A stretch of 44,590 nt of DNA, taken from positions 1 to 44,590 of the forward strand of contig JAUYAK010000038.1 in NCBI GenBank assembly GCA_030693515.1, read 5' to 3'. The DNA is from Opitutaceae bacterium (GTDB lineage: Bacteria; Verrucomicrobiota; Verrucomicrobiia; Opitutales; Opitutaceae). Shown in pieces: positions 1 through 44,590 of this stretch. Position 1 is the first letter of the stretch. Each line of letters starts with the position of its first letter. Both the position numbers and the translations under genes were made by a program. The notes under the pieces were generated by a model. That model was not told the origin of the DNA. It saw only the letters and a list, made by a program, of their open reading frames with translations, and ran no database searches.

Positions 1-184
1 CGATGCGCTGCGCGAGCACGCGGGCGCGGGCGGACTGCGCGCCTGCGACGCCCTCGGCCGCGCCGGGCGGGCGCTCGCGCGGCTCCGTGCCGGTGTCCTG
101 CCAGAGCGGCACGGCGAGCAGGCCGACGAGGGCGAGCAGCACGATAAAGAGCGCCATCGCTATGAAACGCGGCAGAGGAGTCAT
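1..184 (-). CDS. Partial membrane-anchored protein, N-terminal end only
   Basis: An open frame starts with ATG at 184 and runs leftward off the window without a stop, giving 61 codons. The first ~30 residues are a short polar start (MTPLPRF), then one strongly hydrophobic segment (about residues 8-29, rich in L, A, V and I), then a Pro/Glu/Arg-rich stretch. This is the pattern of a signal anchor or uncleaved signal peptide followed by a periplasmic domain. It is divergent from metG, with 89 bp between the two starts. The family cannot be recognised because the functional domain lies outside the window. That the frame is coding is inferred from the membrane segment and the absence of stops. 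Confidence 0.5.
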   Translation of the reverse strand, partial: MTPLPRFIAMALFIVLLALVGLLAVPLWQDTGTEPRERPPGAAEGVAGAQSARARVLAQRI

Positions 185-273
185 GCGGAGTCGAGGCGCA
201 GCGTGGCGGCGCGGCGGGGTGCGTCAAAACTTTCGACATTTACCTCGGCCGCCGTTTTCTTGTCCGACTCGAC

Positions 274-1827
274 ATGAAGTCCTTCTACGTCACAACCGCC
301 ATCGACTACGTGAACGGCTCGCCGCATCTCGGCCACGCCTACGAAAAGGTGCTGACGGACGTGATGGCGCGCTTTCGCCGCCAACTGGGCGACTCGGTCC
401 ATTTCCTCACCGGGGTGGACGAGCACGGCCAGAAGGTGCAGGCCAGCGCCAAGCAGCGCGGCATCCCGCCGCAGCAGTTCTGCGACGAAGTGTCGCAGGA
501 ATTCCGCGCGCTCCTGCCTAAGCTCAACATCAGCAACGACGACTTCATCCGCACCACCGAGGAACGGCACAAGCAGGTGGTGCGCGCGGTGCTCCAGCAG
601 CTCTTCGACAAGGGCGAGATCTACCAGGCGGAATACCGCGGCTTCTACTCGACGCGCCAGGAGCAGTTTCTCCAGGAAAAGGACCGCAACCCGGACGGCT
701 CGTGGCCCGAGCTCTTCGGCGAGGTGACCGAGATCATGGAGTCGAACTACTTCTTCAAACTGAAGCAGTATCAACCGTGGCTCGTGGAATTCTACGAGCG
801 GAATCCTAATTTTATTTTCCCTGCGTTTCGGCAGAAGCAGGTCGTCGAGTTCCTGAAGGAGCCGCTCAACGATCTCTGCATCTCGCGCCCGCGCGAACGG
901 CTGGAGTGGGGCATCCCGCTGCCGTTCGATGACGGGTATGTGACCTATGTCTGGTTCGACGCGCTGCTGAACTATTACTCGGCTGTCGCCGACAAGCCGG
1001 GTGTCTGGCCCGCGACGTGGCATGTGATCGGCAAGGACATCCTCGTGCCGCCGCATGCGGTTTACTGGCCGATCATGCTGCACGCGGCGGGGCTGCCGCT
1101 GCCGCAGGGCATCATCGCGCACGGCTGGTGGCTGCAGCGCGGCGCGAAGATGTCCAAGAGCACGGGCAACGCCCTCAACCCGCTCGACCTCGTCGCGGAG
1201 TTCGGCGCCGACGCCTTCCGCTACTTCCTGATCCGCGAGATGAACGTCGGGCAGGACAGCGATTTCACGCGCGAGCAGTTCCTCGTCCGCTACAACAGCG
1301 AACTCGCGAACAACCTCGGCAACCTCGTCAACCGCACCCTCAACATGACGACGCGCTTTGCCGGCGGCACCGTGCCCGCGGCCGACGCAACGGCGGAAGA
1401 CGACCTCGATAAAAATCTCCGCGCACTCTGGACGCAGACGCGCGACGAGTTTCTCCCGCTCTGTGAAGGCTTCCAGTTTCACACCGCGCTGGAGCGCGCG
1501 ATGGTGTTCCTCACCGAGACCAACGCCTACATCGAGAAGCGAGCGCCGTGGAAGCTCGGCAAATCCGCCGAGCCGAAGGATCAGGCGTTGTTGCGCACGG
1601 CGCTCGCCACGATGGCCGAGGCGTTGCGCCTCGCCGTCGCACTCATCCAGCACGTCACGCCCACCTCCTCCGCCAAGATCAACGCCGTGCTCGGCTACAC
1701 GCCGGGGGTGGTCTGGCGCGACGAGCTGAACTGGGACGGCCGCCTCGCCGGCCGCCAGGTCGAGGGGGCGCTCGTGCTCTTCCCGCGCCCCGCGCCGCCG
1801 GAGAAGGCGGCGGGCGCGAAAGGGTAG
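274..1827 (+). CDS. metG: Methionyl-tRNA synthetase (short, zinc-ligand-poor type)
   Basis: Cytoplasmic class I aminoacyl-tRNA synthetase that charges tRNA-Met with methionine using ATP. The 517-residue product has the HIGH-type signature HLGH at residues 18-21 and KMSKS at 292-296, with the MetRS-typical DEHGQK near residue 49. An anticodon-binding helical domain follows after about residue 350. The connective-peptide region that in many MetRS proteins carries zinc-binding Cys pairs reads YSTRQEQF here, without the cysteines. The C-terminal EMAP/Trbp111 tRNA-binding extension of longer MetRS proteins is also absent. The ATG at 274 is chosen because the family N-terminus (VTTAIDYVNG) follows within a few residues. 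It is followed by a palindromic repeat and then menF on the same strand. Confidence 0.95.
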   Translation: MKSFYVTTAIDYVNGSPHLGHAYEKVLTDVMARFRRQLGDSVHFLTGVDEHGQKVQASAKQRGIPPQQFCDEVSQEFRALLPKLNISNDDFIRTTEERHKQVVRAVLQQLFDKGEIYQAEYRGFYSTRQEQFLQEKDRNPDGSWPELFGEVTEIMESNYFFKLKQYQPWLVEFYERNPNFIFPAFRQKQVVEFLKEPLNDLCISRPRERLEWGIPLPFDDGYVTYVWFDALLNYYSAVADKPGVWPATWHVIGKDILVPPHAVYWPIMLHAAGLPLPQGIIAHGWWLQRGAKMSKSTGNALNPLDLVAEFGADAFRYFLIREMNVGQDSDFTREQFLVRYNSELANNLGNLVNRTLNMTTRFAGGTVPAADATAEDDLDKNLRALWTQTRDEFLPLCEGFQFHTALERAMVFLTETNAYIEKRAPWKLGKSAEPKDQALLRTALATMAEALRLAVALIQHVTPTSSAKINAVLGYTPGVVWRDELNWDGRLAGRQVEGALVLFPRPAPPEKAAGAKG

Positions 1828-1828
1828 G

Positions 1829-1907
1829 GAACGCCTCTCCGAGGCGTCCTGGGTTGCCGGGCAAAATACGCCCTGAACCCAGGCCGGCTCTGAGAACCGG
1901 CCCTGCC
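1829..1907 (+). repeat. Dispersed palindromic repeat, family A copy 1
   Basis: This intergenic sequence between metG and menF holds an arm with a small hairpin (CGCCTCTCCGAGGCG), then TGGGTT, a short spacer, and then the core CGCCCTG and ACCCAGGCCGGCT. The same core in the same order occurs at 7967-8056 and 25291-25375. It resembles REP or MITE-type dispersed repeats found in gene gaps. It may also act as an RNA hairpin between the two genes. Confidence 0.7.
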
Positions 1908-1916
1908 ATCGCCAGC

Positions 1917-3329
1917 ATGACCATCCTGCCGATCAATCCCGCGGACAATGCCTCGCCCGAGGCGCTGCGGGCGTTTTTAGCGCAGTGCCGCGCCGCGGCG
2001 GTGCGCGATGGCCATGCCAAGCTCGTGAGCATCTCGCTCACCGTCGAGGCGCTCGATCCGCTGGCGGTGCTCGAGTCGATCTTCGAGCCGGGTGAGCCGC
2101 ACTTTTATGCCGAGCGACCGGCCATCGGCACCGCCATCGCCGGGGCCGAGATCGCGTGCGCGCACGAGGCGCGGGGGCCGGGGCGGTTTGCGAGCGTGCA
2201 GCACTGGATGAGTGAAACGCTCGCGCACACCATCGCCGTCGGCGACGTGAACGCACCGCTCGGCGGGCCGCATTTCTTCGCGAGCTTCGCGTTTCACGAC
2301 GAAGTCGAGCCGGGCGAGCCTTTCCCCGCCGCGTATGCGTTTGTGCCCCGCTGGCAGGTGGCGCGCGCGGGCGCGACGACGACCGCCGTCGCCAACCTGC
2401 TCGTGACCCCCGACGCTGATCTCGAAGCGCTCGCGCAACGGGTGTGGCGGGCGCATGGGAAATTTCGGCGTTTTGATTTCGCTGACACCATCGCGGAAGC
2501 CGGCGCCCCGCTCGTGTTTCGCCGCACCGAGGCCAGCGATTACCACGCCGCGGTCGCGCAGGCGATCGCCCGGATCGAAGCCGGCGAGTTCAAAAAAATC
2601 GTGCTCGCCCGGGCGCAGGAGCTCACGGCCGATCAGCCGCTGCATCCGCTCCGCATGCTCAACGGCCTGCGGCAGCGGTTTCCCGACTGCTATTCGTTCT
2701 CATTCGCCCAAGGCCGCGGCCCCAGCTTCATTGGCGCGAGTCCGGAGCGGCTGGTGCGCGTGAGCCAGGGCCGCCTGGAGACCGAGGCGCTGGCGGGCTC
2801 CATCCGCCGCGGCGCGGGCGCGAGCGAGGATGCCGCGCTCGCCGCCGCGCTGCTGCGCAGCGAGAAGGACTGCCGCGAGCACCGCGATGTGCTCGACGAC
2901 ATCGTCGCACGCCTCGCGCCGCTCGGCTTGCAACCGCAGTTTCCCGCCCACCCGCAGGTGCGGTGCTTCGCCAACGTGCAGCATCTCCACACCCCGGTGC
3001 AGGCCGCGCTCCCGGCCAGCGTGCGGCTGCTCGACGTGCTCGCCGCGATGCATCCGACACCCGCTGTCGGCGGCACGCCGCGCGCGGCCGCAGTGGCGCG
3101 CATCCGCGAACTAGAGGGTTTTCCCCGCGGCCTCTACGCCGGGGCGCTGGGCTGGCTCAACGCGCGCGGCGGCGGCGAGTTCTTCGTGGGCATCCGCTCG
3201 GCGGTCGTCGAGGGCGAGCGAGCGCGCGTCTTCGCCGGCGCGGGCATCGTCGCGGGTTCGACGCCCGAAAAGGAGTTTGCCGAAACGGAGCTGAAGTTTA
3301 AGGCGATGCTCGACGCCCTCACGGGCTGA
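1917..3329 (+). CDS. menF: Isochorismate synthase MenF
   Basis: Converts chorismate to isochorismate, the first committed step of menaquinone synthesis. The 470-residue protein has the chorismate-utilising enzyme fold in its C-terminal half: FKKIVLARA, SPERLV, EALAGSIRRG, KDCREHRDV, HPTPAVGG, GLYAGALGW, and a final GSTPEKEFAETELK motif with the Mg2+-binding glutamates. The N-terminal ~200 residues are variable, as is usual. The lack of a TrpE-like feedback region, and menD starting 3 bp downstream, argue for MenF over other isochorismate or salicylate synthases. The frame is open upstream into metG, but the ATG at 1917 gives the normal family length. Likely co-transcribed with menD. Confidence 0.92.
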   Translation: MTILPINPADNASPEALRAFLAQCRAAAVRDGHAKLVSISLTVEALDPLAVLESIFEPGEPHFYAERPAIGTAIAGAEIACAHEARGPGRFASVQHWMSETLAHTIAVGDVNAPLGGPHFFASFAFHDEVEPGEPFPAAYAFVPRWQVARAGATTTAVANLLVTPDADLEALAQRVWRAHGKFRRFDFADTIAEAGAPLVFRRTEASDYHAAVAQAIARIEAGEFKKIVLARAQELTADQPLHPLRMLNGLRQRFPDCYSFSFAQGRGPSFIGASPERLVRVSQGRLETEALAGSIRRGAGASEDAALAAALLRSEKDCREHRDVLDDIVARLAPLGLQPQFPAHPQVRCFANVQHLHTPVQAALPASVRLLDVLAAMHPTPAVGGTPRAAAVARIRELEGFPRGLYAGALGWLNARGGGEFFVGIRSAVVEGERARVFAGAGIVAGSTPEKEFAETELKFKAMLDALTG

Positions 3330-3332
3330 ACC

Positions 3333-5084
3333 ATGACGCCGTCCGATTCGTCCCTCGACTCTCGCAACCTAAACACCCTCTGGGCCTCTGTGCTCGTCGA
3401 GACGCTGGCGCGCCGCGGGGTGCGGCACGCGGTCATCTCGCCGGGATCGCGCTCGGCCCCGCTCACAGCCGCCTTTGCGGCGCACCCGGAGATCGCGGCG
3501 GAACCGGTGCTGGACGAACGGTCGGCGGCGTTCTTCGCGCTCGGCATGGCCAAGCGGCTCGGGCAGCCGGTCGCCCTCGTCTGCACGAGCGGCACGGCCG
3601 CGGCGAATTACTTTCCCGCCGTGATCGAGGCGCGCGAGAGCGCGGTGCCGCTCGTGGTCCTCACCGCCGACCGGCCGCCGGAACTCCGGGCCTGCGGCTC
3701 TGGCCAGACGATCGATCAGCAAAAAATCTACGGCGACCACGCGGTTTTTTTCCATGAGCTGGCGCTGCCGGGGCTGACGACGGACCTCTTCCGCTACCTG
3801 CGCCAGACGGTGGCGCACGCCGTGGCGCGCGCGCTCGGCCCCATCGCGGGCGCGGTGCATCTCAACGTGCCCTTCCGCGATCCGCTGGCGCCGGTGGCCG
3901 ACGGCGGCGAGGCGGCGGCCTTTGCGCACGATATCGATTGGCACTCATTTTTCTCGCAACTCACGCCGCCGGAGAGCCGGCTCGTCGCCGGGGAGCCGCC
4001 GCGGCTCGTGCCGGATTCGCACGGCGTGATCGTCGTGGGCCCGCAGTTGTCGGGCGAACGCGAGGCCGCGCTTACGGCGGTGGCGGAGATTGCGCGGCGG
4101 CTGGGCTGGCCGGTGCTGGCCGATGGACTCTCGCCCGTGCGCAACCGCGCGTTCGAGGTGCCGCATCTCGTCACGACCTACGATACCGTCCTGCGCAACG
4201 CCGCGACGGCCGAGCGGCTGAAGCCCGAGGCCGTGCTCTGCCTCGGGGGCTGGCCGACGAGCAAAGTGCTCCGCGCCTGGGTCGAAGGCAGTGAGGCCCG
4301 CGTGTGGATGGCGGCCGAGCGAATCGACAATCGCGACGCCTTGCACGGCCGCACGGTGCACCTCGGCGCCTCGCTGCCGGCACTGGCCGCGACGCTTCCG
4401 ACGGCCGCCGAGGAGGCCAACGGCTACGAGCGCATGTGGGCGCGCTGCGAGGAAAAGATCCGCCCCGCGATCGACCAGCGGTTCCTAAATGAGAAGGCGT
4501 TTTTCGAACCCAAGATTGCCTGGCTGCTCGCCCGGCACCTGCCGCCCCATACGCCGCTCTTTGTCGCCAGCTCCATGCCCGCGCGGGATGTCGAGTATGT
4601 CTGGCCGCCCAACGATCGTGCGGTGCAGCCCTTTTCCAACCGCGGGGCGAACGGCATCGACGGCACGCTCTCGACGGCGCTCGGCGTGGCGCATGTCGCC
4701 CACCAGCCGGCGGTGCTGCTGACGGGCGATCTCGCGCTGCTGCATGACAGCAACGGCTTCCTGCTGCGCTCGCGGCTGCAGGGTTCGCTCACGATCGTGC
4801 TCGTGAACAACCGGGGCGGCGGGATCTTCGAGCACCTGCCGATCGCGGGGTTTGAGCCGCCGTTCGAGGACTACTTTGCGACCCCGCAGGAGGCTGACTT
4901 TGAAAAATTGTGCGCGGCGCATGGCGTGGCGCACACGCTGGTGAAGGACTGGCCACAGTTCCGCGCGCTCATCGGCGAGCTGCCGCAGGCGGGCATCCGA
5001 GTGATCGAGGTGCGCACCGATCGGAAGGCCGACGCGGCGATGCGCAAGGCGTGGTTCGCGGAGCTGGCGGCGCTCCTGGGTTGA
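3333..5084 (+). CDS. menD: SEPHCHC synthase MenD
   Basis: ThDP-dependent 2-succinyl-5-enolpyruvyl-6-hydroxy-3-cyclohexene-1-carboxylate synthase. It joins isochorismate and 2-oxoglutarate in the second step of menaquinone synthesis. The protein is 583 residues, slightly longer than E. coli MenD. It has the N-terminal pyrimidine-binding domain ([11 protein letters not shown] at ~35-45; the Glu of DERSAAFF, residue 62, is probably the cofactor-activating glutamate). The C-terminal pyrophosphate-binding domain has GANGIDGTLS and a TGDLALLHDSNGF...NNRGGGIFEHLP motif at ~463-500. ATG 3333 follows the menF stop by 3 bp, which suggests translational coupling. The gene ends 6 bp from the convergent kup stop. 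Confidence 0.95.
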   Translation: MTPSDSSLDSRNLNTLWASVLVETLARRGVRHAVISPGSRSAPLTAAFAAHPEIAAEPVLDERSAAFFALGMAKRLGQPVALVCTSGTAAANYFPAVIEARESAVPLVVLTADRPPELRACGSGQTIDQQKIYGDHAVFFHELALPGLTTDLFRYLRQTVAHAVARALGPIAGAVHLNVPFRDPLAPVADGGEAAAFAHDIDWHSFFSQLTPPESRLVAGEPPRLVPDSHGVIVVGPQLSGEREAALTAVAEIARRLGWPVLADGLSPVRNRAFEVPHLVTTYDTVLRNAATAERLKPEAVLCLGGWPTSKVLRAWVEGSEARVWMAAERIDNRDALHGRTVHLGASLPALAATLPTAAEEANGYERMWARCEEKIRPAIDQRFLNEKAFFEPKIAWLLARHLPPHTPLFVASSMPARDVEYVWPPNDRAVQPFSNRGANGIDGTLSTALGVAHVAHQPAVLLTGDLALLHDSNGFLLRSRLQGSLTIVLVNNRGGGIFEHLPIAGFEPPFEDYFATPQEADFEKLCAAHGVAHTLVKDWPQFRALIGELPQAGIRVIEVRTDRKADAAMRKAWFAELAALLG

Positions 5085-5090
5085 GCGACC

Positions 5091-6980
5091 TCAGAGTTGA
5101 ATCGGCATCCCGACCTCGATGATTTGCGAGGGAGGGAGGTGATAATAGTCGCGGGCTTGGCGGGCGTTGCGGCTGAGGAAGGCGTAGAAGTGTTTTTGCC
5201 ATTCCCACATCTTGGCGTCGCCGCCCGTGATGATCATCTCGCGGTTGAAATAGTAGGTCGCCTCCGCGGTCTTGAGCGGCACGCCGCGGGCGCGGATTTG
5301 CTCGGCGAGTTCAGCGACGTCGGGCGACTCCATGTAGCCATAGCTGGCCAGCGCGCGCCACACGCCTTCACCGAGTTCGCGCACTTGGAGCCGTTCGTCG
5401 TCGGGCACGTAGGGGACCTCGGGAGTCATGATGCTCAGGAGGACCACGGTCTCGTGGAGCATTTTGTTGGCCTTCACGTGGTGCAACAGCACGAGGGGGG
5501 TGCCCTGCGGGTTGCCGGCCATGAAGACACCGGTGCCGCGCACGCGCACGATGTGCTGGCTCGACGCGATGCGGCAGAGTTCGTCCTCGGTGACTTCGTT
5601 GCCGTAGACGCGGCGAAAAATTTCAAACTTACCGGTCTTCCACGTGACCATGATGGCGAGGACACCGAGCGCGATGGCGATGGGCAGCCAGCCTCCGTCG
5701 GCGAACTTGTGGAGATTCGCGGCGAAGAAGACCGCATCGATCGCAAAGAAAACCGCGCAGATCATGAGCACACGGCGCACCGGCCAGCGCCAGGCGCGGC
5801 GCATCACATAGGCCAGGGCGATGGTCGTGACCATCATGGTGCCGGTGACGGCGATGCCGTAGGCGGCGGCGAGGGCTTCGCTGGACTTGAAACCGATGAC
5901 AGTGGCGATGGCCCCGAGGCCGAGGGTGGTGTTGACCAGCGGGAGGTAGATTTGTCCGCGTTGCTCGGCGTTGGTGTGGCGGACCGTGAGCCGGGGGAAA
6001 TAGCCGAGCTGGATGGCCTGCCGCACCAGGGAGAATGCCCCCGAGATGAGAGCCTGGCTGGCGATGATGGCCGCGCACATCGAGAGCGCCAGGAGCGCGA
6101 GTCGCACCGGCCCCTCAGGGGCGATGGAGAGGAAGGGATTGGCCGCGGAGCCCTTGCCGGAAAGGAAATAGGCGCCTTGGCCGAAATAATTCAGCGTGAG
6201 CCCGGGCAGCACGACCGCATACCACGCCACGGTGATCGCGCGGCGGCCGAAATGCCCCATGTCGGCGTAGAGCGCCTCGACGCCGGTGAAGGCCAGCACG
6301 ACTGAGCCGAGGAGGAGGGAGAGCTCGGTGAGGTTGTGCGTCGCCAGGAGCCGAAGCCCGTGCATCGGGTTTAGCGCCTGCAGCACGATTGGGTTTTCGA
6401 TGATGCGCCACAGACCAAGTGAACCGAGCACGATGAACCACAGCAGCATCACCGGGCCGAAGATGCCACCCATGAACTTGGTGCCGCGGTATTGCAGGCC
6501 GAAGAGCACGGCCAGCACCGCGCAGGCCAAGGGCACGACGAGATGGTCCGCCTTGGGCCAGACTTCCTTGATGCCTTCGACCGCGCTGAGGACGGTGATC
6601 GCCGGAGTGATGATCGCCTCCCCGCAGAGCATGGCGGCACCGAGCAGCACGACCATGACCCCGAGGCTCAGCGCATGCTTCGATCCCCGGTCGATCTGGC
6701 CGAGCGCCATCAGGGCGAAGATGCCGCCCTCCCCGCGGTTGTCGGCGCGAAGCACGACGAGGGTATATTTCACGCTCACCACCGCGATCAGCGACCAGAA
6801 GATGAGCGACAACACCCCGAGCACCGCAGTGGAGTGCTCCGAGGCGGGCAGCACCCGCAGGCATTCGCGGATGGTGTAGAGCGGACTCGTGCCGATGTCG
6901 CCAAACACCACGCCCAGCGCGCCGAGGCCTAGGCCTAGTTGCGCGAGGCGCTTGGGAGACGGTGTTGCATCCTGACTCAT
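5091..6980 (-). CDS. kup: KUP-family potassium uptake protein
   Basis: Inner-membrane K+ transporter, probably K+/H+ symport. The 629-residue product begins [12 protein letters not shown]. It then shows the KUP signature [13 protein letters not shown] followed by about twelve hydrophobic segments up to ~residue 440, and a ~180-residue cytoplasmic C-terminal domain, as in E. coli Kup (622 aa). Internal family motifs include DNRGEGG and [10 protein letters not shown]. The frame stays open further upstream, but ATG 6980 is chosen because the family N-terminus begins there. It converges on menD and is divergent from menB across 133 bp, so it interrupts an otherwise collinear men cluster. Confidence 0.95.
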
Positions 6981-7113
6981 CGGAAGGGCACGAAGTGTCC
7001 GGCAAGGCTCGCCCCCCTCCAAGCAGTTTCTCGGACGGCGGGAAATCAGCTTGCTTTCGCCTTCGCCTGCTCTCGCCGATGGACAAGCGCGTGGCGTCCG
7101 CCCACGCTGCCGG

Positions 7114-7950
7114 ATGATGACGACGCAATGGCAGGTGGCCAAATCCTACACCGACATCCTTTACCACAAGTCCGGCGGCATCGCCCGGGTGACGATTAAC
7201 CGCCCGGCGAAACGCAACGCGTTCCGTCCGCTGACGGTAGCGGAGATGTTTGATGCGTTCTCCGATGCCCGCGAAGACCCGAAGATCGGCGTCGTGCTGC
7301 TGACCGGAGCCGGGCCGCACACGGACGGGAAATATGCCTTCTGCGCTGGCGGCGACCAGAGCGTGCGTGGCCACGCCGGCTACATCGACGAGGCCGGCGT
7401 GCCCCGGCTCAACGTGCTCGACCTGCAAAAACTCATCCGCTCCATGCCCAAGGTCGTGATCGCGCTCGTGGCGGGCTACGCGATCGGCGGCGGGCATGTG
7501 CTCCATGTGGTCTGCGACCTCAGCATCGCGGCCGACAACGCGATTTTCGGGCAGGTCGGGCCGAGGATGGGCAGCTTTGACGGCGGGTTCGGCTCCAGTT
7601 ACTTGGCGCGTGTCGTGGGCCAGAAAAAGGCGCGCGAGATCTGGTTCCTCTGCCGCCAATATGGCGCGAAAGAGGCGCTCGCCATGGGCCTCGTCAACGC
7701 CGTCGTCCCGGTTGCGGACCTCGAGGCCGAGGGCGTGAAGTGGGCCGACGAAATCCTGGAGAAAAGCCCGCTCGCGATTCGCATGCTCAAGAGCGCGTTC
7801 AACGCGGAGCTCGACGGGCAGGCCGGCATCCAGGAACTCGCCGGCAACGCCACGATGCTCTATTACATGAGCGACGAGGCGAAGGAGTTCATGACGGCGC
7901 AGCGTGAGAAACGAAAACCCGACGCACGGAAATACCCCTGGCTGCCGTAG
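7114..7950 (+). CDS. menB: 1,4-dihydroxy-2-naphthoyl-CoA synthase MenB
   Basis: Crotonase-fold enzyme that cyclises O-succinylbenzoyl-CoA to DHNA-CoA in menaquinone synthesis. The 278-residue protein matches MenB along its length: ITRP-like [66 protein letters not shown] and a C-terminal [13 protein letters not shown]. The motif FGQVGP keeps the Gln-x-Gly arrangement of the bicarbonate-dependent MenB type (as in E. coli) rather than the Asp of the other type. ATG codons at 7114 and 7117 are both possible; the first is used. It lies downstream of menF-menD but is separated from them by kup on the other strand. Confidence 0.95.
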
Positions 7951-7966
7951 CTGGAGCGCCTGAATG

Positions 7967-8056
7967 GGTGGGGCAGCTTCTCCGAAGCGGCTTGGGTTCA
8001 ATGCCAGCGGATGGGTTGCAGCAGAGAATTGCCCTGCAACCCAAGCCGGCTACCGG
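7967..8056 (+). repeat. Dispersed palindromic repeat, family A copy 2
   Basis: This fills the gap between the convergent ends of menB and the sigma factor gene. The left arm (GGTGGGGCAGCTTCTCCG, then AAGCGGCTTGGGTT) is followed by a spacer and the right arm with GCCCTG and ACCCAAGCCGGCT. It shares order and core with the copies at 1829-1907 and 25291-25375. Lying between convergent genes, it could also serve as a bidirectional transcription stop, but no T-run is present. Confidence 0.7.
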
Positions 8057-9124
8057 TTAATTTCGCCCGGCTTTGCCCTGTTTGCGGGTCTTGCTTTCGA
8101 CGAACTCTCTGATGACCGCCATGCGTTCGCGCTGGCGTTGCTCCTCCTCGATTTCCTCGGCGGTGTGGACGGCTTCGTTTTTAGCCATCGCCTTCCTCAT
8201 CTTGGAGAGCGCGAGATACTCGAGCTGCCGGATGCGTTCGCGGGTGACGTGAAACTTTCTGCCCACCTCCTCGAGCGTGAGCTCGTCGCGTCCGTCGAGG
8301 CCAAAGCGAAACTTGATGATCTCGGCTTCGCGCTGGTCGAGTGAGTTGACCATGGCGTTGAGGTCGCGGTTGAGATTTTTGTCGCGCAGGCCCTCGTAGG
8401 GGCTGACGGCATTTTCATCGCCCACAATTTCACCAAACGTCGACGAGTCGCCCGACTCGCCGATGGGCGCGTCAAGGGAGGCCGGACGGACGGAGACGGA
8501 CTTTAGGTGCGCGACCTTGGCGGTCGGGATTTGGAGTTCGATGGCCAACTCCTCGTCCGTGGGTTCGCGGCCGAACTGTTCCGTGAGCTGCATGGCGGTG
8601 CGGCGCATCTTGGAAATTTTATCCACCAGATGGACGGGCAGCCGGATCGTCTTGGACTGGTTGGCCAGCGCCCGCTTGATCGACTGCTTGATCCACCAGG
8701 CGGCGTAGGTGGAGAGCTTGCCGCCCTTGCGCGGGTCGAAGCGCTCCACGGCTTTGATGAGGCCGATGTTACCCTCGCTGATGAGGTCAAGGAGCGGCAG
8801 GCCAAAGTCCTTGTAGTCCATCGCGATTTTCACGACGAGGCGCAGATTGGCCGAAATCATGTGATCGCGGGCGGCCTTGTCGCCCCGGCGGATGCGGCGG
8901 GCGAGGGTGACTTCCTCGGCGATGGTCAGGAGCGGCGTCTTCCCGATCTCCTGGAGATAGAGCTGGAGATTGGAGCGCTCGCCATGCGGGATGGGCGCCT
9001 CGGGCGCGGCGCGGTCGGGCTTCTCAAGAAAGGAGGGCGGGGCATCCAAAGGCGCCGCAGTGATGGCCGCATCGATGGGGGCTGAGGTGCGAGCCGGACG
9101 GGGAAGGGTGGTCTTATTTGGCAT
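8057..9124 (-). CDS. RNA polymerase sigma-70 family factor (RpoD/RpoS type)
   Basis: Sigma factor that directs RNA polymerase to promoters. In the 355-residue protein, a ~75-residue Pro/Ala-rich N-terminus is followed by region 1.2 (LQLYLQEIGKTPLLT), regions 2.1-2.4 (LRLVVKIAMDY, LIKAVERFDP, STYAAWWIKQSIKRAL, TIRLPVHLVDKI), region 3, and region 4 (FGLDGRDELTLEEVG, VTRERIRQLEYLALSKMR). It lacks the long acidic 1.1 region of a classical RpoD. It may therefore be a group 2 (RpoS-like) factor or a short primary factor; this cannot be decided here. ATG 9124 is chosen because GAGAGG lies about 10 nt upstream. The C-terminus is Glu/Arg/Lys rich. Confidence 0.92.
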   Translation of the reverse strand: MPNKTTLPRPARTSAPIDAAITAAPLDAPPSFLEKPDRAAPEAPIPHGERSNLQLYLQEIGKTPLLTIAEEVTLARRIRRGDKAARDHMISANLRLVVKIAMDYKDFGLPLLDLISEGNIGLIKAVERFDPRKGGKLSTYAAWWIKQSIKRALANQSKTIRLPVHLVDKISKMRRTAMQLTEQFGREPTDEELAIELQIPTAKVAHLKSVSVRPASLDAPIGESGDSSTFGEIVGDENAVSPYEGLRDKNLNRDLNAMVNSLDQREAEIIKFRFGLDGRDELTLEEVGRKFHVTRERIRQLEYLALSKMRKAMAKNEAVHTAEEIEEEQRQRERMAVIREFVESKTRKQGKAGRN

Positions 9125-9264
9125 GGCGGATAACCTCTCGTGTATAGGTATGAGGAGTGAGACGCTGGGTTGTTCCCACTGGCATAGCGGAAATCGTTCC
9201 ATGTCTCTTACGGGCTGCCTAGAGGGACGGATGCACGGGCGAGGGGTTTCGCGCGGGCAAACGT

Positions 9265-9280
9265 GTCACATGGCTGTGAC
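9265..9280. promoter_or_regulatory. Perfect inverted repeat upstream of the sigma factor gene
   Basis: GTCACA-TGGC-TGTGAC is an exact 6-bp inverted repeat with a 4-bp spacer, lying 141 bp upstream of the sigma factor start and 55 bp beyond the trpE stop. It could be an operator for a dimeric regulator or a small RNA hairpin. The half-sites face opposite to a CRP site, so it is not called CRP. Function is inferred only. Confidence 0.3.
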
Positions 9281-9303
9281 GCAACGACGCCAAAAGGGCA
9301 ACA

Positions 9304-9323
9304 GCCCGGTCACACGGCCGGGC
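9304..9323 (-). terminator. Possible hairpin terminator after trpE
   Basis: A 6-bp GC stem (GCCCGG / CCGGGC) with an 8-nt loop lies 12 bp past the trpE stop. On the minus strand a short T-run (CCCTTTTGG) follows a few bases later. It is a weak match to a factor-independent terminator because the T-run is displaced from the stem. Confidence 0.35.
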
Positions 9324-9334
9324 CGCAGTGGTGG

Positions 9335-10816
9335 TCAAAACCGTTCGGCCATCGCGACGGCCTTGAGCAGAGCAGAGGCCTTGCTGATCGTCTCCTGATA
9401 TTCCGAGGCGGGCACGGAATCGGCCACGACGCCTGCACCCGCCTGAATGTGAATCTGGCCGCCCTTGAGCAGCGCGGTGCGGAGCATGATGCAGGTGTCC
9501 ATGTTGCCGTCGTAGCCCACGTAGCCGAGCGCGCCCGCGTAGAAACCCCGCTGGGAGGGCTCGTATTGCGCGATGATCTGCATGGCGCGGATTTTCGGCG
9601 CGCCGCTCACGGTGCCGGCGGGAAATGTCGCGCGCATCAAATCATAGGCGGTCTTGTCGGGTGCGATCTGGCCCTCGACTTGCGACACGATGTGCATGAC
9701 GTGCGAGAAGCGCTCGATGACCATCATCTCGGGCACCTTCACGGAGCCGAAGCGGCAGACGCGCCCGATGTCGTTGCGCGCGAGATCGACGAGCATGAGG
9801 TGCTCGGCGCGCTCCTTTTCGTCGGCGAGCAGATCCTTTTCTAGCGCAAGGTCCTCGGCTTGGGTGGCGCCGCGCTTGCGCGTGCCGGCGATGGGCCGGA
9901 TTTCGACGAGGCCGTCGGTCAGGCGCACATGCACCTCGGGCGAAGCGCCGACGATCGAGAAATCGCCGGCCTCCAGGATGAACATGTAGGGCGACGGGTT
10001 CACCGTCCGCAGCGCGCGGTAGAGATCGAGCGGAGTCTGGGTGAAGGGCCGCGTGAAACGCTGCGACGGCACGAACTGGATGATGTCGCCGGCCCGGATG
10101 AACTCCTTGCCGTCCTCGACGGCCTGCTCGAAACCAGCCTGCGTGAAATTGCCCGGTGGCACGGTGAGCTTGGCCACGTCGGCGAGCGGCGCCGGCGCGA
10201 GCGCGCGGGGCTGGCTCAGGAGCGCAAAGAGTTGGTGCAGTTCCGCGACCGCCGCATCGTAGGCGGCGGCGGCCGGCCCGGTGACGTGGGCATTGACGCA
10301 CAGCCGCAGCGTCTGCTTCGCGCGATCGAAGATCAGCAGCGAATCGGACAGCATGAAATAGAGCAGGGGCGTGCCCAGCTCGTCCTTCGGCGCCGCGGGC
10401 ACCGTCGGCTCGATGCGCGTGACATATTCGTAGGCGATGAAGCCCACCGCGCCGCCGGTGAAGCGCGGCAGTCCCGGCACGGCGACGGGTTTGAAGCCGC
10501 GCATCTCCTGCTCGATGAGGGTGAGCGGGTCGGCGGGCGTGGGGATGGTCTGCGTCGCGCCGCCAGGGATGCGAACCTCGGTGGTCTGCGGTCCGCACGC
10601 GAAAATCTTCCGCGGGCGGCACCCGATGAAGCTGTAGCGGGCGAGGTTCTCCCCGCCCTCCACCGATTCGAAAAGATAGGCGGGCCCGGTGCTGTTGAGC
10701 TTGGCGTAGGCGGAGACCGGCGTCTCGAAGTCCGCCATCAAATCAGCATAGACCGGGATCACGTTGCCCTGCGCGGCGAGGGCCGCGAACGCTTCCTTGG
10801 TCGGGTGGATGTTCAT
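9335..10816 (-). CDS. trpE: Anthranilate synthase component I
   Basis: Converts chorismate to anthranilate, with a glutamine amidotransferase partner, at the start of tryptophan synthesis. The 493-residue protein has an N-terminal allosteric region (YLFESVEG with the ES of the tryptophan-binding motif, then ARYSFIG). The chorismate-binding domain carries IIQFVPSQRF, ASPEVHVRL, PIAGTRKRG, DEKERAEHLMLVDLARND, AGTVSGAPKIRAM and GFYAGALGY. The ES motif and ARND favour TrpE over PabB. ATG 10816 is chosen for the family N-terminus; longer in-frame extensions overlap the divergent sulfatase. No trpG or other trp gene is nearby, and no obvious leader peptide or attenuator was seen in the 133-bp gap. 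Confidence 0.93.
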   Translation of the reverse strand: MNIHPTKEAFAALAAQGNVIPVYADLMADFETPVSAYAKLNSTGPAYLFESVEGGENLARYSFIGCRPRKIFACGPQTTEVRIPGGATQTIPTPADPLTLIEQEMRGFKPVAVPGLPRFTGGAVGFIAYEYVTRIEPTVPAAPKDELGTPLLYFMLSDSLLIFDRAKQTLRLCVNAHVTGPAAAAYDAAVAELHQLFALLSQPRALAPAPLADVAKLTVPPGNFTQAGFEQAVEDGKEFIRAGDIIQFVPSQRFTRPFTQTPLDLYRALRTVNPSPYMFILEAGDFSIVGASPEVHVRLTDGLVEIRPIAGTRKRGATQAEDLALEKDLLADEKERAEHLMLVDLARNDIGRVCRFGSVKVPEMMVIERFSHVMHIVSQVEGQIAPDKTAYDLMRATFPAGTVSGAPKIRAMQIIAQYEPSQRGFYAGALGYVGYDGNMDTCIMLRTALLKGGQIHIQAGAGVVADSVPASEYQETISKASALLKAVAMAERF

Positions 10817-10949
10817 CGTCGAAACGTGCGTTAATGCGCGCCGCCCTCGCCGCTCGCAAGGCGGAAGACTCCGGGTGTGGCGGCCGTTTTTTGCGGCGAC
10901 TGTTTGCGCTCGAAACCCCGCGGCGAACGCCCGAAGTTGGCTGCGCCCC

Positions 10950-12347
10950 ATGAAAATCACGCCTATCTCGTTTTGCCTGCTTTTGCTGCTCGGTGGCATC
11001 GCCCGAACTTTCGCCGCCGATCGGCCTAACGTCGTCATCATCTACGCCGACGACCTCGGGTGGGGCGATCTCGGTTGCTATGGCAATCCCGTCATTCGCA
11101 CGCCCCACCTCGACCGGATGGCGGCGGAGGGCATGCGCTTCACGGATTTCTACTCGGCGGCGGAGGTCTGCACGCCGAGCCGAGCCGCGCTGCTGACCGG
11201 TCGTTATCCGCTGCGCAACGGCATGTGCCACGATCAATTTCGCGTGCTGCGCAACAACTCCGCCGGCGGGCTGCCGCGCGACGAAGTCACGCTCCCCGAG
11301 CTGCTCAAGGGCCGCGGCTACGCGACCGGCATGGTCGGCAAATGGCATCTCGGCCATCTGCCGGAGCACCTGCCGCCGCATCACGGGTTCGATACATATT
11401 TCGGCATGCCCTATTCCAACGACATGATGCCCGCGCCCGATGCGCCCAAGGGCCGGCCGAAATTCTTCGAGGAGAACAACGCCTACTGGCGCACACCGCT
11501 GATCCGCGGCACGGAGAACGTCGAGGCCCAGCCCGATCAGCGGCTGCTCACAAGGCGCTACACCGAGGAGGCGGTGAAATTCATCCGCGAGAAAAAGACC
11601 GCGCCGTTCTTCCTCTACGTCGCGCACAGTTTCCCTCACGTGCCGCTCTTCGCTTCCGAGCGCTTTCGCGGCAAGAGCGCGGCCGGTGTCTATGGCGATG
11701 TGATCGAGGAGCTCGACTGGAGCGTGGGTGAAATCCTTGGCACCCTGCGCCAGGAAGGGCTCGACCAGAAAACCCTCGTCGTCTTCAGCAGCGACAACGG
11801 CCCGTGGTTGATTTTCAACCACCACGGCGGATCGGCCGGCCCGCTCCGCGAGGGCAAGGGCTCGACTTGGGAGGGCGGCATGCGCGTGCCCGGTCTGGCC
11901 TGGTGGCCCGGCCGCATCCCGGCCGGCACAGTGCAGCGCGAGATCGCCACCACGATGGATCTCTTCACGACCTGTGCGAAGCTCGCAGGCGCGACCTTGC
12001 CCGCGGATCGCACGATCGACGGGCTCGATATCTCGCCGCTGCTCTTCCACACGGGTCCGGTGGCGCGCGACGCGTTCTTCTATTATCGCGGCGCCACGCT
12101 CTACGCAGCGCGACTCGGCCACTGGAAGGCGCACTTCATCACGCGCTCGGGCTACGGCGGTGAGCCAGCTGTGACGCACATGCCCCCTCAACTCTACCAC
12201 CTCGGTGAGGACGTCAGTGAACGCATCGATCGCGCGAAGGAACACCCCGCCGTGCTCGCCGAGATCAGCGCGGCCGTCGCGCGGCACCGGGCCGGATTGA
12301 AGCCGGTGCCGTCGCAGTTGATCGAGACCGTGGCGCGGGCGAATTGA
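10950..12347 (+). CDS. Secreted type I sulfatase (CTPSR type)
   Basis: Formylglycine-dependent arylsulfatase-fold hydrolase that removes sulfate esters, probably from sulfated polysaccharides. It is 465 residues with a signal peptide (MKITPISFCLLLLLGGIA, likely cut near residue 22). Metal ligands are in IIYADDLGWGDLGCYG. The sulfatase signature CTPSR is at 74-78 (Cys74 is the formylglycine site), followed by AALLTGRYPLRNG. Further motifs are GKWHLG and the second metal site SSDNGP. The CxPSR core is that of group I sulfatases, which need FGE or an anaerobic maturase; neither gene is in the window. It is divergent from trpE. The substrate cannot be told from sequence. Confidence 0.92.
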   Translation: MKITPISFCLLLLLGGIARTFAADRPNVVIIYADDLGWGDLGCYGNPVIRTPHLDRMAAEGMRFTDFYSAAEVCTPSRAALLTGRYPLRNGMCHDQFRVLRNNSAGGLPRDEVTLPELLKGRGYATGMVGKWHLGHLPEHLPPHHGFDTYFGMPYSNDMMPAPDAPKGRPKFFEENNAYWRTPLIRGTENVEAQPDQRLLTRRYTEEAVKFIREKKTAPFFLYVAHSFPHVPLFASERFRGKSAAGVYGDVIEELDWSVGEILGTLRQEGLDQKTLVVFSSDNGPWLIFNHHGGSAGPLREGKGSTWEGGMRVPGLAWWPGRIPAGTVQREIATTMDLFTTCAKLAGATLPADRTIDGLDISPLLFHTGPVARDAFFYYRGATLYAARLGHWKAHFITRSGYGGEPAVTHMPPQLYHLGEDVSERIDRAKEHPAVLAEISAAVARHRAGLKPVPSQLIETVARAN

Positions 12348-12349
12348 AG

Positions 12350-12377
12350 TAGCGCGGGGCTGAAGCCTCGCGCTACC
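12350..12377. terminator. Hairpin between convergent sulfatase and glmS
   Basis: The stem TAGCGCG / CGCGCTA, with a partly paired interior (GGGCTGAAGCCT), fills the 34-bp gap between two convergent stop codons. The position suits a bidirectional terminator, although there is no T-run. The sequence also resembles small GTAGCG-type repeats seen at 25237 and at the right edge (44574), so it may be a repeat unit. Confidence 0.45.
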
Positions 12378-12381
12378 TCGG

Positions 12382-14235
12382 TCACTCCACCGTCACCGAT
12401 TTCGCCAGGTTGCGCGGCTTGTCCACATCGCAGCCGCGCTCGACGGCGATGTAGTAGCTCAGCAGCTGCACGGGAATCGAAGCGACGATTGGCAGCACGG
12501 CTTCGTGGCATTGCGGGATGCGGATCACTTCGTCGGCGAGGCCGGCAGGGAGGTCCGCGTCCTCCGTCACGATGGCGATGATTGGGCCCTTGCGTGCCTT
12601 GATCTCCTGCATCGAGGAGACGACTTTGTTGAAAATTTCGTTGTTCGGCGCGAAGAAGACGCTCGGGCAGTCTTCACTGATGAGCGCGATGGGCCCGTGC
12701 TTCATCTCGGCGGCAGGGTAGCCCTCGGCGTGGATGTAGGAGATCTCCTTCAGCTTCAGCGCGCCTTCGAGCGCGATGGGGAAGAGTGAAAGGCGCCCGA
12801 GGAAAAGCATGTCGGTCGCCTTGGCGAAGCGCTTCGCGATAGCCTTGATGTGCGGCGCCTGCTCGAGCGCCTTGCGCACGAGGTCGGGCGCGCCTTTGAG
12901 CGCCTCCACCATTTGCGTGCCGTCCGAAAAGCTCATGTCGCGCATGCGCGCGATGTAGAGCGCGAGCATCGCGCCGATGAGCAGCTGCGAGGTGAACGCC
13001 TTGGTGGAGGCCACGCCGATCTCCGGGCCGACGTGCTGGTAGATGCCGCCGTCGGCCTCGCGCGCGATGGTGGAGCCGACGACATTGTTAATCGCGAGCA
13101 CCTTGTAGCCCTTGCGCTTCGCCTCGCGCATGGCGGCGAGCGTGTCGATGGTCTCGCCCGACTGGCTCATGACGAAGAAGAGCGAATTGCGGAAGAGGGG
13201 GGAGTTGCGGTAGCGGAACTCCGAGGCGTAGTCGCACTCGACCGGCACACGGGCGAAGCGCTCGATCAGATGCTCCGTGACCATGCACGCGTGGAGCGCC
13301 GTGCCGCAGGCGCAGAACATGAAACGATCGATGCCGCGAAACTCGCTCGCGGAGATGTTGAGACCGCCGAAGTTGGCGGTGCTGCCGTCCTCGGAGAAGC
13401 GTCCGCGCATGGCGTTCTCGAGCGCGGTGGGCTGCTCGAAGATTTCCTTCTCCATGAAGTGCGCGTGCGCGCCCATCTCGGCGTCCTCGATCGACCAGGT
13501 GACCTTGTCGATCACGGGCTCGACCGTGCCGGAGGAGAGGGTCGTGATCGCGCAGGTCTTGGGCGTGAGGTGCGCGATCTCGCCGTCCTTCAGGTAGACG
13601 ACGTTTTGCGTGCGGCTCACGATCGCCGACACGTCGCTGGCGACCAGGCTCTCGCCGTCGCCGAGGCCAAGGATGAGGGGCGAGCCCTTGCGTGCGGTGA
13701 CGAGTTCGCCCGGCGCGTCGAGCGCCATGATCACGATGCCGTAGGTGCCCTCGGCATGGTGCAGGGTCTTGCGCACGCTCTCGACGAAGCGGCTGTCGCC
13801 ATTGTGGCCGGCGGGTTCCTTGGCGTAGTGGTAGGCGATGAGATTGCAGAGCACCTCGGTGTCGGTCTCCGACTTGAAAGTGTAGCCCTTGCCCAGCAGG
13901 AATTTTTTCATCTGGGCGTAATTCTCGATCACGCCGTTGTGGATGAGGGCGATCTGGCCGTCGCTGCTCACGTGCGGGTGGGCGTTGGCGTCGGTCACGC
14001 CGCCATGGGTGGCCCAGCGGGTGTGGCCGATGCCGTGGTGGCCGCTGAGCTTGTGGCGGGCGGCCTCGATCTCGAGGTTGGCCACGCGGCCGATTTTTTT
14101 CGCGACCTCGAAGCGCCCGTCCTGGAGCACGGCGACGCCCGCCGAATCATAGCCGCGATACTCGAGGCGCTTGAGCCCCTCGATGATCAACGGAGCCGCT
14201 TTTTGTTTACCGACGTAGCCGACGATGCCGCACAT
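12382..14235 (-). CDS. glmS: Glutamine-fructose-6-phosphate aminotransferase
   Basis: Cytoplasmic enzyme that makes glucosamine-6-phosphate from fructose-6-phosphate and glutamine, the first step towards UDP-GlcNAc and peptidoglycan. The protein is 617 residues (E. coli GlmS 609). Met1-Cys2 (MCGIVGYVG) exposes the Ntn-type catalytic Cys after Met removal. The glutaminase domain (YRGYDSAGVAV, HTRWATHGGV) covers ~1-220. Two SIS domains follow, with SQSGETIDTLAAMREAK and EISYIHAEGYPAAEMKHGP, ending RNLAKSVTVE. The 5' region to glgC (14236-14468) is 233 bp and shows no recognisable glmS ribozyme core. Confidence 0.97.
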   Translation of the reverse strand: MCGIVGYVGKQKAAPLIIEGLKRLEYRGYDSAGVAVLQDGRFEVAKKIGRVANLEIEAARHKLSGHHGIGHTRWATHGGVTDANAHPHVSSDGQIALIHNGVIENYAQMKKFLLGKGYTFKSETDTEVLCNLIAYHYAKEPAGHNGDSRFVESVRKTLHHAEGTYGIVIMALDAPGELVTARKGSPLILGLGDGESLVASDVSAIVSRTQNVVYLKDGEIAHLTPKTCAITTLSSGTVEPVIDKVTWSIEDAEMGAHAHFMEKEIFEQPTALENAMRGRFSEDGSTANFGGLNISASEFRGIDRFMFCACGTALHACMVTEHLIERFARVPVECDYASEFRYRNSPLFRNSLFFVMSQSGETIDTLAAMREAKRKGYKVLAINNVVGSTIAREADGGIYQHVGPEIGVASTKAFTSQLLIGAMLALYIARMRDMSFSDGTQMVEALKGAPDLVRKALEQAPHIKAIAKRFAKATDMLFLGRLSLFPIALEGALKLKEISYIHAEGYPAAEMKHGPIALISEDCPSVFFAPNNEIFNKVVSSMQEIKARKGPIIAIVTEDADLPAGLADEVIRIPQCHEAVLPIVASIPVQLLSYYIAVERGCDVDKPRNLAKSVTVE

Positions 14236-14468
14236 GGGATGGTGGAAAAGGATTTTGCCGGGAAGAGCGAGCGTGCAGCACGTAATACGCCTGCGCCAGG
14301 GATCGCTTTCCCGAACCTGAAGTTAATCGGCGATTTCCCCACTGGCTTGAGCCCTGCCGGACGAGGGGCTCCAGCGTGCTGCCACTTGTCATATTTCGGA
14401 GAAATTGCTGGCGAATGGCAGGGCGGCGGCAAGGGTGGGGCGCACCAGCCCCTCAACCCAATCCCCTC

Positions 14469-15773
14469 ATGCGCAAGAATCTCGTCACCACCCAAAAACG
14501 CGTGCTCGCCGTCATCATGGGCGGCGGCCGTGGCACCCGTCTCCACCCCCTCACCCAGGAGCGCTGCAAGCCCGCCGTGCCGCTCGCCGGCAAATATCGC
14601 CTCGTCGACATCCCGATCTCGAACTGCCTCAACAGCGACATCAACCGGATGTTTCTGCTCACGCAGTTTCAGACGGCCTCGCTGCACCGCCACGTGCAGA
14701 CCACCTACCACTTTGATCCGTTTGGCGGTGGCTTCGTCGACATCATGTCCGCGGAGCAGACCGAGAAAGGGTCCGACTGGTATCAGGGCACGGCGGATGC
14801 CGTGCGGCGCAACCTGATCCACTTCCGCAGTTTCCCGCACGACCTGGTGCTCATTCTCTCCGGCGACCAGCTCTACCGGATGGATTTCCGCCGCATCATC
14901 GAGGAGCACACGGTCAACCATGCCGATGTCACCATCGCCTCCATTCCTTTCCCGGTTTCGAAAGTCGCCGGCCTCGGGCTGATGCAGGTCAACGATGACC
15001 AGACGATCAAACGCTTCGTCGAAAAGCCGAAGGATCCCGCCGTCATCGACAGCCTCACGCTGAGTCCGAAGCTCGAGGCTTCGCTCCAAACCAAGTCCGA
15101 GGAAAAGCAGTGCCTCGCCTCGATGGGCATTTACGTCTTTAATCGCCAAGTCCTCGCCGATGCGCTCGACAACTCGATGACCGACTTTGGCAAGGAGGTC
15201 ATCCCGAGCTTGCTCGGGAAAAAGAAACTCTGCGCCCACATCTTCGAGGGCTACTGGGAGGACATCGGCACCGTGCGCGCCTTCTTCGAGGCCAACCTCG
15301 CGCTCGCGCAACCGCTCCCGCCCTTCAATTTCTTCGATCCCTCCGCGCCGATTTACACGCAGGACCGCTACCTGCCCGCTTCCAAGCTCAACAAGTGCGC
15401 CATTGATCACGTCGTGATTGGTGACGGCTCGATCCTCACGGATTCGACGCTGCGGCACTGCGTGCTGGGCATCCGCTCTTACGTCGGCGAGGGCAGCAAC
15501 CTCGAGGACTCGATCGTGATGGGCTCGGACAACTACGAGACCGACGCGCAGCTGGCCGAAAATGTCGCCTTGGGCCGCCCTCATCTCGGGCTGGGCAAGC
15601 ACTGCCGGGTGAAAGGGGCCATCATCGACAAGAACACCCGCATCGGCGACGGCTGCGTGCTCATCGCCGACGGCAAGGACGACGGCACTTACGCCGACGG
15701 CCGCGTGATCGTGCGCGACGGAGTCTTGGTGGTGCCCAAGAACATGGTGCTGCCGGCGGGCACCGTCGTGTGA
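14469..15773 (+). CDS. glgC: Glucose-1-phosphate adenylyltransferase
   Basis: Makes ADP-glucose from ATP and glucose-1-phosphate for glycogen synthesis. The 434-residue product has the nucleotidyltransferase motif GGGRGTRLHPLT, then CKPAVPLAGKYRLVDIPISN. It also has WYQGTADAVR, ILSGDQLYRMD, FVEKP and YWEDIGT, and a C-terminal left-handed beta-helix (about residues 300-434). ATG 14469 is chosen because the frame is open upstream but the family N-terminus starts a few residues in. It is divergent from glmS. Allosteric control by glycolytic intermediates is usual in this family. No other glg gene is present. Confidence 0.95.
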   Translation: MRKNLVTTQKRVLAVIMGGGRGTRLHPLTQERCKPAVPLAGKYRLVDIPISNCLNSDINRMFLLTQFQTASLHRHVQTTYHFDPFGGGFVDIMSAEQTEKGSDWYQGTADAVRRNLIHFRSFPHDLVLILSGDQLYRMDFRRIIEEHTVNHADVTIASIPFPVSKVAGLGLMQVNDDQTIKRFVEKPKDPAVIDSLTLSPKLEASLQTKSEEKQCLASMGIYVFNRQVLADALDNSMTDFGKEVIPSLLGKKKLCAHIFEGYWEDIGTVRAFFEANLALAQPLPPFNFFDPSAPIYTQDRYLPASKLNKCAIDHVVIGDGSILTDSTLRHCVLGIRSYVGEGSNLEDSIVMGSDNYETDAQLAENVALGRPHLGLGKHCRVKGAIIDKNTRIGDGCVLIADGKDDGTYADGRVIVRDGVLVVPKNMVLPAGTVV

Positions 15774-15790
15774 TGACATCTTCCTTGGGC

Positions 15791-15834
15791 CCTCGAATTG
15801 TTTCGAGGTTAGGCCGGCTGCGGAGCGGCGGCCT
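15791..15834 (+). terminator. Tandem hairpins after glgC
   Basis: Two stem-loops follow the glgC stop. The first has a perfect 7-bp stem CCTCGAA / TTCGAGG with a 4-nt loop (15791-15808). The second pairs AGGCCG (15811-15816) with CGGCCT-like CGGCCT at 15829-15834. No long T-run follows, so termination is plausible but unproven. Confidence 0.4.
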
Positions 15835-15861
15835 CACCGGTCCGTAAAGCCGGACTTCGGT

Positions 15862-15976
15862 AGTGGTTAGTTTGGAAACGAACGACTCTCGGGTAGGCAG
15901 CGAGCTTGCTCGCGCTCGTCCATTCAATCCTGAGCGCCCGCAAGCGGGCTGCCTACGAAATTCAAACTATACCACT
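15862..15976 (+). repeat. MITE-like element, family C copy 1 (complete)
   Basis: About 115 bp bounded by near-matching inverted ends: AGTGGTTAGTTTG on the left, and CAAACTATACCACT on the right, whose complement is AGTGGTATAGTTTG. Inside are two small palindromes (GCGAGCTTGCTCGC and GCCCGCAAGCGGGC) and no gene. A second, inverted and truncated copy lies at 25601-25691. Terminal inverted repeats, size and repetition point to a non-autonomous mobile element or a REP-type unit. No transposase is encoded. The rest of the 290-bp gap between glgC and the TPR gene holds the two hairpins and nothing else recognisable. Confidence 0.7.
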
Positions 15977-16063
15977 TCCCGGACCTCAGCAGGTGCTGAT
16001 GCAAGCCGGGACTTGGCCCTTTGTTTGGGTCGGCGCTCTGAAATTCGCGTGCGAGGCGGAAGG

Positions 16064-16921
16064 CTACTTCAGCCGCGCGAGCGCGTCCTTCGCCTGGCGG
16101 TTGCCGGGCTCGAGCTGGAGCGCGGTTTCGTAGGCGGTGCGGGCGGCGGCGGGACGCTGGAGCTTTTCCTCGAGGTTGCCGATGCGGTTCCACACGGCGC
16201 TGTGGGGGGGCGAGGCCGGCGACGGCGGGGAGAGCGCGACGCATTGCCGCAGGCGCGCGAGACCGCGCTCAAGATTCTGGCCGCTGACGGCGGCGGTGCG
16301 GCCATATTGGTAGAGTGCGGTGTAGTGGTCGGGCTGGGCGGCGATCAGCTCGTCGCAGACCTTGAAGGCGCCGGTGTAGTCCTTGTCGTCCACGCGGCTG
16401 ATGATGCTGAGCACCGTGGCCCGTTCGGGATCGTGCTTGCGCAGCTCGGCCAGATGGGCGCGGGCCTTGGTGCCGCTGCCGATGGGCCAGGGCGCATGAT
16501 GGTAGAAGCGGAACAGCGCCTCGCGCGCGTCGAGCTGCGCGGGGTCGAGGGCGACCGCCTTTTCCAGCATGTCGCGGCCTTTGTTCGCGCCCGAGAGCGA
16601 GCGCGAGCGGTTGGCGGCGTTGAGCAGCGCCCCACCGTAGGCGGCGAGGTAGGTGGCGTTGCCGGGTTCGAGTTCCACGGCCTCGCCATACCATTTCACG
16701 GCCTCCTCCAGCGCCGCGGCGTCGTTGCGTCGCGCGCAGACGCGCCCGAGGTAATGGCGCACCGCGGCGTTTTTCGGTTCCGCCGCAGCCACCGCGGAAA
16801 AAGCCGCGTGGGCCTCCGGGTAGCGCCGGGCCTTGAAATGTTCGAGGGCGGTCTCGAATTCGCCGGCGCACAACGTCGTGAGCGGCAGCAGCGCAAAGGC
16901 GAGTAATCTGAGTAGGGGCAT
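16064..16921 (-). CDS. Secreted tetratricopeptide repeat protein
   Basis: The 285-residue protein has a signal peptide (MPLLRLLAFALLPLTTLCAG) and then TPR-like helical pairs. These include FETALEHFKARRYPEAHAAF, YLGRVCARRNDAAALEEAVK, YGEAVELEPGN, YLAAYGGALLNAAN and a C-terminal ETALQLEPGNRQAKDALARL. TPR domains mediate protein-protein contacts; the partner is unknown. ATG 16921 is chosen over an upstream start because it begins the signal peptide. It is the last gene of the minus-strand run pfkB-like/tmk/holB/TPR, 51 bp after holB, so co-transcription is likely. Confidence 0.8.
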   Translation of the reverse strand: MPLLRLLAFALLPLTTLCAGEFETALEHFKARRYPEAHAAFSAVAAAEPKNAAVRHYLGRVCARRNDAAALEEAVKWYGEAVELEPGNATYLAAYGGALLNAANRSRSLSGANKGRDMLEKAVALDPAQLDAREALFRFYHHAPWPIGSGTKARAHLAELRKHDPERATVLSIISRVDDKDYTGAFKVCDELIAAQPDHYTALYQYGRTAAVSGQNLERGLARLRQCVALSPPSPASPPHSAVWNRIGNLEEKLQRPAAARTAYETALQLEPGNRQAKDALARLK

Positions 16922-16972
16922 GTTGGGGGAACAGCGAGAAGCAGAAAAAGTTTCCGCCAATGACGGGCCGCG

Positions 16973-17944
16973 CTACCGCCGCGACCAAAGTCGCAGCGAC
17001 GAAAGCAGGAAGTTTTCCAGCGCGGCCGACTCGTTGAGGTTCAGCCGCAGGAGGCCGGTGTCGTGCTCAAGCTGCCCGATGGCGGCGACGAGCGCCCGGC
17101 GCGTCGGTTCGTCGCCGGCGGCGAGGCGGGGGAGGGCAAATTCCCGCGTGGCCTGCGCGATCTCGGCGAAGAGCCGCAGCCGCAGGCCATTCGCGAGGCC
17201 GGTCTCGATGGCGGTCTGCTCGTCGTCGTCGAGATCGGGCGGGAGCTTTTCCTTCTGGGCTTTCCACGCTTCGGCCGTTGCGAAATCCAGCACGGCGCCG
17301 AATCGCGCGACGAGCCCGTAGAGTGTGAAGATGTGATCGGCGATCGCGGTCTTGTCGTGAGTCACAGCGTCTGCGAGACGGCCGAGCCAGGCCTGGTAGT
17401 CGCTCCGCCAGGCGGCCCAGCCGTCGGCGGCGACAGGCGCGGCGGTGGCGGGGAAGCGGAAAATCAGCACGCGGCTGCGAATCGTGGGCAGCAGGGCGTA
17501 AGGCCGCGTCGTGAGCAGGAGGAGCGTGGTGTTGGCGGGCGGCTCCTCGAGCGTCTTGAGGAAGACGTTGGCCGCCGTCAGGTGCATGCGATCGACTTCG
17601 TGGATGATCGCGACCTTGCGCGGCGCGACCGCGGGCGAGACCTGCACCTTGCCGATGAGATCGCGCGTGGCGTCGGCGGAAATCTGGCGCATCTTGCCGG
17701 CGGGGCGCAGCGCGAAGCAATCGGGGTGCTGCTCGGGCGGGAAGGTGGCCGGGGCGCGCTGGCCTTCGGCGCCGTTGAGCAGGCGATCCGCGATGGCGTG
17801 GGCGATGGCGGCGAGCGTCTCCGGATCGTCGCCATGCAGGAGCAGGCTGTGCGACAGCCGCCGCCGGGCGATTGCCTGATCGATGACCGCTACCGCCGGG
17901 GTGCCGGCGAGGGCGGCGGGCCAGGGCAGGACGGCGGAGTTCAT
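16973..17944 (-). CDS. holB: DNA polymerase III delta-prime subunit
   Basis: Clamp-loader subunit of the replicative polymerase. The 323-residue protein has the AAA+ delta-prime layout: HSLLLHGDDPETLA (a degenerate Walker A without the Lys, as expected in a non-ATPase delta-prime), then SADATRDLIGKVQ, KVAIIHEVDRMHLTAANVFLKTLEEPP, and the sensor/arginine-finger strip LPTIRSRVLIFRF. The usual SRC motif reads SRV here. The C-terminal third is helical and poorly conserved. It sits 51 bp downstream of tmk, an association common in many bacteria. A hairpin lies in the gap to tmk. Confidence 0.85.
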   Translation of the reverse strand: MNSAVLPWPAALAGTPAVAVIDQAIARRRLSHSLLLHGDDPETLAAIAHAIADRLLNGAEGQRAPATFPPEQHPDCFALRPAGKMRQISADATRDLIGKVQVSPAVAPRKVAIIHEVDRMHLTAANVFLKTLEEPPANTTLLLLTTRPYALLPTIRSRVLIFRFPATAAPVAADGWAAWRSDYQAWLGRLADAVTHDKTAIADHIFTLYGLVARFGAVLDFATAEAWKAQKEKLPPDLDDDEQTAIETGLANGLRLRLFAEIAQATREFALPRLAAGDEPTRRALVAAIGQLEHDTGLLRLNLNESAALENFLLSSLRLWSRR

Positions 17945-17969
17945 AAGCTGGAGCGAAGGCAGACTTTAG

Positions 17970-17990
17970 GGCCGGCGCGGGGCGCCGGCC
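17970..17990. other. Perfect 9-bp hairpin between tmk and holB
   Basis: GGCCGGCGC-GGG-GCGCCGGCC is an exact 9-bp stem with a 3-nt loop, 6 bp past the tmk stop and 26 bp before the holB start. It may partly terminate transcription or protect the mRNA 3' end. It has no T-run. Confidence 0.5.
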
Positions 17991-17995
17991 TCGCC

Positions 17996-18643
17996 TCACT
18001 TCAAACGCGCCTGCACCTCGGCCCAGATTTTCTTTTCGATCGCGTCCTCGGTCTTGGTGCCATCGACGACGATGAAGCGCTCGGGCATGCCCTGCGCGAG
18101 CACGAGGTAGCCTTCGCGCACCTTCTTGTAGAAGCCCACGTTTTCGCGCTCCATGCGGTCGGGCAGATCGGAGGCGCGGGTCTTGAGGCGGGCGAGGCTG
18201 ACCTCCTCCGGCACATCGATCACAATCGTAAGATCCGGCATCACGTCGCCGACGGCGAAGCGGTTGATCTGCGCCACGGGATCGGCGGCGAGGTTGCGGC
18301 CGATGCCTTGGTAAACAGTCGAGGAATCGAGGAAACGGTCGCTGAGCACGATCGCACCGCGCAGCAGGGCCGGCGCGATGACCTCGCGCACGAGCTGCGC
18401 GCGGGCGGCGGTGAAGAGCAGCAGCTCCGTCTCGGCGCACATCTCGTCGCCCTTGGAGTTGTGGACGATGATGTTCCGGATCTGCTCGCCGATCTCCGTG
18501 CCGCCAGGCTCGCGGGTCGTGACGACATCGCGGTGGGTCTTCTGAAAGTGCGCCGCAAGGCGCGCGATCTGGGTGGACTTGCCCGAGCCTTCGGAACCTT
18601 CGAAGGAAACCAGGCGGCCGGCGGGTTTGTTTTTCGACGACAT
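17996..18643 (-). CDS. tmk: Thymidylate kinase
   Basis: Phosphorylates dTMP to dTDP for DNA synthesis. The 215-residue protein has the P-loop FEGSEGSGKSTQI (~14-26), the DR[Y/F] motif LSDRFLDSSTVYQG, TTREPGGTEIGEQIR, FTAARAQLV, and the lid region RMERENVGFYKKVREGY. Length and motifs match bacterial Tmk. It starts 18 bp after the upstream sugar-kinase stop, within the same minus-strand cluster. Confidence 0.95.
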   Translation of the reverse strand: MSSKNKPAGRLVSFEGSEGSGKSTQIARLAAHFQKTHRDVVTTREPGGTEIGEQIRNIIVHNSKGDEMCAETELLLFTAARAQLVREVIAPALLRGAIVLSDRFLDSSTVYQGIGRNLAADPVAQINRFAVGDVMPDLTIVIDVPEEVSLARLKTRASDLPDRMERENVGFYKKVREGYLVLAQGMPERFIVVDGTKTEDAIEKKIWAEVQARLK

Positions 18644-18661
18644 GAGTAAGAATGGCGGCGC

Positions 18662-19771
18662 TCAGCGCCAGTTGGCGAGGAAGGTTTCCAGCGCGGCGAG
18701 GCTGGGGCTCTCGCCGGTGCGCACGTAGTGGCCGCTCGTGCTCACGCCGAGCGCGAGGCACCCCTCAGGATCGAGGCCGAGGAGCTGGCCGGTGGTGAAA
18801 CCCGCGTTGAAGTGATCGCCGGCGCCGGTGGTGATCTTCGGCTGCGCGGTGTAGGGGCCGGGCACGCAGGCGGAGCCCGCGGCGGTGGCGCACGCGGCGC
18901 ACTCGACCGGGTGGATGACGACGGTGTGCAGGCCGAGCTGGGTGCGGATGGCGGTAGCGGCGGCGCGGAGGCTGGCCTCCTCGGCGCTCACTGTGCCGCA
19001 GCCGAGCGCGGCGGCGACCTGCTGGGCCTCCTTGAGGTTGAGCCCGAGCGTCACGCGGCCGAACGGGGAGAACTTTCCAATCGCCACGAGCGCGGCGCGC
19101 AAATCCTCGGCGGAGCGTTTTTCGGGATCGGCGAGGTCGAAAAAGAAGACGCGATCCGGCGCGGGCGGCAGCTTCGGCAGCACGTGCTCGGTGAGCGCGG
19201 TGAAGATGGCCGTCATGTTGGGGATCATCGTCCAGTTCACCAGCGCCACGAGGCTGGCGGCGGCGATCTCGGCGTGGAAGGCGGCTTCGCCCATCACGGC
19301 GCAGATGCGGTCGTAGGTGATCTCGTCGAGGCAGCGCATCTGGCCGAGCATCAACTTGCCGTCGTTGCACTCGATCGCGGTCGTCTGGGCGGCGGCGCAG
19401 ATCGAGACCGTCCGGGCGCGGGCGGCCATCGCGGCGAAGACCGGATGGATCGCGGGCTCGCCGACGGCGCCAATATAGGTCACGCGCGTGCCGGCGGAGA
19501 GGAGGGCGTTGGCCATGATCGGGCCGTTGCCGCCGAGCTTGTCGATGCGCGGGTAGAGCTCGATGTTGGTGCTCTTGCCGGCGGCGGCGCTGATGCGCTG
19601 GCCGAGCTCGGCGAGCGTGGTGATGGGCGTGAAATTATCCCCGGCGCTCCGGCGCAGGCCGACGGGCGTGACGATGGTATCGACGAAGCCGTCGAAGCCC
19701 ACGAGGGCGCTGGCGGAGCCGATGGCGGTGCGGCGGGACTTGAGTTGCTCGAGGGCGCGTTGGCGGAACAT
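18662..19771 (-). CDS. PfkB-family carbohydrate kinase
   Basis: Ribokinase-fold sugar or nucleoside kinase of unknown substrate, 369 residues. The N-terminal substrate region has VGFDGFVDTIV and KLGGNGPIMANALLSAG. The C-terminal signature is KITTGAGDHFNAGFTTG, with the anion-hole GAGD whose Asp is the catalytic base. Between these are variable strands. The mid-region is longer than in ribokinase and includes several Cys residues (AACATAAGSACVPG). It is the first gene of the minus-strand cluster with tmk, holB and a TPR gene. It is divergent from the ExbB/TolQ gene across 148 bp. ATG 19771 is used because upstream in-frame codons give an Arg-rich, unlikely extension. Confidence 0.85.
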   Translation of the reverse strand: MFRQRALEQLKSRRTAIGSASALVGFDGFVDTIVTPVGLRRSAGDNFTPITTLAELGQRISAAAGKSTNIELYPRIDKLGGNGPIMANALLSAGTRVTYIGAVGEPAIHPVFAAMAARARTVSICAAAQTTAIECNDGKLMLGQMRCLDEITYDRICAVMGEAAFHAEIAAASLVALVNWTMIPNMTAIFTALTEHVLPKLPPAPDRVFFFDLADPEKRSAEDLRAALVAIGKFSPFGRVTLGLNLKEAQQVAAALGCGTVSAEEASLRAAATAIRTQLGLHTVVIHPVECAACATAAGSACVPGPYTAQPKITTGAGDHFNAGFTTGQLLGLDPEGCLALGVSTSGHYVRTGESPSLAALETFLANWR

Positions 19772-19919
19772 AAATGGATCGGGGAAGGAGGGACGGGGGA
19801 CCGAGCAAAAAACCCGCGCCAGCCGTCGCAAACAGATTCGCGCGCGGGCCGTGAACAACTCGGCCGGGTTTTCCGTTGAACGTGCGGATCAAACCCGGCA
19901 TCTGTGTGCGCTACGCCTC

Positions 19920-20621
19920 ATGCTTGTGCCGAATTTTTTCCCTCCTGTCCTCGCGACCAACATCATCGACATCTTCGAACGCTGCGGGACCATCGACAAA
20001 ATCATCGTGCTGGGCCTCGCCGTGGCGAGCCTGGTGGCCTGGACCGTGATGTTCGGCAAGCACGCCGAGCTGAGACGGCTGCGCGCGCTGAACCGCTCGT
20101 TCGAGGGCCACCTGCGCGACCAGCGCACGCTGCTCGATCTGCCGGAATCGTTTCGCGACAAGCGCACGATCCCCTACGCGGATTTGTTCGCCGATGCCGT
20201 GGAGGGCTACTGGCGCGCCGCGGCCATCGGGCGCGAGCGCGGGGTGGAGAGTTCGCGCGCCCGGCTCGAGCACGCGGAGAACGCCCTCCAGCGCGCCATC
20301 GCGCGCCAGACCCTGCGCTACGAATCGAGCATGATTTTCCTCGCCTCGATCGTGTCGGGCGCGCCGTTCATCGGCCTGCTCGGCACCGTGTGGGGCGTGA
20401 TGGAGGCCTTCAGCGCGATCGCGACGCAGCAGACGGCGGGCATCCAGCAGCTCGCGCCGGGCGTCTCGGGCGCGATGCTCGCCACGATCGCCGGCCTCGT
20501 CGTCGCCATCCCCTCAGTCTTCGGCTACAATTTCCTGCTCGGCCACACCCGCCAGATGGTCTCGGAGCTGGAAAGCTTCGCGAGTTCGCTCGCCGATCGC
20601 ATCGAGCTTGAGTCGAACTGA
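19920..20621 (+). CDS. MotA/TolQ/ExbB proton channel protein
   Basis: Inner-membrane subunit of a proton-motive-force motor that powers TonB or Tol systems. The 233-residue protein has three membrane segments: IIVLGLAVASLVAWTVMF near the N-terminus, then SSMIFLASIVSGAPFIGLLGTVWGVM and MLATIAGLVVAIPSVFGYNFLL. The family signature GLLGTVWGVMEAF is present, and a large cytoplasmic loop lies between segments 1 and 2. ATG 19920 places the first membrane segment at the expected distance. It is the first gene of an operon with an ExbD/TolR and a TonB C-terminal protein. No pal or tolB follows, so an ExbB role is somewhat more likely than TolQ. Confidence 0.9.
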   Translation: MLVPNFFPPVLATNIIDIFERCGTIDKIIVLGLAVASLVAWTVMFGKHAELRRLRALNRSFEGHLRDQRTLLDLPESFRDKRTIPYADLFADAVEGYWRAAAIGRERGVESSRARLEHAENALQRAIARQTLRYESSMIFLASIVSGAPFIGLLGTVWGVMEAFSAIATQQTAGIQQLAPGVSGAMLATIAGLVVAIPSVFGYNFLLGHTRQMVSELESFASSLADRIELESN

Positions 20622-20634
20622 GGGATACCCCGCC

Positions 20635-21066
20635 ATGGCCCGCAATTTCCGCCGTCACCGCGCCTCGCACCCCATCGCGGACCTCAACGTGACCAATCTG
20701 ATCGATCTCGGGTTCATCCTGCTCGTGATTTTCATGATCGCGACGCCGCTCATGCAGCAGGAGCAGACGATCGCGATCAATCTGCCGACGGTCGCAAAGT
20801 CCCCGCAGCAGAAAGTCGATCCGAAGGACCGCTTCGTCGCCGTGGGCGTCAACGCCCGCGGCCTCTTCATCGACAACGAGCGCACGACCGTGACGCTCGC
20901 GGAACTGCGCACCCGGCTGCGCATGCTCGCCGCCGAGCCCAAGCAGCCCGTGATCCGCATCCGGGGCGACGGCACCGTGCCCTATCAGCGCGTGGCCGAA
21001 CTTTTCACCGAGGTCGAGCGGGCGGGTCTTACCCGCTTCATGATCGACACGAAGACGGAGGACTGA
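20635..21066 (+). CDS. ExbD/TolR family biopolymer transport protein
   Basis: Single-span partner of ExbB/TolQ that carries the proton-conducting Asp. In the 143-residue protein, a short basic cytoplasmic start is followed by one membrane helix. In it, ADLNVTNLIDLGFILLVIFM has the key Asp in the usual place. A periplasmic domain then contains TIAINLPTVAKS and a conserved VIRIRGDGTVPYQRVAELF. ATG 20635 is chosen because GAGGGA lies just upstream and the gap from the preceding stop is 13 bp. The next gene starts 7 bp after the stop. Confidence 0.92.
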   Translation: MARNFRRHRASHPIADLNVTNLIDLGFILLVIFMIATPLMQQEQTIAINLPTVAKSPQQKVDPKDRFVAVGVNARGLFIDNERTTVTLAELRTRLRMLAAEPKQPVIRIRGDGTVPYQRVAELFTEVERAGLTRFMIDTKTED

Positions 21067-21073
21067 GGGCACC

Positions 21074-21967
21074 ATGGACCCGGGCTCGCCGCGCGCCTTC
21101 CTTTTTTCACTGGGGCTGCACGCCCTGGTCTTGGTGACCATGTTCCTCAGCCTGGTCTCCAAGCCCGACGAGCCACCGCAGAAGATTTTGCAGCTCGTCG
21201 CTGGCGAGGGCGACAACTACATGGCCACCGAGGCTCCGGCGCTGGGCGTGACCGGGGGGGTGACCGTGCCGGCCACGAAGGCCGTGGAGCCCAAGCCGGC
21301 GCCACCGCCGGAGCCCGCGCCGCCGACCCCTGCTCCGCCGACGCCGTCGCCAACGCCGCCGACCAAGGCGACGGTCTCGGAGGAGATCCCGAATTTCTCG
21401 AAGCAGATCACGCGCAGGCTCATCGTCGCGGAGTCGAAGGCGAAACTCGAACTCAAGCGGGAGGCGGCGGCGAAGAAGAAGCGCGAGGATGAGGAGCGGA
21501 AGCGAATCTCCAAGGAGGAGTTTGATCAGAAGAACAAGGCGAAGAGCGCCCCGGCGCCGGCGAAGAACACGCCCACCAAGGTCGCGAAGATCGACGCCGA
21601 GGGCATCGCCAAGGGCGTCGTCGGCGGATCGCCCAACAACAAAGTCGGCGGGGCCGGCGGCAAGGCCCTGACCGCCTCCGAGGGCGACGAGGCCGAGCGC
21701 TACGGCGCCGCGCTGCTGCAGCGCCTGAAGGACGCCCTTGATCGCATACCCGGCCTCAACGACGGACTGCGCGCCGAGGCCGAGTTCACCATCGAGACCG
21801 ACGGCCGGCTCACGCGCGCGCGCATCACGAGGTCGTCGCGCAACGACGCTTTCGACAAGGCGGTGCTCGACTCCATCGCGGCGGTGCGGATGGGTCCGCG
21901 GCCCAAGGGTGTGGGGACGGTCCAGACGGTGCCGTTTTCCACTTATGGGCGGCAGGAAAAGGGCTGA
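21074..21967 (+). CDS. TonB/TolA-like energy transducer
   Basis: The 297-residue protein is anchored by one N-terminal helix (FLFSLGLHALVLVTMFL). It then has a long Pro/Ala-rich linker (~75-105) and a Lys/Glu-rich coiled region (KLELKREAAAKKKREDEE). The C-terminal domain has ALLQRLKDALDRIP, AEFTIETDGRLTRARI and FDKAVLDSIAAV, typical of the TonB C-terminal fold. It spans the periplasm to link the ExbB/ExbD motor to outer-membrane receptors. The Lys/Glu coil also resembles TolA, so TonB versus TolA is not settled. It is the last gene of the operon and ends 59 bp before tRNA-Ala. Confidence 0.88.
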   Translation: MDPGSPRAFLFSLGLHALVLVTMFLSLVSKPDEPPQKILQLVAGEGDNYMATEAPALGVTGGVTVPATKAVEPKPAPPPEPAPPTPAPPTPSPTPPTKATVSEEIPNFSKQITRRLIVAESKAKLELKREAAAKKKREDEERKRISKEEFDQKNKAKSAPAPAKNTPTKVAKIDAEGIAKGVVGGSPNNKVGGAGGKALTASEGDEAERYGAALLQRLKDALDRIPGLNDGLRAEAEFTIETDGRLTRARITRSSRNDAFDKAVLDSIAAVRMGPRPKGVGTVQTVPFSTYGRQEKG

Positions 21968-22026
21968 GAAAGTCCTTGCGTTCGTCGCCGGAACTTTGAT
22001 TTTTCTCGCCCCTCGCAAGTGTGAAT

Positions 22027-22102
22027 GGGCTCTTAGCTCAGTTGGTAGAGCGCCTCAATGGCATTGAGGAGGTCAGGAGTTCGAGCCTCCTAGGGTCCAC
22101 CA
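22027..22102 (+). tRNA. tRNA-Ala (anticodon GGC)
   Basis: A full 76-nt cloverleaf. The acceptor GGGCTCT pairs with AGGGTCC and includes the G3-U70 alanine identity pair. The D arm is GCTCAGTTGGTAGAGC. The anticodon stem CCTCA/TGAGG has loop ATGGCAT (anticodon GGC), and the T arm is AGGAG-TTCGAGC-CTCCT. CCA is encoded. A terminator follows directly. Confidence 0.97.
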
Positions 22103-22108
22103 CTTTTT

Positions 22109-22137
22109 CCCCGCCTTTCACGGCGGGGATTTTTTTT
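22109..22137 (+). terminator. Factor-independent terminator after tRNA-Ala
   Basis: The 7-bp GC stem CCCCGCC / GGCGGGG, with a 6-nt loop (22109-22128), is followed by A and eight T residues (22130-22137). This is a textbook intrinsic terminator, placed 7 nt after the tRNA CCA end. Confidence 0.93.
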
Positions 22138-22221
22138 GCCGAGGCCAGGGCGCGGAACCTGGCCCAATTGGTGCATTGACCGTCAACCGCGGCGAAGCGA
22201 CAAACCACGCTCTCCGATCGC

Positions 22222-23646
<1,425 letters not shown>

Positions 23647-23668
23647 CCTCCACCCGACCTTTATCCCC

Positions 23669-24619
23669 ATGAAATCCCTCGTGCGCCTGTTGTTTCTGAC
23701 CGTGGCTCTGGCGTCGGCGCTCGCGGCTGCGCCGGCGACGAAGAAAGTCCTCTTCTTCACCAAATCCTCCGGCTTCGAGCACGATGTGATCAAGACGCTC
23801 GACGGTCCGCGCTACGGCGCGGCGTTCCGCGTGCTCCGCGAGCTGGGCGCACAGCATAACATCGAGTTCGTTTTCTCGAAGGACGGCAGCCTCTTTTCCA
23901 AGGATTACCTCGCGCAGTTCGACGCGTTCTTCTTCGCCACGAGCGGCGATCTCACGCTGGCGAAGAACAATCCGGCGCAGGGCGATGGCAATCCGCCGAT
24001 GACGCCCGCCGGCAAGCAGGCGCTGCTCGATGCGATCGCGGGCGGCAAGGGCTTCGTCGGCACGCACAACGCCTCGGACACCTTCCACGCGCCGGGCAAC
24101 CAGGACCACGGCCCCGCGCGCAACGAGCCCGACGGCGCCAACACCGACCCCTACGGCAAGATGCTCGGCGCTTCGTTCATCAAGCACGACGCGCAGCAGC
24201 CGGCGCGCATGATCATCGCGGATGCGAAGTTCCCCGGCATGGCCGCGGTGCCGGCGGATTTCGTCCTGCATGAGGAATGGTATTCGCTGAAGAATTTTGC
24301 GCCCGATCTGCACGTGCTGATGGTGCAGGACACGAGCACGATGACCGGCCCGTCGTATGCGCGGCCCAACTATCCCGCGACGTGGGTGCGGCTGCACGGG
24401 CAAGGGCGGGTCTTCTACACCAATATGGGGCATCGCGACGATGTGTGGGCCAACCCGATTTTCCAATCGGTGCTGATGGGCGGGCTGAATTGGGCGCTGC
24501 GGCGCGTCGAGGCCGACGTCACGCCGAACATCGCCACCGTGGCGCCCCAAGCCGGCGTGCTGCCGAAATACGTCGCACCGCCTCCGCCGAAGCAGAAGCA
24601 GGCGGCGAAGAAAAAATAG
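23669..24619 (+). CDS. Secreted ThuA-domain protein
   Basis: The 316-residue protein has a signal peptide (MKSLVRLLFLTVALASALA). Its single ThuA-like domain, of class I glutamine-amidotransferase-like fold, has KVLFFTKSSGFEHDVI, FDAFFFATSGDL, GKGFVGTHNASDTF, FVLHEEWYSLKNF, and WVRLHGQGRVFYTNMGHRDD, ending near LMGGLNWAL. ThuA proteins are linked to sugar (trehalose) use in rhizobia and are common as secreted proteins in Verrucomicrobiota and Planctomycetota; the reaction here is unknown. The end is a Pro/Lys tail (PPPPKQKQAAKKK). It is 22 bp downstream of the response regulator and 17 bp upstream of rdgB. Confidence 0.88.
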   Translation: MKSLVRLLFLTVALASALAAAPATKKVLFFTKSSGFEHDVIKTLDGPRYGAAFRVLRELGAQHNIEFVFSKDGSLFSKDYLAQFDAFFFATSGDLTLAKNNPAQGDGNPPMTPAGKQALLDAIAGGKGFVGTHNASDTFHAPGNQDHGPARNEPDGANTDPYGKMLGASFIKHDAQQPARMIIADAKFPGMAAVPADFVLHEEWYSLKNFAPDLHVLMVQDTSTMTGPSYARPNYPATWVRLHGQGRVFYTNMGHRDDVWANPIFQSVLMGGLNWALRRVEADVTPNIATVAPQAGVLPKYVAPPPPKQKQAAKKK

Positions 24620-24636
24620 GCGGCCGGCCGAGCGCG

Positions 24637-25239
24637 ATGATCGAGTTCTGCCTTGCTTCGGGCAACGCGCACAAGGTGGCGGAGCTGCAGGCGCTCGCGG
24701 GCACGAGCGGGCTGGCCGTGCGCATCCGATCGGCGCGTGAGTTTGGCGGGATGCCGGCGGTGGAGGAGGACACGGGGACCTTTGTCGGCAACGCGCGCAA
24801 GAAAGCGCTCGCGCTGCGCGCGCGCCTGCCGGCCGAGGTGTGGGCGCTCGCGGACGACAGCGGGGTGTGCGTGGACGCGCTCGGTGGCGCGCCTGGCGTC
24901 GAATCGGCCTACTACGCTGGGCCGGTGTGCGACCCGGCGGCGAATCTGGCGAAACTCGTCGCGACCATGCGCGGCGTGCCGGCGGAGCGGCGGCGGGCGC
25001 GGTTTGTCTGCGTGCTCGTCGCACTCGGCGCAGACGGCGAGGAGCGGGTGGTCGAGGGCGAGTGCTGCGGGCGGCTGCTGGCCGAGCCGCAGGGCGGCGG
25101 CGGGTTCGGCTATGATCCGATTTTTTTGCCCGACGGCCACACGGCGAGCTACGCCGAGATCACCGAGGCGGAGAAAAACCGGATCAGCCACCGCGCCCGG
25201 GCGTGGGCGCAGCTGGCGGATTGGATTAGGACGCGGTAG
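24637..25239 (+). CDS. rdgB: dITP/XTP pyrophosphatase (RdgB/HAM1)
   Basis: House-cleaning nucleoside triphosphate pyrophosphatase that removes dITP, ITP and XTP. The 200-residue protein has all family motifs: CLASGNAHKVAEL, FVGNARKKA, ALADDSGVCVDALGG with the catalytic Asp pair, GFGYDPIFLPDG, and the end EKNRISHRARA. ATG 24637 gives the family N-terminus. It may be co-transcribed with the upstream ThuA gene. Immediately downstream the repeat-rich patch begins. Confidence 0.95.
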   Translation: MIEFCLASGNAHKVAELQALAGTSGLAVRIRSAREFGGMPAVEEDTGTFVGNARKKALALRARLPAEVWALADDSGVCVDALGGAPGVESAYYAGPVCDPAANLAKLVATMRGVPAERRRARFVCVLVALGADGEERVVEGECCGRLLAEPQGGGGFGYDPIFLPDGHTASYAEITEAEKNRISHRARAWAQLADWIRTR

Positions 25240-25256
25240 CGCGGGCGTCGCGGATT

Positions 25257-25408
25257 ATACCAACGTCCCTTGATATTTGGACTTCAGGATGGTGGGGCCG
25301 CTTCTCCGCAAGCGGCCTGGGTTTGAGTCGCGAATCGCCCTGCCACCCAGGCCGGCTCGGAGAGCCAGCCCCACCTTGGCAAAGTCTAAATATTACAAGA
25401 CGCTGGGA
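25257..25408. repeat. MITE-like element with nested family A repeat (copy 3)
   Basis: The outer arms at 25257-25284 and 25382-25408 are imperfect inverted repeats of about 27 bp (left arm includes GATATTTGGACTT, right arm AAGTCTAAATATT). Nested inside, 25291-25375 is bounded by GGTGGGGCCGCTTCTCCG and AGCCCCACC-type ends and carries the family A core (CGCCCTG then ACCCAGGCCGGCT) seen at 1829 and 7967. No gene is encoded. The right arm abuts the stop codon of a receptor remnant. Confidence 0.7.
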
Positions 25409-25603
25409 TTAGAGGTCGAAGCCGACCGTGAACACGAACACGCGCGGCTCGACGCGCGCCCACGCGACGTATTGGCCGGTGGAGAGCACGCGGTTGGGCA
25501 CGAGGTCGTGCTCGTCGAGGATGTTGCGGACGTTGAGCTGCACGCGATCGTTCGTGTTGCCGAGAAATTTGGTGCGACCGCGGTAGGCGATAGCGGCATC
25601 GGC
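25409..25603 (-). pseudogene. Orphan C-terminal fragment of a TonB-dependent receptor
   Basis: About 65 codons on the minus strand read as the last strands of an outer-membrane TonB-dependent receptor barrel: AIAYRGRTKFLGN, DRVQLNVRNILDE, VLSTGQYVAWARVEPR and the terminal VFVFTVGFDL before the stop at 25409. The RVQLNVRNILDE and hydrophobic-alternating end are typical of receptor C-termini. The rest of the receptor, which should be about 800-900 residues, is missing. The reading frame runs upstream straight into the family C repeat (25601-25691). There is no start codon of its own, so it is read as a remnant. Confidence 0.65.
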
Positions 25604-25691
25604 CGCCCGCTGGCGGGCGCTCAGGGTTGAAAGGATGAGCGCGAGCAAGCTCGCGGCCTACCCGCCAGTCGTTCGCTTTCAAACTATACCA
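25601..25691 (-). repeat. MITE-like element, family C copy 2 (truncated, inverted)
   Basis: The reverse complement of this stretch matches the element at 15862-15976: it has the terminal GTGGTATAGTTTG, then AACGAACGACT, GCGAGCTTGCTCGCGCT and CTGAGCGCCCGC, in the same order. The match stops near 25601, where the receptor remnant begins, so the distal inverted end is lost. It lies 57 bp from the 3' end of tRNA-Cys. Confidence 0.72.
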
Positions 25692-25747
25692 CGACCGACG
25701 ATTTCTCACCTGTCGGCGCGTTGGAGGGCGCTGATTTTTGGGGAAAT

Positions 25748-25822
25748 TGGAGGCGCGGGTCGGAATTGAACCGACGCATAGAGGTTTTGCAGACCTCGGC
25801 CTTACCACTTGGCTACCGCGCC
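25748..25822 (-). tRNA. tRNA-Cys (anticodon GCA)
   Basis: A 75-nt cloverleaf on the minus strand. The acceptor GGCGCGG pairs with CCGCGCC, the discriminator is U, and CCA is encoded. The D arm is GCCAAGTGGTAAGGC. The anticodon stem GAGGT/ACCTC has loop CTGCAAA (GCA), and the T arm is GTCGG-TTCAATT-CCGAC. U73 and GCA are the cysteine identity elements. It is flanked by the repeat/remnant patch on one side and a broken lipoprotein gene on the other. Confidence 0.96.
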
Positions 25823-25956
25823 GTGAACTGAGAGGGCGGACGTTGCAGGAAAAAAATGCGCGCGCAAGTGCCGAAATGCGCGGAGCCAAGCGCGGCGGGA
25901 GCCGCCGGGCGGGGCTCGGCGGGAAGACTGTGCGAGGGAGTGGGAAACGAGGAAGC

Positions 25957-26240
25957 CTACCGGCTCACATCCAGTGCTGCGGCTGACTCGGCTGTGCTGT
26001 CGCTCGTCATGCGCAACGTCCGCGTCTCCGCTTCCTTGATCGCCGTATCGATCCGTCGGGTGCGAGCGGTTTGGACTGCGTCAATCGCGCGGAGTTCGCG
26101 ATGCTCACGCGCCCAATGGCTGGTCTGCTGTTCGGGCGACAGCTTATTCCACTCGGCCCGCGTGAGCCCCATCGGGTAATAGGCGCAGCCCGGAGGAAGT
26201 TGATGAGGGTGAGACCGGCCATGAGTGCGGATTTTTTCAT
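25957..26240 (-). pseudogene. Small lipoprotein gene split by a frameshift
   Basis: From ATG 26240 the minus strand reads a signal peptide MKKSALMAGLTLIN. In that frame it then runs into Arg/Ser/Pro-rich nonsense. In the neighbouring frame the sequence continues as LPPGCAYYPMGLTRAEWN and on to a charged helical tail (REHRELRAIDAVQTAR), with a stop at 25957. The joined product would be about 95 residues with a lipobox-like PPGC, a Cys right after the hydrophobic stretch, as in a bacterial lipoprotein. The shift lies near 26195-26202. It may be a true pseudogene, a sequencing error or, less likely, programmed frameshifting. The family is not recognised. Confidence 0.55.
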
Positions 26241-26291
26241 GGCGATAAAAAATCCTTCGGCAGGGCGCTTTGGACCCATGGATTATCGGCC

Positions 26292-26343
26292 GGTTGGTGC
26301 CCCTGGCAAGCTCCAGGGATACTATCCTCGGGTGCGACCAACC
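26292..26343 (-). promoter_or_regulatory. Structured leader element upstream of the split lipoprotein
   Basis: On the minus strand, GGTTGGT pairs exactly with ACCAACC to close a 52-nt element. Inside are two further hairpins, GGAT-AGT-ATCC and CCTGG-AGCTTG-CCAGG. Together they form a compact three-way-junction shape between the candidate promoter (26364-26369) and the lipoprotein start (26240), which is where a riboswitch or other cis-acting RNA would be. No known riboswitch class was recognised. The opposite-strand reading is equally palindromic, so a DNA element (a mobile repeat) is possible. Confidence 0.4.
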
Positions 26344-26363
26344 CGCTTGTCCGACAGGCGAAG

Positions 26364-26387
26364 ATTATATCTTAGTCTCCGTTCCTC
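26364..26387 (-). promoter_or_regulatory. Candidate sigma-70 promoter -10 region for the lipoprotein leader
   Basis: The minus strand carries a perfect TATAAT (26369 to 26364) within an AT-rich stretch. About 19 nt upstream of it is TGGACA, a 5-of-6 match to the -35 hexamer (it starts just beyond the listed span). The -10 sits about 20 nt ahead of the structured leader, a sensible start-site distance. The long spacer lowers confidence. Confidence 0.4.
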
Positions 26388-26392
26388 TTGTC

Positions 26393-26661
26393 CAGCCGAC
26401 GGGGTCAATTCACCCCTCCCTAAAACCCTCCCCATGAATCTTTTTATCTCACCAAGCCTGCCAACCATCGATTCACTTTTCCTGAACTTGACGGGCACAA
26501 CTCATCTGTGGCCAAAACTCCACTCTATGGGTTCCATCATTTCATGTGACGCGGATCGTCAGTATCGGCATCGATCAAGGGGACCGCCCGCCGGTCGCAT
26601 GCCGTGGTTTTGACGAATCGGGTTTCAGATGCGGCGATATGGCTTTCCCGAACGACACAGC
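26393..26661. other. AT-richer gap without a recognised gene
   Basis: This stretch between the lipoprotein promoter and the terminator of the VPDSG-CTERM gene has lower GC than the flanks. It contains only short open frames with no recognisable product, family repeat or hairpin. Confidence 0.5.
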
Positions 26662-26696
26662 AAAAAGCCGCGCTCCCGTGAGGGAGTCGCGGCTTT
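26662..26696 (-). terminator. Factor-independent terminator of the VPDSG-CTERM gene
   Basis: On the minus strand AAAGCCGCG and CTCCC pair with GGGAG and CGCGGCTTT around a 4-nt loop, a ~14-bp stem with a single bulged base. TTTTTGC follows. It lies 27 bp past the stop codon at 26724. Confidence 0.92.
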
Positions 26697-26723
26697 GGAA
26701 AACAGCCAGGCTATCCGAGCTGA

Positions 26724-27299
26724 TCAGAGCTTCCGGCGAAGCGCGGCCAAACCGAGGATGCTCAAACCCATCAAAAAGACCGCAGAACCACCATCCGGAA
26801 CTCCGCCGGCCGTGGCCCCCGAAATCGTGAGGGTGCCGGTCCAGTTGGGCTGGCTGGTGTTCCAGTCGGAATAATCCACGGTATTCATCCCAGTGATTTG
26901 GTAGGTGTAGACACCCGCCGCAAGGCCAGTAAAGGTGGCGCCCTGCCACCGAGTTACAGTTAGAGTGTTGTTTACCGTCTGATTATACTGCCCTTGGGCA
27001 CCACCGCTATTGGGGGCGTAAAAGTTATTCGTTCCGTCAATCAACTGTGCCGGTTGCACAGCAAAAAGCTGGTTGAAGGCGATGGGCCCGACGGGTGCGC
27101 TTGGACCCGCAATAAGGGAAATAGACCCCTCATTAGGTGCACCGGTGTGGTAAGAGCCCAAGACGATGGTCACGCTACCGGGCGAACCCGCGTTGTAGGT
27201 GCCCAAGCTGACCGTATGGGCGCTCGCGCTATGGGCGACGAGGCCGAGTCCAGCGGCTGCAATAAGCGCCCGGAGTGTTTGGCTGATGGATGTATTCAT
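26724..27299 (-). CDS. VPDSG-CTERM (PEP-CTERM-like) exported surface protein
   Basis: The 191-residue protein has a signal peptide (about 28 residues, ending in HSASA). A Gly/Ser/Thr/Asn-rich beta-type body follows with no recognised domain (TVSLGTYNAGSPGSVTIVLG; NNTLTVTRWQGATFTGLAAGVYTY in pieces). The C-terminal sorting signal is VPDGGSAVFLMGLSILGLAAL then RRKL: a VPD-G motif, a hydrophobic span and a basic end. Such tails are processed by an exosortase and the protein is then released or displayed at the surface; no exosortase gene is in the window. The gene is alone, with its own intrinsic terminator, in a lower-GC island. Its role is unknown; related proteins have been linked to extracellular polysaccharide or biofilm. 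Confidence 0.85.
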   Translation of the reverse strand: MNTSISQTLRALIAAAGLGLVAHSASAHTVSLGTYNAGSPGSVTIVLGSYHTGAPNEGSISLIAGPSAPVGPIAFNQLFAVQPAQLIDGTNNFYAPNSGGAQGQYNQTVNNTLTVTRWQGATFTGLAAGVYTYQITGMNTVDYSDWNTSQPNWTGTLTISGATAGGVPDGGSAVFLMGLSILGLAALRRKL

Positions 27300-27759
27300 G
27301 ATGTTGGATGTTGATGCTGGTTTTTGAATTGCCCGGAATTTAAGCAACAACTCTTTAAAGCATACACCGATCCTGGGTGGTATAAAATTACTTAACATAT
27401 TGTAGTAATGCGTATTAAAATTTTATTGAAGTCGAAAATGATCGCGCGCTGTTTCGTGAAAGTGTAAGAAAAGCTGACAAGCGGAGTGTCTTCGATCTCT
27501 GCTGCGCCTGTGTGCATCCACAGGCTGCTTGCGGCCCGCGGTCCGACAACAAGCCGTTCGCTCTGGTGCCCGATGGCAAGTTCCCCGGCATGGCCCGATT
27601 GGTGCCCACAGTGCAGCCCGCTCCTGACGTGGGTCGTATTGTCCGGCTACGCCTATGGCAGGCCTGCCCTTACCTTTTCGCTCACCGGCCGGTCAACCGC
27701 GCCATTGGCGGCGCGAGCTCCTGCCCCGCATCGCCAAGTCCAAGACCGCGACGCCGTGA
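27300..27759. other. Intergenic region, low-GC then GC-rich, no gene recognised
   Basis: The left part (27300-27440) is AT-rich and should hold the VPDSG-CTERM promoter; no clear -35/-10 pair stands out. The right part (about 27440-27759) is GC-rich and has short open frames on both strands without recognisable products. It may be eroded coding sequence. Confidence 0.45.
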
Positions 27760-29235
27760 TCACTTTTTCGCCTTCGCTGCCTTGCCCTTTTTTCCGTCGA
27801 CCGCGGGCGCGTCGCCGAGATCGGGGAGCGGGAGGTAGTCGAAATCGACGATCATTTTTTCGGCAAGGGCGGTGCGCAGGGCCATTTCGGTTTCGCGGAG
27901 CGCGGGTGTGCCGCTGAGGTTGTTCAGCTCCGAGGGATCGGCGTCGAGGTCGTAGAGTTCGTAGACGGGGCGCGGCGTGGTGAAGTAGGTGGCGCGCAGA
28001 CCGGCGCTGAGTTTGCCCTCGGCGTTGGCCGCGATCATCTGCTGCCAGCCGGCGCCGCTCGCGGAATCGACCGGCGAGTAGGGAATCCACGGCGTGCAGT
28101 TATAGATGAGCTTGTAGCGTTCGCTGCGGACCGCGCGGCCGAGGTCATAGCTGCTGCTGCGAATCGCGGCCGTCACCGGGGCGGTGCCGTGCGGCCCGCG
28201 CTCGATAAAGATGTGCGCGCGCGGCGTGTGGCGCTCGCCTTTCAGCAGCGGGAGGAAACTCACGCCGCTCATCTTGGGCCCCGGGGCGAGGCCCGCGGCG
28301 GCGAGGAGCGTGGGCGCGAGGTCCTCGTTGCTGAGCAGCGCGCGGGAGTCACCGCCCGGCTTGATCACGCCGGGCCAGCGGATGACGAGCGGGACGTTGG
28401 AGCCCGGATCGTAGAGGGAGCCCTTGCCGTGCGGGAGCGCGGCGCCGTTGTCGCCGGCGAAGACGACGAGGGTGTTGGCCGCAAAGCCGCGCGCGGCGAG
28501 GAGCTCAAGGACGGACTGCATGGAGCGGTCGAGCCGGTTGACCTCGGCGCAGTAGTCGGCGACCTGCTCGCGCATGCCGGGCAGGTCGGGCCAGTGCGCG
28601 GGGAGTTTCAGGGTTTTGGGATCGGGCCGGAACGAGGCATCGGCGTTCCAGATGTGGTGCGGGTCGCTGAAATTGAGCCAGAGGCAGAACGGTTTCTCCG
28701 CGGGCTTCCGGTCGAGGAATTCGCGCATCTGCTCGATGGCCTGGGTGTCGGAGCCCGTGCGCACGTAGTCCACGCGTTGCTCGAAGGTGCGCAGGCCGTG
28801 CTTCTCCATGATGGTACTGAGCGCGGAGCCGGCGTTGCGCGCGGAGCCGTCGAGGTGATACGAGCGGCCGGCGATGCCGGTGAAGTAGCCGGCCTTTTCG
28901 CGCAGGATCTCGGGAAAGGTGATCTCGTCGCGCGGGAGCGGGGAGGAGAAGCGCGTCATGCGCGCGGCCACGGCGGAGCGCCCGGTGAGGTAGGCGGCGC
29001 GGGCGGGCACGCATTGCGGCGCGGCGGTGAAGAACCGGTGGAACTTCATGCCCTCGGCCGCGAGCCGATCGAGGGCGGGAGTGCGGACGTTGGGGTCGCC
29101 GTAGGTGGAGAGAAACGGGTAGCTGTGGTCGTCGGAGAGGACGAAGAGGATGTTGGGCTTGGCCGCCGCCGTGGCCGCCAGGGCGCCCGTGGCGGATGCG
29201 ATGAGCAGGACAATCGTGGGGAGGAGGGTTTTCAT
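27760..29235 (-). CDS. Secreted sulfatase (CVPAR type)
   Basis: The 491-residue protein has a signal peptide (MKTLLPTIVLLIASATGALA). N-terminal metal ligands are in LFVLSDDHSYPF. The sulfatase signature CVPAR (Cys75), followed by AAYLTGR, fits the relaxed CxPxR form. Further motifs are FSDPHHIW, the second metal site FAGDNGAALPHGKGSLYDPG, and a C-terminal region with RSERYKLIYN and YELYDLDADPSELNNL. It probably acts in the periplasm on sulfated glycans; the substrate is unknown. The end is Lys-rich (DGKKGKAAKAKK). Its ATG overlaps the stop of the upstream propeller gene by an ATGA junction, so the two are almost certainly co-translated. Confidence 0.92.
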   Translation of the reverse strand: MKTLLPTIVLLIASATGALAATAAAKPNILFVLSDDHSYPFLSTYGDPNVRTPALDRLAAEGMKFHRFFTAAPQCVPARAAYLTGRSAVAARMTRFSSPLPRDEITFPEILREKAGYFTGIAGRSYHLDGSARNAGSALSTIMEKHGLRTFEQRVDYVRTGSDTQAIEQMREFLDRKPAEKPFCLWLNFSDPHHIWNADASFRPDPKTLKLPAHWPDLPGMREQVADYCAEVNRLDRSMQSVLELLAARGFAANTLVVFAGDNGAALPHGKGSLYDPGSNVPLVIRWPGVIKPGGDSRALLSNEDLAPTLLAAAGLAPGPKMSGVSFLPLLKGERHTPRAHIFIERGPHGTAPVTAAIRSSSYDLGRAVRSERYKLIYNCTPWIPYSPVDSASGAGWQQMIAANAEGKLSAGLRATYFTTPRPVYELYDLDADPSELNNLSGTPALRETEMALRTALAEKMIVDFDYLPLPDLGDAPAVDGKKGKAAKAKK

Positions 29236-30335
29236 GCGAGGCGCTCGAGTTTGATCGGGTAGGTCTGAAACGCGTTCCACTGGCAGACGATGAGGTCGCC
29301 GTTCGTGAGCACGCACACATCGTGGCCGTGATCGATGATCGGCTCGCCGCGGGCAAGGGGTGTGAGCTTGCCATCTACGTAGGTGGGCGCGGTGCCGCCG
29401 GGGGCGCTCGCGACGCGATTCTGCGCGTCGAGGACGACGGCGAAGCCGGAGGGGTTGCCGGGCAGTTTGCTCGCCACGGGATCGGTGGACCAGCAGACGC
29501 CGGCGTAGAGTTCCGCGCCGTAGAACACGGCGCGGCACACGCGGCAGCCGGGCACGGCGAGGGTCTCAAGGTATTTTCCGTCGAGCGTGAAGCGGCGGAA
29601 GCAGAGATCGGAACGCGAGGTGACGATGAGCGTAGCCTGGTCCGCGCCTGCGCGGAGATCGACGGCGATGCCGTGGGCGTTGCTCAGGCGCTGCTCGGCG
29701 GGCACCCCGGTGCGGCCGCCGAAGCGCGCGATGAATTTTCCGTTGCGGTCGTAGCGGAGGACGAAGTCGGAGCCGTAGCCATCGACGACGTAGATGTCGC
29801 CGTTGGGCGCGACGGCGGTCTCGGTGGGATTGAAGGGCATCGACGGCTCATAGGCGCCGACGCTCATGGGATGGCTGAGGGAAAAAATCTCGCGCCCCGT
29901 GAGGTCGATCTTGGTGACGCGGCCAGTCTGGCGGTAGCCGCCGTTGCCGTTTTTCCAGAGACCGGAGTCGCAGACGAAAAGAAACTCGGCGCCGTTTTCC
30001 TGCGCGAGGGTGAGGCCGTGGCAGCCGGGCCAGACGCTGCCCCAGGACTCGAGGATCGTGCCGTCGGGCTTGAAGACGAGCATCTGGTGCTCCGGGTGAT
30101 CGCCGACCATGAAGAGGCGGCCGTCGGCCACCTGCACCATTTCATGGCAGTTGAGGATCGGATGGTAGCGGGCCTGGCCGGGGCGGACCCAATCCTTGTG
30201 CACGCGGTAGCGGAAAGCGCCGTGGCCGACGATCGTGTCCTTTTTGGGATCGGCGGCGGCGAGGAGCGGTTGGATCCAAGTGGCGGCGGCGGCGGTGCCG
30301 AGGCCGGCGAGAAAGTGGCGGCGGGTGGGGAGCAT
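29232..30335 (-). CDS. Tat-exported NHL-type beta-propeller protein
   Basis: The 367-residue protein has a twin-arginine signal (RRHFLAGLGTAAAATW). The body has repeated beta-propeller strands: GRLFMVGDHPEHQMLVFKPDG, TAVAPNGDIYVVDGYGSD, RYDRNGKFIARFGG, NAHGIAVDL, and a final DVCVLTNGDLIVCQWN. This matches six-bladed NHL/SMP-30-like propellers that bind ligands or act as lactonase- or lyase-like enzymes; the activity is not predictable. It is translationally coupled to the downstream sulfatase (ATGA overlap), suggesting a shared pathway. It is divergent from the DUF1080-like gene across 146 bp. ATG 30335 begins the Tat signal. Confidence 0.82.
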   Translation of the reverse strand: MLPTRRHFLAGLGTAAAATWIQPLLAAADPKKDTIVGHGAFRYRVHKDWVRPGQARYHPILNCHEMVQVADGRLFMVGDHPEHQMLVFKPDGTILESWGSVWPGCHGLTLAQENGAEFLFVCDSGLWKNGNGGYRQTGRVTKIDLTGREIFSLSHPMSVGAYEPSMPFNPTETAVAPNGDIYVVDGYGSDFVLRYDRNGKFIARFGGRTGVPAEQRLSNAHGIAVDLRAGADQATLIVTSRSDLCFRRFTLDGKYLETLAVPGCRVCRAVFYGAELYAGVCWSTDPVASKLPGNPSGFAVVLDAQNRVASAPGGTAPTYVDGKLTPLARGEPIIDHGHDVCVLTNGDLIVCQWNAFQTYPIKLERLA

Positions 30336-30481
30336 GTTTTGGGGAATGGGGATGGGGGAGAGAGGAAACTGCGGGGTGGAATGCGGGTGGGCAAACGGGA
30401 TTTCGGCCGCGAGCAGTGCGGGCCAAGGCGGCGCTTGCGTCGGCCGTCGCGGGCGGTGTGATCGCGGCAGCCCCATTCCCC

Positions 30482-31135
30482 ATGAACATCCGACTTCGCC
30501 TTCCTGTTATTGTGTGCGCCGCGTTGGTCGCGCTTCCGTTGCACGCCGCCGAGCTTGAGCCGCTGCTGGGAAAGAAAGGGAAACTGCTGCTGGAGGAAAA
30601 ATTCGACGGCGACGTCGTGCCCAAAGGCTGGACGAAAAACACGGGCGCGTTGGCCGTGACTGGTGGCGCGCTGCATGCGGGCGAGGTGGCGAGCGACAAA
30701 CATGTGGGGGCGTTTCGCCGCGCTTTGCCGGTGCGGGACTGCGCGATCCAGGTGGACTTCACCTTTGCCGGTGCGACGGCGTTTCACCTCGGCTTCGATC
30801 CGGCGCCGGGCGAGTTGAAGAAAAAGGGCCATCTCTTCTCGCTCATCGTGACGCCCGCGCAGTGGTCGATCACGGAGCACGCCGACAAGGCGGACCCGAA
30901 GTCAAAGAACACGGTGCTGGCCAAGGCGGCGGTGAAGTTTCCGCGCGACCAGCGGTTCACGCTCCTGCTGGAGGTGAAGGGCGACGCGGTGGTCGCGCGC
31001 GTGGACGGCCGCGAGGCGCTGCGCGCGAGCGCCAAGGATTTCCACGTGAAGAAGCCGGGGCTCGTGTTTCGCGTCGCCGGTCCGGACGGCGCGGCGATGA
31101 TCTTCGACAACGTGAAGGTGTGGGAGCTGCATTAG
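30482..31135 (+). CDS. Secreted DUF1080-like (LamG-fold) protein
   Basis: The 217-residue protein has a signal peptide (MNIRLRLPVIVCAALVALPLHA). A single jelly-roll type domain follows: LLLEEKFDGDVVPKGW, FRRALPVRDCAIQVDFTF, FHLGFDPAPGELKKKGHLF, a Lys-rich loop and a final GAAMIFDNVKVWEL. This pattern is that of DUF1080/3-keto-disaccharide hydrolase or concanavalin-like domains in Verrucomicrobiota and Planctomycetota. The activity is a guess (carbohydrate binding or hydrolysis). It is a monocistronic plus-strand gene among minus-strand neighbours, followed at once by a large inverted repeat. Confidence 0.7.
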   Translation: MNIRLRLPVIVCAALVALPLHAAELEPLLGKKGKLLLEEKFDGDVVPKGWTKNTGALAVTGGALHAGEVASDKHVGAFRRALPVRDCAIQVDFTFAGATAFHLGFDPAPGELKKKGHLFSLIVTPAQWSITEHADKADPKSKNTVLAKAAVKFPRDQRFTLLLEVKGDAVVARVDGREALRASAKDFHVKKPGLVFRVAGPDGAAMIFDNVKVWELH

Positions 31136-31139
31136 GGCG

Positions 31140-31222
31140 GGTGGGCGGGCACGTCCCCGTGCCCGCATGGTGGAACGCGATGTCGGGGCAAGAATGCGGG
31201 CGCCGGGACGCGCCCGCCCACC
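31140..31222. repeat. Long GC-rich inverted repeat (family D)
   Basis: Two ~29-bp arms at 31140-31168 and 31194-31222 are near-perfect inverted copies, beginning GGTGGGCGGGC and ending GCCCGCCCACC, around a 25-bp loop. Each arm has an internal palindrome. It lies between the convergent DUF1080-like and receptor genes and could act as a bidirectional terminator. The short GCGGGCGTCCCTGCCCG at the right edge of the window (44574-44590) looks like part of another copy. Confidence 0.65.
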
Positions 31223-31223
31223 T

Positions 31224-34166
31224 TCAGAAGCTGAGCGTGGTCGTGAAGCTGAATTTGCGCGGCTCGAGCTGGTTGAAGCCGCTCTTCACCTGCATGCGCG
31301 GATTGCCGCCGGGGGCGGTGAGGGCGTTGCCGTTATTCGTGACCGCGCCGGGCAGGTTTTGCAGCTGGCCGGCTTGGATGACGCTGTAGCTGTTCCACTG
31401 CGGGCTGTCGTCATCGAGAAGGTTTGTGATGTTGATCTGGAAACGGGCCTGCACCTTGCCGAAGCGGCGGGTGTAGTTGGCGCCAGCGGTGGTCGACCAG
31501 GTGGGATCGACCCAGAGGTAGTCGTAGGCGGATTCGGCCGTCTGCTGCACGGTGGGATTCGCAGTGTTGAACTTGAGCCGTGGATCACGGCTGCCGACTT
31601 TCTTGTGCGCGCGGTAGTTGAAGCCGCCGTTGAGGCCGAGCCCCTTGAACCGGCCTTCGGTGATCCGATAGGAACCGGCGAGATTCACGCGATGGCGCTC
31701 AAGGTTGTTGCCGAGCGTGCCGGGCGTGGAGCCGTTGAGGCTGTTCTCGATGTTCTGCACGGCCTGGCGAATCTGGTCCGGAGCCAGGATGGCCTTACCC
31801 TCGACGACCGTGCCCGTCGTCGACTGGCCGGCGCGGTCATAGTAGGCGCGATTGGCTTCGAAGAAGGCCCGGCGGTCGCGGCTCTCGAACACGGTGTAAA
31901 CGATCGGGTGCGAGTAGTTGGCCGTGAGCGTGATGTTCCGCGTGGGATTCGCGGTGATCTCGGCTTCCCAGCCTTCCAGCTTGCGGGAGGCGACGTCCTG
32001 GAAGTTGAAGCCCGCGCCCGTGACGAAGCGGGTATCGGTAAACCCGAGGTTGTTGTAGAGGTTCTGCCAATCGCCGCGACCGCCCCAGGTGCTGAGTTGG
32101 TCAAACTGCTGCGTGTTATACTTGGTCAGCGTGACGTAGGCGATGCCGTCACCCATCGCGTAGCGCAGGCCGATGTCCTTGGTGGTCGAGCGGGTGAGGG
32201 GCGGGTTGTCCTCGGAGATGAGCGGGATGGTCGCATTGGCAATCTGCGCGAAGTTCGAGGAGTAGTTGGCCACGAACCCGAGCGGCGCGAGCAGGCGGCT
32301 CTTCCCGATGAACGGATAGGCGACGAGGCCGCCGCTGGGGCTCGTCTGCCAAATCTGCCGCTTGCGGTGCAGGCCGGGGACAAACACGCCTGACCCGCCG
32401 AAGGTCTCGAAGCCGCCGATATTCCGATACGTGACCGGATCGTTGCCGATACGGTTAAGGAAATCGCCATGCACGCGGTCGCGGCGCACGCTGCCCGTGA
32501 GCGCGAGGCGCTCGCCGAAGAAAGTGCTCTGCGAGACCAGCTGCCCATAGGTGATGGTGCGCTGGTTGATGTTGCCGCCGGTCTCGACGAAGGCCCAGTT
32601 GACACCGGGGACACTCGGCGGAGTGAAGCCGCTGAGCCTCGGGCGGGGATTGTCCCAATAGATGCGGTAACGGAGCTGGTTCATGGCGTTGTTGGCGTCC
32701 GGGGCCGCGGGGTTGTTGGCCCAGCGCCACGAGGAGGCCTTGGCTTCGAAGGTCGTGCGCCGCCAGCCGGCGTTGATGCTGAATCGCTGCTTGAAATCGA
32801 AGAAGCGCGGCAGGGCGAATTTGTAGGTGCCGGCGACCTTGTATTCGCGAACCCGGTCCTGCTGGTATTGGAAATTCTGCCCGAAGTCCGAGTAGGCTTT
32901 CCCGAAGTTCGGGTTGGGCTGGCCGTTCGGGAGGAGCCGGTTGACGTCGATGCGGTAGTCGCCGGGCAGCTGGTCGGTGTTTTCGTAATGGGGATCGCCG
33001 TCATTCTTCACGATGCCGATCTGCACGTAGAGGTCCTGCGAAAAGCGGTGATCCAGCCAGTAGGACTGCGCGTTGAAATCGCGGTTGATGACGGCATCAG
33101 CCGGCCCAAGGAAGAAGTCCTTTGAAACGCCCGGGCGGAAATTGGGGAGATCGGAGCGGCCTTCCCACGGAATCTGGTAACCCAGGCCGACGGAGGCGTA
33201 TTGGTTTCCGCGATAGTTGAGGAGGCTGTTGGTGCCGAAGTTCCAGACTTGGTAATCCTGCGTCGCGCTGATCTGCGTGAGGCCGAAGTTGGCGAAGCTG
33301 GCGATCGCGGTGTTGTTGGTGTTCACGGTGGTGCGATCCCAGCGCGAGGCCTGCTCGCCGTAGGTGCGGCGGTAGGCGACGTTCCTCTCAGCGTCGCGCT
33401 GAACCTCGGCGCGGAACCGGGTGTTGTCGGTAATCTTATAGGTGAGTGCGGCCGTGAGCCCGTTCTGCTTGTTGCTCGTGCCGTCCTGGTAGGCCTTGAT
33501 GTTCTGGTGCAGGAGGTTCATCCGGATGGCCAGCCGATCAGTGCCGTAGTTGGTATCCAAGGTCGCCCGGTAGCCGCCGAAACTGTCGATGCGGGCCGAG
33601 GTCGTGGTGAAGTTCGATCGCAGGCGGGCCTGCTTGCTCGTGCTGCCCTGGAGGCCGCCGGGGCCGCCGTCGCCGAAGAGCGCGGCGTTCGGGCCGCGGG
33701 AGAAATCGTAGCGCTCGGAGTTGTAGGAGTCGGCGACGTAGTAGTTGATGGAGCCGTTGCGCACCGGGAAATTGCCGTTGCCGTCGACCCCGCGGAAGCT
33801 CGTCTGGAAACGGTTGCCGCCGAAGGCGCCCGACTCGCCGCCAGTCGGGGCGTCGGCGCCCACTGTCCAAGCCAACGCCTGGTTCATGTCGGTCAGATCG
33901 AAATCCTCGAGGAATTCCTTCGTCATGACCGAGATTGAGGCCGGGGTGATGCGGAGGGGCGTGTCGGCCCGCCCGCCGGCGAGCGTGTTGCCGCCGAAGT
34001 AGCCGCGATCCTTGTCGGTGCTGACCTCAAAGGGCGTGAGCGTGATCGTTTCGCCGCTGGGGGTGGCGGGCCGGCTCGCGGGAGCGGCCGGAGCAGTTTG
34101 GGCGTGGAGATGCGCCGCGGCGGCGAGCCCGAGGGCGAAGACGAGGTGGCGATGGTGCGTGATCAT
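31224..34166 (-). CDS. TonB-dependent outer-membrane receptor
   Basis: Large outer-membrane receptor that imports a bound ligand using TonB energy. The 980-residue protein has a signal peptide (MITHHRHLVFALGLAAAA, cut near HAQ). A short segment with LTPFEVSTDKDRGY precedes the plug domain (ISVMTKEFLEDFDLTDMNQ, YDFSRGPNAALFGDG). A long beta-barrel of alternating aromatic strands ends in RKFSFTTTLSF with a C-terminal Phe. No STN or carboxypeptidase-like domain precedes the plug. The ligand is unknown; linkage to sulfatases and sugar-related enzymes suggests a glycan or derivative. A two-component regulator/kinase pair lies 175 bp upstream on the same strand. Confidence 0.93.
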   Translation of the reverse strand: MITHHRHLVFALGLAAAAHLHAQTAPAAPASRPATPSGETITLTPFEVSTDKDRGYFGGNTLAGGRADTPLRITPASISVMTKEFLEDFDLTDMNQALAWTVGADAPTGGESGAFGGNRFQTSFRGVDGNGNFPVRNGSINYYVADSYNSERYDFSRGPNAALFGDGGPGGLQGSTSKQARLRSNFTTTSARIDSFGGYRATLDTNYGTDRLAIRMNLLHQNIKAYQDGTSNKQNGLTAALTYKITDNTRFRAEVQRDAERNVAYRRTYGEQASRWDRTTVNTNNTAIASFANFGLTQISATQDYQVWNFGTNSLLNYRGNQYASVGLGYQIPWEGRSDLPNFRPGVSKDFFLGPADAVINRDFNAQSYWLDHRFSQDLYVQIGIVKNDGDPHYENTDQLPGDYRIDVNRLLPNGQPNPNFGKAYSDFGQNFQYQQDRVREYKVAGTYKFALPRFFDFKQRFSINAGWRRTTFEAKASSWRWANNPAAPDANNAMNQLRYRIYWDNPRPRLSGFTPPSVPGVNWAFVETGGNINQRTITYGQLVSQSTFFGERLALTGSVRRDRVHGDFLNRIGNDPVTYRNIGGFETFGGSGVFVPGLHRKRQIWQTSPSGGLVAYPFIGKSRLLAPLGFVANYSSNFAQIANATIPLISEDNPPLTRSTTKDIGLRYAMGDGIAYVTLTKYNTQQFDQLSTWGGRGDWQNLYNNLGFTDTRFVTGAGFNFQDVASRKLEGWEAEITANPTRNITLTANYSHPIVYTVFESRDRRAFFEANRAYYDRAGQSTTGTVVEGKAILAPDQIRQAVQNIENSLNGSTPGTLGNNLERHRVNLAGSYRITEGRFKGLGLNGGFNYRAHKKVGSRDPRLKFNTANPTVQQTAESAYDYLWVDPTWSTTAGANYTRRFGKVQARFQINITNLLDDDSPQWNSYSVIQAGQLQNLPGAVTNNGNALTAPGGNPRMQVKSGFNQLEPRKFSFTTTLSF

Positions 34167-34341
34167 CGTGGGGTTGGCGGGGGTTGGATTGCGGAACAAG
34201 CTACAAGCTGTGGGAGCACGGAGACTCGATGGAACGAGCCGCGTGCGGAGTCGGGGATTTCGAGACGGGGTAGGGAGCGCCGGAAGGATGCCACAAGCGG
34301 TCGCATTCCACCATCCTCCGATCGGACTACCGGCGGACGCC

Positions 34342-34971
34342 TCAGACCTTGAGCAGCCCGCGCTCGAAGCCGCGCGCCACCGCCTCAGCGCGGTCGGCGG
34401 CGTGCAGCTTCGCGAGGAGGGACTGGACGTGGGACTTGGCGGTCCACTCGGAAATCCCGAGCACGCGACCAATCTCGGCGTTGGTGAAACCCTGTCGCAC
34501 CAAACCCAGCACTTCCAGTTCACGGCGAGAGATGGCGCCGGTCTCGTGTTCGGCGGCCATCTGGGCGACGATTGATTTGCCAAACGACTTTTCCCCCGCG
34601 TGCACCTGGCGGATGGCGGCGATGAGTTCCGTCGGCCCTATGGTCTTGGTGACATAGCCGGACGCGCCGGCTTCGAGCGCATGCCGGAAGTCCTCCGGCG
34701 CCTCCGACGAAGTCAGCATCAGGACTCGGGCGCCGGAAAACTCGCGTCGCAGGCGCTGGAGCGTGGCGATCCCGTCCATCCCGGCCATGCTGATGTCGAG
34801 CAGCATGACATCCGGCTGGTGCTTCCGCCACACCTCAATCGCACCCGCCCCATCGGTCGCTTGGGCGACGACGTGCAAGCCAGGTTCCGAGGCCAAGACA
34901 CTGGCCAATCCCGCCCGGAGCACGGCGTGATCGTCCACCAAGGCGACGCGAATCGGGGAAGGCGTGGGCAT
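34342..34971 (-). CDS. NarL/LuxR-family response regulator
   Basis: The 209-residue protein has a receiver domain at ~7-120, with D13/D14, phosphoacceptor D59 (VMLLDISM) and the Lys of GYVTKT. It is followed by a LuxR-type helix-turn-helix at ~145-205 (ISRRELEVLGLVRQG, FTNAEIGRVLGIS, TAKSHVQSLLAKL). ATG 34971 is chosen because the receiver begins six residues in; earlier in-frame starts overlap the kinase gene. It lies 76 bp downstream of the kinase gene, its likely partner, and 175 bp upstream of the receptor gene, a possible target. Confidence 0.93.
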   Translation of the reverse strand: MPTPSPIRVALVDDHAVLRAGLASVLASEPGLHVVAQATDGAGAIEVWRKHQPDVMLLDISMAGMDGIATLQRLRREFSGARVLMLTSSEAPEDFRHALEAGASGYVTKTIGPTELIAAIRQVHAGEKSFGKSIVAQMAAEHETGAISRRELEVLGLVRQGFTNAEIGRVLGISEWTAKSHVQSLLAKLHAADRAEAVARGFERGLLKV

Positions 34972-35047
34972 CCGGAGCGAGGGAGTCGGCGCAGCATAGC
35001 AACGGCGACTCAGCTCGGCAATGGTCCGATCGGATGGTCCGGCGCGT

Positions 35048-37246
35048 TCAGGCGATGCTTTCATCGTAGGCGCGCATCGGCACCTCAAGGTGGATGCTCG
35101 TGCCCTGTCCGGGGGCGCTCTTCAGCGTGAAGGTCCCGTCCAGCCGCTCGATGCGTTCACGCATGCCCGAGAGACCGAAATGACCCTCGCTGGCCCCCGC
35201 CTCGGTTCCGGGCACAAAACCGATGCCGTCGTCGCGGATCACGACCGCGATCCAGCCACGCTTCTCCGTCCGCCTGACCTCGAGGGTTAGCTTCCGGGGG
35301 CGGGCATATTTGACGGCGTTATGCACGGCTTCCTGCGCGGCCAAAAGGAGATTGCCCGCCACAAAGTCGGGCACGCCGTTGAGATATCCCGGCGAGCGCA
35401 TTTCGATGGCAATCTGGTGGCCCGCACAAGCCCGCTCCGTGAACTCCTGCAGCGCCTGCGGCAGGGACTTGCCTTGGAGGGGGTGGCTGCGCAACGCCCA
35501 GACCGAGCTGCGCAGCTCCTTGACCGAGTGATCCAACATGCGCTGCGCCACGGTCAGGAGCGCGACCGGTTTGCTGTCCGGATTCATGCCGGTCATCTCC
35601 CGGGCACACGCGCCGATTTGGAAGCCGATGCCGCCCATCGTCTGGAGCAGGGTGTCGTGCAGGTTGGCTGCGAGGCGGTTGCGCTCGCGCAGCGTGGCTT
35701 GAAATTCCACCGCCGCGTCGCGCCGTGCGCTCATCTCCGTCGCCAGCTGCTGGGTCTTGCGCTGCACCTGCCTCCGGAGCTGCCGGACCCAGATCAACGC
35801 GGCGCCAAATCCCGCCGCCACGACCGCCACCGCGCCCAGGAGCCGCTCGGTCGTCCACCAGGACGGCGCGTTCACGACGGTGATATCGGCACCGCTCCGC
35901 AGCACGACCTCGAGCCGCGTGGGCATCAGCGAGAGGCGGGGCGCGGCCTCGGGCGTGTATTCGAGCTGCACGATTCCGGTCACCTCGAGCTCGCTTCCCG
36001 TTTGCAAGGCATCGATGGCCGTCGGATCGCCGGCATGCAGCGCCGCGGTCACGATCATCTCGCCGCTCTGGAGCGTGAGGCGCCGGGCGGGTTGCTTGCC
36101 GTCCGGGGTCGCCTGGACGGCCAGCAAGGTCGCTCGGAATCGAATCAAGTGGCCGTCGAAATCATGCGGGCTTGCCAGCTGCCCGGCTCGCATCGCCGCG
36201 TCGTTCAGGGAAATGATCTCCTCAGGGCCAACCGCGATGGCAACGGGAGCGATCCCGGTCCCAATCTTGCGCACTTGCGCCCCAACCAGCGTTCCCACGG
36301 AACGTGTCATCTCGGCGAATCCGGCGGCCTCCACGCGGTCGCCCGCGCGGAATTCCTCCGGCGAGCGGGTCTCGACCCGGACGGCGCGGTCGCCGTCCTG
36401 CACGTAGAGGAATTTTCCCGGCAAGGCGTAGGTGATGACGCCCGCAACGCGCAGACGATGCGGACCGATCGGTTCCGGGCGGAACGGCAGCAGCCGGTCG
36501 AGCTTGGCGAGCGGAGCCTCGAACGGCGGCACGGCGGGCACCTCAATGACCAGTTCGTCCGCATGGCTGCTGAAAACGCGCGGCATCGTGATCTCGCCCC
36601 GGGTGTTGATGCGGGTGACGGCGACCCCCGTCACGCGAACCTCGGCGTCAACGAGCACCATGGGATCAGGCAGCGCGCTCTTGGGCACCTCAGCGGTGAA
36701 ACGATTGAAGTTCGCTTTGAGTTCGAGCAGCCAACCTGTTTCGGCCGGCTGCAACCCCTGGACCACGCCGCGCACCTCAACCCGTTGGCTGTCCTCGGCT
36801 CCGTTGAAAAAGCGCATCGGATCCATCGGGCGCGCCGATGGCAACGGCTGCTCACCCACGCGGCGGAGCGTTATCGGCATGATTCCCGGCGCGTAGCCTC
36901 CGGGATAGCTGACACCTTCGATTTCCAGAACCTCGCCGACGCGGATGGCCTTGAACGCGGCATCGTCCGACGCCCAGACGCCGTGTTTGCGCGCGTCGGG
37001 CACGAATACCCAAACGCCGCTCGTCTCGTCCTGCACGGTCAATTGGTCGCGCAAACCCCGCCAGGTCACCACGGCCCGCACCCGGACGGGCAGCGCTTTG
37101 GCGGCCTCCTCCCGGGAAAGGGAGCGGACGTCCGCGATGCGCGTGATCGGCTCCTGCGCTCGTGCCACCGCCAGCGGGCAAATGGCCGTCCAGAGTAGAA
37201 TGGCTGCGAAACGAAGCGGCTCCACCGCAGGATGGGCGAGGGACAT
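35048..37246 (-). CDS. Sensor histidine kinase with tandem OB-like periplasmic modules
   Basis: The 732-residue protein has an N-terminal signal anchor (LRFAAILLWTAICPLAVARA) and a ~430-residue periplasmic part. That part looks like four repeated small beta-modules (about 50-150, 155-255, 265-345, 375-460), each opening with a V-x-V-x-G/A-V strand, e.g. PVRVRAVVTW, QRVEVRGVVQG, HRLRVAGVITY, LIRFRATLLAV. One membrane helix follows (~468-486, LLGAVAVVAAGFGAALIWV). A HisKA_3 dimerisation domain has ERNRLAANLHDTLLQTM (His530), and the HATPase domain has AAQEAVHNAVKYA, RDDGIGF and HFGLSGMRERIERLDG. ATG 37246 is preferred to an upstream TTG. It sits 43 bp after the DUF1552 gene and before its likely regulator. 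Confidence 0.9.
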   Translation of the reverse strand: MSLAHPAVEPLRFAAILLWTAICPLAVARAQEPITRIADVRSLSREEAAKALPVRVRAVVTWRGLRDQLTVQDETSGVWVFVPDARKHGVWASDDAAFKAIRVGEVLEIEGVSYPGGYAPGIMPITLRRVGEQPLPSARPMDPMRFFNGAEDSQRVEVRGVVQGLQPAETGWLLELKANFNRFTAEVPKSALPDPMVLVDAEVRVTGVAVTRINTRGEITMPRVFSSHADELVIEVPAVPPFEAPLAKLDRLLPFRPEPIGPHRLRVAGVITYALPGKFLYVQDGDRAVRVETRSPEEFRAGDRVEAAGFAEMTRSVGTLVGAQVRKIGTGIAPVAIAVGPEEIISLNDAAMRAGQLASPHDFDGHLIRFRATLLAVQATPDGKQPARRLTLQSGEMIVTAALHAGDPTAIDALQTGSELEVTGIVQLEYTPEAAPRLSLMPTRLEVVLRSGADITVVNAPSWWTTERLLGAVAVVAAGFGAALIWVRQLRRQVQRKTQQLATEMSARRDAAVEFQATLRERNRLAANLHDTLLQTMGGIGFQIGACAREMTGMNPDSKPVALLTVAQRMLDHSVKELRSSVWALRSHPLQGKSLPQALQEFTERACAGHQIAIEMRSPGYLNGVPDFVAGNLLLAAQEAVHNAVKYARPRKLTLEVRRTEKRGWIAVVIRDDGIGFVPGTEAGASEGHFGLSGMRERIERLDGTFTLKSAPGQGTSIHLEVPMRAYDESIA

Positions 37247-37289
37247 CAAGGTTGGGTCGGCACCACCCGTGCCACTGAGCGCCGGAGGA

Positions 37290-38672
37290 TCAAACGTTGC
37301 CGAGACGGCCGGTCGAGTCGCCGAAGCGCTCGAGGGCCTTCACGCCGACCTGATCGGCGAGGCTGAGGAACAGGTTGCTCATGGGCTTGCCCTCGTGCTT
37401 CACGTAGCGGCCGGGCGTGAGCAGGCCGCCGCCGCCGCCGGCGAGCACGACCGGGAGGTTGTCGTGGGAGTGGCGGTTGCCGTCGGCGTTGCCGCTGCCA
37501 TACACGATGCGCGAATTGTGGAGGAGGGAGCGGCCGTCCACATCCTGGGTCGCCTCCATCTTGGCGAGGAAGGCGGCGAAGCGCTCGACATACCATTGGT
37601 CGATGAGCGCGACCTTGGCCATGCGCTCCTCGTTGTTCTGGTGATGCGAGAGATCGTGGTGGCCTTCGGCGATGCCGATCTGGCTGAAGGAGCGGTTGTC
37701 GCCGTCGTGGCCGAGCATGAAGGTGGAGACGCGCGTGGTGTCGGTCTGGAAGGCGAGCACCATCATGTCATACATGAGGTCGACGTAGTCGGCGTGCGTG
37801 GTCGGGATGCCGGCCGGCGTGGGGCGATCGGGATCGAGGTTGGGGCCGAACCGCTCGGCCTGCTGGATGCGGGCCTCGATGGCGCGGATGCCGGTGAGGT
37901 ATTGGTCGAGCTTGTCGCGATCGCCGGTGTCGAGGCGGCCGGACATGCGGCGGGCGTCCTCCATCACGTAGTCGAGCACGGAGCGGCGGGCGGCGAGGCG
38001 GCGCTGGGCGTTGGCGGCGCGCTCACCGTGCGCGCCCGTGCCGAAGAGGCGCTCGAAGACGAGGCGGGGGTTGTTCTCCGGTGTGACCGGAGTGGAGGCG
38101 TTGGCCCAGGAAATGTTGTATTGGTAGGCGCAGGAGTAGCCGGAATCGCAACCGGCGGACTTGCGCGTGGCATCGCAGGTGAGTTCGAGCGAGGGCAGGC
38201 GCGTGAGGTGGCCGACTTGGTTGGCGATGATCTGGTCGATCGAAATGCCGGCGCGCACGTTCGTGGCGCTCTTGTTGAGGCGGACGCCGGTGAGGAAGAC
38301 GCCGTTGCCGCGCGCGTGGTCGCCGGCGCCATCGGGCCCGCCGACGGCGTTGGCGTGGTCGAGGCCGCCCACGATTTGCAGGTGCGAGCGCACGGCGGCG
38401 AGCGGGGCGAGGGTGGGGTTGAACTTGAAATCGGTCTCGCCGCCCTCGGGCCACCAGGCGCCGGGGATGGCGCCGTTGGGGAAGACGATGAAGGCGGTGC
38501 GCAGCGGCGCGCCGGTCGCGGTGGTCGCGAGCTTGGCCGCGCCGGTATCGGCCAGCAGACGCGAGGCGCCGGCCGAGGCGAACGCCGGCAGCGCGATGCA
38601 CGCCCCGAGGCCGCGCAGAAAGTGGCGGCGGTTCATCGCGGCGGAGAGCGGGGAGGAAGCGGGGAGTTTCAT
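37290..38672 (-). CDS. DUF1552 family exported protein
   Basis: The 460-residue protein has a twin-arginine-like signal (NRRHFLRGLGACIALPAF). The DUF1552 body has FIVFPNGAIPGAWWPEG, LQIVGGLDHANA, GNGVFLTGV, SLELTCDATRKSAGCDSGYS in pieces, YDMMVLAFQTDTTRVSTFML, EGHHDLSHH and RIVYGSGNADGNRHSHDNLP. The family is widespread and paired with DUF1592-type proteins in Planctomycetota and Verrucomicrobiota; its function is unknown. A second ATG at 38636 begins exactly at NRRHF and is an alternative start. It follows the DUF1592 gene by 43 bp on the same strand, the usual pairing. Confidence 0.88.
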   Translation of the reverse strand: MKLPASSPLSAAMNRRHFLRGLGACIALPAFASAGASRLLADTGAAKLATTATGAPLRTAFIVFPNGAIPGAWWPEGGETDFKFNPTLAPLAAVRSHLQIVGGLDHANAVGGPDGAGDHARGNGVFLTGVRLNKSATNVRAGISIDQIIANQVGHLTRLPSLELTCDATRKSAGCDSGYSCAYQYNISWANASTPVTPENNPRLVFERLFGTGAHGERAANAQRRLAARRSVLDYVMEDARRMSGRLDTGDRDKLDQYLTGIRAIEARIQQAERFGPNLDPDRPTPAGIPTTHADYVDLMYDMMVLAFQTDTTRVSTFMLGHDGDNRSFSQIGIAEGHHDLSHHQNNEERMAKVALIDQWYVERFAAFLAKMEATQDVDGRSLLHNSRIVYGSGNADGNRHSHDNLPVVLAGGGGGLLTPGRYVKHEGKPMSNLFLSLADQVGVKALERFGDSTGRLGNV

Positions 38673-38715
38673 GGCGCGTGCGGGCGGGGTTGGGGAAAGG
38701 GGGGCGTCGGTTCGA

Positions 38716-41430
38716 TTACGGTGCGGCGGCGGCCGGGGGTGATGCGTTGAGCGCGAGAGGGCCGGGTGGGGCGCGCCGCTGCTGAAAGGGTGCCGATTCC
38801 ACGATGCCGCGCAAGAGCGCCGAGGGGCGTCCACCCGCGGCTTCCAGCCGGGCGACGAGCGTGTCCACGGTATCGGCGTCGTAGTGCTCAATGCCGCGGC
38901 CTAGCGCGTAGGTGAGCAGCTTCTCGACGAGGCAGTGGTAGAAATCGTGGGAGCGTTTGGTCACGAGCACCGCCTTCAGCTCCCGCACATCGCGGAAGCT
39001 TTCGCCGGTGATCAGTTTTCCGGCGGGTTCGACGGGGTGGCCGGAGTCGGCGTCGCGCCACATGCCCATGGCGTTGAAATTTTCCAGCGCGAGCCCGATG
39101 GGGTCCATGCGGAGGTGGCACGAGGCGCACAGGGGCTCCTTGGCGTGCAGCGCCAGGGTCTCGCGGAGGGTGAGCTTGGCCAGGGCGGTGGGGGAGCCGG
39201 CGTCCTCGAGCGCGGGGATGTTGGGCGGAGGAGGCGGCGGCGGAGCACCGAGGATCGCCTCGAGGATGAAGACCCCGCGCTTTACGGGCGAGGTGCGCGT
39301 GGGGTTAGAAGTCACCGCCAGCACCGTGCCCTGCGTGAGCACGCCGCCGCGCGGACTGTCGGGCGCGAGGGTGACCTTGCGCATGCGCCGGCCCTCGACG
39401 CCCGCGATGCCGTAGTGTTTGGCGAGATCCTCGTTGAGGAAGGTGTAGTCGGCCTGGAGCAGTTCGAGGAGCGGGCGGTCCTCGCGGAGGACGTGCGCAA
39501 ACGTGAGCTCCGTCTCCTCACGCATCGCGCGGCGGAGAGGCTCCGTGAGCTCGGGTTTAGGGAGGCGGTTGAACTCGGTGAAGACGGTCCGCGCCTGGGC
39601 GAGCGCGGCTTCTTCCTCGGGGGTGCGGGTGGTGTTGCCGCGGCGGCCGCCGGTGCCGCCGAAGCCGCTGCGCCGAAACAACGCGCGCGCCGCCTCGAAC
39701 TCGGGATTCGGATGATCGCGCAGGAAAACATCGAGCGGCGTGATCGGCACCGTCGCGATGTCGCGCGCCTCCAACCACTGGCCGGTGAAATTTCGCACCA
39801 GCTCATCCGCGCGCGGCGAGGCGAGCATGCGCTGCAATTGCGCGGGCAGCTGGGCGCGGAGCTGGCCGGCGGCGGCGAGGCGCGTGAGCTCGGCGTCGGG
39901 CGGGGCGGACCAGAGGAAATAGGCCAGCCGGCTCGCCAGCGTGAACTCGTCCACGCGCGGGTGCTTCTCTCCGGGCCGCAGTGGCTCGACCTCCTCGTCG
40001 CGGAACAGAAACCGCGGCGAAGCCAGCACGGCCACCATCGCCTGCGCGACGCCCGCCTCGAAGGTGGCGCGCGGGGCCGAATAGGTGGCTTCCGCCAGCG
40101 CCACGAGCCGATCGAGGGAACCGGCGTCCACCGGCCGGCGAAACGCCCGCGACGCGAACTCGCCGAGCACCTCGCGCGCGTAGGCTCGGCGCTCTGCGGC
40201 GGCGACCGGGGGATCGCGGGGAAAGACCTTTTCGTAGCCCGCGGGTTTGACCCAGTGCTTTTCCTCCAGCGGGCCGCGCACGGTCACGCCGGAGAGGCGG
40301 AGGCGGAGGTTCCGCCACTGCGTCTGGTAGGGGAGGTGGGGCCGGACCTCGATGGAGAACTCGTGCTCGCCGGCCGCCCACTCGCGCTCGGCCGCGAACT
40401 CGAAACGCTTGTCGCCTTCGCGCTGGAAGTCCTGCGCGTGGATGACCTGGCCATCGACCTTGAACACGAGGTGCGCGCGGTTCAGGTCGAAGAAATTGTC
40501 CACGTAGCGCTCCAGCGTGCGGGCTTCGAAGCTGATGCGGTATTTGCCGGGATGCTCGACGCGATGCTTCGCGGCGACGGTGAGCGGCGTGTAGTAGGAG
40601 AGATCGATCATCGTGCCTTCGACGACGGGGGCCGGGCGGGCGTGGGGCGGCGGCTGGTTGGAGGGACCGCGTCCGGCGGTGCGGCCTGCGCGGGCGGCGG
40701 CGGGAGCGGCCGGGGCACCCGCCGCGGCGGGCGGCGGCGTCAAGGCGGGGAGTTCGCCGGGGGGTGCAGCCGCGGGCTTGGGCTCAACCGGCACGACCGG
40801 GTCGATCGTGATCGTCTTGAAGGCGGAGCCGGCGACGACGGTCTCGGCGGGAATCCGCGACTGCAGCGGGACGAACTTCCCCACGATGATTTGGGCGGCA
40901 TCGAGGTATTTCTCGAGCAGCATGGGGGAGATGGTGAGGACATCGGCGATGTTGTCGAAGCCGTGGCCAGTGTCATCGGCGGGGAATTCCTTCGCGGTGT
41001 CGTAGTCCACTCCGGTCAGGTCGCGGATGGTGTTGCGGTATTCGGTGCGGTTGAGCCGGCGCACGGCGGTCCGGCCGGGGTCCGGCGCGGCGGGATCGAG
41101 CCCGAACGCCTCACGTTTGATCCAGGTGTGCAGCCGGGCGAGCTCGGCGGGCGTGGGCTGGGCCTCCTCCGCGGGCGGCATGAGCTGGGTGCGGGTATTC
41201 TTCAGCACGCTGGCCCAGAGCTTGGAATCGCGGAGCGCCTTGGGGTCGTCGAGGGTGACGCCGCCCTTGGCATGGCTGTCGCCGTGGCAGTCGTAGCAGT
41301 ATTTCGCGAGGAGGGGCTGCACGTCGCGGCGGAAACCCTCGAGACTCGGCTCCGCGGCGCCACAGGCGCTCACCGCCGTGATTGTGAGCACGACTGCGAC
41401 GGTGCGCAGGCGGCCGGGGCGCTTCAACAT
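38716..41430 (-). CDS. DUF1587/1595/1592/1588/1585 protein with cytochrome c motif
   Basis: The 904-residue exported protein has an N-terminal signal with a Cys at the lipobox-like SAC. A cytochrome-type heme motif CYDCH lies at 45-49. DUF1587 follows (~122-185, RRLNRTEYRNTIRDLTG). A long Ala/Pro-rich linker (~225-275) leads into a beta-rich, carbohydrate-binding-like segment. DUF1595 and DUF1592 come next (FASRAFRRPVDAGS, LASRLAYFLWSAPPD, NFTGQWLEARD), then DUF1588 with a second CASCH motif and LRMDPIGLALENFNAMG, then DUF1585 (LVEKLLTYALGRGIEHYD). This planctomycete-cytochrome architecture is found in secreted proteins of unknown function, probably redox-active. It is the partner of the downstream DUF1552 gene. 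Confidence 0.9.
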   Translation of the reverse strand: MLKRPGRLRTVAVVLTITAVSACGAAEPSLEGFRRDVQPLLAKYCYDCHGDSHAKGGVTLDDPKALRDSKLWASVLKNTRTQLMPPAEEAQPTPAELARLHTWIKREAFGLDPAAPDPGRTAVRRLNRTEYRNTIRDLTGVDYDTAKEFPADDTGHGFDNIADVLTISPMLLEKYLDAAQIIVGKFVPLQSRIPAETVVAGSAFKTITIDPVVPVEPKPAAAPPGELPALTPPPAAAGAPAAPAAARAGRTAGRGPSNQPPPHARPAPVVEGTMIDLSYYTPLTVAAKHRVEHPGKYRISFEARTLERYVDNFFDLNRAHLVFKVDGQVIHAQDFQREGDKRFEFAAEREWAAGEHEFSIEVRPHLPYQTQWRNLRLRLSGVTVRGPLEEKHWVKPAGYEKVFPRDPPVAAAERRAYAREVLGEFASRAFRRPVDAGSLDRLVALAEATYSAPRATFEAGVAQAMVAVLASPRFLFRDEEVEPLRPGEKHPRVDEFTLASRLAYFLWSAPPDAELTRLAAAGQLRAQLPAQLQRMLASPRADELVRNFTGQWLEARDIATVPITPLDVFLRDHPNPEFEAARALFRRSGFGGTGGRRGNTTRTPEEEAALAQARTVFTEFNRLPKPELTEPLRRAMREETELTFAHVLREDRPLLELLQADYTFLNEDLAKHYGIAGVEGRRMRKVTLAPDSPRGGVLTQGTVLAVTSNPTRTSPVKRGVFILEAILGAPPPPPPPNIPALEDAGSPTALAKLTLRETLALHAKEPLCASCHLRMDPIGLALENFNAMGMWRDADSGHPVEPAGKLITGESFRDVRELKAVLVTKRSHDFYHCLVEKLLTYALGRGIEHYDADTVDTLVARLEAAGGRPSALLRGIVESAPFQQRRAPPGPLALNASPPAAAAP

Positions 41431-41577
41431 GGGGTAGGGGAGTTGGATTTCACCGAGGCTCCGTGATTTCAGGTGCAGGGTAAGACGCTGCGCACCGCAA
41501 TGGGATGCGCCGTGGTCGCCATGGCGGCGAGTATCTCTGCGGACCGTCCGCCGCCCGGGCCAGCGGCAGGCCTAGGC

Positions 41578-42927
41578 CTAGACCTTCCAGCCCGCGCGGT
41601 AGCGGTCGCGGGTGAGCCAGGCGGAGTCGCCGCCGCTGGCAAAGCGGTTCTTGGCGGGGTTCCACTTGGCATTGGCGCCGTAGCGGTAGGCGAAGTTCAT
41701 CACGTGGCACGCGATCACGGAACTGGCGCCGATCTCGACGTCGCAGATCGGCCGTTTGCGCGACTGCACGCAGTCCACGAAATCCTGGAAGTGGCTCTTG
41801 CTGTTGTAGAGCTTCACCTTGGCGTCGGCCAGATACTTTCTCTCGGCGAGGGTGACCTCGCGCTCCATCGATGTGCCCTTGTCGATTTCCTTGTCCCAGA
41901 ATTTGTGGACGGTCTTGTCGGCCATGATGAGCTCGAACTTGCCGCGGTTCACGTGGCAGGTGCCCTCGGTGCCGTAGAACGACACGCCCTTGCCGCGGAC
42001 GTGCGTGAGCACGGTGCCGTCGGCATAGACGAGCTGGGCGCCGCGTTTGGCCGTCTCCCAATCCTTCGGGGCTCGCACCTCGATCGGGCCGTTGCCGTCC
42101 ATGCCGAGCGCCCATTGCGAAATGTCGATGTGGTGCGCGCCCCAGTCGGTGATCATGCCGCCGCCGAATTCCCACGTCTGGCGCCAGTCGGGGAAATTGT
42201 CGTGCACGCCGCGCGGGCTGAGGAAGGGATTGTAGTTCACCAGCGGGCCGGGGCCGCACCACATCTTCCAATCGAGGCCGGGCTCCATTTCCTCGGCGGG
42301 TTTGGTGTAGGGCTTGGCGGGATCGCCGAAGGAGACGTTGATGGTGCTCACGCGGCCGAGCACGCCGTTGCGCACGAGTTCGGCGGCGACCCGAAACTCC
42401 TTCAGCGAGCGTTGCTGCGAGCCAGTCTGGAAGACGCGGTTGGCCTTGCGGACCTCCTTCACGAGCTCGACGGCCTCGCGGACATTGTAGGTGAGGGGCT
42501 TTTCACAATAGACATCCTTGCCCGCGCGCACGGCGGCGATGGCGATGTAGGCGTGCCAGTGGTCGGGAGTGGCGATGACGACGATGTCGATGTCCTTGCG
42601 CGCGATCACCTCGCGGAAATCGGTGTAGGCGTCGCAGGCCTTGTAGGTCTCGCCCTCCTTCTTGGAGTAGGCCTCGTCGATGCGCTTCTTCGCGGCCTCG
42701 CGGCGCGTGGTATCCACATCGCACACGGCGACGATCTGCACATCGTCGCGACCGAGGAAATTGCCGACATGGCCCTTCATCATCTTGCCCATGCCGATGC
42801 AGCCGAGCGTGAGGCGTTTGCTGGGGGCGGTGTCGGCGGACCAGACGCGGCCTGGCAAGATGAGCGGCGCGGCGGCGACGGCGGAGGCTTGAAGGAAACG
42901 GCGGCGGGTGAGCGAAGCGAGGGACAT
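41578..42927 (-). CDS. Tat-exported Gfo/Idh/MocA family oxidoreductase
   Basis: NAD(P)-dependent sugar-type oxidoreductase, 449 residues, with a twin-arginine signal (TRRRFLQASAVAAAPL). The Rossmann domain has TLGCIGMGKMMKGHVG, IVVIATPDHWHAYIA and the family CEKPLT. The C-terminal alpha/beta domain has GGGMITDWGAHHIDI (catalytic His region) and FQDFVDCVQSRKRPICDVE. Such Tat-exported members bring a tightly bound cofactor to the periplasm and act on sugars or inositols; the substrate is not predictable. It is divergent from the esterase gene (125 bp) and upstream of the DUF1592 gene by 147 bp on the same strand. The stop overlaps the palindrome AGGCCTAGGCCT. Confidence 0.9.
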   Translation of the reverse strand: MSLASLTRRRFLQASAVAAAPLILPGRVWSADTAPSKRLTLGCIGMGKMMKGHVGNFLGRDDVQIVAVCDVDTTRREAAKKRIDEAYSKKEGETYKACDAYTDFREVIARKDIDIVVIATPDHWHAYIAIAAVRAGKDVYCEKPLTYNVREAVELVKEVRKANRVFQTGSQQRSLKEFRVAAELVRNGVLGRVSTINVSFGDPAKPYTKPAEEMEPGLDWKMWCGPGPLVNYNPFLSPRGVHDNFPDWRQTWEFGGGMITDWGAHHIDISQWALGMDGNGPIEVRAPKDWETAKRGAQLVYADGTVLTHVRGKGVSFYGTEGTCHVNRGKFELIMADKTVHKFWDKEIDKGTSMEREVTLAERKYLADAKVKLYNSKSHFQDFVDCVQSRKRPICDVEIGASSVIACHVMNFAYRYGANAKWNPAKNRFASGGDSAWLTRDRYRAGWKV

Positions 42928-43052
42928 GGGGTTGAAGTGGGTTGGAAGCGGAAAAGACGCGCACTGTAGGCAAGAGATGCACGCTGGAAAGCCCCGAGAT
43001 CACCGACTCGCGGCTCGCCTCGGCGGTTTCGAGGGCTAAGAAGCCGAGTGCC

Positions 43053-44564
43053 ATGAACCCCGTGCGTTGCTTTGCCATCCTGCTCCTCCTCGTCCCTGCC
43101 GTGCTACGTGCCGACGTGCGGCTGCCGGCGGTGATTTCAAATCACATGGTCCTCCAGCGCGATGCGGTCGTGCCCATCTGGGGCTGGGCCGACCCCGGTG
43201 AAAAAATCACCGTGGGCTTCGCCGGGCAGACGCGCACTGCGGTAGCCGCGGCCGACGGCGCGTGGCGCGTCGCGCTCGATCCGCAGCGCGCGAGCGGCAC
43301 CGGCGCGACCCTCACCATTGCCGGAAAAAACCAAATCACGATCGACGACGTGCTCGTCGGCGAGGTGTGGCTCGGATCGGGCCAGAGCAACATGGCCATG
43401 ACCGTTGCGCGTTCGCTCGAACCGGAGCGCGAGGCCGCGGCGGCGAATTTTTCGCGCATCCGTTTCTTCAAGGAAACCTCCGCGGCGGCCGCCAGTCCGC
43501 AGAGCATCGGCAAGGGCGAGTGGGTCGTCTGCTCGCCGCAGACCACGCCCGCGTCGTCCGCCGTGCTTTATTTCTTCGGCCGCGAGCTGCACCAGAAGCT
43601 CGGCGTGCCGGTGGGCCTCATCAACTCCTCCGTCGGCGGCACGCCCATCGAGTCGTGGATCGCGCCGGAGGCGCAGCGGGCGCAGGCGGAGCTGAAGCCG
43701 TTTTTCGAGGCCGCGCAGGCCGAGGCCGCCGCGATCGCTTCGCCGACGGCGCGGAAAAAATACGAGGCCGATCTCGCCGCGTGGGAGGCGGGGCAATCGG
43801 CCGCCAAGGCCACGAAGAAGAAGGCCGCGAAGAAACCACAGGACCCCGCCGAGGTGGCCGCGCGCAAAGTCGATGTCGGCGGCCTCTTCAACGGGAAGAT
43901 CGCGCCGCTGATTCCCTACGCCGTGCGCGGCTTCCTCTGGTATCAGGGCGAGGCCAACTCCACGCCGGCCAAGGTCCCGTTCTATGCAGCGCAGATGAAG
44001 CTGCTCGTCACGGACTGGCGCGCGCGCTGGGGCGCCGAGCTGCCGTTTGCGTGGGCGCAGCTGCCGAATTTCACCGGCGCCGGCCGCGACTGGCCGGCGC
44101 TCCGCGAGGCCCAGCTCGCCGCGCTCGCACTGCCTCGCACGGGCATGGGTATCAACCTCGACATCGGCGAAGCCGCCGACATCCACCCGCGCAACAAGCA
44201 GGAGGCCGGCCGCCGCCTCGCGTTTTGGGCGCTGGGCGAGGTTTACAACGAAAAGGTCCCCGCGACCTCCGGCCCGCTGCCCGCCGGCCACGAGATTCGC
44301 GGCGCCGAGATCGTGCTGCGTTTCAAGCACGCCCACGGCGGCCTCGTCGCGAAAGACGGCGCACTGCGCGGCTTCGAGATCGCCGGTGAAGACCGCGTGT
44401 GGCGGCCGGCGCAGGCCCGCGTCGCGGTCGAGACGGTGATCGTGGCGAGCGACGCCGTGCCGCGGCCGGTGGCGGCGCGCTACGCTTGGGAAAATAATCC
44501 CGCGGCCAGTCTCTTCAACGGCGCCGGCCTGCCGGCGACGCCGTTTCGCACGGAGCGGTGGTGA
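43053..44564 (+). CDS. Sialate O-acetylesterase-like SGNH hydrolase
   Basis: Secreted carbohydrate esterase, 503 residues, with a signal peptide (MNPVRCFAILLLLVPAVLRA). The family N-terminus LPAVISNHMVLQRDAVVPIW is followed by GWADPGEKITV. The catalytic Ser is in GSGQSNMAM (Ser112). VGLINSSVGGTPIESW and GFLWYQGEANS supply the SGNH blocks II and III, and DIHPRNK (Asp376, His378) gives the rest of the triad. A Lys/Ala-rich insert (about residues 245-275, KATKKKAAKKP) interrupts the catalytic domain. It removes acetyl groups from sugars, not necessarily sialic acid. ATG 43053 begins the signal peptide. It is complete, ending 26 bp before the window edge. Confidence 0.92.
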   Translation: MNPVRCFAILLLLVPAVLRADVRLPAVISNHMVLQRDAVVPIWGWADPGEKITVGFAGQTRTAVAAADGAWRVALDPQRASGTGATLTIAGKNQITIDDVLVGEVWLGSGQSNMAMTVARSLEPEREAAAANFSRIRFFKETSAAAASPQSIGKGEWVVCSPQTTPASSAVLYFFGRELHQKLGVPVGLINSSVGGTPIESWIAPEAQRAQAELKPFFEAAQAEAAAIASPTARKKYEADLAAWEAGQSAAKATKKKAAKKPQDPAEVAARKVDVGGLFNGKIAPLIPYAVRGFLWYQGEANSTPAKVPFYAAQMKLLVTDWRARWGAELPFAWAQLPNFTGAGRDWPALREAQLAALALPRTGMGINLDIGEAADIHPRNKQEAGRRLAFWALGEVYNEKVPATSGPLPAGHEIRGAEIVLRFKHAHGGLVAKDGALRGFEIAGEDRVWRPAQARVAVETVIVASDAVPRPVAARYAWENNPAASLFNGAGLPATPFRTERW

Positions 44565-44590
44565 GATGTAGCGGCGGGCGTCCCTGCCCG

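Follow-up and report, generated by a model that had tools for sequence, protein, structure and literature searches.

The 566 bp that end in tRNA-Cys hold, in our reading, the scar of a receptor gene that was lost in place, and to this reading, with the steps set out below, we assign a probability of about 0.7. The window, i.e. the whole stretch of 44,590 nucleotides analysed, comes from the draft genome of an Opitutaceae bacterium (G000; 6.65 Mb, 130 contigs). The original prediction had described a MITE-like element, a receptor fragment, a truncated family C element and tRNA-Cys at 25257-25822, and all four were confirmed, with refined borders. It had the first element ending at the stop codon of the remnant and the second meeting the 5' side of the remnant near 25601; the MITE indeed ends at 25408, next to a stop at 25409-25411, and the second junction falls at 25600/25601. 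The features are as follows.

24637..25239, plus strand: rdgB/HAM1 NTP pyrophosphatase gene, the left neighbour (Pfam PF01725, E=6e-59)
25255..25257, no strand: TTA target duplication, left copy (from the sequence and the TNA duplications in the family)
25258..25408, plus strand: 151-bp MITE (element 1), a nested palindrome enclosed by terminal repeats of the IS630 type
25291..25375, no strand: nested family-A palindrome inside element 1 (many genome matches are restricted to query positions 42-126)
25409..25411, minus strand: TTA target duplication, right copy, which is the stop codon TAA of the remnant (from the sequence)
25412..25600, minus strand: receptor remnant, last 63 codons, TonB-dependent type (DNA identities over 189 nt)
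25601..25696, plus strand: element 2 (family C), about 26 nt of its left arm missing (alignment of copies)
25697..25704, plus strand: GACGATTT, the 8-bp duplication expected on the surviving side of element 2, the other side being lost
25697..25712, minus strand: 16 nt matching the upstream leader of a receptor, the minus strand reading CAGGTGAGAAATCGTC
25748..25822, minus strand: tRNA-Cys (GCA) (ARAGORN; Rfam RF00005)
25900..25921, no strand: synteny break, where the relative G018 runs on into ParA and the G000 contig does not

Apart from the tRNA, Rfam gave only matches under the gathering scores, and no sigma-70-like promoter was found within 25,200-25,900.

The remnant has its stop codon TAA at 25411-25409, and coding homology extends up to about 25600. 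Its C-terminus is homologous to full receptors with frames of about 1000-1300 codons in translated matches. It is 83% identical to the end of a 1084-codon frame on contig C26 of the same genome and 86% identical to the end of a 1124-codon frame on contig C141 of the relative G025, the DNA identities over 189 nt being 84.1% and 86.8%, respectively. The C26 frame contains a Plug domain, scoring 28.8 bits against a cut-off of 23.9 with the Pfam TonB-dependent Plug model; for the G025 frame Pfam gave no hit, and the remnant, a very short piece, matched neither Pfam nor NCBIfam. With 63 codons left, it has no Plug domain and no full barrel. Its differences from the G025 receptor are distributed over the codon positions as 7/2/16 (p=0.002), and those from the C26 receptor as 10/4/16 (p=0.03); by this skew, most of the divergence arose while the sequence was under coding constraint. 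A recent copy of the C26 gene was ruled out by the DNA identity of 84%. As a separate observation, G025 holds, in addition to its intact receptor copy, a degenerate C-terminal fragment of the same receptor, interrupted by an in-frame stop and about 236 codons long (contig C57; L201, 5734-6438). In G020 (L155), the apparent 3' end of a different receptor lies downstream of tRNA-Cys and faces it from the opposite strand.

The junction between the remnant and element 2 carries the main evidence for a deletion. The two elements had been described as members of repeat families, and a genome search bore this out (64 matches for element 1, both strands counted, and eight others for element 2). The family of element 2 is about 122 bp long, the eight complete copies in G000 spanning 121-131 bp; eight other places in G000 match the window copy over at least 89 bases, the best non-self match having E=7.9e-29. 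Complete copies have ends like GGTARTGGTATAGTTTG, and a left arm like GGTARTGGTATAGTTTGAATTTCGTA is kept in all eight other G000 copies and, less well, in one in G001. The window copy alone lacks about 26 nt of this arm and has receptor sequence in its place, which identifies the 25600/25601 junction as a deletion scar. By eye, about 2 bp (GG) are common to both sides of this border. An 8-bp duplication is exact in two of the eight complete copies, agrees at 7 of 8 bases in two and is unseen in four; the expectation of GACGATTT beside the window copy derives from those copies that have it. The window has another copy, a complete one on its minus strand (15859-15979), whose target duplication agrees at 7 of 8 bases.

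The far side of element 2 carries a sequence that resembles the start of a receptor gene. The leader motif assigned to the receptor is CAGGTGNGAAATCGTC, and the minus strand between element 2 and tRNA-Cys reads CAGGTGAGAAATCGTC, the equivalent in G018 being CAGGTGTGAAATCGTCAGTCG and the region upstream of the G025 receptor on C141 CAGGTGGAAAATCGTCAGTCG. The G018 flank scored 33 against the G025 upstream region, and none of 1500 random segments reached 31 (maximum 30). With a shorter flank, G018 scored 27, no more than the highest value among 357 controls, and the flank taken from the window scored 22, between the 95% (20.2) and 99% (23.4) control values. Of six receptor upstream regions compared, that of G025 alone matches significantly; that of G006 is in register with a score of 21, which is within the control range (133 of 1500 controls were as good), and the motif is not shared by the upstream regions of G003, G008, G016 or the C26 receptor. 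It was likewise absent upstream of 20 other G000 receptor loci, the best of which reached 15 of 20 positions as against 19 for G025, in a scan of the sense strand with positions estimated from frame lengths, in which L284 and L288 share the best sequence. A general receptor motif was rejected on these scores. As a check on whether the motif goes with tRNA-Cys itself, flanks of tRNA-Cys from 17 of 24 loci were scored; these, G000 and G018 not included, scored 9-13, with the anchor misplaced in several. From these comparisons we infer that the leader-like sequence would belong to the lost receptor; taken as such, it means that both gene ends remain and that about 3.2 kb between them are gone. 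The original prediction had put the loss at most of a receptor gene of about 2.7 kb, which underestimates the missing part.

The nearest relative, G018, has an rdgB gene 89% identical to that of the window with the same tRNA-Cys downstream, and the interval between them contains neither the remnant nor element 2. There, 9 nt separate rdgB from a stub of about 27 nt that looks like the left end of the MITE (TTATCCAAGG...ATTTGGAC); then come 83 nt, the leader motif and tRNA-Cys. The deletion reading does not account for these 83 nt. In G018 we found no full receptor of the remnant's family at E<=1e-100, no match to the receptor C-terminal piece at 1e-10 and no match to element 2 at 1e-4. Since G018 keeps leader-like sequence beyond the insertion point of element 2 and not the receptor end, the endpoints of the loss differ between the two genomes. 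This suggests two independent deletions, one in G000 and one in G018, and the receptor was apparently deleted twice in parallel.

The pairing of rdgB with tRNA-Cys is confined to these two genomes among the 27 rdgB loci compared, some of which are cut by contig ends; among the 26 other genomes of the genus, only G018 has tRNA-Cys within about 1.5 kb of rdgB. In named records, where the best 80 of 589 matches were considered and the own genome was possibly excluded, two near records, an Opitutia and an Opitutaceae MAG (L333, L334), have no tRNA in the stretch that matches rdgB. A relative with the receptor intact next to tRNA-Cys had been put forward as support for a deletion; no orthologous receptor was found there in the loci of 17 relatives, out of 24 with a tRNA-Cys match (the scan with the C26 receptor covered 18 loci, namely these 17 and the ParA locus of G000). 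The sole receptor match, in G008 about 2-5 kb from tRNA-Cys, was rejected as an orthologue, being distant (25-31% identity).

On the other side of tRNA-Cys, ParA lies nearby in six of the 17 relatives' loci (G018, G001, G016, G005, G024 and G019), and in G000 it is located on another contig. Between 25900 and 27772 of the window the synteny with G018 changes from contig C15, where ParA comes next, to contig C3, and three stretches within 27,772-41,358 match C3. Either tRNA-Cys also marks a rearrangement point, or there is an assembly error or misjoin on that side.

Element 1, at the other end of the remnant, is a multicopy element of 151 bp without a transposase of its own. Its predicted RNA fold has -86 kcal/mol (z=-7.86), and its best non-self match in G000 has E=1.2e-63. 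Many of its 64 matches at E<=0.01 count one palindrome on both strands or cover the inner palindrome alone, and this nested family-A palindrome occurs elsewhere without the terminal repeats. Two further repeats were seen in the window, one at 1835-1912 that resembles the inner palindrome, and, at 31139-31222, a palindrome of about 84 bp that recurs several times in G000 and G001. The ends of the element 1 family are TACCAACGTCCC/GGGACGTTGGTA, and the right end of the window copy has 4 mismatches in 12 positions to the consensus. TTA stands on either flank (25255-25257 and 25409-25411), the right copy being the stop codon of the remnant. This points to a clean insertion into the receptor stop, with nothing removed; the 3-bp duplication rebuilt the stop codon and left the receptor gene unharmed. 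The duplication evidence at this copy is one three-base match, which could be chance. Of the two elements, element 2 alone is truncated; in the receptor loss, element 1 is a bystander. The original idea that the repeats removed the receptor therefore stands for element 2, which lies at one end of an in-place deletion, lacks an arm kept in eight of eight copies and has the leader match on its far side, and falls for element 1 with its clean TTA duplication. The deletion reading is partly supported, and rests on more than could be known when it was first proposed.

The terminal repeats of element 1 are common to an IS630-family insertion sequence on contig C17 of G000 and to other MITEs with TACCAACGTCCC ends. 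This IS is 1141 bp long, with one gene, terminal inverted repeats (TIRs) and TGA on both sides, and its transposase passes NCBIfam NF033545 (157.6 bits, cut-off 100) and Pfam DDE_3 (PF13358). It is likely the driver of the element 1 family. Contigs C72, C91, C94, C101 and C108 terminate within the same IS, each time preceded by TAA or TTA. Ends of the IS630 type at L249, L257, L259 and L254 enclose differing palindromes, for example one starting TGTCATTGCGAGGAGCGG; since the same ends surround other palindromes in G000 and G018, the interior of these MITEs looks exchangeable.

The flanks of these elements point to a target rule. A pattern of TNA followed by the TIR, with at most one mismatch, gave 34 matches in G000 and 42 in G018, and the reversed pattern 1 and 0. 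From 117 fetched, overlapping loci of both genomes we obtained 45 TIR-bounded pairs 100-200 bp in length. TNA stands beside one end or both in 43 of them and beside both in 30; the two pairs with TNA at neither end were dropped before the count of 43 copies. The same three bases flank both sides in 23 pairs (9 TTA, 6 TCA, 5 TAA and 3 TGA), and the middle base agrees in 23 of the 30 that have TNA at either end. Many loci were fetched with a pattern that itself contains TNA, which biases the frequency of TNA but leaves the agreement of the middle bases unaffected. Identical flanking triplets were also found in 8 of the 18 pairs from loci found by similarity alone. Counted among the 43 copies are a site that G000 and G018 apparently have in common (L012/L132) and an overlapping pair (L312). 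Outside this set are the window copy and the copy at L020, with 4 mismatches in their right ends; by eye, both sit on stop codons. A broader tally of 54 pairs (TNA next to one or both ends in 50, identical triplets in 26, a stop position in 18) was discarded, since it contained spurious long pairs. The 2-bp TA duplication typical of IS630 was thus not seen: the duplication is a TNA of 3 bp, its two copies being identical in 23 of the 43 MITE pairs, and the sole IS copy seen with both ends, that on C17, has TGA/TGA. With a matching middle base, TA alone does not fit.

Every TNA is a stop codon when read one way, TAA and TGA as they stand, TTA and TCA on the complementary strand. Among the 43 copies, 18 coincide exactly with the stop codon that closes a coding-like frame of at least 80 codons, gene calls here following a simple rule of length and GC3 without a gene finder. 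In the background, 394 of 4346 TNA sites outside coding sequence were stops (9.1%; 800 kb of G018), which gives p=1e-8 for the share among all non-coding TNA sites. With the baseline restricted to TNA sites no more than 100 nt from a gene end, 18 of 30 compares with 31.7% expected (p=0.001); a limit of 30 nt gives 18 of 24 as against 53.8% (p=0.03). Given this modest excess over sites near gene ends, much of the effect is gene-end preference or selection. A strict scan of 800 kb of G018 gave two elements, one of them at a stop, which is a small sample. We read the pattern as a TNA target combined with tolerance at gene ends, recognition of stop codons by the transposase being not proven. Direct support for this comes from a comparison of 26 G000 elements with about 0.86 Mb of G018: at L020 a gene reaches TAA and is followed by the MITE, and its G018 orthologue ends with TGA at that place without a MITE (the left flank aligned to G018, the right flank had no match). 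A second site, L019, is empty in G018 and poorly aligned.

It is an even question, in our judgement, whether an IS630-type family shifted its target from TA to a 3-bp TNA, so that its MITEs, with interchangeable palindromes, would settle harmlessly on stop codons and add 3' hairpins, the receptor of this locus before its deletion being one instance. If this is right, the TNA target rule itself makes insertion into a stop codon harmless. The TNA duplication and its link to stop codons are the more general point of this work, and likely a new one.

For the locus itself, a receptor gene would have lain on the minus strand between rdgB and tRNA-Cys. An IS630-type MITE would have entered the TTA that is the receptor stop, the 3-bp duplication restoring the stop, and element 2 would have inserted with an 8-bp duplication into the receptor upstream leader. 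A deletion of about 3.2 kb would then have joined the inner border of the left arm of element 2 to receptor codon ~1021, leaving 63 codons. In G018, without element 2, a different deletion would have taken the receptor and most of the MITE. The deletion mechanism was probably recombination at short homology, about 2 bp being shared by eye; both the order of events and this mechanism are our inference from the present arrangement.

An unlikely alternative is that the remnant and element 2 came ready-made from another receptor locus and that a whole gene never stood here. G018 lacks both, the relatives scanned have no intact receptor at the locus, and the separate degenerate fragment on contig C57 of G025 illustrates that such fragments occur. 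Taken by itself, the G018 interval would favour an insertion, but it has the leader and the MITE stub. The leader-like sequence lies, in G000 as in G018, where the 5' end of the gene is expected, and the stub occupies the same place as the MITE. The TTA duplication, moreover, puts the rdgB flank against the receptor stop before the arrival of the MITE, and the remnant, at 84% DNA identity, is not a recent copy of the C26 gene.

That one ancestral deletion accounts for the loss in both genomes is highly improbable: the body of the receptor is absent from both, as it would be after a single event, but G018 has leader-like sequence beyond the element 2 site and not the 3' end kept in G000. We give equally little credence to a false join caused by repeats. 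The assembly does consist of 130 contigs, at least five of which end inside the related IS, and synteny with G018 stops to the right of tRNA-Cys; against an artefact, rdgB is next to tRNA-Cys in G018 too, and the stack is short.

Several known systems resemble parts of this locus. In being short, without a transposase and placed between genes, element 1 is like the Chunjie and RUP MITEs, and Correia is another bacterial MITE of intergenic regions. Its likeness to the IS630 family, itself related to Tc1/mariner, lies in the C17 IS, with its transposase, length of about 1.14 kb, single gene and terminal inverted repeats. ISY100 and IS630 duplicate TA (PMC2170065), whereas the duplication here is TNA with a middle base that usually matches on both sides. 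A 3-bp duplication, TAA, is reported for the Fot-type pogo transposons, relatives of Tc1/mariner (PMC7386202); these are eukaryotic, whereas the element 1 family is bacterial and TTA, TCA, TAA and TGA all occur. In the open-licence literature searched, including passages of PMC10969869, PMC2170065, PMC7386202, PMC8533490 and PMC5896051, we found no report of a TNA duplication for IS630 or of MITEs that sit on stop codons. The bacterial MITEs Chunjie and RUP are described as short, transposase-free and often intergenic (PMC10969869, a review); exact insertion into a stop codon sets element 1 apart from them, the term 'stop codon' occurring 0 times in the main text of that review. One Coxiella MITE, situated where a gene has its 3' end, instead lengthens the protein (PMC5896051).

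If the proposed history is right, a GC-rich bacterial genome has shed a large receptor gene and left both of its ends as a readable scar. In adjacent deletions and pseudogene scars associated with insertion sequences, a mobile element lies exactly at one end of the deletion. The same is seen here with element 2, a candidate mobile element; unlike in those deletions, element 2 itself is cut, which argues that the deletion entered the element rather than starting at its tip.
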